Of a DNA stretch of 64,000 nt, positions 1 to 64,000 are shown one piece after another. The position numbers were made by a program, and so were the translations under genes. The stretch lies in contig CP136063.1 of assembly GCA_032622095.1 (NCBI GenBank), positions 30,568,987-30,632,986 of the forward strand. The letters are read 5' to 3'. A model generated the notes under the pieces. That model was not told the origin of the DNA. It saw only the letters and a program-made list of their open reading frames with translations, and searched no databases. The number at the start of each line of letters is the position of its first letter. The stretch's first letter is position 1. This DNA is from Siphonodentalium dalli. Taxonomy: Eukaryota > Mollusca > Scaphopoda > Gadilida > Siphonodentaliidae.

Positions 1-2
1 TG

Positions 3-948
3 CTGCACTACTTAGACGATTTTGTCACAATTATACCCAGAGACGTTAACCCTCAGCCGGTAGTAAATAACCTGCTGAAAGCTTTTTCAGACGCCAACGT
101 TCCTCTAGCCGAAGAGAAGTCAATAGGCCCCACTACCTGCTTAGAATTCCTAGGCATTATTTTGGATTCGGAAAGAATGGAATGTCGCCTCCCTCACGAT
201 AAATTAGCTCGTCTCAAGCAGCTGCTGCTATCATTTATGCAAAAAAGTACCTGCTCAAAACGGGAATTATTGAGTCTGCTAGGCCATATGAGCTTCGCCG
301 GTAAGGTCGTAGTTCCCGGCCGTTCATTCATTTCATATTTAATATCACTTGCATCATCTGTATCAGAATTGCATCATCATATTAACATATCAGCCGCTTG
401 CCGTAGAGATATAGCCATGTGGCTTTCATTTCTGGAATCGTGGAACGGTTCCTCCGTCTTTCTGAATAACGAGTTCACATCATCAAGCGATCTGAGCCTA
501 TATACTGATGCAAGTTCTACAATTGGTTTTGGAGGAATTTTTCGCACTCAGTGGTTTCACGGCAAGTGGCCTCTAGAAATGAAAATTGAGCATGATAAGG
601 ACTGGTCAATGGCATTTCTGGAAATTTATCCCATAGCTATAGCATCCATGATATGGGGCCACTTATGGTCCAATAAGCGCATTGTTTTTGTGTGATAATG
701 AAGCGACAGTTCTAATCATTAAAAAAGGCCGCTCAAAAATTCCATCAATTATGAAGCTTATTAGGCGTCTTACCCTATCGGCATTAAATCACAATTTCAT
801 GTTTTATGCATCATACATTCCATCCAAGCATAATAATGTAGCTGACAGTCTGTCACGTTATTGTTTTCAGGAATTCCGAAAACTGGCACCGGAAGCAGAT
901 TCCGAACCAATTCCATGCCCCGCCTTCAACGCGGTCATGGCAATCTGA
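3..948 (+). pseudogene. DIRS-like reverse transcriptase C-terminus plus RNase H, frameshifted
   Basis: The frame is open from base 3 and starts inside the RT palm: the YLDD catalytic motif is at about bases 9-20. The RT thumb follows and includes the LLGHMSFAGKVV block (about 270-310) typical of DIRS and related RTs. RNase H follows, with its acidic residues visible in order: D in LYTDAS (about 505), E in FLEIYPI (about 625), D in CDNEA (about 690) and D in VADSLSR (about 845). Reading runs in one frame to a TGA at 693-695 and resumes one base over at 682, beside a short T-run (683-690). The whole catalytic set is present but split over two frames. RT and RNase H copy element RNA into DNA in the cell. 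No intact start is visible because the window begins inside the gene. Confidence 0.85.
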
Positions 949-1964
949 TCGACAGGGCAGAGGAGCTGTGGTCAAATTCTGTTTCCCCTCAAACTCGGGT
1001 CCAATACCTAGTCGGACTTAACTGGCTCAGAAAGTTTGCGCTACTAAGTGACATTCACATCAGTAGCACAGTTCAGCTACCAGTATTGAATGAAAGTGTG
1101 ATTTTACAGTTCATAGCATTCTGCCACTTTGAGATTAAGTTGTCATATTCAACTTTGAAGTTATAATTGTCAGGTATTCGTTTTTTCTATATCTCAGCTG
1201 GTCTGCCAAATCCCTTAGAGCAACCAAATGGCCATCCATGGCCAAGAATCCATGGCGTCCTCAAGAGTATTAAAAAACAACAAAGCACCACAGCTCGTCC
1301 GCGTCTGCCGATCACTTTCAATATTCTCCAAAAACTCGTAGTCAAACTCAACCTTTCGCCTTCATGCATTTCTAACATCGATTGCCTTGTAATGAAAACG
1401 GCTCTCGTCATCGGTTTCTTCGGTTTCCTCAGGTGTGGAGAATTTACCATTACCAGCGCCCGTGAAAAAGCGTCTGCCATACTATTGCGCGACATTTCCT
1501 TCATCAATCGCGAAAAGCAAAAAACAGCATCATTGCTTCTGCGGCACTCTAAGACTGACCCTTTCAAGAAAGGCGTTCATATAAAATATTTCTGCCTATC
1601 TCCAATTTGCCCAGTCTTACTTCTAGAACAATTAATCTCAGCCCGGCGTGTTAATGGAGCTTCCGAAAATTCACCCTTATTCGTTAACAGCGCCGGTGAC
1701 CCACTAACACGCCAAACTTTCGTCAGCAACCTTAAAGCTCTAATTCTCAGCTGCGGCATTTCATCACAATATTATTCAGGCCATAGCCTCCGTATTGGCG
1801 CTGCAACCACTGCATGTGCTGCGCGGCTAGAGGATCATCTGATCAAAACACTCGGCAGGTGGGAGTCTGACTGTTACACGCGATACATTCATACCCCCAT
1901 CGACACATTATATCAGGCTCATTGCGCCTTATCCCAAGCATCCAGTACCAGCAGCTGTATTTAA
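861..1964 (+). pseudogene. DIRS-like tyrosine recombinase with one in-frame stop
   Basis: The frame runs from about 861 to the TAA ending at 1964 and is interrupted once by TAA at 1164-1166. Both halves are in the same frame. Tyrosine-recombinase catalytic residues are visible: the first Arg in the FLRCGEF block (codon at 1431), the H-x-x-R box GHSLR (His codon at 1782, Arg at 1791), and the nucleophilic Tyr in RYIHTP (codon at 1884), about 30 residues after the Arg as expected. The N-terminal SAM-like part (about 945-1160) precedes the catalytic domain. It overlaps the end of RNase H by roughly 90 bases in another frame, a common arrangement in this order. Known family role: insertion of the circular DNA intermediate. 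The single stop makes this copy inactive unless it is read through. Confidence 0.85.
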
Positions 1965-1970
1965 GTTAGT

Positions 1971-2916
1971 CATGTTCACCCATGTTCTTGTTAATGTACA
2001 TAGGCCAAGTCCGGGAGTACTTGTCCATAACTACTTATTTCTTTGTGCGCTCTTGGTGGTTGTTAGGTAACATTCATCTCGCATCATCCTTTTTTTGGGG
2101 CTCTCCGCTGGTATCCAGCTTCGTTTGGGTAGTTTAATTATAAACGCCCCAAAGGCAGGATGGCATCGTATGATGAGGGTCAATATTAAATGATTACTCA
2201 ACGTACTTGAATGTAGCAGTTCTATATAATATCTCAATTATAATGAGTAGGTTACCAGTCGTGGAGAGTCCCATTGATCCAAATTTATGCTATGTATATA
2301 TATATATGTAACCATATTGCATGCTCACTCATTTGATAGCTTCATGTATTCGTAAGAGCGAAAAGCTCTACCAAATTTATTCTTAGATTCTGACAATCCT
2401 AGTCACATGGTGGCTCTTTAATAGACTCAGAGAGTCAATATCTAGCCAAGCGATAGATAGCTCAGTTGGATACTGAGAAAGTCTGTACGAAGCAGACAGA
2501 TATTCAGATTCATTTCAATGGTAATAATTATACATAACCCTCTTTGGCTTAACTGATATTAGTATATAGAATGAAGTAAACGACTCTGTTTTAATGGCAT
2601 AGTGATAAAGTATCCAAATAATGTGAATCGTTTGTGGTTATTCATCACCACTGGTAAAATTATAAGAAAAGATTATTCTGATGTAAACGACATGGCACGG
2701 CAGATGCATCAGGCGACCACCAGAATTCAGTTCCTTAACTACCATCATACATTATAATAATCAATATCATAAAAGGAATTCTTGGGTCGTGGTTGCATCT
2801 GCAGGGTCATCAGGTAGTTTGCATCCTCCTAAGATAACTCCATCACTTTTCATACATACATATAACTCTAGTCATGATCATCTTATCATATTTCAATGTG
2901 AAGCTTTATATATGTC
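1971..2916. other. AT-rich stretch without a recognisable gene
   Basis: No coding signal. It probably includes the 3' end of the DIRS-like element, but no terminal repeat can be recognised. A tRNA-like relic lies at 2451-2522 and is listed separately. The 99-codon open frame at 2917-3216 beyond it has no recognisable motif. Confidence 0.4.
2451..2522 (+). pseudogene. tRNA-like relic, possible head of a tRNA-derived SINE
   Basis: TAGCTCAGTTGG at 2458-2469 matches the polymerase III A box. It lies in a D-arm with a perfect 5-bp stem (CTCAG/CTGAG). It is followed by an anticodon-like arm with a perfect 5-bp stem (GTCTG/CAGAC) and a 7-nt loop, TACGAAG. The T-arm and B box are degenerate (ATTCAGATTC where GTTCGAATCC is expected), and no convincing acceptor stem forms. 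This fits a decayed tRNA gene or a tRNA-derived SINE better than a working tRNA. A chance A box cannot be excluded, although two well-formed arms in the right order make that less likely. Confidence 0.4.
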
Positions 2917-3444
2917 TTGTTGTTTTTTGGACTGTTATGTTTACATCATTGTTATGCAGTAGTATGGGCTCTTATGAGCCAATTAGTCGAGTACATAATA
3001 AACAAATATATTAATTTTATTCTTCTCCATCATGATGTTTCCACAAGAGGGGATTCTCAAATTGATATTTTCTACATGAAGATAGTATTGTCCTTTCTTA
3101 AAATTACAGATGAAACAAATGCCTATGTGGTTTCTGATCTTGCATCCCAGATGGCAACATGCAGTGACTGTGTGTGGGATGTGGAGAGACTCGGTTTGTT
3201 TGTAAACAAAATATGATTAGCCTGCCAACCATTTGGTCTCAAATAGTCCTATTATTTTCATAATATGAGCTTAATCATCAAAGATATCCATTCAATTGAG
3301 TCATTTGCGATGACAATGCAGAAAATACTGAATATAATCGATTGCATTCCACAAAACAGTGAAACATTGGTCAGTACTGGTGGTGACGACCACTACGTTA
3401 ACTGTGCTATCTATATTCGAGCAATGACATGTGCTCAAATGAGC

Positions 3445-3553
3445 TGTCTGTTTAATAGCATTACATATACTCAAAGCATGTGTCTGTTTAGTAGCATTAC
3501 ATATACTCAAAGCATATGTCTGTTTAATAGCATTACATATACTCAAAGCATAT
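3445..3553 (+). repeat. 36-bp tandem repeat, 3 copies
   Basis: Copies start at 3445, 3481 and 3517 with the core TGTCTGTTTAATAGCATTAC. The period of 36 keeps an open frame across the copies, but there is no sign that this is translated. Confidence 0.85.
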
Positions 3554-3592
3554 GCTGCACATTGCTATCGCTATTATTCTGTTTTAGATTCA

Positions 3593-4183
3593 TTGAGGGA
3601 CACAAATGGCAACATTAGTGCCGAAACGCTTGAACGTCATGGGAAATTGACGGGAGTATTTGGACAGGCCATGGAACATATATTTACAACAAATGTGGCA
3701 AACGACGATAAAAAAATGAGGCCAGCGTCCAAGGAGTCCTATGACGTTCAAGAGGACATAAATTCTTTTATAGATTTAATGGGATCGGAGGATGTGTTCA
3801 AGAAAATTCCTGGAAGGGCATACTCCAGGTATGAGGAGTATAAAAGAGACACCACATTACCAAAGCCCAAAACCCTGAAAAAGACATTGGAAAAAAAATC
3901 TCTCCAAATGCTTGAGCGTCATGGGAAATTGAGGGAGTATTTGGGCATGCCATGGAGCATATTTTTACAACAAATGTGGCAAATGACGACAGGAAAATGA
4001 GGCCATCATCGAATAAGTCCTATGACGTTCAAGAAGACATCAATTCTTTTTTAGATTTTAGAGTGGAAGATGTTTTCAAGAAAATGCCTGGAAGGGCATA
4101 ATCCAGGTATGAGGAGTGTACAAGAGACACTAAATTACCAAGGCTTAAAACCCTGAAAAAAACATTGGAAAAAAAAAAGAAGT
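3593..4183 (+). pseudogene. Tandemly duplicated decayed coding segment, unknown family
   Basis: A roughly 275-bp segment occurs twice in a row, at about 3628-3900 and 3907-4180. Both copies carry the same cues: LERHGKL, then TTNVAN(D)D, SYDVQEDINSF, EDVFKKxPGRA and a Lys-rich end near LKKTLEK. The first copy is open (frame 3593-4000 starts in it). The second has several frame changes. A preceding TCTGTTTTAG could be a splice acceptor. I do not recognise the family. The conserved protein-like text in two diverged copies argues for a former exon that was duplicated and then decayed. Confidence 0.45.
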
Positions 4184-4693
4184 TGATAAATAATTCAACT
4201 ACTCGCGTGTAACAACACGGTGATAATACTAATATAAATGTATCAAAAGATTGATTATAGGTGTTTAAGTTAGTGGTGTGTGTGATATTAATACTGCTCA
4301 GTCTCAAGAGGACATAAACAAGTCGAAAATCTTTCTTACATAAATCGACAGGTTCCTGTTTTGGTTTTTTTTTCATTTTGGGAACCAAATAATTGAAGTA
4401 ACTTATAAATTTGTGGTTGGTCTTCGAAAATACTGAGGGCGAACATATCTCAGTCTGAACTCATGTTTTTGATACTTAATTCAGTATAACTACACTCGTA
4501 GTGAACATATTCCACCAGTACGACGACACTTTTTGGTCGCTTAAATAATCATGCAATTTCCCCGACTAATTAAATCAATTATGTTATGTGGATACTTCCC
4601 GATTTTTAAACTACCATTCAGTCAAAGATTTTAACTGTTGGATAATTTGTAAATTTGATAGTGAGGAGGACGAAGCGTTGCAAGACATTTTAA

Positions 4694-4930
4694 CCCTTTG
4701 AGTGCCAGGGGCCGATATTATCGGCCCTAAACCTACACAATAAGTCTGTTAAAGAATATAATAAAATATATTTAAATTGTAAAAAATTGTGAAAAAAAAA
4801 CAACAAATTGCTAAGCCAATGCATTCTCTTATATATGCTAGGCGACCTATGGTCGACTCGCATATATAAGAGAATGCATTGGCACAGGGTATATGGGTTG
4901 ATACAAAAATCGGACCTGGCACTCAAAGGG
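4694..4930. mobile_element. TTAA-flanked piggyBac-type MITE, copy 1
   Basis: It is flanked by TTAA on both sides (4690-4693, 4931-4934). Terminal inverted repeats start CCCTTTGAGTGCCAGG and end CCTGGCACTCAAAGGG. TTAA duplication with a CCCT start is the piggyBac signature. Inside there is a subterminal palindrome GGGCCGATATTATCGGCCC and a long internal hairpin (about 4814-4882) whose 22-bp arms begin CCAATGCATTCTC and whose loop carries CGACC/GGTCG. At 237 bp and without a coding frame it depends on a transposase from elsewhere. Confidence 0.85.
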
Positions 4931-5337
4931 TTAATACTGCTCAGTCTCAAAAGGACATAAACAAGTCGAAAATCTTTCTTACATAAATCGACAGGTTCCT
5001 GCTTTGGTTTTTTTTCATTTTGGGAACCAAATAATTGAAGTAATTTATAAATATGTGGTTGGTCTTCGAAAATACTGAGGGCGAACATATCTCAGTCTGA
5101 ACTCATGTTTTTGATACTTAATTCAGTATAACTACACTCGTAGTGATCATATTCCACCAGTCCGACGACACTTTTTGGTCGCTTAAATAATCATGCAATT
5201 TCCCCGACTAATTAAATCAAATAATTGTTATGTGGATACTTCCCGATTTTTAAACTACCATTCAGTCAAAGATTTTAACTGTTGGATAATTTGTAAATTT
5301 GATAGTGAGGAGGACGAAGCGTTGCAAGACATTTTAA

Positions 5338-5574
5338 CCCTTTGAGTGCCAGGGGCCGATATTATCGGCCCTAAACCTACACAATAAGTCTGTTAAAGAA
5401 TATAATAAAATATATTTAAATTGTAAAAAATTGTGAAAAAAAAAAAAAAAAGTGCTAAGCCAATGCATTCTCTTATATATGCTAGGCGACCTATGGTCGA
5501 CTCGCATATATAAGAGAATGCATTGGCACAGGGTATATGGGTTGATACAAAAATCGGACCTGGCACTCAAAGGG
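5338..5574. mobile_element. TTAA-flanked piggyBac-type MITE, copy 2
   Basis: Near-identical to the element at 4694-4930 and of the same length, flanked by TTAA at 5334-5337 and 5575-5578. The visible difference is in the internal A-run before the hairpin. The near identity of both the element and the neighbouring units implies that the whole unit-plus-element block was duplicated, not that there were two independent insertions. Confidence 0.85.
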
Positions 5575-5873
5575 TTAATACTGCTCAGTCTCAAAAGGAC
5601 ATAAACAAGTCGAAAATCTTTCTTACATAAATCGACAGGTTCCTGCTTTGGTTTTTTTTCATTTTGGGAACCAAATAATTGAAGTAATTTATAAATATGT
5701 GGTTGGTCTTCGAAAATACTGAGGGCGAACATATCTCAGTCTGAATTCATGTTTTTGACACTTAATTCAGTATAGCTACACTCGTAGTGATCATATTCCA
5801 CCAGTACGACGATGCTTTTTGGTCGCTTAAATAATCATGCAATTTCCCCGACTAATTAAATCAATTATGTTAT

Positions 5874-6098
5874 GTGGATACTTCCCGATTTTTAAACTAC
5901 CATTCAGTCAAAGATTTTAACCGTTGGATAATTTGTAAATTTGATAGCGAGGACGAAGCGTTGCAAGACATTTTAAAGGATTTGACAGATGCAAATGGCA
6001 AGTTAGAAGAGGAATATGTGGTACTGTTGTTATATGATATGAAAGTTGAGGAGTTGCAGAGGAAGCTAATGGATTGTATGGAGAATTGTGCGATGTGA
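5874..6098 (+). pseudogene. Short coding relic at the end of the tandem array, unknown
   Basis: The open frame covers the end of array unit 3 and continues past the TTAA at about 5974 into a charged, helix-like stretch with KVEELQRKLMDC near its end. In array units 1 and 2 the same reading (FNCWIICKFDSEEDEALQDIL) is cut off by the foldback element. This shows the third unit keeps the ancestral junction. I do not recognise the family. It may be related to the duplicated segment at 3593-4183. Confidence 0.3.
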
Positions 6099-6299
6099 GG
6101 TCGAGATTATGGAAGAAACAGAAGGCTCAAAATGTTGACAAAGATCACACTAAGAAACGGGAAAAAGTGATCGAACTAAAACAGGAGCACTGCTGTGATG
6201 TGGCAAAATATGCCCTTTAGCCATTTTGAATTGTACTACCACAAAACAAAATAATACTTGAGCTTACATGTGAAGAATATCTGATATACCCCTAATTTA

Positions 6300-6600
6300 A
6301 TGTCAAAATGCGGTCAAATTCTAAGTCGAAAAATGGCCATATCTCATGTGAAAATAATTAGACAAAACATATTTTTGAACTTGGCCTGTAATTTTAGCTG
6401 GAAAATACACATACAAACTTTGGTTAAGATAAAAAAAATCCTAACTGGAATAATCGATCTGAAACTAAAAATGTTAACAGACAGTCAAATTTTAAGTCGA
6501 AAAAGGGCTTAATTCATGTAAAAATAATGGACAGAACCCATATTCAAACTTGGCATGCATCTTTAGATGGAAAATAGACATACAATAATGCCCAAAGTAA
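6300..6600 (+). repeat. Two modules of the dispersed 'AAGTCGAAAAAGGGC' repeat family
   Basis: Two diverged modules about 180 bp apart (core at about 6323 and 6496) share CTAAGTCGAAAAA, GGCC/GGGC, CATGTGAAAATAAT and AACTTGGC. Related modules recur at 13020-13110, 44360-44800, 53400-54360 and 61924-62145. No hairpin end is visible here, so this copy is partial. Confidence 0.55.
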
Positions 6601-6956
6601 GTTATACTTATACATAAAGGGATGATTGAATATAATTTCATGTTTAAAGTATGTCATATTGAACAACTGCAAGTTGACTACCATCCAGATTATACTCACA
6701 ATAACATTGCTAAATAATTCAAATACTGGTAATTCTGAAATTTTTTTTGGATTGCCATAATTCAAAGTATGAATGAATGTTTTGCAAGCAAAGGTCTTAA
6801 ATTAATTCATCTTAATTGTCAAAGTATTCTGCCCAAAATAGATGAGCCAAATATTGTATAAAAAAAAAAAAAAAAACGGACATCTAAAAATCACAAAGTT
6901 TAGGAATTAATCTTTTTTTCAGGATTTCAACTCGCCAAAAAAGCTCACTCTCCAAA

Positions 6957-7680
6957 AAATTTAATTATAGAGTATAACGCTTATGGCGCAGTAAGCAAAG
7001 TGATTCGTCAAGCCCACGCGCACATTTGCAAGAGATACGAAAACAATTATTTTCTGGGCGACTCTCTAGATGTACATGGCCTGATGGAGTTATACGACAT
7101 ATATCATGGACATGTATTATAGAATTATACTATAAAGGTATACGACATATATCATGGACATGTATTATAGAATTATACTATAAAGGTATACGACATCTAT
7201 CATGGACATGTATTATAGAATTATACTATAAAGGTATACGACATCTATCATGGACATGTATTATAGAATTATACTATAAAGGTATACGACATCTATCATG
7301 GACATGTATTATAGAATTATACTATAAAGGTATACGACATATATCATGGACATGTATTATAGAATTATACTATAAAGGTATACGACATCTATCATGGAGC
7401 GGAATGCATTGGAGAATTATACAGAAGTTGTTATCAACTGGGGCGATGCCGACGTTCCGGGAAGGTGACGCTCCCCAGAGGCATGGAGTGGCCGGCCATC
7501 TAAGGTTGGAGGGGCACTCCCGGAAACAGAAAGTCCATGTGTTTCAAACTGTAAATAATGGAAAGGAATCATATCAGAGTTAGGTGTGTGTGAATGGCAG
7601 GTGATGGCAGGCCACTTTGAACTGAGCATAAAGAAAGACATTGATCCAGAGGAAGCAGAGCTGCTCGACAGATTGAAGTC
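6957..7680 (+). pseudogene. Exon-like coding stretch interrupted by a 48-bp minisatellite
   Basis: Before the repeat a frame reads YNAYGAVSKVIRQAHAH, then YENNYFLGDSLDVHGLMELY. After the repeat a matching frame continues with YHGAECIGELYRSCYQLG. The array begins exactly at the duplicated TATACGACATATATCATGG, so the repeat appears to have grown from a piece of the coding sequence itself. The array puts TAG stops in the ancestral frame but leaves another frame open (7026-7583). Downstream, a different frame ends with FELSIKKDIDPEEAELLDRL and a stop near 7687. I cannot name the family. Confidence 0.35.
7091..7397 (+). repeat. 48-bp minisatellite, about 6.4 copies
   Basis: Copies start at 7091, 7139, 7187, 7235, 7283, 7331 and 7379 (partial), each beginning TATACGACAT. 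The copies are almost identical, differing mainly in ATATATC versus ATCTATC. The period is a multiple of three, giving a 16-residue repeating frame (GIRHLSWTCIIELYYK). Confidence 0.92.
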
Positions 7681-7699
7681 ATGTTAAATGTTCATTGAT

Positions 7700-9047
7700 A
7701 TTTGTTAGGAGCCTGATATTTTACCATATGAAGTTAGTACGCCCAGGGTTTCCGCTAAGGGGAAATTAATGAGTCCGTATTGGGGAAACCCATAACGTGA
7801 CGGGACGACCATGGTTCATCTTGTCGGACGAAAATTTTGTTATTTGACATTGTAAAGTAGCCATTTCCTTGCATCTGAGTGTCCCACAAAGCAATCCAAA
7901 ACTACGTATATTATGCAAGTCGATCATTTTCCGTGGGTGCATTAATTATGTTGATGGTATCCATATAATTAATCATATAATTACGCATGTAAGACGGTAT
8001 CTCAGAGCGTGAGTAGCTTCAACCACAGAAATCCCATGAAAAATAATATCCGTACTCAGCAGTGTGACATTCTTTGATGTTACCGCGACACTTATTACGC
8101 TGTATATAACGTCGTTATTTCAATGCACACCAAACATTACGTTGTAGTTTTGGCGCTTTAATTTCAAGGGTTGCGCTGTACTGGTAACACACTGCTCAAT
8201 TGACCCGCTTTTTCACCAGTATTCTGTTTAACCCACCGAACTCCCGTTGTAACCGGATTTTTTATGACATATTGCTACTGACTTTTGGTACATGTATGAA
8301 TCAAACAGATCATCTGGGGAATGGGTCCGTGGGACGGACCCGCAGCCGGCCTGGCAGAAACCCTGACGCCGCTGCAAAACAATAACCACGTGACCTTGCT
8401 TCCAAATCTGAGTGAAGAGAATTGACAAAATGAAAGTCAACAAATTGCATAACAATGTGATGTTGCCATGAGATGAGACCTTACTATTTAATTGAAGCGT
8501 GATATGAGACATAAAAATGGTGTGAGTTCATGAACTTTTGTATTATTTCTGCCATATGTGAATGAAGACTGAGAAAACGTAATGGTTACGAGCAAGCTAT
8601 GGTGAGTGATTTCTGGTATACAACTTGTATACCTGAATTTTTCGACTTTCTGAATCCATTTTTGACAATGAAATGCACATGTATTGATGAAAACAAACAG
8701 GTTGGTGAAGCCACACTTTAATATTATTAAGTAACTGACATAAAGTTATATGTACATATACAATAATTTCAGCAAAATCCCTCATACTCAATAACTCATA
8801 GTAGGCCTATCACAGGAGCCCCAGTTCCAACCTTCAGCCTAACTCACTAAATAAAATTCTACCATGATATCACCATTAATCTTTCTTAATCCATTTTTGA
8901 CAACGAAATGCACATGTATTGATGCAAACAAACATGTCAGTAAAGTGGCACTATTCCTATTATTTGTATTTATTTTTCTGTTTTCTATTCTGCTTCTGTC
9001 AGATGCAGGCTGATGAGGTAAGATAATCATTGGAACAAGTGTACAGC
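7700..9047. other. No gene seen; one diverged direct repeat pair
   Basis: No convincing coding frame. A roughly 75-bp segment containing CATTTTTGACAATGAAATGC and CATGTATTGATG occurs at about 8652-8725 and again at about 8888-8945, direct orientation, roughly 230 bp apart. Confidence 0.4.
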
Positions 9048-9204
9048 CATATCTCATTCAGACTGTGACACGACATATCTCATTCAGACTGACACGACAT
9101 ATCTCATTCAGACTGACACTACATATCTCATTCAGACTGTGACACTACATATCTCATTCAGACTGACACTACATACATGTATCTCATTCAGACTGACACT
9201 ACAC
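9048..9204 (+). repeat. 24-26-bp tandem repeat, 6 copies
   Basis: Unit CATATCTCATTCAGACTGACAC with optional TG insertions. It is followed at about 9222-9300 by a segment (CAAGCCATATTTCC, then CCTGAAAAGTTACCCATAAT) that also stands directly before the satellite at 48557. Confidence 0.85.
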
Positions 9205-9840
9205 AAAGAAGTCAGATTGCATGAAAAAAACAAGCCATATTTCCGTTCAAATCCTGAAAAGTTACCCATAATTCTGCTGTGTTTAAGCAGTCGATTAATT
9301 AGGGCATTAGTGTTATATTTATGGGTTTTTAAGTAATGAGCGCGTAAATATCGCATGTGTTAATTCCTGTTCGCTAAAGAGATGATTTTAAACTGATACT
9401 TGGTTAGTTAACTGAAGAAAGGTAACTCTATAGGGATGGTGCCGGATCTCACCGGAAACACACTAAGAGGAGCGGAAATTCACTGAGATCAGCAGAACTA
9501 CGGAATTGAGGGAGATACGTCATCACCCGGCCTCTTGAAATACAAACCTCCTATTGAATAGACGTATAATTATTTGCTATCTGCTATTGTTGATTCTACA
9601 CTGTTTACACAGCACAAGAATATTCTATCAGCGAGTCTTTGAATAATATTATATATTATATGCACATTCATTACATTACTATAGTTACCAAACAATGAGA
9701 CGTCTTCACTAAACATAACTATATACTGGATCCATCGATCGTATTGAACCACTATTAAAGCAGCCTGGATCTCATAAGACGCATTTCAATCCAAATATTG
9801 CAAAATGTATTAGTTCCAAGACAAAGTCACATGTGTAGAC

Positions 9841-10650
9841 CAAAGGCAGATTGAGGGAGATAACCCAGTCTATTTCTAAATAAGGCTGATATATGTGTCG
9901 TCCACATGCTGAATGGGGGAGGCTCTGATGTATGTCGTCCACAGGCAGATTGAGGGAGATAACCCAGTCTGTTTCTAAATAAGGCTGATATATGTGTCGT
10001 CCACATGCTGAATGGGGGAGGCTCTGATGTATGTCGTCAACAGGTAGATTAAGGGAGATAACCCAGCATGGTCACTGAATAAAGCTCTGACGTAGGTCGT
10101 CCACAGGCAGATTAAAGGAGATAACCCAGCATGGTCACTTAATAAGGCTTCGATGTATGTGTCGTCCACAGGCAGATTAAGGGAGATAACCCAGCGTGGT
10201 CACTGAATAAGGCTATGATGTATGTGTCGTCCACAGGCAGATTAAGGGAGATAACCCAGCGTGGTCACTGAATAAGGCTCTGATGTATGTGTCGTCCACA
10301 GGCAGATTAAGTGAGATAAACCAGCGTGGTCACTGAATAAGGCATTGATGTATGTGTCATCCACAGGCAGATTAAGGGCGATAACCCAGCATGGTCACTG
10401 AATAAGGCTTTGATGTATGTGTCGTCATCAGGCAGATAAAGGAAGATAACCCTGTCTGGTTTCTGAATAAGGCTCTGATGTGTCGTCCACAGGCAGATTA
10501 AGGGAGATAACCCAGTCTGGTTGCTGAATAATGCTCTCATGTATGCGTCATCCACAGGCAGATTAAGGGAGATAACCCAGTCTGGTTTTTAAATAAGACT
10601 GATGTATGTGTCGTCCACAGGCAGATTAAGGGAGATAACCCAGCCTGGTT
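9841..10650 (+). repeat. 65-bp minisatellite, about 12 copies
   Basis: Consensus starts GTCGTCCACAGGCAGATTAA, then GGGAGATAACCCAG and CACTGAATAAGGCT. The first copies are more diverged (ATGCTGAATGGGGGAGG variant). The frames it opens on the minus strand have no protein-like features. Confidence 0.92.
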
Positions 10651-10866
10651 GTTACTCGCAGACACTCTATACATAAAGTCTTAGTGCTCCGTCTGATTTC
10701 ATCACATTGATTGTAATGGACACCACATGAACACCTCGGCTTTTAATTTGCAAAAAATCAGCAACAGACAAAACTAGCAGCGGTAAAATATGTTTTGCAA
10801 GATATACAGCCCTTTAACTGTAAATTTTGGCTTTGCAATTTTCAGAAGACTGAATTAAGAGTTTAA

Positions 10867-12733
10867 CTCTTTCGTTGCCACACGCCACCAGACGTACCCC
10901 CCAGTGCCACGCATCCTGAACATATATCCATGTATTTTAGGTATATATGGGTAATACATTATATCTCAATCAGTTTCTAATATAATTAGTTGAAACTTCA
11001 CATGTATATAGACATAGGTATACCCTGTCAAATGCCGCCGTGGACACGCCCACCAAGGTCACGTGACATTGGCGGCCATCTTGGATTAGTGGCTATTTGT
11101 TGGTACATGTACAGTTTGTATGGGTATGAATGGGTGTGTTGTTTGTTTTCTAATTTTCAACGCAATTATACGATGTCCAACAGTAAGGTACACCGGAGTA
11201 ACACATATGAAACCACTTTGGAATAACATAGGTCACCTGACCTTGGCGTCCATCTTGGATTTATGCAAGTTGCCACCTATTTGTAGCAAAATGGGATACA
11301 ATGGCGCACTTTGTTGTGTTCGTGCTGTTCTTGCTTGAATATTCCCCGATAGGTACAATTCCAAATATAGATGTATATATAACCATACCCATATGTATAT
11401 ATATACCTGCAGGGGGACATATGACCCTGCTCCGCCCCTTATAAGTCACGTGATCTTGACCGCCATCTTGAATTTCAGGAAAATTGGGTTTTACGATGAT
11501 TTATGTGAATTATATGGGTCACGCGGGCGTACACATGGTCAACTCACCAGCATAATTAATTTAGTTGCCTGTTATCACCACTGGAAAATGATACAATAGA
11601 CAATTAAGGGTTGTTCAAAACCAGTAAAGGTGTATTATAAATAATAGGTATAAGTATCTTATGCGCCGCAAGCGCACTCGATCATTAGAGTATACAGGTT
11701 AGTTACCCACGCGTCACCCTATCCCGCCACCTATAGTATCTTATGCGCCGCAGGCGCCCCTATAGAGGCTACTGCCCATATAAATAATAGTTATCAGTAT
11801 CTTATGTGCTGCAGACGCCCCTCGATCATTAGAGTATAGAGGTTAGTTACCCACCCACCTCCCCATGCTGCCACCCATAGTAACTTATGCGCCGCAGGTG
11901 CCCCTATAGAGACTACTGCCACATAAATAATAGGTATAAGTATCTTATGTACCGCAGGTGCCCCTCGATCATTAGAGTTTAAACGTTAGTTACCCACCCA
12001 CCTCCCCATCCGCCACCCATAGTATCTTATGCACAGCAGGCGCCCCCATAGAAGATACTGCCACATAAATAAAAGGTATAAGTATCTTATGCGCCGCAGG
12101 CGCCCCACTACCATTGGAGTATAGAGGTTAGTTACCCACCCACCACCCCATTCCGCCACCTATAGTATATTATGCACCGCAGGCGCCCCTATAGAGGCTA
12201 CTGCCCACATAAATAATAGGTATAAGTTTCTTATGCACCACAGGCACCCTTCGATCATTAGAGTATAGAGGTAAGTTACTCACCCACCACCCCATCCCGC
12301 CACCCACAGTATCTTATGCGCCATAGGGGCCCTTATAGAGGCTACTGCCCACATAAAAATAGCTATAAGTATCTTATGTGCCACAGGCACCCCTCGATCA
12401 TTAGAGTATAGAGGTAATAACAATAACTTCTTCAGTCCTGAGTCTTTTGCGAGCAGCGATTTTCGACTGATAACCACATGCTAACAACAATGACGCAATA
12501 TTCCGGCTCTGACTGTACTCCCATAACATCATAAATAGCATGACCTTGAGGACATTGTCGCTTTAAATTGTTCGCGCGCAACAGTACTACAGATAAATAC
12601 ATTGTACACTGTCAAACACCCCGGAAAGAATAGAGTTATATCTCATACATCAGACTACATACCAAATTCGCAAAAATGCGCGATTGGCAGAGTCTCCGAA
12701 GTTCGCAAAAATGCGCGTTTGGCAGCGAAAGAG
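10867..12733. mobile_element. 1.87-kb TTAA-flanked non-autonomous element with internal minisatellite
   Basis: TTAA at 10863-10866 and at 12734-12737 flank inverted ends CTCTTTCGTTGCCA and TGGCAGCGAAAGAG (13 of 14 pair). TTAA duplication suggests a piggyBac-type element. Subterminal AAAATGCGCG repeats occur at the right end. Inside are three copies of a GTCACGTGA...CGGCCATCTTGGAT motif (about 11058, 11230 and 11444) and the tandem array at 11636-12425. No transposase frame is present, so movement needs a partner. Confidence 0.75.
11636..12425 (+). repeat. About 145-bp tandem repeat inside the TTAA element, 5-6 copies
   Basis: Each unit holds TAGGTATAAGTATCTTATG, then GCCGCAGGCGCCCC, CGATCATTAGAGTATAGAGG and a CCACCC-rich stretch. 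A second TATCTTATGCGCCGCAGGCG half-repeat lies within each unit, so the array has an internal two-part structure. Confidence 0.88.
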
Positions 12734-12737
12734 TTAA

Positions 12738-14390
12738 GCAAATATTGACCAATCTCAAATCGTAGACAGACTGCTATCATTTTTGCTTATGAGGAAAAAA
12801 GTATTGAAGTCATATGGTGGATACCGGGTGTTAACATGCCAATCTACCATCAGTGAGTTGAATATATAATAGAGATCACTTTAAAAACGATCTAAATTTT
12901 ATTTACAACTGTATTGATGTATTTTCAAACAAGAGCACGCTGTCGGCCTTGGGCACAATATGCCATTTCTGGAGTAAAGTGGGGTAAGGTTTAATTCATT
13001 CGTTTGAAACTTGGTTCAGTTCACTTGATTCAGTCTAAAGTTAAGTCGAAAAAGAGACAACTCAGTCAAAATCATGCGGACGAAACCCAGAACGGACTGA
13101 AATATGGTCATACATGTAGTATATCTTGTATATCTATAAACATTACCTAAAGTATATGAACATGCATATTTTGAAGTATTGAAATTAAATTTATATGTAT
13201 AATATTACACAATTTACAGAACTAGATATTTGTGGGGGAAAAAAACAACTCATCAGTTATCTCATACATTTCATCTCTATGTTCACTAGGGTTGAACCTC
13301 CATCAGATGAAATTCGTCAATTGGTCCAACCACTGAGATACAAGTGACAGAAGGCAGAACTATGGTCATATATGTCAGAAGGAGTGTGAAACCCTGTTAT
13401 TTGCTCACACACAACTAATGCCAAAAGCACATCCACCAGGATACCCTTAGTCATCATACCAAATCTGATTGAAATTGATTGTGCTCTGAGATAAAAATGT
13501 GAATAAGCAGATACATTATATAGACCCTTCTTTTTTCTATGGGAGGATCTGTTTATTTTGGAATCTCAACAAAGGTATTATTCTACTTTCAGATGTCCGT
13601 GAGAGAGGATATCATTTCAGATATGGATGTCGTAAATGCATTCAACCAAGTAATGACCATTAAATTCAGAGAAATGTCTCTGAAACACTTCAGAGTTCAT
13701 GTGAAGGGCATAATGCTATCTAAGTATCTGCGGGAAGAAATCATTGTGTATAACTGGCTATTTTCCTGGTGAAATAAGAGATTGATCGTGTATTACACAT
13801 CGTATAAAACCACGATACTCGTCGAAATTCATCATTACATCTGTCAACGTATTACAGACTGGCCTGGATGCGTAACTCATCACATGTTCGTCAATTACGT
13901 GTCGCCGATTTATACGACAGGTATGACACGAGTAACGGAACACAATATGGCATAATATTTCACCCCATTTTGAGCCCCAGGGTGATCGCACATGCGTAGA
14001 AGAGTTATGACAACTTGTTTTGATCGGGCTGTACTGAAATCGATTGAAATCACTTGTTGATTGAAAAAAATGGCGTATGAACAACAAATTGTTGAGTCGG
14101 GAGAAATGTTGCACACTGTGGCAGAATTGAACGATTCTTTGTAATTTGTTATTAGCGTGCATGTAGAATTTGCGCATACTACAAGCAAGTATTTAGGCTT
14201 TAGCGAGTGTTGCGTGGAATTCAATCCATGCCAGTTCAGGCAAATGTACACATAATTGAATCTGAATAACATCATGGATTGTAATTGTCACATTTATTGA
14301 TTTAGGCTATACTTTTATTTTCAATGAAATAAACATTTAATTGGCCTAGCCTAGCTTAGACTACTAATAAATTGGTTCTGTTATAAATAT
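12738..14390. other. No recognisable gene
   Basis: One diverged module of the AAGTCGAAAAAG family lies at about 13020-13110. A 77-codon open frame at 13539-13772 contains NAFNQVMTIKFREMSLKHF after a CTTTCAG-like acceptor at about 13591. It could be a lone exon but matches nothing I know. The rest is AT-rich noncoding sequence. Confidence 0.35.
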
Positions 14391-14394
14391 CGAT

Positions 14395-14545
14395 ATTGTG
14401 CTACACTGACAATAAATTCGGTTTTTATTGGTATTGACCAATACCAAATCTGATTCCCTTGGTTTTGATCAAAACCAAATCTGAATCCCTTTGTTTTGAG
14501 GACATGTTCAATACCATATATTGGTTTTGACCGATAGTCTTCAAG
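14395..14545. repeat. Cluster of the palindrome TTGGTTTTGATCAAAACCAA
   Basis: Three to four variants of the self-complementary word lie within 150 bp (GGTATTGACCAATACC, GGTTTTGATCAAAACC, CATATATTGGTTTTGACC). The same word is tandemly arrayed at 42500-42905. Confidence 0.7.
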
Positions 14546-15182
14546 AGTTATCGTTACTGTTTCCGTGTAGCACACGGCCAGATTGGAGGTCGCCATTTTA
14601 TTTCGAAGCGACTGAAATACATTCTAGTTTTAAAATCACAGCAAATAACTTAGACTGGTTCAATGGGTGATCACAGATATGTTTCCTGATGGCCGGACAA
14701 TCTTATCTTCGGGAATCTTGACATGTATGTATCTACAAACTTTTAATTATAGGATGCTTTCGGTTTCGACTTCAACTTTACACGAAATCTTCACACATAT
14801 TTTGTATCAGCACAAAAGCTCATATATGGGCATCAACACGATAGAGAAGTGACAAAACATTTCAAACTCAACAAATAAGATTATGCCTTTGTCAATGGAT
14901 AAGAAATAACAAATTTTCATCAAAAAGATTTCAAGTTGAAAAATAAATTTCTCAGTAAATTTGATAAAAATTTGTCATGCTGTTTGAAATTGGTCATGTT
15001 CACAGTAATTTATCAGGTTTAGAACTTTAGGTCATGTTTATGGAATGGCATGTACTTTTACATTTATTCCTTATTTGCGCTTAAGCTTAAATCACTTACG
15101 CGTATTTGCAAATTATTTTGCTTAAATGCAAATCATTTACGCTTAAGCACGAAAAGATAATAATTTTCATATTTACGCTTAA

Positions 15183-15823
15183 GGTAGCAATACACGATTT
15201 CCAGCAATTTTTCCAACCTGGGAGGGGTTACTGTACTTCAAATAAATGCTAAGCCATTATCGTTGGCATATATCCAATCGAGCATGTTTTAATTTCGACA
15301 GAAATTTTAGGTGTAATCATATAAATGTACTTTTGGTTCTTCGTACAGTTTGTCATTGAGTTATGCCCCTTGGTTAGCACACACGAACCGCTCAATTTTA
15401 CCCATTTTTTTACTCAAATTGGCCATTTTCAACCCAAAAACAGACCATGATAGAGCGAATGTCAGTAAATAAGATTCTTCCACCTGATAGAGCTATGCTA
15501 GAGCTGAGAAATATTTGAAATAGAAAAAAAGTTATCGTATCAATTTGAAAAAAAAGTCTTGCGAGCCCAGATGACAGAATTCAGGGGAGAGAAATCGGGC
15601 TATTTTCCTGTAATCAATAACACAGAGTTGGCCTTCACTGAATACGAAAACCCTGTTCAAATTTTACACTTTTTTGAGAACTTTCCCAGTTTTGTAAATT
15701 AAATAAACCTTCAAACCAGTAATGACACAGTTAACACAGGCTACACTGGCCGTTATGCCCCCCAGATACTTATATTTCTATTTTTCAGACCCCCTACAAC
15801 CCGTGAAATCGTGTACTGCTACC
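15183..15823. mobile_element. 641-bp MITE with TAA target duplication
   Basis: Inverted ends GGTAGCAATACACGATTTC and GAAATCGTGTACTGCTACC (one mismatch) are flanked by TAA at 15180-15182 and 15824-15826. The insertion splits a CTTAAG-type palindrome. A 3-bp TAA/TTA duplication fits the PIF/Harbinger superfamily, but the GGTAGC end is not a textbook Harbinger end, so the class is tentative. No coding frame. Confidence 0.7.
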
Positions 15824-16292
15824 TAAGTGCAAATAAGTAAATATTAAAACCATGTCCCATATTGTATGGGAGTTCAAATTCACATTTCATAGCCAATTAC
15901 GCTTAAGTGTAATGCATTAAGACATTACACATGAGCGTAATTCAGATTTCCATTATGTTTTTCAAAGCATTATCTATTAAACTTAAGCGTAAAGCCATTA
16001 CGCTTAAGCGTAATGTCGTTATGCTTAAGCGTAATGTCAATACGCTTAAGCGTAATTCATATTCCATATGTGAAAACTCCCCTGAAGCTGAAATGGATGC
16101 AGCCAATTCCTGATGCTAGTAACTTTTGACAAATATCGAGCTTATATTATATCATTATATGTAAGGTAATAAGGCTATAAAAATATGTTATGCTTAAGCG
16201 TAATGGCAGTGCGCTTAAGTGTATGTTTAAATTTTCAGTGCTTTATGACTAATTGGATTCTCATTATTATTAAATCTATTTTGAACCCTTAA

Positions 16293-16884
16293 AGGGGTAC
16301 GGTACCCAAGATGTTGTTGTTGGTTTCTATAATACCCGAGTCGGAGAATAAGGTAACAACTTTTCCATTTTTTGAAAGTCTGTTGAGTACGAAGTATTGT
16401 TACGGATGGCAAATTTACCGGAATGCAAAAATACAAATTGTCGTTGTCGAGTAATTTTTGTACAGTTTTCAACCAAATGAATCAAATAAACATTATATTA
16501 TATGCTTAGTAGTCCCATATACTCATTTAAGTTAGTGTATGGTCACTAGTCAATGAGTGGCTTGGGTTTTCTCCCCGTATAAGCATAATGTTTCAAACGA
16601 TCGTGTGTGCAATTGTTTTATTAATCCAGTATCCCTCAATTATAATTTGATTACGTTTTGTACACGGAAATTCCAATTTTAAGAGACGCCATTTTATGGC
16701 TGGAGCCATAAAATCAATTTATATTAAATTATTAACTTTTAAATTATTAAATTTTAAGATAGCCTATTAACCTGAGCGTTTACAGAATACATCTTCGACT
16801 CAAATTACTTATATTTCTATATAGTATCGATACTAGATCGTTGTTATCACCGGGAATTTATTGAAAATGGCGTACAGTACCCCT
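16293..16884. mobile_element. 592-bp TTAA-flanked MITE
   Basis: TTAA at 16289-16292 and 16885-16888 flank the ends AGGGGTACGGTAC and GTACAGTACCCCT (12 of 13 pair). The interior contains GCCATTTTATGGCTGGAGCC and is noncoding. This end sequence differs from those of the elements at 4694, 10867, 38197 and 55300, so it is a separate family. Confidence 0.65.
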
Positions 16885-17368
16885 TTAAGCATAAGTAGCT
16901 ATTAAATATGAATTTGGCCTCCCATACCAATATGGGTGAACCACAAATCAATCTTTATTTAGACCGATCTGTCTAAATATGTTGGGCAATCAGTCTAAAC
17001 TGATTGAATGTTGACAATTTGCCAATATATAAGACATAAAATTTTCATAAAAACAAATCTTAAAGTTGAAAAAGACATTTGGCAGTTTATTTGATAAAAA
17101 ATTGTCATTCCGTTTGAAAATTATCATGATTCATGGGAATTTATCAAGTCTAGGTGAATAGGTGTATGGGAGGCCATGCGCAAATTACTTAAACTTTAGA
17201 AGCGAAAAATTATGGATCATATTTATGCTCAAGCGCAAATAAGGTACAAATGTTAAAATCGCATCCCATATTGGTGAACCATCGAATGTTCTTTATTTGA
17301 CCGATCGGTCTGAAACGTCTAGACCAATTGGTCTAAAGTCTTCCTGTCAGTACCTTCTCTGACACCAG

Positions 17369-18903
17369 CCCTTATAGTTTTGCAGTGTGTTTAAGGTGTG
17401 GATACGGTGCTTTTGTGGTGTGGGCCTGAAAGATGGCTGAGGTGTTACACCTCACACAAGGTGTGGGGACACCTCACATGAGGTGTGGTGGCTGAGGTGT
17501 GCCTAAGGTGTGGTTGAGGTGTGTCTGAGGTGTGGGGCCAAATATTTAAATGAGGCATGAGGTGTGGTTGAGTTGTGTTTTTGAGGTGTGCTTCTGAGGT
17601 GTGTTTAAGGTGTTGATGAGGTGTGCCTGAGATGTACGGTCTGAGGTGTGCTTGAGGTGTGCCTATGGAAGAGTGCTTACCGAGGTGTGGGTAGAGGTGT
17701 GCCTGAGGTGTGGGTAGAGGTGTGCCTGAGGTGTGGGTAGATGTGACTAATTTTGTCTTGTCCACATGCATTCATTCTATATAGTTTGTTCCTGGTGACT
17801 TTTGATTATTTTTATCAGTGCCCTAGTAGCGTTCCTAGTGTTATTGCAAGAGTAAGGTATATGTGTTCCCATGAGTAGCTTCAGATCACTATTATAAGTG
17901 ACTAATTATAGTCTTGTTCAATCATTAGTACCCTATGAATTTGCTATATACATGTACATATGTATAATATTGACATATTGCATGGTACCATGCATGCAGT
18001 TAACTGCAGCTCAAATTAAGTCATAATGGGGCTCGGGGTTGGGGCAAAAATTCAATAAAGCAAAGCTTATAATAAATTAATTCTATATTATCCTATATAG
18101 CTGACATGATCATGCAGTGCACCGCTTATTTTATAATTCATGCAGTCAATTATATAATGCTGAAAGAATTCATATACTTATGATTTACAATCTCCATATT
18201 TCAATATTTTATTGTGTAGTATACACTGCACAAATGTAAGGTATTGCCATCACCACTTCTCTGTCCATTTAATTGTTTTGATACAAACACAGTGGTAATT
18301 AACAGATATCTTTATAGATAATATAATTTAGTTGCGAAAATCAAATATATCGAAACATTATATGATATGTTACTTACTTACTTTCAAAGAGTATATTAAT
18401 GTTTCACATGCCTTTTATTCCATTTAATGACAACTTTTGATATGAAGTATCTTTTCAAATCCTTGAGAGATACAGAGCTGTGTTTGGAGCAGCTACACTC
18501 TTCTGAACAAAGGATCCAAATTCAAATAAATTTTGGCGCAATTCTACCACATGACCTAGCCAGCTCCATATGTTATATGTTTGTTTATCAGATCATACAA
18601 TTCAGCTTGGCTAGCTTCCGCATTAAACCAGGAACTTTGATAGATACCATGTGGTGTTTTGCAGACCTGTGAGGTGTATTTGTGGTGTGCCTGTGGCAAA
18701 ATGGTTTTTGTTAGAGTACCTGAGGTGTGTTTGAGGTGTGCTATGATATTTTACTATTTCTATGAGGTGTGGATGAGGTGTGGTGTAGACGTATGAGGTG
18801 TGGTTAAGGTGTGCTTTGCAGATATTTGCATATCATGTACCACACCTCAACCACACCACATCCACACCTCACAGCGAGGTGTAACACTGCAAAACTATAA
18901 GGG
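17369..18903. mobile_element. 1.5-kb element with 20-bp inverted ends and GAGGTGTG subterminal arrays
   Basis: Left end CCCTTATAGTTTTGCAGTGT and right end ACACTGCAAAACTATAAGGG are perfect inverted repeats. Immediately inside both ends are dense short-word arrays: GAGGTGTG(CCT) on the left (about 17390-17750) and the same words on the right (about 18660-18880), the last of them inverted. Subterminal transposase-binding word arrays are known from CACTA and hAT-like elements. No clear target duplication is visible, so I do not assign a superfamily. The interior has an 81-codon frame (18427-18672) without recognisable motifs. Confidence 0.7.
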
Positions 18904-19040
18904 AGTCCAACTAAATTGTAAGAGAAGGAAAGCATTTTCACATTTATTCATTATTTGCGCAAAAGTGCAAATTATTTACTCTTAAGCGCAAATTATTTAC
19001 AAATGAGCACAAATCATTATCATTTATTCTTAAGCACAAA

Positions 19041-19480
19041 ATTGACAAATGGGTCACCCAGACCTGTTTTAATTTTATAATATTTCATTAATTAATCATA
19101 TAATCAAAATGAATATATTATGTCACAACACAGACATAAAAATTTACTAAGGCTAAGGTGTTACTTATACCAACCCCATCCACTGAATAATTATTGTTTT
19201 AAATATAAAAACTTCATGCTAACAACAGCTGTAGATGTATGTTATATTTATATGGACATAAATGTACGTCGTTTAATAAATGGACCCGATATTTACGACC
19301 TATTTTAATCATGCAACAAATTAAAAAATTATTTGCATGTTTTCGTATCTTCGAATTATTGAAAATTATGAAATTAGGACATGTTGCCCACCCACTGAAC
19401 CTCACTTGTGTCTACTTAGTGCCCACGGAACCAAACAGGTAAGGTCATATAGGCAGAAAATTACGGCATACAGCCATACA
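19041..19480. other. No gene seen
   Basis: AT-rich sequence with short overlapping frames on both strands and no motif. Confidence 0.4.
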
Positions 19481-19559
19481 AACTGATTACCGATCTAATT
19501 TTCCTAAAAAAGGTGATCAGGTCTGGCAAAAGTGAGAATACAGCAACAATAGCTGTATT

Positions 19560-19738
19560 CAGCTATATATTATACTCTCAAACTGGCTGTATTTGCGCAT
19601 TAAAATTAGGCTACCATATTGTCCGGTCACCCTCAACCAAATCAAAATCGTCGCTTGTGTTCTGACAAAGTGTTGCCTTTTGTTGACAAGGCAATTCTGA
19701 TTTTGTGTGAAAATTTACTACGGTGGTCGATGTCAGTA
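19560..19738 (-). repeat. Left member of an inverted repeat pair flanking the LTR element
   Basis: The sequence GGTCACCCTCAACCAAATC, then TGTGTTCTGACAAAGTGTTG and CTACGGTGGTCGATGTC is the reverse complement, with scattered changes, of 37833-38043. The copy ends about 6 bases before the LTR begins. Confidence 0.75.
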
Positions 19739-19743
19739 AATAT

Positions 19744-19975
19744 TGTAGCGGTTTTGGCCTCTTGTTCCACGGAGATCATCCGGAAACCCACGGAGATGTA
19801 TCTACACCACTCGGAACGACTCACGTGACCCGACTCTTCCCGAAGGTGACGTCATCCGGGAATTCACTTCACTTCAACCACAGACTTCAAACCGACGACT
19901 TCGCTCCGCGCTCAAGACTTCTTTCATAGGTAATTTCATTAGATAACATCACTTATAAACCCTAATCATGTTATA
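19744..19975 (+). repeat. 5' LTR
   Basis: Starts TGTAGCGGTTTTGGCC and ends CTAATCATGTTATA. It matches the 3' LTR at all but two positions (CCACGGAG versus CCACCGAG; AAACCCTAA versus AAATCCTAA). ACTTATAAA near the end could serve as a TATA box or a weak polyadenylation signal. The 3' terminus lacks the usual CA. Confidence 0.92.
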
Positions 19976-19976
19976 T

Positions 19977-19995
19977 TGGCGACGAGGTGTTTCGA
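19977..19995 (+). promoter_or_regulatory. Primer-binding site, tRNA-Ser type
   Basis: TGGCGACGAGG follows the 5' LTR after one or two bases. It matches the reverse complement of a serine tRNA 3' end with CCA (a tRNA-Ser(GCT) ends CCTCGTCG plus CCA). Pairing is exact for 11 bases, then drifts (TGTTTCGAAC versus ATGGGATTCGAAC), with TTCGAAC retained. It primes minus-strand DNA synthesis. Confidence 0.75.
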
Positions 19996-22185
19996 ACTTA
20001 ACGCGCGTGAAATAAAATGTAACTTAGAGTGTAATTAAATTATAAATGAATTTCTGATTTTTCTCTTGGAAAATTTTGGCGCGCCAAGCGTCGCCATCTT
20101 GCCTTCTTGTCCGAATTCTCGGCAATTTCCGGAAATGATGGTAATTTTCCAAGAACACGCGTAAAGCAAAATAAACCATAAAGTAAACTAACATTCTATT
20201 ATCTATCCTAAATTTACAATAATGCACTTGGCAAACTCGTATTTAATGGACATTTTTTCTTTCAGATAGGCCCAATGCCAACGATTAATTCTACACTGTT
20301 TCCCTGAATTTGAGTCGTGCATATGAGCGCACAATTCATTGTTCAAATTCTTTCTGCAGTGTTTTGCCATGTTTCTATTTATTTCATCGAAATAGGCCAA
20401 CTTTGGAACTTGCACAACACTGTTTAATTTTCTTGTCAATGTATTTCGTACTCTTATGATTCAATAAATGATTTGTTTTTTTTATGTTATTCTCTCGGCA
20501 GAAACCGGAATAACATTAGCACCCACTAAATGATGTTTCACTGGGTATCTCGAATATTCGCAACGTTGGACATAGCAAATTTGCTTGTAATTTAAATGGT
20601 TATTACAAATTTTTGTAATAAAAGGTAAATTCTACGGGTGTCGCACCTGCCGCTAAATCACATAAATTGCTGTTGGAAATGCTGTGTGACATGTTTTATG
20701 TCACCTATGATACAGAGCGAATATTCGAAATACAGAAATACTCATAATAAAACTTATTTTTGAGAAAAGTACAACTTTTCATTGCAATAAGTACGATAAT
20801 TCATTGAGAGCTGTTTTTTGCGTGGTGGAAAAACTGTCCGAAAGCAGCTACTTGATGTAATAAATAATTCTAAACAGTACTTTTATTTCCATGACATAAT
20901 TAATTAACATAATATAACGAGGAGGCTATCTCTGTTGTGGCGATTGCGCTTCGCAGGAATAGAACTTCCAATAAACTTGTTAAATTTCAAAGAAGAGATC
21001 GATTGGTAAGTCAGACAGGGCGTAATAGGGATTTAAATTTTTGCAATAAACCTGGTAACCATTTTTCGTCCATAAACTAGGTCATAATTAATTTGAATTC
21101 GTAGACTTATCTGGCACAACGAATGAAGTGTTCATGGATGACATGACCACACTCGCGTAATCTGTGTTTTTTTTGTGCGCGATATAACTGTGCCTGTTAA
21201 ATTAATAATTTCAGCTGAATATTGTTGTTGTATGTAATGTATTAGCTGTCCAGTTCACACAAATAGCTACTATCAAATTGTTTGAACTTTTTGTGATTTA
21301 CATTTCTTGAAATTATCATGTGATAAATAATTTGGTTATTAATTTTGTGATTGTGATAAAGAATAATTGATTATATAAAACATTGTGAACTGAACAGATT
21401 GCAGCAACTTATATTTATATTGTATTATCCATTGAACCCTACTAGTGTTGAATGCAACCACTGGCACATGTCAAAAAAGGTATCCACTTCTCGAATCATG
21501 CCGTTCTCTTCGATTCTTCTCAATCAAGAGACGCGGGTCTTGATGAATCTGATCTATTCCCTTTAGATTAATGCATATTAATTTAACACTTTTTCAATAA
21601 CTCTGCTATTCCAATAAGTTACAGTTACTTAGGAAGCCGAGCATCATAAGTGTAATACACTTAAATTGGAATCAGTCAATCTGTTTCTAAACAGATTAAT
21701 GTATATCACTTAAATTTTGTATTGTAATTGTTGTGTGATATACATTCAGAGATTAATTTGTTTTTGTGTAGTAAATTATTAAATTGTCTGAGTAAATGAG
21801 CAGCTTATAATTTATGTGTGATAATTGTTTTTGTAATAAGATATTTGTATTAATTTATTTTTCGCTGCTCGTAGATTAATTTTCATAAGATAACATTATT
21901 ATGAGGAATGTATTAATTTAAAGGGGAATAGCATAACATCAATATTCCAGTTAATAAAGTCATCACAGGTGTTACTCGCAGTCAATAATTAAAGCAGACG
22001 TTCCGTTTATTTGCTAAAGTAATACCAGCGTGATTTAGTCTCGACCGTCAAATAAACGCGGACAATCCGTTTGATTGATAGGTTGAGATAGGCTAATAAG
22101 ACCAAAACTATCGAAGGCGACTATTAAAGGTAAGGCGGAAAATCCGTTTATTTTTACCAAAGCACAACAAAGGTGAGTATACATA
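19996..22185 (+). other. 2.2-kb leader between primer-binding site and gag
   Basis: Unusually long and AT-rich, with no long frame. Just before gag there are repeated CCGTTTATTT/CAAATAAACG words (about 22000-22160). A packaging signal would be expected here, but none can be identified by eye. Confidence 0.6.
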
Positions 22186-24848
22186 ATGGCAACCAACGGA
22201 GTGGAAATAAATCGTTGCTCGCACGATGAGTTGTGTAAAATAGTAGGAATTTCTGGGGATTCAGCAATGAAGATAGTACTCCATAGGTCACAGAAAGGTG
22301 ATATCAAAAATAGCAAAGAATTGTCAGAGTTACTCACCCCCCCACCTATGTGCCAGAATTAAAGGGCCAATTGACTATGTAACAAGCAAGGGACAAGTAG
22401 CAACCCAGAAGGAGGAGAGCGCAATCAGGGAGTATCCGGAGTTCTCTCTTTCTGATGAGGACTTTCAGGAACCCAAGTATTCCAGCTCTCCAATCACTAC
22501 GAGAGGTAGACAAGAAAGAGAAAGGGAAGAGCATGTGGCCTCTTACAAAAGAGAAACAGATCATATGGCCTCTTTAAAAAGAGAAACACAGCAGAGAGAG
22601 ATAACGGAATATGAAAAGATAAGGCAACAGGAGTACGAAGATCAACGAAGGGAAGATCGAGAACAGGAAGAAAAAGACCTGCGACGTGGGACAATCAGCA
22701 AGGAGCAAGGAGATATCCAACCGAGGGACCAACAGGATAGTCGAGGAAAGGAAATGTCGAGAGTGCGGAAATCGTATGAAGAACAGCAAGGGGACTGGTA
22801 TGACCGCGTAGAAGAGGAAAGACACAAGTGGCAGGGGAAAATAGACAGAATTCGAGAGGATTTCAAACGAGAAATGTACCAAATAGAAAAGGAACTTTAA
22901 ACAAGCTAACAGTGAGGAACAACAGGTAAGAGGAAGTTTGAGGAATGTGCAAGAGGCTCTTAAAAGACAGAAGGAGCAGGTGGAGAGGGATGAACAGAAA
23001 AACAGAAAAGAGTGGGATGAAATATTAGGACAGATGGAGTTGAGGGAAAAAGAAATTTATTCCCTGAAGAAAGAGTTGCTCCAATCTACGGAAGAGAAAA
23101 CACAAGAATGTGAGGCCCTGAGAGAAGAAAAGAGGGCACAGGCTCGAAGCTATGAAGATAAGTTGAGGGACGAGAGAGAAGGGCGCAGGAAAGAGAAGCA
23201 AAGCTATGAACAAGCTAGGGTGGTACCCGAAGTACAAAGACACCCCACCCATTTTCCTCCACCAATCTGGCAACAACCACCATTCCCGTATGGAAACAAT
23301 CAGCAGTACACGTACCCGCCTAACCAGGTGGCGACCCCAGCGATGCAGATGCCACCAGCCACAATACCTCCAGTGACACCAGCGGTACAGGCAGTGGCCG
23401 ATCCAGGGAGACGGGAAAGGGAGCCGGAACGAAACGACAGAAGGGAGAACGAGGAACCAAGGAGATGGGGTGAGGACCGGGAGCAATATAGAGGTGAACG
23501 TAATGACCGGGGAAGATATGATAGAAGGGACAGGATAGGTGTTGAGAAAATACCATCTCGACTAAAGTTCGATGGAACCTCCATGTGGATGGAGTTTGAG
23601 AAGCGATTCGTCCATTTCGCCCAGCGCCAGAATTGGGATGAGGAAGAAAAGAAAGAGAAACTGGTCTGGTGTTTGGAAGGGAAGGCGGCCGAATTCTGCG
23701 CGATGGTCGATAGACAGGATGAAATGTCCTATCAGCAACTTCTGAGGGAACTCCGAAGTAGATATGAGGAACATGATCGTCCTGAGAAGGCCCAGACGGA
23801 TCTAGCAGTGGCCAAACAACATACAGATGAACCTCTAGAGGACTGGGCAGACAGGGTCCAAAAGCTGTCAATACAGGCCTTCAGTGACGCGCCGGGGGCA
23901 GTCCAGCAGAGACAGGCAGTACTAAAGTTCTGCCAAGGACTACTGGACAAGGAAACAGGGCAACATGTTGCCACTTCCGCCCAGCCAACCATTAAGATGG
24001 CAGTGGAAAAGGCGCAACTCTTCCAGCAGACCACGCAGGCAATATACGGGAAGAGACTGAAGAAAGAGGTAAAGGCCACATGGGTAGATTCGGATTCAGA
24101 TTCTGATGGGGCCCAAATCAGCCAAGTGTATAGGCATCGGGACAATAGGGGACGAGGGGATGGAAGAAGGGCTCCCGACTTGGGGGATGGAAGAAGGAAC
24201 AATTCCAGGTATGACCGGAATTGGAGGTCAGAGAGATCTGAGGGTCCCAACAATTCCAGGTATGACCGGAATTGGAGGTCGGAGAGTCCGAAGAACTCCG
24301 GGTATGACCGGAATTGGAGGTCGGAGAGTCCGAAGAAATCCGGGTATGACCGGAATTGGAGGTCGGAAAGTCCAAAGAGCTCAGGGTATGACCAAAATTC
24401 CCGATATAACCGGTCCCGAAAAACAGAAAATGCAAAGCCGACAAATGATTCCACTCCATGGGGCAAGAGTGAAACTACAAGAGATGGAGACACTGCCAAA
24501 AACAGGACGTCCACAAACCAATCATCGGATGTCAACTTAAGGGTGAGCTCACTAGAAAGCACCGTGGGAGGATTGGATACGTCGGTGGGTGAGATGGCAG
24601 CAAACATTAAGAAGCTGATGGGCCTAGTAGAGGAGAAGTCGAGATACAGGAATTATTCCAACTATGGGGACAGATCGAGAAGCCCTTCACCTAGGCGAAA
24701 TGGGGAAATGGTTTGCTACAAATGTCAAAAACCAGGCCACTTTCGCAATAACTGTCCCCAGAATCAACAACAGGAAAGATTCTCAAAGAAAGTATCATTC
24801 AATAAGAACGAGGAGTTAAACGAGAGCGGGTCGTCCATCGAGGCCTAG
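22186..24848 (+). pseudogene. gag: gag of the LTR element: coiled coil, Gag core, CCHC knuckle (two homopolymer frame breaks)
   Basis: The likely start is the ATG at 22186. A short N-terminal helical region is followed by a long charged coiled coil (about 22480-23220) rich in E, R, Q and K, then a Pro-rich stretch. The retrotransposon Gag core begins at IPSRLKFDG (about 23550) and runs to about 24040. Next comes a four-fold repeat of YDRNWRSESPK (about 24200-24400). One CCHC knuckle follows (CYKC...GHFRNNC; Cys593, Cys596, His601 and Cys606 counted from 22938). The reading frame changes at a C7 run (22337-22343) and at a T3 run (22896-22898). The protein-like text continues smoothly across both, so these look like single-base gains. 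Role: capsid assembly and RNA binding. The last segment, 22938-24848, is uninterrupted. Confidence 0.82.
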
Positions 24849-24872
24849 AAACGACCCGAATCAAAGAAGGCC
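24815..24872 (+). promoter_or_regulatory. Candidate -1 ribosomal frameshift signal between gag and pol
   Basis: G_TTA_AAC at 24815-24821 lies exactly in the gag frame (codons 627-628 of the 22938 frame). GUUAAAC is a known -1 slippery heptamer, used by equine arteritis virus. After a 5-nt spacer, CGGGTCGT (24827-24834) pairs perfectly with ACGACCCG (24851-24858) around a 16-nt loop holding the gag stop. Loop bases GGCCT (24842-24846) can also pair with AGGCC (24868-24872), which would make a pseudoknot. pol lies in the -1 frame, open back through this site. Confidence 0.8.
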
Positions 24873-27800
24873 CAGCCAAAGAGAAAAAGCCTTCAGAACG
24901 TGGAAGCTCCACTATAAGTAGAGAGGGTAATGCACAACCAAGTTGTAGAACTTATAGCCTGGAGGACGAAGAGTTCAATGCATCGATATTCAATGTTGAC
25001 TCTAACCAAACAGGTAGTGAGTTCAAAGGAGTTGTGAGCAAGCCCGGGAACGAGGTAGGTACATCAAAACGCCCTAGCCCAATGGTGAAGCTGGACGATG
25101 CATTGTTACCCGATGCTCAGCCGGCTTACCAGGTGGATAGGGACACGAGTGGGCCTATCTTGATATCTGCCGACGAAAGAAATAAGTGGAGTAGACCAGA
25201 ACCCAGGAAGGAACCGATAGGTGATACGAGGGACAAAATACCCACGGCTGGGAAAGAGGTAAAGCAAGTCGCAGAAAACTCGTGGAAGGGTGACGACGAA
25301 ATCCTATCGGAAGAGAAATCCGAATGGATCATGCCAGCAAACAGCATGAGTGGACCCCCTAGTCAAAGAAAGGCTGAGATCGAAGAGATAGGGAACTCAG
25401 AGGATCACGATGAAACGGATCTGGTAGTTTCCCCGGAATTGGGAATAGCTCAGCCTAGCGAACCATCTCCGGGTACGCTAAACAACGAAGAAGAAACCGT
25501 TGAATTGACGATCCAACAAGTTAGGGGAACCATGCTTTACATCCCAGTAGAGATCAATGGGAGCAGATTGAATGCCGTTGTTGATAGTGGTGCAGAAGTA
25601 ACCATCGTATCGGATAAGGCTTTCAAGAGGCTGGAGAAACAGCCTGACATCCAGAAAAAGGCGAAGATGCATACGGCAGGCAGGAATTTATGCATGAATG
25701 CGTGGATCACCCAGCCGACCAACTTGCTAATAGGGGGAAAAATATACAGCCACCCCTTATATGTTGCTCCCGTGGCCGATGATATGCTGTTGGGGTTAGA
25801 TTTCATGAAAAAACATTCTGCCCATATAGACCTAGACCGGGATATTATCGAATTGGGAGAAATCACTGTCAAGATGGAACGCTTAGGGGATGCTGCCCAT
25901 GATGGACAAATCCAAGTACGAGTTTCAAAGGCGACCGTGGTACCTCCAGGACAGGTGTGCTTGTGCCAGGGTGTCATGGCCGAAAATCTCAAACCATACA
26001 TCCTGGAAGGAACGGAGCATCCTAGTATCATCATTCCGAGAACTGTTCACAGTGCCGGGAAAACCCCAGTGATCTGTCTCGTCAACACTTCAGAGAGATA
26101 TATTAAATTCAAGCGAGGGCAAGTTATCGCCGCAGCATCTGAAGTGGAAGTATTGCGCTGTGACGGCGGCGCCAGTGTATCAGCAGTGCGAGTCGGAACA
26201 GAACCGTACAAAATCCCAGAACATCTGATGGATTTATATAATCGTTCAGCGGAAAATTTAGAGGCAAGCCAGCAGGACGCTCTGGCTCAACTCATAAGTG
26301 AGTACGCTGATGTTTTCGCAATAGACGAATATGATCTGGGGAACTTCACGGCAATGGAACACACTATAGATACCGGAGATGCTCTGCCCATTAAAATGAA
26401 CCTCCGCCGAACACCCGTGGCTTTTGTCAATGAAGAAAAACAGCTGTTGGACAAAATGCTGAGAGCCGGCGTGATTGAACCCAGCACTTCAGAATGGGCA
26501 GCTGCACCAGTACTGATCCGGAAACGGGATGGCAGTATTCGCTGGTGCCTCGACTACCGCGGTCTGAAGTCGGTGACTAAAAAAGATGTCCGGCCCATTC
26601 CCCTGTTCTCAGAATGTGTGGATTTGTTAAGCCAGAAACAGCATTTTAGCCACCTGGATGGAAATTCTGCGTATTGGCAGATTCCCATTCGAGAAGAACA
26701 CCGCCACAAGACTGCATTCCTAACAAAATACGGGACCTTCCATCACGTCCAACTCGCTTTCGGTCTTTGTAACGCGCCAAGTTGCTATTCCAGGGCCATG
26801 AGCCTTGTGCTCCAGGGGTTAAACTGGAATATAGCCTTGGCATTCTTAGACGACGTTCTGGTGATGGCGTCAGATTTTTCTAGCCACGTCGTCAACCTTA
26901 AGAGGGTCCTGGAAAGATTCCGGAAATACCAACTCCGCCTAAAACCCCAAAAGTGTGGATTGTTTCAAAGAAAAACAGAATTCTTGGGGCGAACGATAGA
27001 CGGCCAGGGCATGACGATGACAGATGCCTCCTGCAAGGTCATCGAGGAGTGGCCGACCCCTCGAAATAGCAAGGACGTAGAAAGATTTTTGGGATTGGCA
27101 GGATACCACAGAATGTTCGTAAAGAACTTCTCGAAGCTCGCCGCCCCCTACACCAGTTCACGGGGAAGAATCCAAAATTTGAATGGGGTTACGAGCAAGA
27201 AGAGGCTTTCCTTGCCTTAAGAGAAGCCCTTAGGACACCCCCGGTTCTTGCTCTACCGACAATAGAGGACCCATTCATACTGGATACGGATGCCTCGGAC
27301 GGGGCGATAGGCGCAGAGCTAATCCAAGTCCAGGAAGGGGTGGAGAAGGTCATTGTGTATGGAAGCATATCTTTGAGTCGGGAGCAAAAGAACTATTGCA
27401 CGACTCGTAAAGAATTACTGGCCGTGGTATTTTTCGCCAGGACGTTCCGGCACTATTTGCTGGGGCGACCTTTTGTGGTGCGAACTGACCACGCCAGCCT
27501 GACATGGCTCCTACGCTTCAAGCACCCCCAAGGCCAGATTGCACGATGGCTGGAAGAACTGAGCCAATACCAGATGACTATTAAGCATCGCCCAGGAGCG
27601 CGTCATCAACATGCAGACGCAATATCACGCCTGGTGGATGAAGATCCTTGTCATTGTTTCAAGGCAGGTGTGATATTAGAAGATTTGCCCTGTGGTGGGT
27701 GCAAATACTGCCAAAGGGCAGAAGAGAAATGGGGAGCATTCATCGACTCGGTTGATGACGTGATCCCCTTGGCTCAAGTCAGGGCACAGTCCGTAAACCT

Positions 27801-28779
27801 GGAGCACCAAGTTATGGATGTGACGTGTCCCATGCTGTGGCCATGGGATCCAGGGGGGTCGAGAATGAAAGAACACCGGACGGAAATAAGGGAACTTACC
27901 TTAATTCCCGACTGGGGTTCGGAACTAAGATCCCACCCTACCGTGACCTGTGTTGCGAAAGTGACAAATGGGGAGGAAATCTCCCACCAAGTTGGGGTAG
28001 GTGTTGCGAGAGCAACAATAGGGGAAGTTCAAGGGAACCCCGAATCCGGGTTAATAAAGGTAAGTGCGACAGACTTAGGAAAAGTCCATTTTATCGGTTC
28101 CATTGACATACCCCATATGGAAATTATTACGGTGAGTCAGGTCGTGGCAGAGGCATGCCCTCTTCAACTGTATACGGCTGACGACCTGAAAGAAGCACAA
28201 GGCGAGGACGTGGATTTACACAAAATTATAGAGTGGGTACAACAAAAGAAGGATCCTGAAGAGGGAGAATTATTTAGATGCAGTCCTTGGGTGAAATATC
28301 TGAGGATTAATAAAGATCGCTTGAAGATGAGAGAGGACTCTAGGGCAACCATTCCCTATCGCCATTCTCCATTAAGGAAATCTTCAATGCGCCACTCACC
28401 ATATCCGAGACCTCAGGGGTCAGGGATGGCCCAGCCTTATGAACAGCCCCTTCGAGAACGTCAACGTTCGGTCGCACCCTTTCGATCACATCAGGGCAAC
28501 ATGTCATTGCGGAGATCAAGGTCTTCTCCTTCTCGTAGGAATCCGTCCAGTCTCGACTCGCGAGATATTGGGATTCCTTCAGCTCAGTCTTCTCGTAGGA
28601 ATCCGTCCAGTCTCGACTCGCGAGACATTGGGATTCCCCCGTCTCAGTCTTCCCAGATAGACCCGTCCCGTCTTGACTCCCGGGACAGTGGGATCCATCT
28701 ATCACCTTTCATCTTGCAGAATCCTCCCGTCTCGAATCTCGAGGCTCTGAGGCTTCACCATTATATTCTTCTATTCTGA
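24822..28779 (+). pseudogene. pol: pol of the LTR element: protease, RT, RNase H, no integrase (one frame break)
   Basis: Entered by -1 shift from gag. A disordered acidic region precedes the aspartic protease (DSGA at codons 184-187 of the frame from 25034; LLGLDF about 75 residues later). RT follows with LDG (Asp542) and FLDD (604-607), plus GLCNAP and the connection block. RNase H keeps its acidic residues: DTDASDG (about 27283-27300), KELLAV, RTDHASL and HADAISR (about 27614-27630). A CGGCKYC motif and the usual pre-integrase text (CPLQLYTADDL; near the end, KYLRINKDRL at about 28300) follow, as in other Gypsy pols. At about 28330 the expected HHCC finger and DDE core are absent, and S/R-rich repeats begin. 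The frame breaks at a C5 run (27144-27148) and again at 28726-28728. Confidence 0.88.
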
Positions 28780-28945
28780 AGAATCCTCCCCGTCTCGAAT
28801 CTCGAGGCTCTGAGGTTGCACCATTAAATTCTTCCATTCTGAGGAATTCGCCCCATCTCGATTCTCGAGATTCTGAGGGCCCATCATCATATTGTTCTGT
28901 TCTGGAGACCCTACCCCGTCTCGAATCCCGAGATTCTGAGGTTTC
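28530..28945 (+). repeat. 60-bp (20-residue) tandem repeats joining pol to the TatD frame
   Basis: About seven units, the first at about 28531, 28591 and 28651. All encode variants of NPSSLDSRDIGIPSAQS or NPPRLESRGSE. The series starts in the pol frame and finishes in the TatD frame. The change falls where one copy reads CCTCCCGT (28724-28730) while its neighbour reads CCTCCCCGT. Continuity of the repeats across the break indicates one original reading frame. Confidence 0.85.
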
Positions 28946-31007
28946 CAGTTTTAACGTCATGCCATTGACTGGGGGAGCTACGACAGAGATCAATACCTCT
29001 GTTAACTCTACAGATTCTCGGGTAATTCTTCCCATGGAGTTACTGACTGAGGAAGTCAATTCTCTTCCTTCTTTGGAGACCTCTCTTGTTGAACCAGGAG
29101 AGAAGCAGGTTAGCAAGAAAGTTCCATCTCGTAACGACACCAAGTGTCCTCTGTGCGGTCAACCGTCTAAGAAGATGGAACGGCATTGCATGGTCCATCA
29201 TCTCCCTCAAACAGTCTGGGAATTTAGGACAGCAGATCAACCCCAACCGGAAGATTGGGAATTTCTTTTGCTCTTCCTTGCTAAACGTCTTAACTGTAGT
29301 CTCGCGGAGTTGATTGGAAAGTGTAATAACAGCTCCGCAAGGATGCCGTCTTCTAGCATCACACCCGATTGTTTGACCATGATGGCAGAATTTCAGTCTT
29401 TTCTTCACACACAGTATGATTGGCCAGTGGTGGACAAGTTTTCTCTCCATCCCATTAACTCTGTGGCCGTGCTTCTGCACTGGAGACCTCTTTGCAATTT
29501 GCTACTCCAAATTCCCCCGGAGGGACAGAAGAGTTTTCGTAATCTTTGCCCAGGTCGCCTTTGCAATTTTGTAACCAGATCTGGGAAAGCTCGACTGAAC
29601 CAGCAGCATCTGACCGCTGAATTGAACCTGACTAATGTAAAGAAGTCCGATGGAGTACCGATATCCACGAAGAAGAAACCGGTTTATCCGAATCTCCACA
29701 TCCAGATATCAGGCGAGTCTTTTCCACCACCCCATAAACTCCAGATAAGATGCGGACCTCCCCGAACTGTCAGCTGTTCCCCTCCAACTGCAGATCCTGC
29801 GATTTCAACGCTCCCCCCACCTTCCGAGGTTAAGATCAGCCACTCAACAGGTTCTGACAATACTGTTCCACCTGTCCAGCAACCGCCAATCTACACTCCA
29901 GATGCTGTTTCTACAGTTCTGGATCCGGGTGTACTTACTGTGGATGCTGTACTTACAGTTCCGGTTCTCTCGGAATCTCCCACTGGGTCAATGGACACGA
30001 CCCTGGTTCTGGGAAGTGACCCTCCCCTTACACCGGAGGTCAGCGACTCTGCCAACGCGGATAGTATTTTTGGGAGCCCATCAGGCCAGTGGCCTCCCCT
30101 CAGTGTTCCGCAGAATAGGATCAGCCGAATCACTCTTCCTATTCTTCCCCCACCTCGGGATTTTGGGCTAGCTAGAATGGCTGTAGATTCACACTTCCAT
30201 TTGGATCGCTTGCATGATCGTCTTAGAGGCTATCCAAAATTTGACATAGACGACATGCTCCAATATCGACCTTCGCCATTCCCGACGACTCCTATCAACC
30301 TTATAGGTGGAGTGATGATCTTCTGTGATCCATCCACTTACCCGGTTGACATCCGTGTTGATACCCCGTTTAAGACGGCCGTTGGTCTCCATCCGAAGAA
30401 AGCCGGTCTTTATTCATCTTACCATAAACGTCTCGATGAATTGTTTGCGCATCCCGGTACAGTCGCAATTGGCGAAATTGGACTGGACCGGACTGTGGCA
30501 GCTAGCTACTGGGAGCAGCAAGATTCTGTCTTTAGGGATATCGTCAAGTCTGCAGTACTATATCAGAAGCCCATAGTTCTTCATTTAAGAGGTCTTGCGA
30601 AATTCCCTGCTGATGTCTATGCCCGAGGACACAAGATTGTCTCCGACGTCTGTCCTCCTAACCAACTAATTCATCTTCACTGCTTCAATGCTGGCGTGGA
30701 GGAGTTCCAACAGTGGAGCAACTCCTTTCCCCATTGCTACTTTGGTTTTACGGCTGCTGTGACATTCTTCAACGTATCTCAGAAAAGGGCGTTGCAAGCC
30801 ATACCTTCTTCCCGTCTTTTGTTGGAAACAGACTCTCCCTACTTTGGTCAACCTTGGGGAGCCGAAATCAGTAGCCCTGCCTATATTGGAAATGTTGCGC
30901 GAGTCGTATCAGACATCCGGAACGAAAGTCTTCAGGACATCTTGCAAGCAACGATTCTGAATACTAGCCGGTTTTACAGAACACCTGTTCCGGGGAACTT
31001 CCTTTAA
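28710..31007 (+). CDS. C2H2-like finger plus TatD-family metal-dependent hydrolase, carried by the LTR element
   Basis: The frame is open from 28710; the first ATG is at 28959, giving 682 codons. Residues counted from that ATG: a zinc finger CPLCG...ERHCMVHH (about 64-83); an uncharacterised region with several Trp/Leu/Cys blocks (to about 210); a Pro/Ser/Thr-rich linker; then a full TatD domain from about Met407. Its signatures are DSHFHLD (His412, His414), GLHP (His478), GEIGLD (Glu506), LHLRG (His542), HLHCF (His574) and ETDSP (Asp625). These are all the metal ligands and catalytic residues expected of TatD nucleases, and the domain length (about 270) is normal. Known TatD proteins are metal-dependent DNases, including 3'-5' exonucleases and TATDN1-3 in animals. 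It sits downstream of RNase H on the same strand, probably as the C-terminal part of the polyprotein, in the place of integrase. A separate protein from an internal start is possible. Function within the element is unknown. Confidence 0.85.
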   Translation, partial: HLAESSRLESRGSEASPLYSSILKNPPRLESRGSEVAPLNSSILRNSPHLDSRDSEGPSSYCSVLETLPRLESRDSEVSSFNVMPLTGGATTEINTSVNSTDSRVILPMELLTEEVNSLPSLETSLVEPGEKQVSKKVPSRNDTKCPLCGQPSKKMERHCMVHHLPQTVWEFRTADQPQPEDWEFLLLFLAKRLNCSLAELIGKCNNSSARMPSSSITPDCLTMMAEFQSFLHTQYDWPVVDKFSLHPINSVAVLLHWRPLCNLLLQIPPEGQKSFRNLCPGRLCNFVTRSGKARLNQQHLTAELNLTNVKKSDGVPISTKKKPVYPNLHIQISGESFPPPHKLQIRCGPPRTVSCSPPTADPAISTLPPPSEVKISHSTGSDNTVPPVQQPPIYTPDAVSTVLDPGVLTVDAVLTVPVLSESPTGSMDTTLVLGSDPPLTPEVSDSANADSIFGSPSGQWPPLSVPQNRISRITLPILPPPRDFGLARMAVDSHFHLDRLHDRLRGYPKFDIDDMLQYRPSPFPTTPINLIGGVMIFCDPSTYPVDIRVDTPFKTAVGLHPKKAGLYSSYHKRLDELFAHPGTVAIGEIGLDRTVAASYWEQQDSVFRDIVKSAVLYQKPIVLHLRGLAKFPADVYARGHKIVSDVCPPNQLIHLHCFNAGVEEFQQWSNSFPHCYFGFTAAVTFFNVSQKRALQAIPSSRLLLETDSPYFGQPWGAEISSPAYIGNVARVVSDIRNESLQDILQATILNTSRFYRTPVPGNFL

Positions 31008-32250
31008 TATTCTCTCCCTCAGTCGGGACCAACCGCCACATAGGCGTTTCTTTGTGTATTATATTGTAATGTTTCAACTAGCCGGACCGATGAAGTAATC
31101 ATCATTCCTGTTTTTCATGGTAGAATTATCATCTTCCCCTTTAGTAGAATTCCTGTATATATTCTGGAACTTCTCTTGAACTAGACGGACCCATCATGAT
31201 TCCTGTTTTAGATAACGTTGGAAACAAATTAATTTGTCAAATGTTTGAGTATTCTTCCATGTATTTCCCCGTAGGTTCACTAAACAAATCTGAGGTGACT
31301 GAATCAAATTGGATAGTATTGTTGGGTGTATGGAAGCAATCACGAGTATCTGTATTGTCTATTTAGTCAGGAAGTAATAATGGGATTCTATATTCATAAG
31401 TTAACATGGTTTAATATAAAGTATTAGATATCACGTAAGTTTGTCAAGTTGAAACCAAACAGACCCCCTATTCTATTTAACACAGAGGTTATTAATCACA
31501 TTAATTCATAAGTAAGCATAATAAATGGTAATTTCCACCTGTCAGCCAAAGTGCGTCTTTCTTGTTCAGTGTCCAGTTCTGTTTCCTCTGTCTTTGGAGA
31601 TACAGGGAGTCCTTTCTACATCCATATTTCGGCCAAGCCCACTGGACATCTTTCTTCACCACACCGCTGTCTTTGTGCTCCATCATGCGGTTGATTGTAA
31701 TCACCAGGGACCGTTGAATTGATGTCCGGAAACTGTCTTTATGCTATTTTTGGCACAGAGCGGCACCTTCGAAATTGTTAATGTCACGCTGTTAAACATG
31801 TTGTCGTTAGTTTTCATCAATCAGAATATGAAATATATATATATTTAGCAGCACAAACACACAGCCGAACACTGAATATATAATTATCAGGATCGGAAAG
31901 TTGACGAAATTGACGAGTCATTTTGACGAAGTTTAGCAACAAAATCCACATTTCCGTCTCCCCGTGTGGTTCGACACTACAACGTCACCAATGAAACAAA
32001 AACAGGACATTGTATTCATGTTTCACATAGTTTATTCTATGCATTAAAGTCACAATCAATGGTTAATCATATTCAACATGTCAGCTGAAATACGTGTTAT
32101 CTTGTTCGCAGTCAGTTCTGTTCGAAAATAACAAGACAGTCAATGACTGTGGGGTCGCTCACCAGACTGCAAAGACTGATAAGACTGGGACTCTGGAGAC
32201 CACAACAGTCAGAACTTTTCATAATCACTTTAAAAGAAGTAGATATCTAA
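31008..32250. other. Noncoding start of the element's 3' region
   Basis: No convincing gene. Two short overlapping frames at 31501-31722 lie on opposite strands. The minus one begins MITINRMMEHKDSGVVKKD and could be an exon relic but is unrecognised. The segment 32035-32160 carries GTTTATTCTATGCATTAAAG, which reads as a possible polyadenylation region on the minus strand. Confidence 0.35.
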
Positions 32251-32815
32251 AGAGTTAAATCTAAAACAACAAATTTGGAGTTATGTCCCTGGCCCCGCCC
32301 ACATTTGACCCAGTGACCTGATTTGAACAAATCTGAACCCCAGTCACCCAAGGATCCTTCATACCAAATATGAACCCATATAGCCTGATGGTATTTGAGA
32401 AGAAGTCACTTTAAGAATACTATGGAGGGAAAGAGTTATGGCCCTGGCTTCGCAACTATTTCAAGTAAACTCATTTGAACAAATCTGAATGTGAGTCACC
32501 TAGGGAACATTCACACCAAATATGAAACCATTCGGTCTTATTGTTCTGAAGATGTTTAAAAGAATTACTATGGTGGGAAAGAGTTATGGCCCTGGCTTCG
32601 CAACTATTTGACCCAGTGACCGCATTTGAACAAATCTGAATGAGAATCACCTAGGGAACATCCACACCAAATATGAACCCATTTGGTATTATGGTTCCAG
32701 AGGAGAAGATGTTCAAATAATTGTTGTCGGACGGATGGACGGACAGACGATAGACGGACGAGGAGTGATGACTATAGCTCCGCCGGAGCACAGGTAGGGT
32801 GGCTGTTTGATAATT
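32250..32815. repeat. Dispersed modular repeat nested in the LTR element, copy 1
   Basis: Three modules of about 150 bp start TTATGTCCCTGGC or TTATGGCCCTGGCTTCGC. Each contains TTGAACAAATCTGAA, CACCAAATATGAACC and a GAAAGAG junction. They are followed by (GACGGAC)n and GGAGTGATGACTATAGCTCC. Copy 2 lies at 35270-35822. Further single modules occur at 32900-33170. Confidence 0.75.
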
Positions 32816-33299
32816 AAATCTCTTATCTCCGCCCCTATTTGAACAAACGTGAATCCCCATCTATGAGATCCATTCATTTGGTAATTTCAGACATTAGATT
32901 TTAAGAGTTGAACTGAACTGATTTTCCTAAAATGACCCCAAATCTGAAAAAATCTAAACCCAGTCACCGAAGGACCATCCATACCAAACATAATCTAAAT
33001 AGTCCAGATGGTTCTTGAGAAGAAATTGTTTTAAGAATTACTATGGAAGGAAAGAGTTATGGCCCTGACTTCTCACATATTTGACCTGATGAACTCATTT
33101 GAACAAATCTGAATGTGAGTCACCTGGGGAACATCCACACCTAAATATATAAACCCATTTGGTCTTTAATATGTATCTGGAGAAGAAAACAATGACAGAT
33201 GGATGGATGGGAGAACAGTCTGACATAGAGACTGACAAATTCAATCCAATATACCCCCCAAGTTTTCTTTGCAAAATCAGGGTATAATGAGTTCAACTG

Positions 33300-34800
33300 G
33301 ATACTGGTGGTTAAGAACATAATATTCGAACAGACAAGCGTGAACATAGTGTCTGACATTTGCAGAATGAGGTCCCCAAAGGGTGAATTTAATGACACAA
33401 TCCTGCAATGCGGGCTAGCATCACCAAATTCACCCTCTGGGGACCTCATTCTGTGTATGCCTCAACTGCTATGGGAGACATAGCATTAGATTGAAGTTCT
33501 CCAGTTAAAGTTGGTGATGTGCACCCATTGGGCACCTCAATTATGCATTTTATATTCACAAATTAGGGGATATAGAAACTAAACAGAAGGGCTAAAGTAA
33601 GTAAAAATGTCAATTTAAGTGCCTATATACTTCCCAGAAGATGAGGCCTAAGCAGAATGAGGACCCTGGCTAGTGTATTTGGTGATGCTAGACTGCTGTG
33701 CAGGGTAGCATAACTAAATTCACCCTCTGGGGACCTCATTCTGCAAATGCCAGATAGAAGACAAATTTAATCCAATATATACCCCCCCCCCCCCATTTTT
33801 CTTTGAATATTAGTCGTATGATTTCATCTGGATAAGTGGTGATTAAAACAATAATATGAAATGGCCAAACCTGAATTTAGTATGTCTGACATATACAGAA
33901 TTAGGTCCCAAAAATGTGGATTTAATGACAATATTCTGTAAGGCAGGCTAGCATCACCAAATTCATCCTCAATCTGATTAGGCCTCAATGGCCAATAAAA
34001 CCAAGGAACAGATTGAAGTCCTACAGTTGAAGTTGGTGATACACACCCATTGAGCACCTCAATTATGCATTTTATCTTCTGCAAATTAGGGGGACATTGA
34101 AACTGAACAGGTGGAAAAAGTGACTAAATCAAACTGTCAATTTGATACTTAGGATACTTCCAAGAAGATGAGGACTAAGCAGAATTAGGTCCCTGGCAGG
34201 TGTATGGTGTATTTGGTGATGCTAGCATGCTGTATGGAATAGCAACACTAAATTCACCATCTGGGGACCTCACTATGTAAATGTCAGACACACTATTTCC
34301 AGACTTGAAGAAATCAAAGCCATTCACAGTATCATTGAATGTCAGTCATTAAATTGCTACAGATATGTTTAGATTAGAATAATACATGTCATCTGGCCAG
34401 TTTATATAATTAACATATATGGCAAACTTTGTATTAAATTGAGAGGTGATATGGCTTGGAAGGGATGTTGGTTGATGGCAGGGTTGGCCCTGGGCCATAT
34501 GGGAGGGGGTGGGTGGGGGGAGGGTGGAATGTTTCCATAATTTCATTAAAGAGTAAAGTTTCATAACTCTGCAGATGTTATATATAATGGTGTCACTTTT
34601 TTTCAAATTTTAAAAAAAGTTTTTAAAAAAATTGTCCCAGAAGATGAGGCCTAAGCAGAATAAGGTAATTGAGGTGTATTTGGTGATGCTAGCCTGTTGT
34701 ATGGGGTAGCAACACTAAATTCACCATCTGGGGACTTCATTCTGCAAATGTCAGACACACTATGTCCAGGCTTGGAGAAATGAACAATGGACTATTCCTT
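33300..34800. repeat. Three foldback copies of the GAGGTCCCCAGAGGGTGAA family
   Basis: GCAGAATGAGGTCCCCA or its complement GGGGACCTCATTCTGC appears at about 33366, 33440, 33735, 33900, 34255 and 34725. Each is joined to GTGAATTTAGTGATGCTAGC-type text. Some copies contain the extra segment AGTTGGTGATGTGCACCC...CAATTATGCATTTTAT. A C-run (33782-33793) separates two of them. The copies sit inside the modular repeat, showing nested insertion. Confidence 0.7.
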
Positions 34801-35269
34801 GTAGACTCTGGTAGTTGTTTAGCTAATGTCATGTCTTGTAATGACAGATGATAAACTGGTCTGAAGCAAGCAGTATTCAGCAAGAGGATCGGGCGACCAC
34901 ACTATGATAAATTGGCTTTTTCAATAATACAGGCTAGAGTGTCCTCTTAAAAATTAATAGTGCATAGCAAAGGGGTGTGAATTATAAAGGGCCATAACTC
35001 TGTTAAAATATATCGGATCAAACCCATATTTTAACTTGATCTGTATATAAGTGTCAAAAATTCATATACCAAATTTGGTGTTGATCAGATGAAAAATGTT
35101 TGAGTAATCCTGTCTTGGATGAATTCTATATCAAAACAAGAGTGGAAGGGGTTAAATAAACAATACCAAAATCCATACAGATGAAGAACATGCTAAGAAA
35201 AATCTAGGTAAGAAATATGAGGCTGTGATGTGTCCTAAACAAAAATTAAAGGTCAAAATGCAAAAATTA
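34801..35269. other. No gene seen
   Basis: Noncoding. Around 34985-35130 there is a diverged GGGCCATAACTCTGTTAAAA module of the dispersed repeat families. Confidence 0.4.
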
Positions 35270-35822
35270 AATTTTTTGTTTTTAAAGTTATGTCCCTGGC
35301 TCTGCCCCTATTTGACCCAGTGACCCCATTTGAACAAATCTGAACCCCAGTCACCCAAGGTCCCTCAGTACCAAATATAAGCTAATTCGGCCCAACATTT
35401 TTGTAGAAGAAGTCATTGTAAGAATTACTATGAGTTATGGCCCTGGTTTCTCAACTAATTGACCGGGTGACTTCATTTGAACAAATCTGAACACCAGTCA
35501 CCAAAGGACCCTCCATACCAAATATTAGCTAAATCGGCACAATGGTTATGGACAAGAAGTTGTTGTAAGAATTACTGTGGAGGAATAGAATTATGGCCCT
35601 GGTTTCGCAACTATTTGACCCAGTGACCTCATTTGAACAAATCTGAATGAGAGTCACCTAGGGAACATCCACACCAAATATGAACCAATTTGGTATGATG
35701 GTTTCAGAGGAGAAGATGTTTTTTTAAAAAGTTTACGGACAGACGGACAGACGGACGGACGGACGGACGAGGAGTGATGACTATAGCTCCACCGGAGACT
35801 TTGTCTCAGGTGAGCTAATAAA
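35270..35822. repeat. Dispersed modular repeat nested in the LTR element, copy 2
   Basis: Same module order as 32250-32815, ending in GACGGACAGACGGACGGAC (about 35740-35772) and GGAGTGATGACTATAGCTCC, then TCAGGTGAGC. About 3 kb separates the two copies. Confidence 0.75.
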
Positions 35823-36225
35823 AGGAATCTACTCTCTGTATATAATATGGTCAATAAAGTAATAATAGGACATTGAATTCTCTACTTAACCTAGTTCGTT
35901 AGGATAGCAAGAATGGGTCTTGCTCGGTCAGCGATCAGTTATGTTTTGTCATACTGGGTCGCTAAGATTTTGTAAATATGTTATGAGTTTGTCTGATCCG
36001 GCCCGAGGAACTATTGCAGATGCGAGTTTCTCGTTCTGCTGGTCCTCCTTGGTATTGAGCTTGTCCTTTTCGCTGAGAAGAAGTCTTCATTCTCCTTGTC
36101 GGACAGCCTTACCCAACCAGATGCCGGCCTGGAAGCGAGCACATCGTTCCATATATTCTTTGTTTAATGCACTCAAGAGAGGAAACCGCTCCACAACTAT
36201 CTTGGGTAACGAGGTCACCCGACCC
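35823..36225. other. Element 3' region, no gene recognised
   Basis: A 105-codon frame at 35920-36237 is Ser/Arg-rich without a motif. The base composition is richer in GC than in the nested repeats, like the neighbouring LTR element sequence, so it probably belongs to the element. Confidence 0.4.
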
Positions 36226-36490
36226 AGACTGACATGAGAAAGGAACCCCCATGAAGACTCCCTAGTCTGATGTACTGGTTCCATATATCATCTTTGTCAC
36301 CATAATCCGTCCGAACCAAGATCGATACGAGAAAAGAACCTCAAATGAAGACTTCCTAGTCTGATGTAGTGGTTCTCTATATCGTCTTTGCTGCCGCAAT
36401 CCGTCCGAACCATGACTAACACAGGAAAGGAATCCCGATGAAGACTCTTGGGTCTGATGTATTGATTCCCTGTATCCTCTATGCCACCGT
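36226..36490 (+). repeat. About 92-bp tandem repeat, 3 copies, in the element 3' region
   Basis: Each copy contains GATGAAGACT(T/C)CC, AGTCTGATGTA, GGTTC and CCGTCCGAACC. Copies lie near 36226, 36318 and 36410. Confidence 0.8.
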
Positions 36491-36621
36491 AATTCGCAAA
36501 TCACAACGAATAGCAGAGGCACTAGTCTAGGCCCTGATGACGGTCGGCGTCTAACCGAAGATTTAAGCTGAGTGGAATCCTCAAGGGAGCATCATGTTGT
36601 ACATATGTATATTGCGCATTA

Positions 36622-36897
36622 TTTCCTGTCCTACGGAGCATCCGAATAGACTCATTCTTCCACGGAGCATCCGAATAAACTCATTTCGTCCACGAAGCGT
36701 TCCGAGGAATCCAATTCTTCTACAGAGCATCTGAATCGACTCATTCCTCCATGGAGCCTCCAAATAAACTCATTTCGTCCACTGAGCGTTCCAGGGAATT
36801 CAACCCTTCTACGGAGCATCCGGAGGGACTCATTTCTTCTATGGAGCATCCGGGGTCTTTCATTTCTTCTCTTCAACGGAGCCTCCCGATAAACTCA
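36622..36897 (+). repeat. About 31-bp tandem repeat, 8-9 copies, resembling the LTR start
   Basis: Unit CCACGGAGCATCCGAATAAA followed by CTCATTTCGT. The word CCACGGAG(AT)CATCCGGAAAC at LTR positions 25-45 is a close relative, so the array may have arisen from LTR sequence or provide extra copies of a U3 motif. Confidence 0.8.
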
Positions 36898-36954
36898 CGT
36901 CTCCTACTAAATGTCTGGTTTATCTCATTCCACCGGATATGGAGCCAATTCTTC

Positions 36955-36966
36955 AAAGTGGGGGAA
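36955..36966 (+). promoter_or_regulatory. Polypurine tract before the 3' LTR
   Basis: AAAGTGGGGGAA abuts the TG of the 3' LTR. It is the only purine-rich run at this junction and has the position expected for plus-strand priming. Confidence 0.75.
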
Positions 36967-37198
36967 TGTAGCGGTTTTGGCCTCTTGTTCCACCGAGATC
37001 ATCCGGAAACCCACGGAGATGTATCTACACCACTCGGAACGACTCACGTGACCCGACTCTTCCCGAAGGTGACGTCATCCGGGAATTCACTTCACTTCAA
37101 CCACAGACTTCAAACCGACGACTTCGCTCCGCGCTCAAGACTTCTTTCATAGGTAATTTCATTAGATAACATCACTTATAAATCCTAATCATGTTATA
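36967..37198 (+). repeat. 3' LTR
   Basis: 232 bp with the same ends as the 5' LTR. The sequence following it, ATATTCTGG, shares ATAT (or AATAT when the last A is counted as flank) with the bases before the 5' LTR. Confidence 0.92.
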
Positions 37199-37832
37199 AT
37201 ATTCTGGGGACTATTTTCTGCAAATGCATTCATCAACTATTTACTAACTTAAAAAAAGAGGGGGGGGGGGGGGCGTTAGAATGGTGTACGTATACCAAGC
37301 ATTTACAATTACATGTACATACCACTAGCGGTTTGTGAGCGATACTGGTAATTATTCATAACGGTATATACAGATATTGTGCGGCATATTACAAATGTAT
37401 ATGGCACAACATAGGGACAACTGAAATGAAAATGCGACTTATATACTTTCTGAAATATTTCAAACATGAAGTCCTGGTCGTTAGTCAGAACTATTCAATC
37501 TGTTTTGGAGGGAAAATATATGTGTGAAAAGTTACTAAACATAACATTGGTATTTGTATTTTCGCGGTTCGACATACATGTACCCGGTATACGTTTCCGT
37601 ATTTTTGGAGAGAGACAGCTCAAGCAGTGAGTGCAACTCGCTCGGTTAAACTCTGGCTAGAGATGTTCCCCTTTTTACCTGTTTTAACGCACCAACCAAA
37701 CTGCGTTTTAGCAGCATCATATTGATACTTCCGGGAATGATTAAGATGTTCCATCTTTGGTGATAAATATTTTATTTAATGTACCGGGTATTGTTCAAGG
37801 TATTCCGCATTGCATAAGAGATTTATTAACCG
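37199..37832. other. No gene seen
   Basis: Noncoding flank. G-run of about 12 at 37261-37273. Confidence 0.4.
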
Positions 37833-38043
37833 TTATGACCGACATCGACCGCCGTAGTAAGTTTTCACACATAATCACCATCGCCGTGTCGACAAAAGGC
37901 AACACTTTGTCAGAACACAAGCGATGATTTTGATTTGGTTGAGGGTGACCGGAGAATATGGTAGCCTAATTATGATGCGCAAATTAGCGCTTCTAGTTTA
38001 TTATCGAAAAACAGCCATAGAATTGAATATTTCTCAAACCAGT
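37833..38043 (+). repeat. Right member of the inverted repeat pair flanking the LTR element
   Basis: GACATCGACCGCCGTAGTAA, then AAAGGCAACACTTTGTCAG and GATTTGGTTGAGGGTGACC complement 19560-19738. It is followed by a G-run of more than 20 at about 38048-38072. Confidence 0.75.
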
Positions 38044-38196
38044 TGGTGGTGGGGGGGGGGGGGGGGGGGGGGATTTTTTTCAGGGCACGTATGCCGGGTC
38101 GATGTGTGGTCGATGGGACCAACAAATTTTTTCCGCAACTCAAATTTTTTTTTCCTGCATGTTTTTTTTACTGTTTTTGCAATGAGTTTGGCTTAA

Positions 38197-38426
38197 AGGT
38201 ACTCAGTCCGATCAGACGCTAAATTACTATTTCTTTGGCTTAGGAGTTATTAAGTGGTTTAAACAGAAAACTCGAGTGGAAACAATGTAAATAACTAACT
38301 TGAAAAATCTATATATCTGATCACGCTGAGCTTTGACAGGTAGGTTCCTTGACTCGATTCAAATATATTTTAATCCCGAAGCCAAAGAAATAGTAATTTA
38401 GGAGCGTCTGATCGGACTGAGTACCT
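38197..38426. mobile_element. 230-bp TTAA-flanked foldback MITE
   Basis: TTAA at 38193-38196 and 38427-38430. Inverted ends of about 50 bp start AGGTACTCAGTCCGATCAGA and differ by a 3-base insertion. A decayed relative in the other orientation lies at about 39835-39960 (GACGCCCCCTAAAT, CTATTTCTTCAGCTTCGGG). Noncoding. Confidence 0.82.
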
Positions 38427-38499
38427 TTAAAACACCTTAGAATAAGATAAGAGAAATAATGTAATTCTAGCTGCTAAACTGGCTGCAGGCAGTTATCGT

Positions 38500-39397
38500 G
38501 TTGTATTTTGTTGCAAATTTTGAAATCCAAGATGGCCGCTGGCAGCCATGTTTTTTTTTTAGCCGAATGACCCCAAAATGACACATTCCTATTCACATGT
38601 TATGTTAACATCCATGAATGCACAGAAATTCATACACAGCTGTTTACAGTGAATTCCCCCCCCAACCCTCACAAGTCTCTGTTTTAGTGATAAAAGGGGG
38701 GGTTGGGTGTCCAAATATGGTCGAAAAAACTGCCGAAAACAGAAAAACAATTTGGATGTGGGGATGAGTGAGTCCCAACTAGGGTCGAAAAGTAAAAATC
38801 AGCATACGTCCCTGAATTATTTTCCGAGCTCACCCCCTTATCCAGTTAGGATTCTCTCTTAACCAAAATATGGTAATACAGACCAAATAAGGAATTTACT
38901 ATGATAGTATTGTGAGTTGTAAGTTGTTGATGCACCAAATACAAATCTAAATATTAGGAAATGATGCATTATCGTGACTCTGCTTATAAACAATTCACTG
39001 CTTGTTTTGCTCGACTTGCATTTTCTCTGACACAAAGCGTGTTTTGTGAATAATATCACATTCATATAATAATTATGCTATACGGTACTATATAATAGTA
39101 TCTTCTTGAGGAAATTATCATAATTTGATAAATGTTATTTCTAAACTATAACCTAAATGAAGGCCGCCCGCCCCGAAGTCATGAAGAATGTGATTACTAA
39201 CACCCCCACCCATGATGGGTATTTCACCTGTCATCAAACCATGATACATGTATGACATGCCTGCAATAATGTTTTCTTTGTTTGAAATCCTATATATGTC
39301 GTGGCCAGTACATTGAAAAGATTTATATCCAGAACAATATGTGATATTTTAAGTAAATCTATAGATGTACATGTCATTTCATATACTAGTGCATGTC
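38500..39397. other. Noncoding; one copy of a 'GAATGACCCCAAAATGAC' repeat
   Basis: AAGATGGCCGCTGGCAGCC and GAATGACCCCAAAATGAC at about 38527-38640 recur twice at 58380-58630. The rest has no feature I can support. Confidence 0.5.
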
Positions 39398-39645
39398 CAA
39401 GCCTTGAAATGGTGTGCCTGTCATTTGCAGAATGAGGTCCCCAGAGGAATTTAGTGATGGTATCCCGCACAGTGGGCTAGCATCACCAAATACACCCTCT
39501 GGAGAGCTCATGCTGCTTACACCTCAGCAGGAGGTTCACAGAGGGTGAATTTGGTGATGCTAGCCCACTATGTGGGGTACCATAACTAAATTCTTTCTCT
39601 GGGGACCTCATTCTGCAAATGACAGACACACTATTTCAAGGCTTG
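39398..39645. mobile_element. 248-bp foldback element, GAGGTCCCCAGAG family
   Basis: It begins CAAGCCTTGAAATGGTGTG and ends in the complement. The inverted ends run about 50 bp through CATTTGCAGAATGAGGTCCC. The inner part is itself a second inverted pair (GTGATGCTAGCCCAC and GTGGGCTAGCATCAC). No target duplication is clear. Related copies lie at 33300-34800 and 56098-56480. Confidence 0.8.
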
Positions 39646-41121
39646 TTGGTATCATTTTATAAGACCTGTATGTTATATTTTATAGAGGACGGTCAGCTAG
39701 AAGTCTTGCTGTGGAAGTAACTTGACTGGAAGACATACACTGGACCTAAGTTGGAACTTGGATGTATTCAATTTACAACTGTACATGTAAGTTTTTATAT
39801 AAATACGCATCACTTAGAAGATGTATAATCTGATTTGACGCCCCCTAAATAACTATTTCTTCAGCTTCGGGTTTAAATAATATTTTATTTGAGTTGAGGA
39901 TTCTATCCCTCAAAGCTCTGAGTTATCAAATCTGTTAATTTTATCCACCTCGATTATTTGTCAGCCTACCAAACATTCCACTGACTTCTTCTAGAAATAT
40001 GCAGATATACAAGATATTGAGAGGTCTCACAAGGTCATCGCAAATCAATTTCGGAAGATAACATTATGAAAAGTAATGTTGGATGACTATTGGCTTTCGG
40101 TGTAAATTTCCGTTGTTGTTCATGTTGTAACTGGATGATCCGGGGATAATCAGATCAGATTGTGCACCTTTAACAAAAAGCATTATGTTGTATGTTTGTT
40201 GAATTTATGTCTAAATTCCCTACCTATGGAAAAGAGTCCAAGCAAATAATGTCTAGCAGATTGTGTACTAATATAATACCTGTGAATGGTAACTGGAGAT
40301 TAAAAAAACAGGGGCAATGGGGGGGGGGGTGTGAATAATCACTGCATTTTGCACTTTAATTCACAGAATACTGATGACACTATATAAACCATAGCCTTAT
40401 AAATGGCCTGGTAAATATCCAATAACCTGATGTGCTTTTAAAGACAAATTAAAGTGATGTGAAATAATCCAGTGAGGTGTTCCCGGACCTGCTGATGGAA
40501 TAATAAACAATCATGCCAAAATAAGTTATCCAAATAGTCAGAAAACAACAATTAAAGTCAGTGACTAGTATAATAGTAGTGGGACAATCATTTCAGTAAT
40601 GTTTATACTCAATAAGGTGCCCTGAATAAAGTAGTAAATGTTTACATTTGTGCGTGGTTCAACCATTGTATTCTCTGAAATGCTACAGTGGATATGGTTG
40701 GAATTTTAGTTCTTAATCTCAGGTTTTTGCTACATATTTCTAGTGGGGATAGTGTTTGGATACTAACTGATTGTTTATATGCACCCATATATGCCTGTTT
40801 AAAAAAGGGGATGTATTATGCTGCATGTCTGTCTGTTAGTTCGCTTTTGGATTCCAGATGTCAGATGATAACTTTAGATAGTCTCAACTGAGTTGAATGA
40901 AATTTGAAATGTGTGTGTTTTAATGTACAAAATACAGGTCAAGTTTGAGTTTTGGTTCAGCACGTCAATTTCACCAGAGTTAAAGGCCTTTTGTTGGAAT
41001 TGCCATGGGCATATTTTGCCATGCCCTAACAATGCTTTTAATATTCAATGAAATAAGTCTGCAATATATGTCTTTAAATCTGACTTTTCCTAAACATAAT
41101 ATTTTATGCATTTCTTTTCAG
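39646..41121. other. No gene recognised
   Basis: AT-rich noncoding sequence with a relic of the 38197 MITE family at about 39835-39960 and a G-run at 40319-40330. A 67-codon frame at 40688-40891 has no motif. Confidence 0.4.
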
Positions 41122-41243
41122 AGTATGTTCGTTCACTGGCATTGGAAACTTTAGTACCAGAATGTGCACAGCATACAGAGGAGGCATGTGTGTTATCTGT
41201 GCAGATACAATATATGTGTTATTCGTCAACTTTTCATTCATAA
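41122..41243 (+). CDS. Possible terminal exon, unknown protein
   Basis: A strong acceptor (TTTCTTTTCAG ending at 41121) is followed by 39 codons: YVRSLALETLVPECAQ and so on, ending in TAA at 41241-41243. The text is more protein-like than its surroundings, but there is no partner exon or family match, so this is tentative. Confidence 0.25.
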
Positions 41244-42420
41244 ATATTGCACCACAATATACAAGTGTGGTGCAGCCTGTGGGAAGTTAGTAACATGCTA
41301 TGCTGTCAAGTGCTGCTATATTCATCAGATGCCAATATAAAGGAGTTTGCTGATCTTTAAATTTCTACTGCATGACAGGTGTAAAAACAGATGAGCTGTC
41401 ATTCTTGGAAATGTTCAATATAAGAAGGGTGTGATGAACTATATATTAAGTGTTAATTCATTGCAATTGTTGCAATGGTGAGGTGTGCACAGACATCAGG
41501 AATATACACTGCTGTGGAAGAATGGCTAGGATGACAATTATTCCTGCTGGATATGTTTGAATTAAAGTTTAAATTTCAAAATCTCACTGTGTCTTCATTG
41601 ATGTTTATCTTAAAACTTCATTCAACATTGATGCAACCAATTATGTCATTTGGACAATTTACTTTATCTTCGACTCTTAATTTTGGTTGCTTATGATTCA
41701 TGAATGGGGTGGCCCTCACATGTGCAGGCAAATTACATGCCTCAATTTAAGGTTACTGACAGCACTTAAATGGTAGAATAGTCCTCAGAGGTTTGTGATT
41801 TCGGGAAATTTTACATGTAATTTGCCACATCTTGCAGCATCTTGTGGAATTTAGTTCTATGCCAGCATGCACACATGAAAAATTAATCACAAAATTATGT
41901 GAGAAACACTTGACTGTTTGCGTACCAACTGTTTCTATCATAATAATTTCAGGACTGTGTAAACAGTATATAAGTGATAACTGTAAACAAAAAAATTACA
42001 TGGTCACCGTTTATTTTCTGTTTACTTGGCAACCAACATTATTATGGTAGAAACCATCAAAAATAATGGGTTTTTGTATAATTTAAGATTTCACCAATTG
42101 GCAAAAAGAACCCATATACATGTACATGTATGTTTGTGTGAGGGTATGAAAGGCATAATATAGAAATTTAATAGCCTGTAGTATGCAAGTGATCAGCTGA
42201 ATTTTTGTACTGGAAATGGAATCTGGTGGCATCTGTTTCAGACTGTCTAAAGCCTTTTTTATAATTAGCCCTTTAATATATCAATGGATTGGTAATTATA
42301 ATAAAAATCAATTTATGACTTGAGTCATAAATTAATTTTCATTATAATTTTACATGTCGAACTTGGAAAACCAAATTCATTCATGTGTTGCATATATTTT
42401 GTTGAGTATGGATATGGTAC
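41244..42420. other. No gene recognised
   Basis: Noncoding, with overlapping short frames on both strands near 41750-42050 and an ATTAAA word near 41560. Confidence 0.35.
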
Positions 42421-42499
42421 AATAAATGGGTGGATTTAGTGTACAGTACCCTTAAAGGTTGCATAAGTATGTTGTATGGCACATTTATCAATAAATTGT

Positions 42500-42905
42500 G
42501 CAAAAAAGAAACTTTTTTGTCAAAACCAAAATTGGTTTTTATCAAAACCAAAATTGGTTTCATATATAAAACCAGTTTGGGTTTTGATCAAAACCAGTTG
42601 GCGCTTGGTATTTGGTTTTGATCAAAACCTAATTTGGTTACATATATGGGACAAAAGTTCAATACCAATTTTGGTTTTGATCAAAACCAGTTGGCGCTTG
42701 GTATTTGGTTTTGATCAAATCCTAATGGTTACATATATGGGACAAAAGTTCAAAACCAATTTTGGTTTTGATCGAAACCAAATATTCATACAATTTGGTT
42801 TTGATCAAAACCAGTTGGCGCTTGGTATTTGGTTTTGATCAAAACCTAATTTGGTTACATATATGGGACAAAGTTCAAAACCAAATTTGGTATTTTAAAA
42901 AACCA
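42500..42905. repeat. About 115-bp tandem repeat built on GGTTTTGATCAAAACC
   Basis: Three and a half units each hold TTTGGTTTTGATCAAAACC, AGTTGGCGCTTGGTATTTGG and GGTTACATATATGGGAC. The central word is self-complementary, so each strand can form many hairpins. A smaller cluster is at 14395-14545. Confidence 0.88.
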
Positions 42906-43020
42906 AAACGTTTAAGAGTGTAACTGTACTAGTGTAAGTAGTGTTGAAATTGTTGACTTAGTTTAGTTTATAGTACTAGTATAGTGACCATAAACTATTT
43001 TTTCTAAATTTTTCTTCAGG

Positions 43021-43160
43021 TTGTCTGTTGAAGACGAAGAGCATGGGACTGCGGTGGAGTCCGGACTCGCGAACTGGGTGGAAAGATATATAACGGATCG
43101 CGTTGACAATCGTCTCCAGCTCGGAAAAACGGGAACAAAAACTAATTTACACAAAAAAAA
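43021..43160 (+). CDS. Possible exon, unknown protein
   Basis: A pyrimidine-rich acceptor (TTTTTCTAAATTTTTCTTCAG, ending at 43019) precedes a GC-richer island with the acidic text SVEDEEHGTAVESGLANWVE and RYITDRVDNRLQLGK. The frame runs on into AT-rich sequence to 43272. No donor or family can be assigned with confidence. Confidence 0.3.
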
Positions 43161-43757
43161 CAGCAGAACTCGGCTACCTTCACAATTTGTCGGATTTGTA
43201 TCTGCACAATTTAGTATACGTCTTTCTCATATCAACATATATACTCATATATACTCATTGGTGCGTTTTTGATCATTTGGCATTTGAACTTTTGAAGGCA
43301 AAATCACACTCCACACAATGCATTTAAGAACCGTGAATGAAATACAATAGAAGGAATATGTACCATATAACAACGTGTTGATGATTCCGATGCGAAACTG
43401 TCAAACCACAATCCATAGTCTGTTTATGCCAGTTAAGAAAATCACAACCGCATCCCTGCCATCCCAGAGTATTGTATTAATTGCCCACCATAATGATTGA
43501 CACTAGACTCATCTTTGAAATAGAAATGGTATATCCAACCAATGTGTTGTGCATTTAAAAATAAAATACAAAATCTCTATCCATGACTTCGTTTTCGTCT
43601 TATTAACCCTTTCATGACCCCACCCCCGTTATTACAACATCAGCATCTCTGTCCAGCGAAGAGAAGAGGGATTTGTTACGAGTTGACTGGTTGAATGTCA
43701 ACCATATCAACATGGCGATGATGATGAAAAGTAAATTCTCAAATGCTAAAGGGCTGA

Positions 43758-44057
43758 AGAACTGTTCTATGTTCTATATTCTATATACCAACACATGAAT
43801 TTGTTCAAATTCTGAATTCTGGAGGCAATCATTGGATCACATTAAGCACTGTGAGTTGTGAAGCAGGCACAATTGAAGTGTACGACAGCCTCTGCAGATC
43901 GCTACACAGATCAACAAGACAACTCCTGAAGGATATCATGAGAGCCAACAAGATGAAAGTTGTATTTCCTGAAACAGCCCGACAATCGAACACATCAGAC
44001 TGTGGTGCTTTCGCAATAGCCAATGCCTACCATGTGCTGAATGGAGACATCACTTGA
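43758..44057 (+). pseudogene. C48/Ulp1-like cysteine protease fragment
   Basis: The open frame from 43758 carries the C-terminal half of a Ulp1/C48-type peptidase: GGNHWITLSTV (catalytic His), VYDSLC (Asp), RQSN (oxyanion-hole Gln) and SDCGAFAIA (nucleophilic Cys). It then ends at LNGDIT and a TGA. Spacing between His, Asp and Cys is normal for the family. The N-terminal half is missing, and upstream text (GLKNCSM) is in another frame, so this is a fragment. Similar protease pieces are common in animal mobile-element proteins and in lineage-expanded genes, and I infer the former. The family normally cleaves SUMO-like conjugates. Confidence 0.6.
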
Positions 44058-44355
44058 AGATTATTCTCTGCTAAGAAGATTCGCCAGCACCTAGCAAACT
44101 GTTATAACAAAAGCTACCTTACATCCTTTCCAATCGACACAAGTTCCTTCATGTTATCATCAAAATGTACAAACATCTAAACATTCATCTTATGCTCCAA
44201 TTGTACTGATATTTTGAAAATGACATCTTATTCAGATTGTGAAATTCATCCAGGCTTTCAAATACCAAAGTAATATAATTTAAATAAAAGGTCAGCAGAC
44301 CCCAGTGTTCCCCGAATACATGGCAAGTCGATGTCGCTTTGTTAAAGAAATTAAA
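44058..44355. other. No gene seen
   Basis: Noncoding sequence downstream of the protease fragment. Confidence 0.4.
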
Positions 44356-44800
44356 AAAAAATGTTAAAATTTTCAAAGTCGAAAAATGTCAATAACTTGG
44401 TAAAATATAAATTTTCCGTCATCTATATGCATGTTGCACATCACCAATATGTGGGTGACAACACTCTGAAATGTAAAATATCCACGATCAAAACTGTAGG
44501 AGGAGTTGATTACACCATGCGGGTACCCTTATACAGAAAATAAAAAAAAAATTCTAAGTCGAAAAGGGTTAACAATTTTGTCAAAAAAATATTTTTCTTT
44601 CATCTATATACATGTTGCACATCTTCAATATATGGGCAACAATATTATCAAGTTTCAAATCTCCAGGATGAAAACTGTAGGAGTTGATTACATGATGAAG
44701 GTACTCAAAAGTGTGACATACGAACAGATGGACGGCACAACGGACGGAGGAACCCCATTTCTATAGTCCCCCGAAAATTTAATTTTTGGGGGGACAAAAA
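44356..44800. repeat. Two-module copy of the AAGTCGAAAA family with hairpin end
   Basis: Two modules about 180 bp apart (TCATCTATATGCATGTTGCA / TCATCTATATACATGTTGCA, AAAACTGTAGGAG(GAG)TTGATTAC) are followed by GACGG words and the hairpin GTCCCCCGAAAATT/AATTTTTGGGGGGAC at about 44767-44797. Confidence 0.7.
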
Positions 44801-46490
44801 GATTTTGTTATGCAAGGTGATTTTGTTATTAAAAATACCCTGAACATTGAAAAGTTAAACAGAACTGATGAACATTATTGTATGAATTTTAAAATGTGAG
44901 CAAACACGTCATTTCCCGAATATCAGTTATAAATATAAGACTGCCAATAAACATGAGAAGTGATTTGTAAACAAGAATGTAGAGAAATTTTAACTGATAT
45001 ATTGGCAATGTCCTTAACAAATTTCAAAATGAAAGTGTAGGATCTAGTGAAATGGAGCATTATGGTGGATGGCCTTGAACCAAGAGTTCTTCCTTTCTGT
45101 TATGTGTATATCAGTATATTATATCTAAAGCTAAATATTTGCTGTATCATTGTACAATGAACATCTTGGCCTACCTGTTCAATTTAGCAGGGGATAATAA
45201 ATGAGTACTTGGCTATGCATCTAGAAAAAATTCCCAATTATTGTATCAGACATTTCTAGTCACCTATGTAAACTAGGTGTGACGTTGGTTCATATTCTGT
45301 GTTTTATTGAGATATGAAAAACATCCCAATTGGCAGTAGCCATCCCCAATAATATTTACAAAGTCGTCTGTTACACAAAATGATTTTGGTGATTGGATCA
45401 CCTGTTTCATTATTCAATAACAGTCCGTAAACACCAGCACGACATCACCTAATTTGACCAAATTATTGTAATGAAATCAGAAATATAATGTCCCCATAAT
45501 TATGTCATTTATGTATATAATTCTTTCAAAATTTGTTTAGCGAAATCCAATATATACATTTTATATTTTATCTTTTATTTTATCATTATATATTTAAGGG
45601 AAATTATGACAAACGCCAAATCTATCAGCATATCAGGCAACTGCATGCTATAGCATATTTACTGGCAGAGCATATCGTTGTGAGTATAAATATTTATTCT
45701 TAACTTATCCCAAATCCAATTGCATTCAAACAATTGCCTAAGGGTTAGTTTTCCAATGAGGGTTGGCAACAATCATAGCATGACACCCATAACATGTGCA
45801 TAATACACATTTCATTACGCTGAGAATGATATAGCTTCTAATATTAACAATGCTCTAAAAATGTAATGTTTATCATGGAAGCCACATACAGATACACATA
45901 ATACACGTATCTCATTACGCTGAGAATGATATAGCTTCTAATATTAACAATGCTCTAAAATTTAATGTTTATAATGGAAGCCACATACAGATACACATGT
46001 GACATTATAATCTGATTTTGTTTGTTTTGTGTCTACGAGTCTAAATTGATTGTCATGAAAAATATGTGCCATATTCAGATAGCGACATATAAATAACAAC
46101 AGAAGGCATCTATTCCATCATTGACATTTAATGTGGACTGAAATTTAATTTGATGTGAACGTATCCAAAATTTAATTAAACATTCAAGTGACATCTGTTC
46201 GTCTGCTTGTCCTAGCCTATCACATCCAACTGCAATGCTGCAGTGCTAAATTGACTGTGTAACATATTTAACTTGATTTTCATCATGAATAGTAGAAATA
46301 GTACTGTAATTTTCAGAAATATAACTGAATGTTAAGATAAGCTGCAGTGTCATTGACACTTTCATTTTAGAATAATACAATGCAAATAAGAAGTGATCTA
46401 TATTACATGTGCTACGCTCTCCATTTATATGTTTATGGTGTACATGTGTCTGTTTTATGTCAAAGATAATATTATTCATTAAACCTTAAT
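44801..46490. repeat. Noncoding; dispersed 400-bp repeat and a 109-bp duplication
   Basis: 45183-45570 (GGGGATAATAAATGAGTACTTGG through CCAATATATACATTTTA) recurs at 57264-57665 in the same orientation. It starts at a GCAGGGGATAATA hairpin arm, so it appears to belong to the hairpin-ended family. At about 45799-46000 a 109-bp segment (TTACGCTGAGAATGATATAG, GAAGCCACATACAGATACAC) is duplicated in tandem. No gene is seen. Confidence 0.65.
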
Positions 46491-46497
46491 ATGTTCA

Positions 46498-46681
46498 GTG
46501 AATTTGGCAGTAATTTTGGCTGATCAGAAGAGGTGCAGAAAATGCTGTACAATGGAGTTAGCAAAGATATTCTCGTTTGAATATATTGGGACATATTCAA
46601 TATCGGGGGTGGACCAGTTTGGAAGGCACGGCCCCAATGCGAAAGCAATGGTCGACAAAGACAAACTGAAGGAAGTAGAAG
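46498..46681 (+). CDS. Possible exon, unknown protein
   Basis: ATATGTTCAG before it and GAAG|GTATTA near 46681 could be splice sites. The enclosed frame reads LADQKRCRKCCTMELAK, then VDQFGRHGPNAKAMVDKDKL. Base composition is richer in GC than the flanks. No family recognised. Confidence 0.3.
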
Positions 46682-46729
46682 GTATTAATAATCACCCAAT
46701 TCAATCATGGTGTCTGAGTTTGTAATTAG

Positions 46730-47546
46730 CCTGGGTGCAGGGGCGTGCCGAACCTTTGGAATTTTTTTTACTCAGAATTACAACAGTTGAAAATTTTATA
46801 CTGCCAGTTGGAAATTTTATACTGCGACATAGTTGTAACTACCTCGTTGGTGATGGAGACAATGGACAAAACTATATTGAACCTCAGAGCTTCTTATTTA
46901 TGATTAATAATCATAATGCGTCTCTCTGATCTAAATTCAGTGAACAGGTTCATTATTCTTAAGATTTATTTCACATTTATATATACCACTATTCAATTTA
47001 TTTCACATTTATATATGCATGTACCTCTATTCTAATGTTGATATATTTTCTACATTGCAATTTACAAACCAGTTCAATTTCGAGCTCCCTTCATGTACAT
47101 ATCTTATATGTATGTTGAGCACAAGCTGAAAAAGGTGGCCATTTTGAAACAAATGGCAGCTATATTGAATCTGTCGACCATTCTGATTGTTGAAAAAAAA
47201 TGTTCAGTTCTTCACACTGATCTTTCATGCCATATTTCATGCTTGAATCTCAAAGCCAAAGATTAATTGGGCATAATTGGACACTTAACTGCCCTACTAA
47301 TTGTTTGATGTTTAAAAATGAAAGATGCCCAGTCCGATCTGACAACAAATTATAAAAAAAAATATCCAAGTTAATTTTCAGGACACTGCTCAAAAGAAAA
47401 TATATAAAAAAAAACATTTGCACCATCATTCGCAACACACAAGCATCACGAGAATCAAGGGATTCACACATAATCCAAAATTTAATTAAACATTGAAGTA
47501 TTAGTATTTTTTTCTTTTTCCCCCAGGAAATATTCAGCCAACTAAG
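46730..47546. other. No gene seen
   Basis: AT-rich noncoding sequence. Short frames have no motif. Confidence 0.4.
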
Positions 47547-48172
47547 GAGAGAACTGTAACAACGTAAAGGCAGTTATCCTCCATAAATATATGATAGAGA
47601 CCGGAGAACTGTAAAAACGTAAAGGCAGTTATCCGTCATAACTATATGGTAGAGACCGGAGAACTGTAACAACGAAAAGGCAGTTATCCTTCATAACTAT
47701 ATGGTAGAGACCAGAGAACTGTAACAACGTAAAGGCAGTTATCCTTCATAACTATATGGTAGAGACCAGAGAACTGTAACAACGTAAAGGCAGTTATCCT
47801 TCATAACTATATGGTAGAGAACTGTAACAACGAAAAGGCAGTTATCCTTCATAACTATATGGCAGAGACCAGAGAACTGTAACAACGAAAAGGCAGTTAT
47901 CCTTCATAACTATATGGTAGAGAACTGTAACAACGAAAAGGCAGTTATCCTTCATAACTATATGGTAGAGAACTGTAATAACGAAAAGGCAGTTATCCTT
48001 CATAACTATATGGCAGAGAACTGTAACAACGAAAAGGCAGTTATCCTTCATAACTATATGGTAGAGAACTGTAACAACGAAAAGGCAGTTATCCTTCATA
48101 ACTATATGGCAGAGACCAGAGAACTGTAACAACGAAAAGGCAGTAATCCTCCATAACTATATGGCAGAGACC
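47547..48172 (+). repeat. 48/54-bp minisatellite, about 12 copies
   Basis: Unit AGAGAACTGTAACAACGAAA, then AGGCAGTTATCCTTCATAAC and TATATGGT (48 bp). Some units carry an extra AGACCAG/AGACCGG hexamer (54 bp). Both lengths are multiples of three and open frames run through on both strands (NCNNEKAVILHNYMVE on plus). Confidence 0.93.
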
Positions 48173-48556
48173 TGGCTGTTTGGAGAATTCCCCATTTCGT
48201 CTTGGAGCGTCTTTAGGTAGGCGACCAGGACGAATAACGACGTCAAGGGTAAGAATTCTTTAACTGATACAGACTTATTTGATTTCAAAACAAATACAAA
48301 TACAGGAATTTGAATACACAGAAAGTTTTTAATAGGAGCATGTTTAATAAACCAAAAGTTTTTCAGATATACATGTAGTCCCAGATATACATGTAGTTGA
48401 TAAATGTGCATGCCTTGCATTCTCCAATATATCTGCCACATTGTCAAAGGTAATCAATCATAAAGACAGTCACTACTTGTTGCCAACAAGCCATATTTTC
48501 GACTATATCCTGAAAAGTTACCCATAATTCTGTTGTGGATAAGGAGTCCATATTAC
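48173..48556. other. Noncoding; left arm of the satellite element
   Basis: 48482-48545 (AAGCCATATTTTCGAC, CCTGAAAAGTTACCCATAAT) matches 9222-9300 and stands right before the satellite. Confidence 0.5.
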
Positions 48557-48983
48557 TTTACTGTGTATATAATGCTACTAAGGCTTTACTGTGTATACAA
48601 TGCTACTAAGGCTTTACTGTGTATATAATGCTACTAACTGCTTTACTGTGTATATAATGCTACTAACTGCTTTACTGTGTATATAATGCTACTAAGGCTT
48701 TACTGTGTATATAATGCTACTAACTGCTTTACTGTGTATATAATGCTACTAAGGCTTTACTGTGTATATAATGCTACTAACTGCTTTACTGTGTATATAA
48801 TGCTACTAACTGCTTTACTGTGTATATAATGCTACTAAGGCTTTACTGTGTATATAATGCTACTAAGGCTTTACTGTGTATATAATGCTACTAACTGCTG
48901 TACTGTATATATAATGCTACTAACTGCTTTACTGTGTATATAATGCTACTAAGGCTTTACTGTGTATATAATGCTACTAACTG
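48557..48983 (+). repeat. 28/29-bp satellite, about 15 copies, block 1
   Basis: Unit TTTACTGTGTATATAATGCT followed by ACTAACTGC (29 bp) or ACTAAGGC (28 bp). The two variants alternate irregularly. The right flank (48984-49117: ATATATAACAA, GGTGTTTATTCTCCATCACA, CGAAGATGGCTTA) is shared with the end of block 2 at 63203-63345. Confidence 0.93.
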
Positions 48984-49092
48984 ATATATAACAAAATTGA
49001 TACTATTGATTGATATCGGTGTTTATTCTCCATCACAAATAACGATTTTTAGACCGAAGATGGCTTATGTTTTTAATATCTGTTATTTATAG

Positions 49093-49391
49093 GTTGGCAA
49101 CAGAGATTAAAATCCAAATCCAAAGGGGCTTCCCTCCAGTTATACCAACTGATTGAATTCATGAGTGATGAGGCTGCCCTCATCCCAATCTCCTGTGTAC
49201 TCATGGCCGATGGCAAACTTTGACGATTGCAGCGCAAGCAGGAGCGAACGAAGCAGAGGGATCTATTTGACCTCTGGAACAAGTATGACAGAGCAGCTGC
49301 TACGCAAGGTTGCCAAGATCAACGGCCCTATGCAACCATCAGAAAAGTATTGAGATCTTTACCACATTACCACAATACACAAGTCACTTGA
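49093..49391 (+). pseudogene. Exon-like segment after the satellite, frame-broken
   Basis: After TTTATAG at 49086-49092, one frame reads KSKGASLQLYQLIEFMSDEA and ISCVLMADGKL to a TGA near 49222. The adjacent frame continues with RLQRKQERTKQRDLFDLWNK and KVLRSLPHYH. The text flows across the break, suggesting a single-base indel in a former coding exon. The first 45 bases recur with the satellite flank at 63307-63350. Family not recognised. Confidence 0.35.
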
Positions 49392-49764
49392 AATTAATGA
49401 TGTTTGATCAATAAAAAACATGTTAATGCCACATTCTTATAATATATATATCTAGTATAATTAATGGCTCAACAGGAAGTATAGACTTCAAATTTGACAG
49501 CCATCAATGTCATTCCCTGTGATTTCCCTGACGTTACATGAAATGAATCGTGTCAACATGTCAGTTATTTTATGCTAGCCATCAGTAACTCTATTGCAGC
49601 ACGGCAATCGGAATAACCAGGAGTTATAACTCCCACAACTTGGTTGTATTTTGCCTTTATTTGTTAAGTAAATCATACAAGGAACATCGTTTATCCACAC
49701 AAGTAACTGGTATATGGTCATCTTCTTATTCATTTGTTTACAAATAATTTTTTTACCCTTTTAG
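49392..49764. other. No gene seen
   Basis: AT-rich noncoding sequence. Confidence 0.4.
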
Positions 49765-49938
49765 ATGTTCTCCTGCATTTCTGACAGTTTTGTGAGCTCA
49801 ACCATGTCATTTGTTTGGGATGACCCTGAAGAGAATGCAGATGTTGGGCAACTGGCGATCAACCTTTGTAATGGTGGCATACAAGGTTCGTTTCAGCAAA
49901 GCTCCTGTATGCAGTTGCTTGGTTACTACAAATTTTGA
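49765..49938 (+). CDS. Possible exon, unknown protein
   Basis: Acceptor TTTTTACCCTTTTAG ends at 49764. The frame then reads MFSCISDSFVSSTMSFVW, DDPEENADVGQLAINLCNGG, and a stop at 49936-49938. AAG|GTTCGT at about 49886 could be a donor. No family match. Confidence 0.28.
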   Translation: MFSCISDSFVSSTMSFVWDDPEENADVGQLAINLCNGGIQGSFQQSSCMQLLGYYKF

Positions 49939-50233
49939 TGTATCTGAGGTGTCAAGGTAAGCTATATTTTATATGTAGCTGCTCAATATCATAATGCTTT
50001 CTACTTCAGTGCAGGATTCACTCTGAACTGAGAAAATAACTGAGATATGTCTCCGGCATCTAGCACCAATATATCAGGTTTTATACAAAAATGCTGGTGT
50101 CTTGCAAAAACCATGTCATTATAGTTATTGAATAAAACATAGTTCTCAGAACCATCCTTCAAATCAACATCTAGTTGTCCCGTTCATGAGCATTTTTCCA
50201 CAAATTTAGCTCTAATGACCACAAAATAACAAG

Positions 50234-50473
50234 ATGTATAAATGGTCTTTTCAAGTTGGAGAGGAATGCATCAGGGAGATTCCTGAGAAAGGCTTAGCCA
50301 TCCACCTGTTCACTTATGCTGAAAAGACCGGCAACAATGAAACCATGATGCATCGTTCGTTAACACCAATTTGTTCCACTGGTGTTGGCACACAGCAAAG
50401 ATTCCTGCGCGAGAAGAAAAGATGCGTCATCATCGCAAATAAATGGGTGACCCAGGCCTATGATATAAATGGT
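50234..50473 (+). CDS. Possible exon, unknown protein
   Basis: GC-richer island with the frame YKWSFQVGEECIREIPEKGL, AIHLFTYAEKTGNNETMM and RFLREKKRCVIIANKW. It is followed by ATG|GTGAAT at about 50473, a possible donor. It lies between two other exon-like islands on the same strand, which may or may not be one transcription unit. Confidence 0.3.
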
Positions 50474-50597
50474 GAATATTCTTTAACTATGCAAACTGTC
50501 TTAATAATTTAATAATAATATATCATGCTAATATACTGTCAATTGGCAAACAGTCATTTACTTGTCTTTAATCTCCCTAAAGCAGTAAATAGCATTA

Positions 50598-51359
50598 GGC
50601 CAAACAAAAAAAGTGTTTTGATTCTCAGGCAATTTTTTTGAGAATCGATGAGGGAGCGAGGGTTTTATTTTTATTTTTGTTATGGGGATAATGCCCATAG
50701 TTAGCATGGGTTATTATACCTTCCCAGGTTAAGAAAATGTAAGGAGAACATTGTTTTGTATAAAATAATGTATTCCACTATAAAGAATTACCAATTATCA
50801 CATTGTACTACCCATACATCAAATCTAAATAAAGAATGACATAAATATGACATTGTACTATCCTACATCATATAGCCTATTATAGGATTTACCAGAATGA
50901 TATATATATATACAATGTATATTTCAAATTACTATTGTTGATATATTTGAAATATGTATGTACCTTTTTTAGTATATATCTATTTATATATATCTATCTA
51001 TATACTTTAATATTTATCCATCTATACTATAGTAACTATACATGCTAGCCATAAAAACTTCAAATATTATTAAATTAAACCAGCAAACACATCGCCAATA
51101 CTTTGGGTTTGGGCAGCTTGTGGTGACAATATACCTGGTAGTTATCTTGCATGTGTGTTTTTTGAATACTAAGACATACACCATTGTATGTCTATAATAT
51201 TCGATGTTTGAAACAAATAATTTATGTTTTCTAGTTTCCTATTTTCGTGTTATCATTTGACAGCTTCGGTCAAATTGAAATTCGTAATAAAATGGTTCAA
51301 CGAGGGCCATATTTCCAGACGAGGCTATGCCCGAGAATCAAAACACTTTTTTTTTGGCC
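50598..51359. mobile_element. 762-bp PIF/Harbinger-like MITE
   Basis: TTA at 50595-50597 and 51360-51362 flanks inverted ends GGCCAAACAAAAAAAGTGTT and AACACTTTTTTTTTGGCC. The pairing continues through TTGATTCTCAGGCA/TGCCCGAGAATCAA. A TTA duplication with GGCC ends is the Harbinger signature. The interior is noncoding and rich in TATATATCTA. Confidence 0.78.
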
Positions 51360-51463
51360 TTATGGAGAGATAAAATGTGTCCAATTGCTTACAAGCATAA
51401 TTTAATGAATAATCTTCATTGCCTGACATGAATAGCCTGTTCAAACAGAACAAATAGCAAAGC

Positions 51464-52410
51464 TCATTGAAAATATTTTTCTGAAAATGTATATGGATTC
51501 GTATATATCATTGATTTTTTAGATTTAATGGAATTTTTATTGGTAGGGAATGTGACAGTCTTCGATGAAGGTTTGATATTTAGCTTCATCCTGAGAACAG
51601 TTGACGTCTTGATGAATGAGCCAGAACTACCGGTGTCAACCAGTGCATTCAAATCATTTGGATCTTCCTCTATTGCAGATGACCTCCACATTTGTGTTCA
51701 TAACTGATCTGGCTCATCCACACATTTTCTGCAGTACGATAATGTGGACGTTGTTGCGGTCCATATTGATAACGTTTTTTGTGCATCTGAATTTCGACGT
51801 TTGTTCTGCGTTTTCAGCATGTGCATTAGTGTTTAGATACGATATATTTAGTGATATATTTCTGAGTCCGTTGCTCGTCATGTGATGAAATAGATAGTGC
51901 GTTGATAGGAGCTTGCAAGTTGTATGTAGCATTGTTCTTTTCTGCCAACTCAAGCGATTTTGCAGTTCGCTTTGCAGTATCAAAAGTCCAATCACATTTC
52001 TCTAGCAACCGTTGTTGAATGTTGACAGATGACAACCCAGCGATAAATGCATCTAACATACTTTGTTGCTTGTTTGCTGTTAATGCATCAAATTGGCAGA
52101 CACGGGCCAATGCTGACAGTTCATTGAAATATTGCTGAATATCCTCATTCGGTTTCTCTTTTCTGCTCGACAGAAGATACCTTGCAGCAATTTTGTTCGA
52201 ACATTGGTTGTAGATTTGTGACAAGCTGTCCATAGCTGAGGTATATGTTGTGTACTGGGCAATGTAATGGTACGCTTTCTTTCCAACATTCTTTCACTGT
52301 AGCCATACTTTTTGTGCATCATTGTCGTTGACGTCGGCGCCTTGCTCTGCTAAATAGCCTTCGAAAATGCATTCCAATATTCCCAGGTGAGCGTAGCCTC
52401 GGGGTCATCG
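51464..52410 (-). pseudogene. Ty3/Gypsy gag-protease relic, minus strand
   Basis: Read on the minus strand. The gag part (about 52400-51830) contains FEGYLAEQGADVNDND, a TGA, then YHYIAQYTTYTSAMDSLSQI, and the core AARYLLSSRKEKPNEDIQQY with FNELSALARVC. A blurred zinc-knuckle region lies at about 51800-51720. The protease part (51691-51464) has LNALVDTGSSGSFIK, the D-T-G motif of retropepsins. At least one stop and frame changes break it, and RT is absent. This is a different, older lineage from the 19.7-37.2-kb element, whose protease has DSGA. Confidence 0.75.
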
Positions 52411-52694
52411 GGGTCAATTTTGGTAGTACAACTTAAGATTACCACAAAAAGTAAAGACATGATTATTATTACTCAAACATATATTAACCAAATCTGCACA
52501 GAGTAAAGTGTTGTAGAATTATAAATGCATGATAATAATGTTATTATACTATAATATAAATCCATGGATTAGCTTTTTGTTTGAAATGAACCACACCTAG
52601 TCATTCTAGTGTATATACATTTAGATGCAAAGTAAAATGAGATATTTTTACCAATATTGTCTAACGTATATCTATCTTATATTTGAGGTACCAG
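52411..52694. other. No gene seen
   Basis: AT-rich noncoding sequence. Confidence 0.4.
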
Positions 52695-52842
52695 ACAACA
52701 TAAAGTAATTACTGATATCATAACCAAGAAAGCATTTATCACAGACATAAAGAAACTGTCACCAGTTCATCAGAAATATGGGCTGGAGGTATTCCACAGC
52801 ACCAAAAAGTTAACATTTTGGCTACTGGGCTATGAAAGCAAG
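52695..52842 (+). pseudogene. Exon of a transposase-like protein, C-terminal conserved domain part 1
   Basis: Between GTACCAG and AAG|GTGAGT the frame reads DIITKKAFITDIKKLSPVHQ, KYGLEVFHSTKK. The KLSPxxQxxxLExFHS block is familiar from a widespread family of uncharacterised, transposon-derived animal proteins. Shortly before the donor, HFGYWAMKA, the expected continuation, lies one base out of frame, so the exon looks decayed. It continues in the island at 53057. Confidence 0.4.
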
Positions 52843-53056
52843 GTGAGTACATTTCTTCTTTTACATCCATTTCGTTCCAAATTGTCAGTGAATTTGAAGT
52901 ACATTCCATGACAAATTGCACATACAATTTTAAAACAATATTTGAATGCGGAAAATATTTTCACACATGAAAAAATACATGTATGATATCTGGTATGCGT
53001 CAAATACATGACATTCTAACATATGACATTTTCTGATTTCTGACTATCGATTGCAG

Positions 53057-53180
53057 CATTGCATTTCAATGATAACTGCAAAAAGCCACAGCAGAAGAAT
53101 AAAGACGGTCAGCTTAAATGGAATGTTAAATATCCAAAAGCAAGGAAAGGAGAAATTGCTGTAGTGGTGCCAATCTTTTG
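53057..53180 (+). pseudogene. Exon of a transposase-like protein, C-terminal conserved domain part 2
   Basis: After GATTGCAG and before TTTTG|GTAAGA the frame gives ALHFNDNCKKPQQKNKDGQL and KWNVKYPKARKGEIAV. AALHxNxN ... PKAxKGG/EYxV follows the FHS block in the same protein family, so the two islands are probably consecutive exons. The reading phases do not join perfectly. Confidence 0.4.
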
Positions 53181-53319
53181 GTAAGATTCACTTTTAAAAG
53201 AAAATTATGCGATTTGACACATTGATTTTTTTTAATTCAAAAACAACAAATCCTATATGATCAGTAATACACGGTGAAATGAATACTATAACTGAAATGC
53301 TTTGAAGAACAATATCAAA

Positions 53320-54360
53320 CAAGAGGTGTGCACTCGAGTGCTAGCATACCCCCACCATGGCAAATTCAACCCGCATTATCCGTAAACTCAACCAAAAAGA
53401 TTTTTAACTTTAAAGAAAAATTCGGACTACAAATATCGATATGATGTCACAAGAAACTTGTACAGAAAAAATTATTCAAATCGGTTCATATTTGTTAAAG
53501 TTATTAAGTCAGACAGAATTTTCTAAGTCAAAAGAAGTCGAAAATGAGGTGTAATATTACGAAAAACAGTCTGAGCCAATCCCTAGCTGCATCATGTAGA
53601 GAGGGTATTATGAGAAGCATGTATACCAAAAATTATTGAAATCGGTTCATATTTGTTAAAGTTATTAGTCGGAAAGAATTTTCTAAGTCAGCATCATGTG
53701 GAGAGACCGTCCTAAGGAGATTGCATACAAAAAATTATTGAAATCGGTTCATAGTTATGAGGACGGACATACCAACAAATGGGTAGATATGTGGCTTCGA
53801 CCTATGTGGCTAGAAATGGTAATGTGGCTTTAGTTTTTATGTGGCTTCTCAAGTAGCCATAAAATTTTAAGTGGCTATCAAGTAGTAGATAGTGATAAAA
53901 CTCCAGATTATGGATTCATAACATGTTGGAATTATAGCAGAAGAAGCTGATTAAAACTCAAAAACTTGCTCACAGCAACTGGGACAGTGGAATAGGAGAA
54001 ACTGACAGGTCCGTGATTGGGTGGCTAGCCACATAAATGTCTTGTCAGTGTCCGACATCTCCTATTGACGGGTCATGGATGTCTAAATCGATGGACTTTT
54101 TTTTCCCAAATTTTGAGTGACTACAAAATTAAATAAGCTGATTAGGCCAAATAGATCATTTTAGAACGTCCATCTGAAAGCTGTTACGTGGCTAGCCACG
54201 CAACGGAAGTTATGCACATAAATATCCATTTTACACAATCTTAGCCACATAAGTAGTCATTAGTAAACACGGACGAACGGAGGAAAGCGTGACGGACGGA
54301 CGGACAGACGCAGTCAATCCAGTATACCCCCCATTTTCTTCGAAAGTGGGGGGTATAATT
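53320..54360. repeat. Modular AAGTCGAAAA-family element with (ACGG)n and hairpin end
   Basis: Repeated modules around 53460, 53620 and 53720 (TTGAAATCGGTTCATATTTG, TTAAAGTTATTAAGTC) are followed by a GTGGCTT-rich stretch (53800-54260), GACGGACGGACGGACAGACG (about 54292-54311), and the hairpin TATACCCCCCATTTTC / GAAAGTGGGGGGTATA at 54322-54357. Confidence 0.75.
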
Positions 54361-54422
54361 ATAAAATCTACATGTAATCATTAACCAGTACTACAATGTA
54401 CTACAAATTATGTACACTCTAT

Positions 54423-54783
54423 TTGCCAACAAGCAGTCGCAGACGGCGGTATCCCCCGCCAAAATGTGCAGTCAGGGAAATGCATTCTCAATAATATTTG
54501 CATTCTCTGCCGAAATGTGCAATTGGGGATCAATCTTGGCGTTTACAATGAAAACCCTAGCATATCTGAGTGTACCAATATCATTCTTCAAGAACTACAG
54601 AAATACGTCCCAGCCACGACAAACAACAGAGTATACCCCATCATTTGCTTCGGGGATCAGATGTCTGCAGAAAGGACAATCTCTGTGAAGGAAGACAGAA
54701 TATATGAAAGAAATACAATTGATCGTATTGATGGGATAGAGCCTGGGATACAGGAATTCCATCTACAAATGTTACTTATGCAG
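54423..54783 (+). pseudogene. Exon with a DUF6589-like motif
   Basis: The frame from about 54423 to the donor ATGCAG|GTACGC reads CILCRNVQLGINLGVYNE, then YPIICFGDQMSAERTISVKE, RIDGIEPGIQEFHLQMLLMQ. The sequence PxxxxGDQ...R...RxxGxxPxxxxFHxxxxLL is the hallmark I associate with DUF6589, found in many animal proteins linked to mobile elements. The donor and the following 60 bases are duplicated in tandem (66-bp period, second copy from about 54837). It may belong with the islands at 52695-53180. Assignment is from memory of the motif and is tentative. Confidence 0.45.
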
Positions 54784-54894
54784 GTACGCCTTGTGCAAAT
54801 TAGTGCATGTTGTACAGATTTGAATGATTGACGGATGTTACTTATGCAGGTACGCCTTTGTGCAAATTAGTGCATGTTGTACCAGATTCGAATG

Positions 54895-55040
54895 ATTGAC
54901 TGATGCGATTGGGGGTGTACTGATGCGATTGGGGGGGTACTGAAGCGATGGGGTGGGGGTACTGATGCAATGTGGAGGGGGGTGTACTGATGCGATGGGG
55001 GGTATAATCAGTGCATATTTGAATGTTTGACTGATGCGAT

Positions 55041-55085
<45 letters not shown>

Positions 55086-55245
55086 ACTGATGCGATGGGG
55101 GGGTACTGATGCGATTGGGGGGGGGGGGGTACTAATGAGATGGGGGTATAATTAGTGCATATTTGAATGATGCGATTGGGGAGGGGGTACTGATGCGATG
55201 GGGGTACTGATGCGATGGGGACGGGGGGGTTCTGATGCGATGAAA
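54895..55245 (+). repeat. G-run minisatellite: TACTGATGCGATGGGGGG
   Basis: Irregular units of TACTGATGCGATGGGGG(G)n with two longer spacers (ATAATCAGTGCATATTTGAA). One G-run exceeds 40 bases (about 55040-55083). Confidence 0.9.
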
Positions 55246-55299
55246 GTGAGTTAAGAGACATTGGGGATAAATGTTTTAAACAATATTTTTTTTCCTTAA

Positions 55300-55789
55300 A
55301 GATGGATTATCTCTTTAAATAACAAATTTTAAATAGATGCGTGAATATGAACTGAAGACCCCTGTCCAGAAAAGCTTCTATCAATATTGATATTATTTCG
55401 AATATTAAATCGGGACCGTTTATGTTACTATTTTTTAAAGCAGACCATTTGGATGATACCATATTGCGATATAGAACACTGGGCTGTTCCCATGGCTATG
55501 CACCGAAGGTCAAATGTCCCAGATTGATTATTTGTATTGTTTTGTTCCACAGATATAAGCGATAATGAGTATAATTAATGTTTATTTGTGACAAAATTGT
55601 ACAATATTTCTGGTCTCTTAACAGAAACCACTATTGTTCATTAGCTGAACCTTTTTAGACCAGAAAATATTCAAAATAAAATGAATATTAATCGATAGAA
55701 GCATTTCCGGACAGGAGTCTTCGATTCAAATTTAATATTTTATACCCCGGTAACTATGTAATGCATGTTTACATATAGATAATCCACCT
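55300..55789. mobile_element. TTAA-flanked foldback MITE, copy 1 (490 bp)
   Basis: TTAA at 55296-55299 and 55790-55793; ends AGATGGATTATCTC and GATAATCCACCT. A second inner inverted pair (GTCCAGAAAAGCTTCTATCA versus CGATAGAAGCATTTCCGGAC) makes a long imperfect hairpin. Noncoding. Copy 2 is at 58875-59394. Confidence 0.82.
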
Positions 55790-56095
55790 TTAAGCGAAAA
55801 GGAATTGAGACCAACCCCTCTTTGTGAACAATGGATGAAATTGCAGTGTGTTCTAATAACCAACAGGTCCAATGCCAAGCGTAGCATATGGCACTCTGTT
55901 CAGAAATGGGCAATGGATGGAATTTTTTTTTTTTTTAATTTCTGATCCAAGAAGTTGGTATCCTTTCGCCTTAAACTGGGCTATCAATACACCAAAGGCA
56001 CAACCAAATCTGATGATCCATGCCCGAGGTACAATCTGAAATGTTGATACACAGACATAATTCAGAATCCCCCCCCCAAAGCCCCAAGTCAAACA
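55790..56095. other. No gene seen
   Basis: Noncoding, with a T-run near 55922-55936. Confidence 0.4.
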
Positions 56096-56097
56096 AG

Positions 56098-56480
56098 GGC
56101 TGTAAAATTAAAGAATAAGGTCCCCAGAGGGTGAAATTTGTGATGCTACCCGCATAGTGGGCTAGCATCACTAAATTCACCCTCTGGGAACCTCATTCTG
56201 CTTAGCCCTCATCTTCTCTTGAAGTATCTCTATCATCAAATTACCTAGTGTTTTAATTTCTGTAGAAACTTTGTCACAAATGTTTTTTTTTTAAGTTAGT
56301 ATATCTATATCCCCAAATTTGTGCAGACTATACATTGCATAATCGAGGTTCCCAATGGGTGCACATCACGATATTCACAATCTGGGAACATCAATCTGAG
56401 TCTAGGTCTCTCATAGCAGATGAGGCCATGAAGAATGAGGTCCCGAGATGGTAAATTTGACGAAACATGTAGTGAGTCAG
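56098..56480. repeat. Foldback copy of the GAGGTCCCCAGAG family
   Basis: AATAAGGTCCCCAGAGGGTG at about 56113 pairs with CACCCTCTGGGAACCTCATT at about 56178, around the inner pair GATGCTACCC/GGGCTAGCATC. A half copy (GAATGAGGTCCCGAGATGG) follows at about 56432. Confidence 0.7.
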
Positions 56481-56739
56481 TACCCCCCCCCCCCAAGAGT
56501 TGTGCTATCAACACAAAAAAGCACAACTCAATAAGAAGACCATTGCTCAAGTTACAAGTTGAAATGTTTACACAACATTCACAAATGGCCATGTCAAGCA
56601 AGGGCAGTAAATTAACTATGGTTGTAATTAATGGACAGAACCCGTAGTATATGCATATCCCTCCAACCTTAGCTATCACCATACCGTACCAAAGGACAGC
56701 GAAATGCAATAATAAAGACATCCAAAGCATAATATTTGT

Positions 56740-57665
56740 TATAGACGCGTTTGTTATATCAATCAAATATCAGGCCGAACCTGGTTTACGAACTCTTTCT
56801 AGATACTGGTCACGTGAACTCATGTCCAAAAAATCTTTGAAATCCTTTGACATTTGTGGAAATGAGCCCTGTGATGTCTTCTATTTGTTATTTGGTAAAT
56901 TCAACAAAAATAGTAAACAGTCCAATAACTCCGGTAAAGATATCAGGCTGAACCTGGCTTGCGAACTCATTACAGGTAATGGGCAGGTGACTTCATATAA
57001 CAAATTACTTTGAAATCCATTGAGATTTGTGGAAATGAGCCCCATGACGTCGTCTATTTGCTAAATTTCGACAAAAAAATTTCCAATAACTCTGGTAAAA
57101 ATATCTGACACCTGGCTTGCAAACTCATTCTAGGTAACTGTCAGATGAACTCATAACATAAATCCTTGAAACCAGTTGAAACCAGTTATGGCTATCTAAG
57201 TCGGGACAGGTTGATGGACAGACAGACGAACAGAACACATTCCTATATCCCCTCAAATTTTCAATTTGGCAGGGGATAATAAATGAATACTTGGCTATGC
57301 ATCTAGAAAACATTCCCAATTATTGTATCAGCCATTTTTAGTCACCTACATGTATGTAAACTAGATGTGACATTGGTTCATATTCTTTTTTACTGAGATA
57401 TAAAAAAAAACAATTGCCCCAATTGGCAGTTGTCATCCCCAATAATATTTACAAAGTCGTCTGTTACAAAAATGATTTTGGTGCTTGGGTCACCTGTTTC
57501 ATTACCCAATAACACAGACCGTAAACACGATCACGATCACGATATCACCTAATCTGACCAAATTTTTGTTATAAAATCAGACAAATAATGTCTCCATTAT
57601 TATGTCATTCATGTGTATAATTCTTCCAAAATTCGTTTAGCGGAATCCAATATATACATTTTACA
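56740..57665. repeat. Modular element with hairpin end and conserved 400-bp tail
   Basis: Two to three modules of about 180 bp (GAACCTGG(C/T)TTGCGAACTC, ATTTGTGGAAATGAGCCC, CCAATAACTC(C/T)GGTAAA) are followed by GACAGACAGACGAACAG, the hairpin TATATCCCCTCAAATTTTC/AATTTGGCAGGGGATAATA (about 57243-57281), and the tail shared with 45183-45570. Confidence 0.7.
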
Positions 57666-58370
57666 TTTTACGCCAAATCCATCAGCGTATCAGGCAACTG
57701 CTGGAAAAGGTCCCGGGTTTGATGTAGAGGTGCCACGATTATTTATCTTGATAATCGATAATCAGTCGTCAATAATCGACTATAATCGATTAATCGTACA
57801 TAATAATAATATCAGTAGAAGTATTCCGTAATATGGCCTATTGCCATATTGGCTGGGTGCTGGTTAACTGCTATCGCTGCTTGTTTGAGGCATCGGCTGA
57901 TGTAGTTTTTGTGTTAATAAAGTGCATCATAAACCACCAGTAATGACTAATGAGCACAATGTGTTCAATACAAGCACAGTTTTCGGCAATGTCATGGTTA
58001 TAATATTTGTGAGTTCATTGGAACGAACGTAGCGAGTAATTTAACAGCCAAATATACAATATAAAAGTAGGAATGCACGACGGACCGACGGTAGTTCCTA
58101 AAAAATTCAGTTCACCGACAGTCAGCCCATTTCAAAGACGTAGTGCCACCTTTCTTGCAGAAATATACAACAATGTCGGCATAAGTTTAAAGCTGCAGTG
58201 CCGCCATCATGGCGCCATGCAATTTGAAGAATATACAATGACTCGAAGAGTAACCATGTCATCAAATGAATTGCCGGCTGTTTACAACATATACTAGTAG
58301 TACTCGAGTTGTCGGAATCTCTCATGATCAAATGTTGTTAACCCCTAGGTTGTATATCAAACTGTGTTAA
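57666..58370. other. No gene recognised
   Basis: 57745-57810 is a cluster of ATAATCGAT/TAATCGA words. A 74-codon frame at 58073-58297 has no motif. Confidence 0.4.
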
Positions 58371-58379
58371 AGAGTAAAA

Positions 58380-58770
58380 TCTAAGATGGCTGCCGGCGGC
58401 CATGTTTTTTGGCCGAATGACCCCAAAATTACTCGTTCCCATCTACATGTCAATATTAACTTCCATGACAAATTTCATGACAATAAGATGAACAGTACAC
58501 CCTGTAGCCCGTGCTAATGGATTGAATTTTGAAATCAAAGATGGGCGCTGGTGGCCATGTTTTTTTTCCGAATGACCCCAAAATGACTCGTTCCTATCTA
58601 CATGTCAATGTCAACATCCATGACAAATTTCATAATAATCGGACCAAAGGTACGAACTGTAGCCCGTGCTAAAGGAAATTGTTGACGCATCACACACAGA
58701 CACACGCACACACGGACGACGGATACCAAGCCATGGCAATAGCTCAAACTTTACAAAGTAAAGTTGAGCT
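58380..58770. repeat. Two tandem 'GAATGACCCCAAAATGAC' modules with CACACGGACGG end
   Basis: Two modules about 165 bp apart share AAGATGG, GGCGGCCATGTTTTTT, GAATGACCCCAAAATTAC and ATCTACATGTCAAT. They are followed by CACACACAGACACACGCAC and GGACGACGGA, then AAAGTAAAGTTGAGCT. Confidence 0.7.
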
Positions 58771-58874
58771 AAAAACCATGATAAACTATGAGAAAAGATG
58801 AGAATGGCTTTTTTTTTCATTGCAATTTTTTTCCTCGACCAAAACCGGACCCACCCCATGTTTTCAACTGTTAA

Positions 58875-59394
58875 AGATGGATTATCTCTTTAAATAACAA
58901 ATTTTAAATAGTTGCGTGGGTATAAAATAATAGATATGAACTGAAGACCTATGTCCGGAAAAGCTTCTATCAATTAATATTGATTTTATTTCGAATATTA
59001 AATCGGGCCCATTTATGTTACTATTTTTAGAACCGACCATTTGGATGAGACCGTATTGCGATATAGAGCACTGGGCTGTTCCTACGGCCATGTAACGAAT
59101 GTCAAATGTCACAGATTGGTTGTTTGTATTGTTTTGTTCCACATATAGAAGCGATAATGAGTATAATTAACGTTTACTTGTGACAAAATTGCACACTATA
59201 ATTTCTGGTCTTTGCTAACAGTAACCACTATTGTTCGTTAGCTGAACAAACACACCTTTTTAGACCAGAAATTATTCGAAATAAAATGAATATTAATCGA
59301 TAGAAGCATTTCCGGACAGGAGTCTTCGATTCAAATCTAATATTTTATACCCCGGCAACTATATAATTCATGTTTACAAAGAGATAATCCACCT
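58875..59394. mobile_element. TTAA-flanked foldback MITE, copy 2 (520 bp)
   Basis: TTAA at 58871-58874 and 59395-59398. Same ends and inner inverted pair as copy 1, with a 26-30-bp insertion near the left end. Same orientation and close similarity, so the family has moved in the recent past. Confidence 0.82.
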
Positions 59395-59398
59395 TTAA

Positions 59399-61064
59399 AG
59401 GGAGAATTTGTGGACAAAAAATTAAAATATAGAGCCCCCCCCCGCACTTGTATAAGGCTATAGCATGCACTACTATATGAATCTGATTGTTTCAATTCAT
59501 TTTGAAGCTGTAATTTGTCTTAGAAATGATTTTGGAAAATGCATGACATCAGAAAAAATCTGCATTCCGGGCTCGGGGACACCCACCCACCCGGTCCTTG
59601 TATCCCGTAATTTTTTTCCGACCCCCCCCCTGACTGGCATACTAATTTTGGTTCAATTCCGATGACCCAATCTTTAATGAAGTTATCATCAAACCTCAAA
59701 ACGATAAAATTCTTTGTAAAAAAGGGCCATAACTCTGGTAAAAAATCATCTGACAAACCCCATAATCGAAATTGACCTGTCCTTTGACTGGTGAACTCCA
59801 TACCAAATTTCGTCCCATTCCCAATCCGATAACCCAAATTAAGGCTATCACCCAGAAACCATTGTCTGATGGATGCGTGCATAGACACACGAAGAGACAA
59901 TGAGCATTACATGTATATATCTACACATGTAGATGAAATTTTGCTTTGCAATGAAACTAACAGCTATATTTACAGACAAATATTACTTTTTAGAAAAAAA
60001 ATTGGTTATTTTTTATGCCATTCAGAATTGTGACTAACGGGACAATTACGGTGGTGTGACTACTAACGGGACAAATTTCACAAGTCACTATTCTCAAATT
60101 CTGTTTGCCATAATTCAGTTTCCATTGATGTAGTTAAGTTCACTTCATATAGAGAGATAATATATAGAGACTGAAGATAGATATCTCACTGATGTGAAAG
60201 TTCTCACCTTTTTGGTGAAAAGAGGGGACAATTTAGTGACTAACGGGACATGAAAGTTCCATGAAGGAAGAATAAATTTTCTTCAACAAAAGGGAACAAC
60301 CATCAAACTTAACATTTTTTTGTAACACTCCGCATATTATTTGTGAAATTAAACATTAAATTAACATTACATGGCCACTATTATTATCTAAACATACAAG
60401 TATTACAGTGAATAGCATTATTAACCTGGAAATACTAAATACTGGACGAAGGTTACCCCATATGTAATTTTGGAACAAAAGAATAACCAAGATAATTTTA
60501 TTGAATTCTTACTCTTCAGATACAGCCCTTTGGAAAAAAAAGTAACATCTGTTCTGTATAAATGATTGGATTTTTAATTACCATGTCTCATTTTCATGGA
60601 ATTGCTGTATAAATGGTGTTGTTATAGTATACAATACGTATAATCACAAGTGTGCAGCTGTATTGTTAGGCCTCCTTCTTAATAACGGATTAGTGGTAGG
60701 CATTGCGAAACTTCGCCCAGCTGCAAAATTAGGGCAAAGTGAGCAGGAATAGGGAGACTTCTTCACCCACGTCGCCCTCTCGGCTGGTCCCTGACGGAAT
60801 GTGTCTATTTCGTTTGAAGTTTATTTTGTACTTTTGGTTTCGCGCAGTTGAGCTAATAACCGGCATTTTCCAATGTCTGAAATAAATAACGCAGATTAAT
60901 CGACGACGGATATGAGGCTGCATCACTTGATGATGTTAATGATAGATTATATGTGAACGGTTAAATATCTAATACTTTATTAAATAATTATATAGAACAT
61001 GATTATAAATATATTCCTGACTTGTTTTAAATATTCTGACGTTTGTTTCTATATTTCAGGTGAT
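59399..61064. other. No gene recognised
   Basis: Contains two C-runs (59430s and 59620s), a GGGCCATAACTCTGGTAAAA module with GACACACGAAGAGAC tail (59700-59905), and GTGACTAACGGGACAA repeated four times at about 60030-60250. The rest is AT-rich. Confidence 0.4.
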
Positions 61065-61452
61065 CTGAGCTGGAGATCTATTCCGTTATACATCAACCCA
61101 CAACACGACCCGCTGAATGAATCGTCAGCTAAAACTCCTATACCGACGGTTCTCATGGAAACATTAGACAGTCGTGACGCTGATATCGACCCGGAGATAA
61201 GAGAGATAACACGGCGGGTGGTGAGTTGTACGGCACCAGATACCGGGAGTATGTTACACCAGATGTTACGCTCCTTGGTGTCAGACTGAGGTGACCTCTC
61301 GACCCGACAGTCAGATTATCATTCATCATATAAAGAGGTTAATGGAGCGGGTGCTGACAGATCTGAGGGCGAGGTATCCAGACGTATTTAAACAGAGTGC
61401 AGCCGTCCTTCTTGGTTCCGTCGCTGAAAATATTTGTGCCGTGTCTGTATAA
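61061..61452 (+). pseudogene. Probable terminal exon with one frame break, unknown protein
   Basis: TTTCTATATTTCAG ends at 61060. The frame reads DLSWRSIPLYINPQHDPLN, TLDSRDADIDPEIREITRRV and ends at a TGA (61287-61289). A neighbouring frame continues directly with EVTSRPDSQIIIHHIKRLME, RARYPDVFKQSAAVLLGSV and a TAA at about 61450. Composition is GC-rich and both parts are helix-like and protein-like, so one base seems lost or gained near 61285. The satellite starts 30 bases after the second stop. Family not recognised. Confidence 0.4.
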
Positions 61453-61482
61453 TCACCACGAAGCATGGTTCCCGGTGAAGAG

Positions 61483-63202
61483 TAACTGCTTTACTGTATA
61501 TATAATGCTACTAACTGCTTTACTGTGTATATAATGCAACTAACTGCTTTACTGTATATATAATGCTAGTAACTGCTTTACTGTATATATAATTCTGCTT
61601 TACTGTATATATAATGCTAGTAACTGCTTTGCTGTGTATATAATGCTACTAACTGCTTTACTGTATATATAATGCTAGTAACTGCTTTACTGTATATATA
61701 ATGCTAGTAACTGCTTTACTGTATATATAATTCTGCTTTACTGTATATACAAGTGCACCGCTGGGCGGAGGTAACGCCCCCGACTGTACAACCAGAGAGG
61801 ATTTTTCTTATTTATGTGCAAATGCTTATTAAATGGCACTTTGTAAAGTTATGTTATTCATGAGTAAACAATCCAACATCAAGTTATCATCTGGAAACCA
61901 AAAAAAGTAGCAGAAAACATGAATTTTCTAAGTCCAAAAAGGGGCGTAACTCTGGAATAAATGGGCGGACGAAACCGCAGTTATGGGGAAATCTTGTCCC
62001 CCCGGCTGGTCTATTAGCATACCAAAGATCAACTGAATTGAGTTCGCGAAACCAAAGTTATGAGTTGAAACGTTCGTACGGACGGACGGAAGGACGGAAG
62101 GCTCCACTATATACCCCCAAATCTCCATCGGAGATCGGGGGCATAATAATGCTAGTAACTGCTTTGCTGTGTATATAATGCTACTAACTGCTTTACTGTA
62201 TATATAATGCTAGTAACTGCTTTACTGTGTATATAATGCTAGTAACTGCTTTACTGTATATATAATGCTAGTAACTGCTTTACTGTGTATATAATGCTAC
62301 TAACTGCTTTACTGTGTATATAATGCTACTAACTGCTTTACTGTGTATATAATGCTACTAACTGCTTTACTGTGTATATAATGCTACTAAGGCTTTACTG
62401 TGTATATAATGCTACTAACTGCATTACTGTGTATATAATGCTAGTAACTGCTTTACTGTGCATATAATGCTACTAAGGCTTTACTGTGCATATAATGCTA
62501 CTAAGGCTTTACTGTGTATATAATGCTACTAACTGCTTTACTGTGTATATAATGCTACTAAGGCTTTACTGTGTATATAATGCTACTAAGGCTTTACTGT
62601 ATATATAATGCTAGTAACTGCTTTACTGTATATATAATGCTACTAAGGCTTTACTGTGCATATAATGCTACTAAGGCTTTACTGTGTATATAATGCTACT
62701 AACTGCTTTACTGTGTATATAATGCTACTAAGGCTTTACTGTGTATATAATGCTACTAAGGCTTTACTGTATATATAATGCTAGTAACTGCTTTACTGTA
62801 TATATAATGCTACTAACTGCTTTACTGTGTATATAATGCTACTAACTGCTTTACTGTATATAATGCTAGTAACTGCTTTACTGTATATATAATGCTAGTA
62901 ACTGCTTTACTGTATATATAATGCTAGTAACCGCTTTACTGTGTATATAATACTACTAACTGCTTTACTGTGTATATAATGCTAGTAACTGCTTTACTGT
63001 GTATATAATGCTACTAAGGCTTTACTGTGTATATAATGCTACTAACTGTATATAATGCTTGTAACTGCTTTACTGTGTATATAATGCTACTAACTGCTTT
63101 ACTGTGTATATAATGCTACTAACTGCTTTACTGTATATATAATGCTACTAACTGCTTTACTGTATATATAATGCTACTAAGGTTTTACTGTGTATATAAT
63201 GC
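61483..63202 (+). repeat. 28/29-bp satellite, block 2, interrupted by an inserted element
   Basis: Same unit as 48557-48983 plus further variants (TGTATATATAATGCTAGTAACTGC in short form; TTCTGC truncated units). The array is interrupted at about 61750-62144. Right flank 63203-63345 equals that of block 1. Confidence 0.93.
61750..62144. mobile_element. About 395-bp element inserted in the satellite (hairpin-ended AAGTCGAAAA family)
   Basis: The satellite stops at CTGTATATA and resumes at ATAATGCTAG, so the insertion bounds are well defined. The left end CAAGTGCACCGCTGGGCGG carries a small hairpin GGGCGGAGGTAACGCCC. The middle has TTTTCTAAGTCCAAAAAGG. The right end is GACGGACGGAAGGACGGAAG then the hairpin TATACCCCCAAATCTCC/GGAGATCGGGGGCATA. 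No coding frame. A short ATA/TATA target duplication is possible but cannot be separated from satellite sequence. Confidence 0.7.
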
Positions 63203-63345
63203 CAACTGATATATAACAAGATTGATACTATCGATTGATTTCGGTGTTTATTCTCCATCACAAATAACGATTTTTAGAGCGAAGATGGCTTAATATGTTT
63301 TTAATATATGTTCTTTATAGGTTGGCACCGAAGATTAAATCCAAA

Positions 63346-64000
63346 TCCAAATTAGTGCTGAGCCGATAATCGGGAACGACAATCGGAATCGGCCGATTGT
63401 GGCCCATCGGATGACACTTGGTACTCCGGTTTGAACATCGGGATTTCCGATTGTCTAAATAATAAATAGGTGCTTGTTTTTCTTCAATAAACTTTTAAAT
63501 ATGACAATGTTTTGTTGAATAAATGACAAGCAAACATGGGGAAAGTGATACCAAACACAAACTTGATATACAGACATGTCCTCTTCAATACCCCGGCCCT
63601 ACCTGGGTCTATGTTTGAACAATATATTAGTGGGGATCACCGGGAAGCACGTGGCACTTTGTGTTAGAGTGAGGCTGCAAGCATGACGCCATGATTGCGC
63701 ATAATCATTAATTATTGGCATACCGGAATAGTCGTTTCAGTCTGTTTCAGTCGATTGATTTCGTTAGCATTATGATGTACACAACGTACTTATCATGGGA
63801 CTTATGTACGCCCACAGGTAACTTTATTGTTCGTCAACATGTAGACATTTTGATTTTTTTTTGTCATACTATCAAAAATCAAGATGTATGCATATGGAGT
63901 ATAAACAGAGCTATCTATATAGTACATACAGCGTAACAGGTATAAACTATACTATAGAAACCGAAAGTGCAGGTCACGTGACTTTAAATAGTCAAAGACA
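63346..64000. other. No gene recognised
   Basis: Contains ATCGG/CCGAT-rich words at 63360-63450 (CCGATAATCGG, ATCGGAATCGGCCGATTG). A 73-codon frame at 63715-63936 has no motif. Confidence 0.35.

Follow-up and report, generated by a model that had tools for sequence, protein, structure and literature searches.

Has a retrotransposon exchanged its integrase for a TatD nuclease? The question is raised by a Ty3/Gypsy LTR element found in a 64,000-nucleotide stretch of DNA from Siphonodentalium dalli (contig CP136063.1, positions 30,568,987 to 30,632,986; hereafter the window), which carries reverse transcriptase (RT), RNase H and a TatD domain without an integrase. The original prediction read this arrangement as a single pol-TatD protein, in which the nuclease had replaced integrase in a recently mobile element. 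We are instead highly confident, as regards both anatomy and origin, that the family possesses a pol made of protease, RT, RNase H, integrase and PHD finger, followed by a separate third gene (ORF3), and that the copy in the window is a young one with an internal deletion.

The features of the window element are given in Table 1. In its frames, Pfam recognizes an aspartyl protease, RVT_1 (2e-23), an RNase H (3.8e-32) and TatD_DNase (1.4e-38). A scan of four frames gave no hit to any integrase family at E<=10, so that the presence of RT and RNase H and the absence of integrase in this copy had been correctly predicted. The same is true of the C2H2-like finger and of the LTRs, which show 2 differences in 230 aligned positions. 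All seven TatD residues named in the prediction are present, their numbering plus a constant 94 giving that of the 776-aa frame 28677-31007 (H506, H508, H572, E600, H636, H668 and D719). The single pol-TatD protein did not survive analysis: the pol frame breaks near 27.15 kb, the fused pol-ORF3 frame breaks again near 28.7 kb, and sister copies have separate genes. The second part of pol lies in another frame because of the frameshift near 27.15 kb in the window copy.

Table 1. Features of the window element, in window coordinates.
Feature	Position	Strand	Remarks
Target-site duplication ATAT, left	19740..19743	n/a	
5' LTR, 232 nt, TGTAGC...TTATA	19744..19975	+	40 scored genome matches
Putative primer-binding site TGGCGACGAGGTG	19977..19989	+	position and letters only
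Gag-like frame, CCHC knuckle	22887..24848	+	zf-CCHC 4.3e-06; PNMA 3e-05 and Retrotrans_gag 1.5e-04, both slightly below their own curated cut-offs
Pol part 1: aspartyl protease and RT	24806..27220	+	FLDD motif at ~26.84 kb
Pol part 2: RNase H and linker	27070..28336	+	different frame from part 1
Deletion junction	28336..28337	+	seen in the window copy only; 2-nt overlap GG; ~3.95 kb missing
ORF3 remainder	28337..31007	+	in frame with pol, then frameshift within repeats near 28.7 kb
ORF3 CCHH finger, C-x2-C-x9-H-x3-H	29145..29207	+	followed by HWR motif (LLHWR at 29472)
TatD nuclease domain	30177..31004	+	seven metal-site residues present
Extra sequence of ~3.7 kb, with repeats	32135..35815	n/a	absent from the C2:209.9 Mb copy; probably nested insertion(s)
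Polypurine tract AAAGTGGGGGAA	36955..36966	+	position and letters only
3' LTR	36967..37198	+	
Target-site duplication ATAT, right	37199..37202	n/a	

The origin of the arrangement was addressed with a 160-nt probe spanning the pol-TatD junction. Among 40 scored genome matches, the probe aligned from end to end at the window locus only, and the remaining 39 end at the junction. The two halves of the probe are separated by 3.8-4.4 kb in 16 copies, and the two of these that were read throughout contain, between the halves, an H2C2/DDE integrase and a PHD finger, followed by a spacer and the start of ORF3. Judged from these sequences, the window copy is marked by a private deletion of ~3.95 kb that took away integrase, PHD finger, spacer and ORF3 start. 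TatD thus stands at the place expected for integrase because the deletion removed the segment in between.

The other copies of the family point to the same anatomy. The TatD gene is found inside many dispersed LTR copies, which bears out one half of the expectation of dispersed copies sharing LTRs and junction; the other half, the shared junction, was not observed. Sister elements with integrase, which the original prediction had proposed to look for, do exist: copies with the same LTRs encode an H2C2 and DDE integrase and a PHD finger, and their TatD belongs to a distinct gene lying downstream. In L038, RT, RNase H, H2C2 and rve follow one another in a single frame, and in the copy at C9:161.7 Mb the pol frame is open throughout the 1200 aa examined. 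The Ty3/Gypsy (Metaviridae) order of protease, RT, RNase H and integrase is therefore found, the first three in the window and the last in L038, together with LTRs, a putative primer-binding site, a polypurine tract and a short target duplication. The predicted recent movement was also confirmed, since the LTRs differ at 0-2 positions in all 11 pairs examined; the 4-bp target duplication is perfect in nine of these. ORF3 comprises an N-terminal helical domain, low-complexity repeats, a CCHH finger with an HWR region and the TatD nuclease. Pfam shows no envelope family in the ORF3 frame of the window copy, nor in those of L031 and L156.

One would nevertheless consider whether TatD replaced integrase in the whole family, which would then move with integrase supplied in trans. 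The window copy, with its young LTRs and no integrase, is what such a family would look like; however, the junction occurs in one of 40 scored matches, 16 copies keep the ~4-kb segment between the halves, and the integrase frames are intact in both copies read there, so that we give this explanation hardly any credence. Integrase in trans is not needed for the family, because sister copies carry their own. An integrase-less element with TatD as a family trait was likewise rejected, the junction not being common to several mobile copies (1/40). Nor does the TatD frame appear to be an ordinary host gene caught between LTRs by chance. The same genome does have a separate TatD group (L001, L003, L004 and L006 in the tree), but the TatD genes of the window family lie within paired LTRs with target duplications and in 12/12 cases from other families TatD comes after integrase sequence, which makes a chance placement barely credible. 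Two observations had been named in advance as speaking against the original prediction; a junction occurring only once was indeed found, and TatD as an ordinary LTR-free host gene was not.

On the other hand, the junction could result from the misassembly of two element parts. Copies of the family are abundant, but the window copy has its own target duplication and departs from its sisters at other places as well, with 3.7 kb of extra sequence and an LTR that shares 90-98% identity with the scored LTR matches lying outside the copy; a misassembly is very unlikely. It is a serious possibility, somewhat short of even, that the deletion pre-dated the insertion, for example through template switching in reverse transcription, and that the deleted copy moved once with the enzymes of sister copies. 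Supporting this idea, both LTRs, the 4-bp duplication and the 2-nt junction overlap are all intact, and the comparison of L032 with L156 gives another in-frame deletion copy; yet a deletion after insertion would look identical, and the junction is absent from any other copy among the 40 scored matches. This would be a variant of our preferred explanation, an internally deleted copy, and is compatible with it.

ORF3 is not confined to the window family. At least 11 divergent families in the same genome have an ORF3-type gene behind their integrase, as read from their sequences. In all 11 the integrase sequence comes first and is followed by an ORF3 whose last domain is TatD; these families were selected for having TatD, so that the count is silent on the number of related elements without it. 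The domain has the TIM-barrel TatD fold (PF01026), and the seven residues (HxH, H, E, H, H, D) that we take to be metal-binding are complete in 11/11 families. L032 was considered as a natural integrase-TatD fusion and rejected, being without 1.7 kb that is present in its sister L156. No PHD finger was seen in two pieces of the L009 family. Integrase and TatD distances covary across families (Mantel test), with a lower r of 0.62 (12/10000) when L009, L161 and L163 are left out; the TatD tree built for the 11 families has weakly supported inner branches. In 55/55 family pairs TatD is conserved less well than integrase (mean identity 0.37 versus 0.60), with a constant active site, and it is under purifying selection in both families tested, pN/pS being summed over non-independent pairs. 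The N-terminal domain of ORF3, modelled alone (pLDDT 91.6), has no PDB match at E<=0.001, which does not imply a new fold.

In 4/11 families a second enzyme is present, a Tpt1/KptA RNA 2'-phosphotransferase domain (PF01885), located upstream of TatD in ORF3 of L031 and L156. These sister families match the whole domain (7.6e-48 and 1.6e-44, respectively), and its best solved relative is tRNA 2'-phosphotransferase 1 (7yw3, 2.7e-30). A passage of PMC6333775 gives the Tpt1 tetrad as Arg-His-Arg-Arg. Both L031 and L156 display the LRH, K-x-RF and GMR motifs, the fourth Arg of the tetrad being placed by eye. TatD lies just downstream of 37 of the 83 genome-wide Tpt1 matches, against none in reversed controls; the other 46 have no placed TatD. 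No Tpt1 match lies in the copies of the window family located by their LTR matches.

Comparison with known systems shows what is shared and what is added. Relatives of the pol listed have 43-61% identity over 35-52% of the query; six of the eight animal names among them are molluscs. By their Pfam lists, the PHD-bearing Ty3/Gypsy pol proteins P0083 from Ostrea edulis and P0108 and P0154 from Pinctada imbricata agree with it in RT, RNase H, integrase (H2C2 and DDE) and PHD finger, but TatD is in the same protein as pol in none of the best 120 of 220 matched relatives, whereas in this genome TatD is encoded by a third gene behind pol. In P0085, Tpt1 lies within pol, between integrase and PHD. 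Animal TATDN2/TatD nucleases (PF01026) have the fold and the seven metal-site residues in common with the element TatD; ORF3 differs in being borne by a retroelement and in adding an N-terminal domain of its own, a CCHH finger and an HWR region. In the tree, the TatDs of the elements stand apart from the relative P0059, named in its source putative deoxyribonuclease TATDN2. Similarly, the Tpt1 domain is that of Tpt1/KptA/TRPT1 and is here part of a transposon gene. Proteins similar to ORF3 occur in bivalve and echinoderm records, and no contig joining pol and ORF3 was seen outside this genome. A Tpt1-TatD query returned one protein, aligned to 31% of the query, whose Pfam list includes TatD and lacks Tpt1. 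Viral contigs (4 IMG/VR loci, 26-29% identity) and the best 80 of 546 loci in genome contigs, all with prokaryote titles, gave ordinary TatD matches.

A parallel can be drawn with retroviruses, in which accessory enzymes such as dUTPase have been captured from the host: there too a host-type nucleic-acid enzyme has been added to a retroelement, although the ORF3 enzymes are different ones, and their gene is a separate one behind integrase. ORF3 is probably made by the element as an accessory enzyme, which would bind nucleic acid through its finger and HWR region and use TatD to trim or nick RNA/cDNA ends and RNA:DNA hybrids. Where present, Tpt1 would use NAD to act on RNA 2'-phosphates or to cap 5'-phosphate ends, and integration would be carried out by the normal integrase, as the 4-bp target duplications suggest. 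That ORF3 would mainly serve the processing of the element's own RNA and cDNA, including their ends, seems to us the likeliest role, at slightly less than even odds. Rather than aiding reverse transcription, ORF3 could be a counter-defence that breaks down or alters small RNAs of the host or further intermediates of silencing, a possible but somewhat doubtful alternative. It would fit a separate accessory gene, a TatD less conserved than integrase around a constant active site and the second RNA-end enzyme of 4/11 families; however, faster change by itself would also agree with a relaxed constraint on a gene outside the core set, and no host target is known. A bolder and rather improbable proposal is a long-lived Ty3/Gypsy lineage with a toolkit of TatD and NAD-using Tpt1, which would trim host small RNAs or hybrids and ADP-ribosylate or dephosphorylate RNA ends, leading to escape from silencing or to protection of its own RNA. 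If true, a transposon would here encode a system for the ADP-ribosylation of nucleic acids.

The usual description of Ty3/Gypsy elements is gag and pol plus, at most, an env-like gene. Titles and abstract openings of open-licence PMC papers yielded no description of a TatD- or Tpt1-bearing retrotransposon, and the lineage with ORF3 is likely undescribed so far. The window also calls for caution, in that one deleted copy may mimic a new architecture, and our data suggest that certain TatD gene models of animal genomes are transposon genes. A passage of PMC6582358 describes TRPT1 as widely conserved, with an elusive role outside plants and fungi. Altogether, families in one animal genome keep a third gene that co-diverges with integrase and is under purifying selection where tested, and these ORF3 families offer a natural experiment on the roles of TatD and TRPT1 in animals.

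Pfam recognizes, between the LTRs of the window copy, a gag that includes a CCHC knuckle, then aspartyl protease, reverse transcriptase (RT), RNase H and TatD. Across the four scanned frames no integrase family reached E<=10. The original prediction thus described this copy correctly in its domains and missing integrase. The two LTR differences it reported were confirmed over 230 aligned positions, and all seven named TatD residues were found, with the numbering shifted by a constant offset of 94. What did not stand were the reading frames: those of RT and RNase H are interrupted, as is the fused frame inside the repeats.

That TatD sits in the integrase position as a family trait was not borne out. 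A 160-nt probe centred on the pol-TatD junction (window 28336/28337) gave 40 scored matches among 46 candidates, and the only end-to-end match was the window itself, so that no dispersed copy with this junction was found among those scored. Each of the remaining 39 covers just one half of the probe, either 1-80 on the pol side or 79-160 on the ORF3 side; 32 of them form 16 same-strand pairs spaced by 3.8-4.4 kb and seven are single. Sister elements with integrase, proposed as a check, do exist: up to 28336, pol of the copy at C9:161.7 Mb shares 97.4% identity with the window and that of the copy at C2:209.9 Mb 97.6%, after which both continue into integrase (H2C2 2e-15 and rve 1.5e-12 in the C9 copy). 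In all five copies read past integrase, a tail with a PHD finger at its end (1.3e-09 in L034) is followed by a 1.4-1.7 kb spacer and then by a separate gene finishing in the TatD frame. Since the probe halves are 3.8-4.4 kb apart elsewhere and the sister copies hold integrase, PHD finger and spacer, roughly 3.95 kb is missing from the window copy, whose joined ends overlap by 2 nt. The TatD-for-integrase arrangement is an artefact, produced by a deletion in a single copy.

Features of the window and of other loci of the genome (G000)
Feature	Position	Remark
Window	C3:30568987-30632986	lies on C3 of a 2.23-Gb, nine-contig genome
5' LTR	19744-19975	ATAT on outer flank
3' LTR	36967-37198	ATAT on outer flank
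Additional sequence in window copy	32.1-35.8 kb	~3.7 kb
Open frame, 265 aa	1167-1964 (+)	Phage_integrase (tyrosine recombinase) 5.9e-07; probable fragment of a tyrosine-recombinase transposon
Frame, 148 aa	54385-54831 (+)	DUF6589 7.3e-06, slightly under curated cut-off
Frame, 155 aa	51826-52293 (-)	resembles a retrotransposon gag by eye; nothing in Pfam at E<=0.01
Tpt1/KptA, L031		7.6e-48
Tpt1/KptA, L156		1.6e-44
Tpt1/KptA, L012		5.2e-08 (start of domain)
Tpt1/KptA, L012	C2:122127438	2.2e-30 over positions 4-177
Tpt1/KptA, L164	C5:238347124	7.4e-40; 1346-aa frame, as for L164 TatD
Clustered Tpt1 matches	G000:C6:168.57-168.85 Mb	several, mostly partial; no placed TatD nearby

The window family moves in the ordinary manner. 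Its LTR gave 40 scored matches among 60 candidates, many paired around TatD genes; all 11 pairs examined show zero (seven pairs), one (two) or two (two) differences, and a 4-bp target duplication, judged by eye in the flanking sequence, is exact in nine and retained at 3 of 4 bases in two, which fits integrase-mediated insertion.

A search of the genome with PF01026 raised 529 candidates and scored at least 150 matches; many of these lie in open frames 700-1490 aa long. Integrase sequence lies directly upstream of TatD in all 12 genes picked from other families (for L050 and L051, its later part only), and a PHD finger, recognized by similarity to the L031 tail (PHD match 1.5e-10), in 10 of them; none was seen in the upstream pieces of L048 and L049, from the L009 family. 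L156 shows integrase-PHD plus a 950-aa ORF3. L032, considered as a natural single-frame TatD-integrase, was rejected: it lacks 1.7 kb present in its sister L156. The families number 11, window family and L156 included, all selected for having TatD.

The common C-terminal part of ORF3 consists of a CCHH finger, the HWR region and TatD. Among 11 ORF3 proteins, strict patterns matched the HWR region in nine (the others being L009, FHWRT, and L160, IHYRP) and the finger in five, several pieces beginning by eye downstream of it; the L031 finger has a different spacing, also by eye. An N-terminal helical domain was found in five families; its stand-alone model is confident (pLDDT 91.6) and has no significant PDB match. 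Four families (L031, L156, L012 and L164) add Tpt1/KptA. Of the 83 Tpt1 matches genome-wide, some of them pieces of one domain, at least 37 are followed within 0-6 kb, on their own strand, by a TatD match; none has one upstream or on the opposite strand. Since just 150 of the 529 TatD candidates were placed, 37 is a minimum. Among the 40 best Tpt1 matches, 16 have no placed TatD.

In other records, at least 80 proteins match the ORF3 query among the 7999 scored candidates sharing most words, including named protein records of Saccostrea, Pinctada, Dreissena, Strongylocentrotus, Diadema, Patiria and Procambarus. In an alignment of 50 of these 80, at least 90% of rows keep the TatD residues, together with the W of HWR and all four residues of the CCHH finger. 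A midpoint-rooted tree covers the 93 TatD domains that remained once 14 near-duplicate rows, and any domain shorter than about 215 residues, had been removed. In it 75 rows form one group (98/87), which takes in all included element TatDs as well as the records from bivalves and from both sea urchins. Outside it fall protein P0068, ten TatD proteins with a radical-SAM domain, and a second TatD group of this genome (L001, L003, L004 and L006) with P0059 (Patiria), P0064 (Procambarus) and P0066. P0066, from another record, joins two CCHC knuckles, a gag-like finger, to TatD. The second TatD group, of about 300 aa, occurs as near-identical multi-kb copies: L002 (C3:80.5 Mb) and L003 (C7:145.8 Mb), on different chromosomes, are 99.7% identical over 3.7 kb, and L004 and L005, far apart on C1, 98.9% over 3.4 kb.

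With the L032 frame as pol query, none of the 120 matches listed of 220 carries TatD and one, P0085 from another record, carries Tpt1 between integrase and PHD finger, a different position for the same enzyme. The Tpt1-TatD query returned one protein, covering 31% of its length, whose Pfam list has TatD only. Four proteins named as Sedimenticola MAG records (P0015, P0027, P0032, P0100) contain ORF3-type or pol sequence; our guess is that they probably reflect host contamination of symbiont bins.

Distances between families for integrase and TatD are correlated (Mantel r 0.877, 0/10000; 0.847, 0/10000, without the L009 outgroup; 0.62, 12/10000, without L009, L161 and L163). Both trees pair the window family with L161, L012 with L164, L031 with L156 and L159 with L163, several TatD branches being weakly supported. 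The simplest reading is an old gain of TatD, then descent together with pol. TatD pN/pS is 0.10 for 11 window-family copies and 0.05 for four L012-family copies, the pairs not being independent.

Passages of the literature, including those of PMC6582358 that report ADP-ribosylation of 5'-phosphate RNA and DNA ends by TRPT1, lead us to infer that ORF3 would process RNA, cDNA or hybrid ends. Integration would stay with the ordinary integrase. That the substrate is the element's own is nearly an even call; that it belongs to the host is a more tentative proposal. The seven metal-site residues are all retained in 11 of 11 families, and in every one of the 55 family pairs TatD shows lower conservation than integrase (mean 0.37 vs 0.60); this faster divergence around an unchanged active site fits a host substrate, without proving it. 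The papers searched appear not to describe a Ty3/Gypsy lineage with a TatD third gene, sometimes with Tpt1, and it is this lineage, not a single deleted copy, that makes the case interesting.
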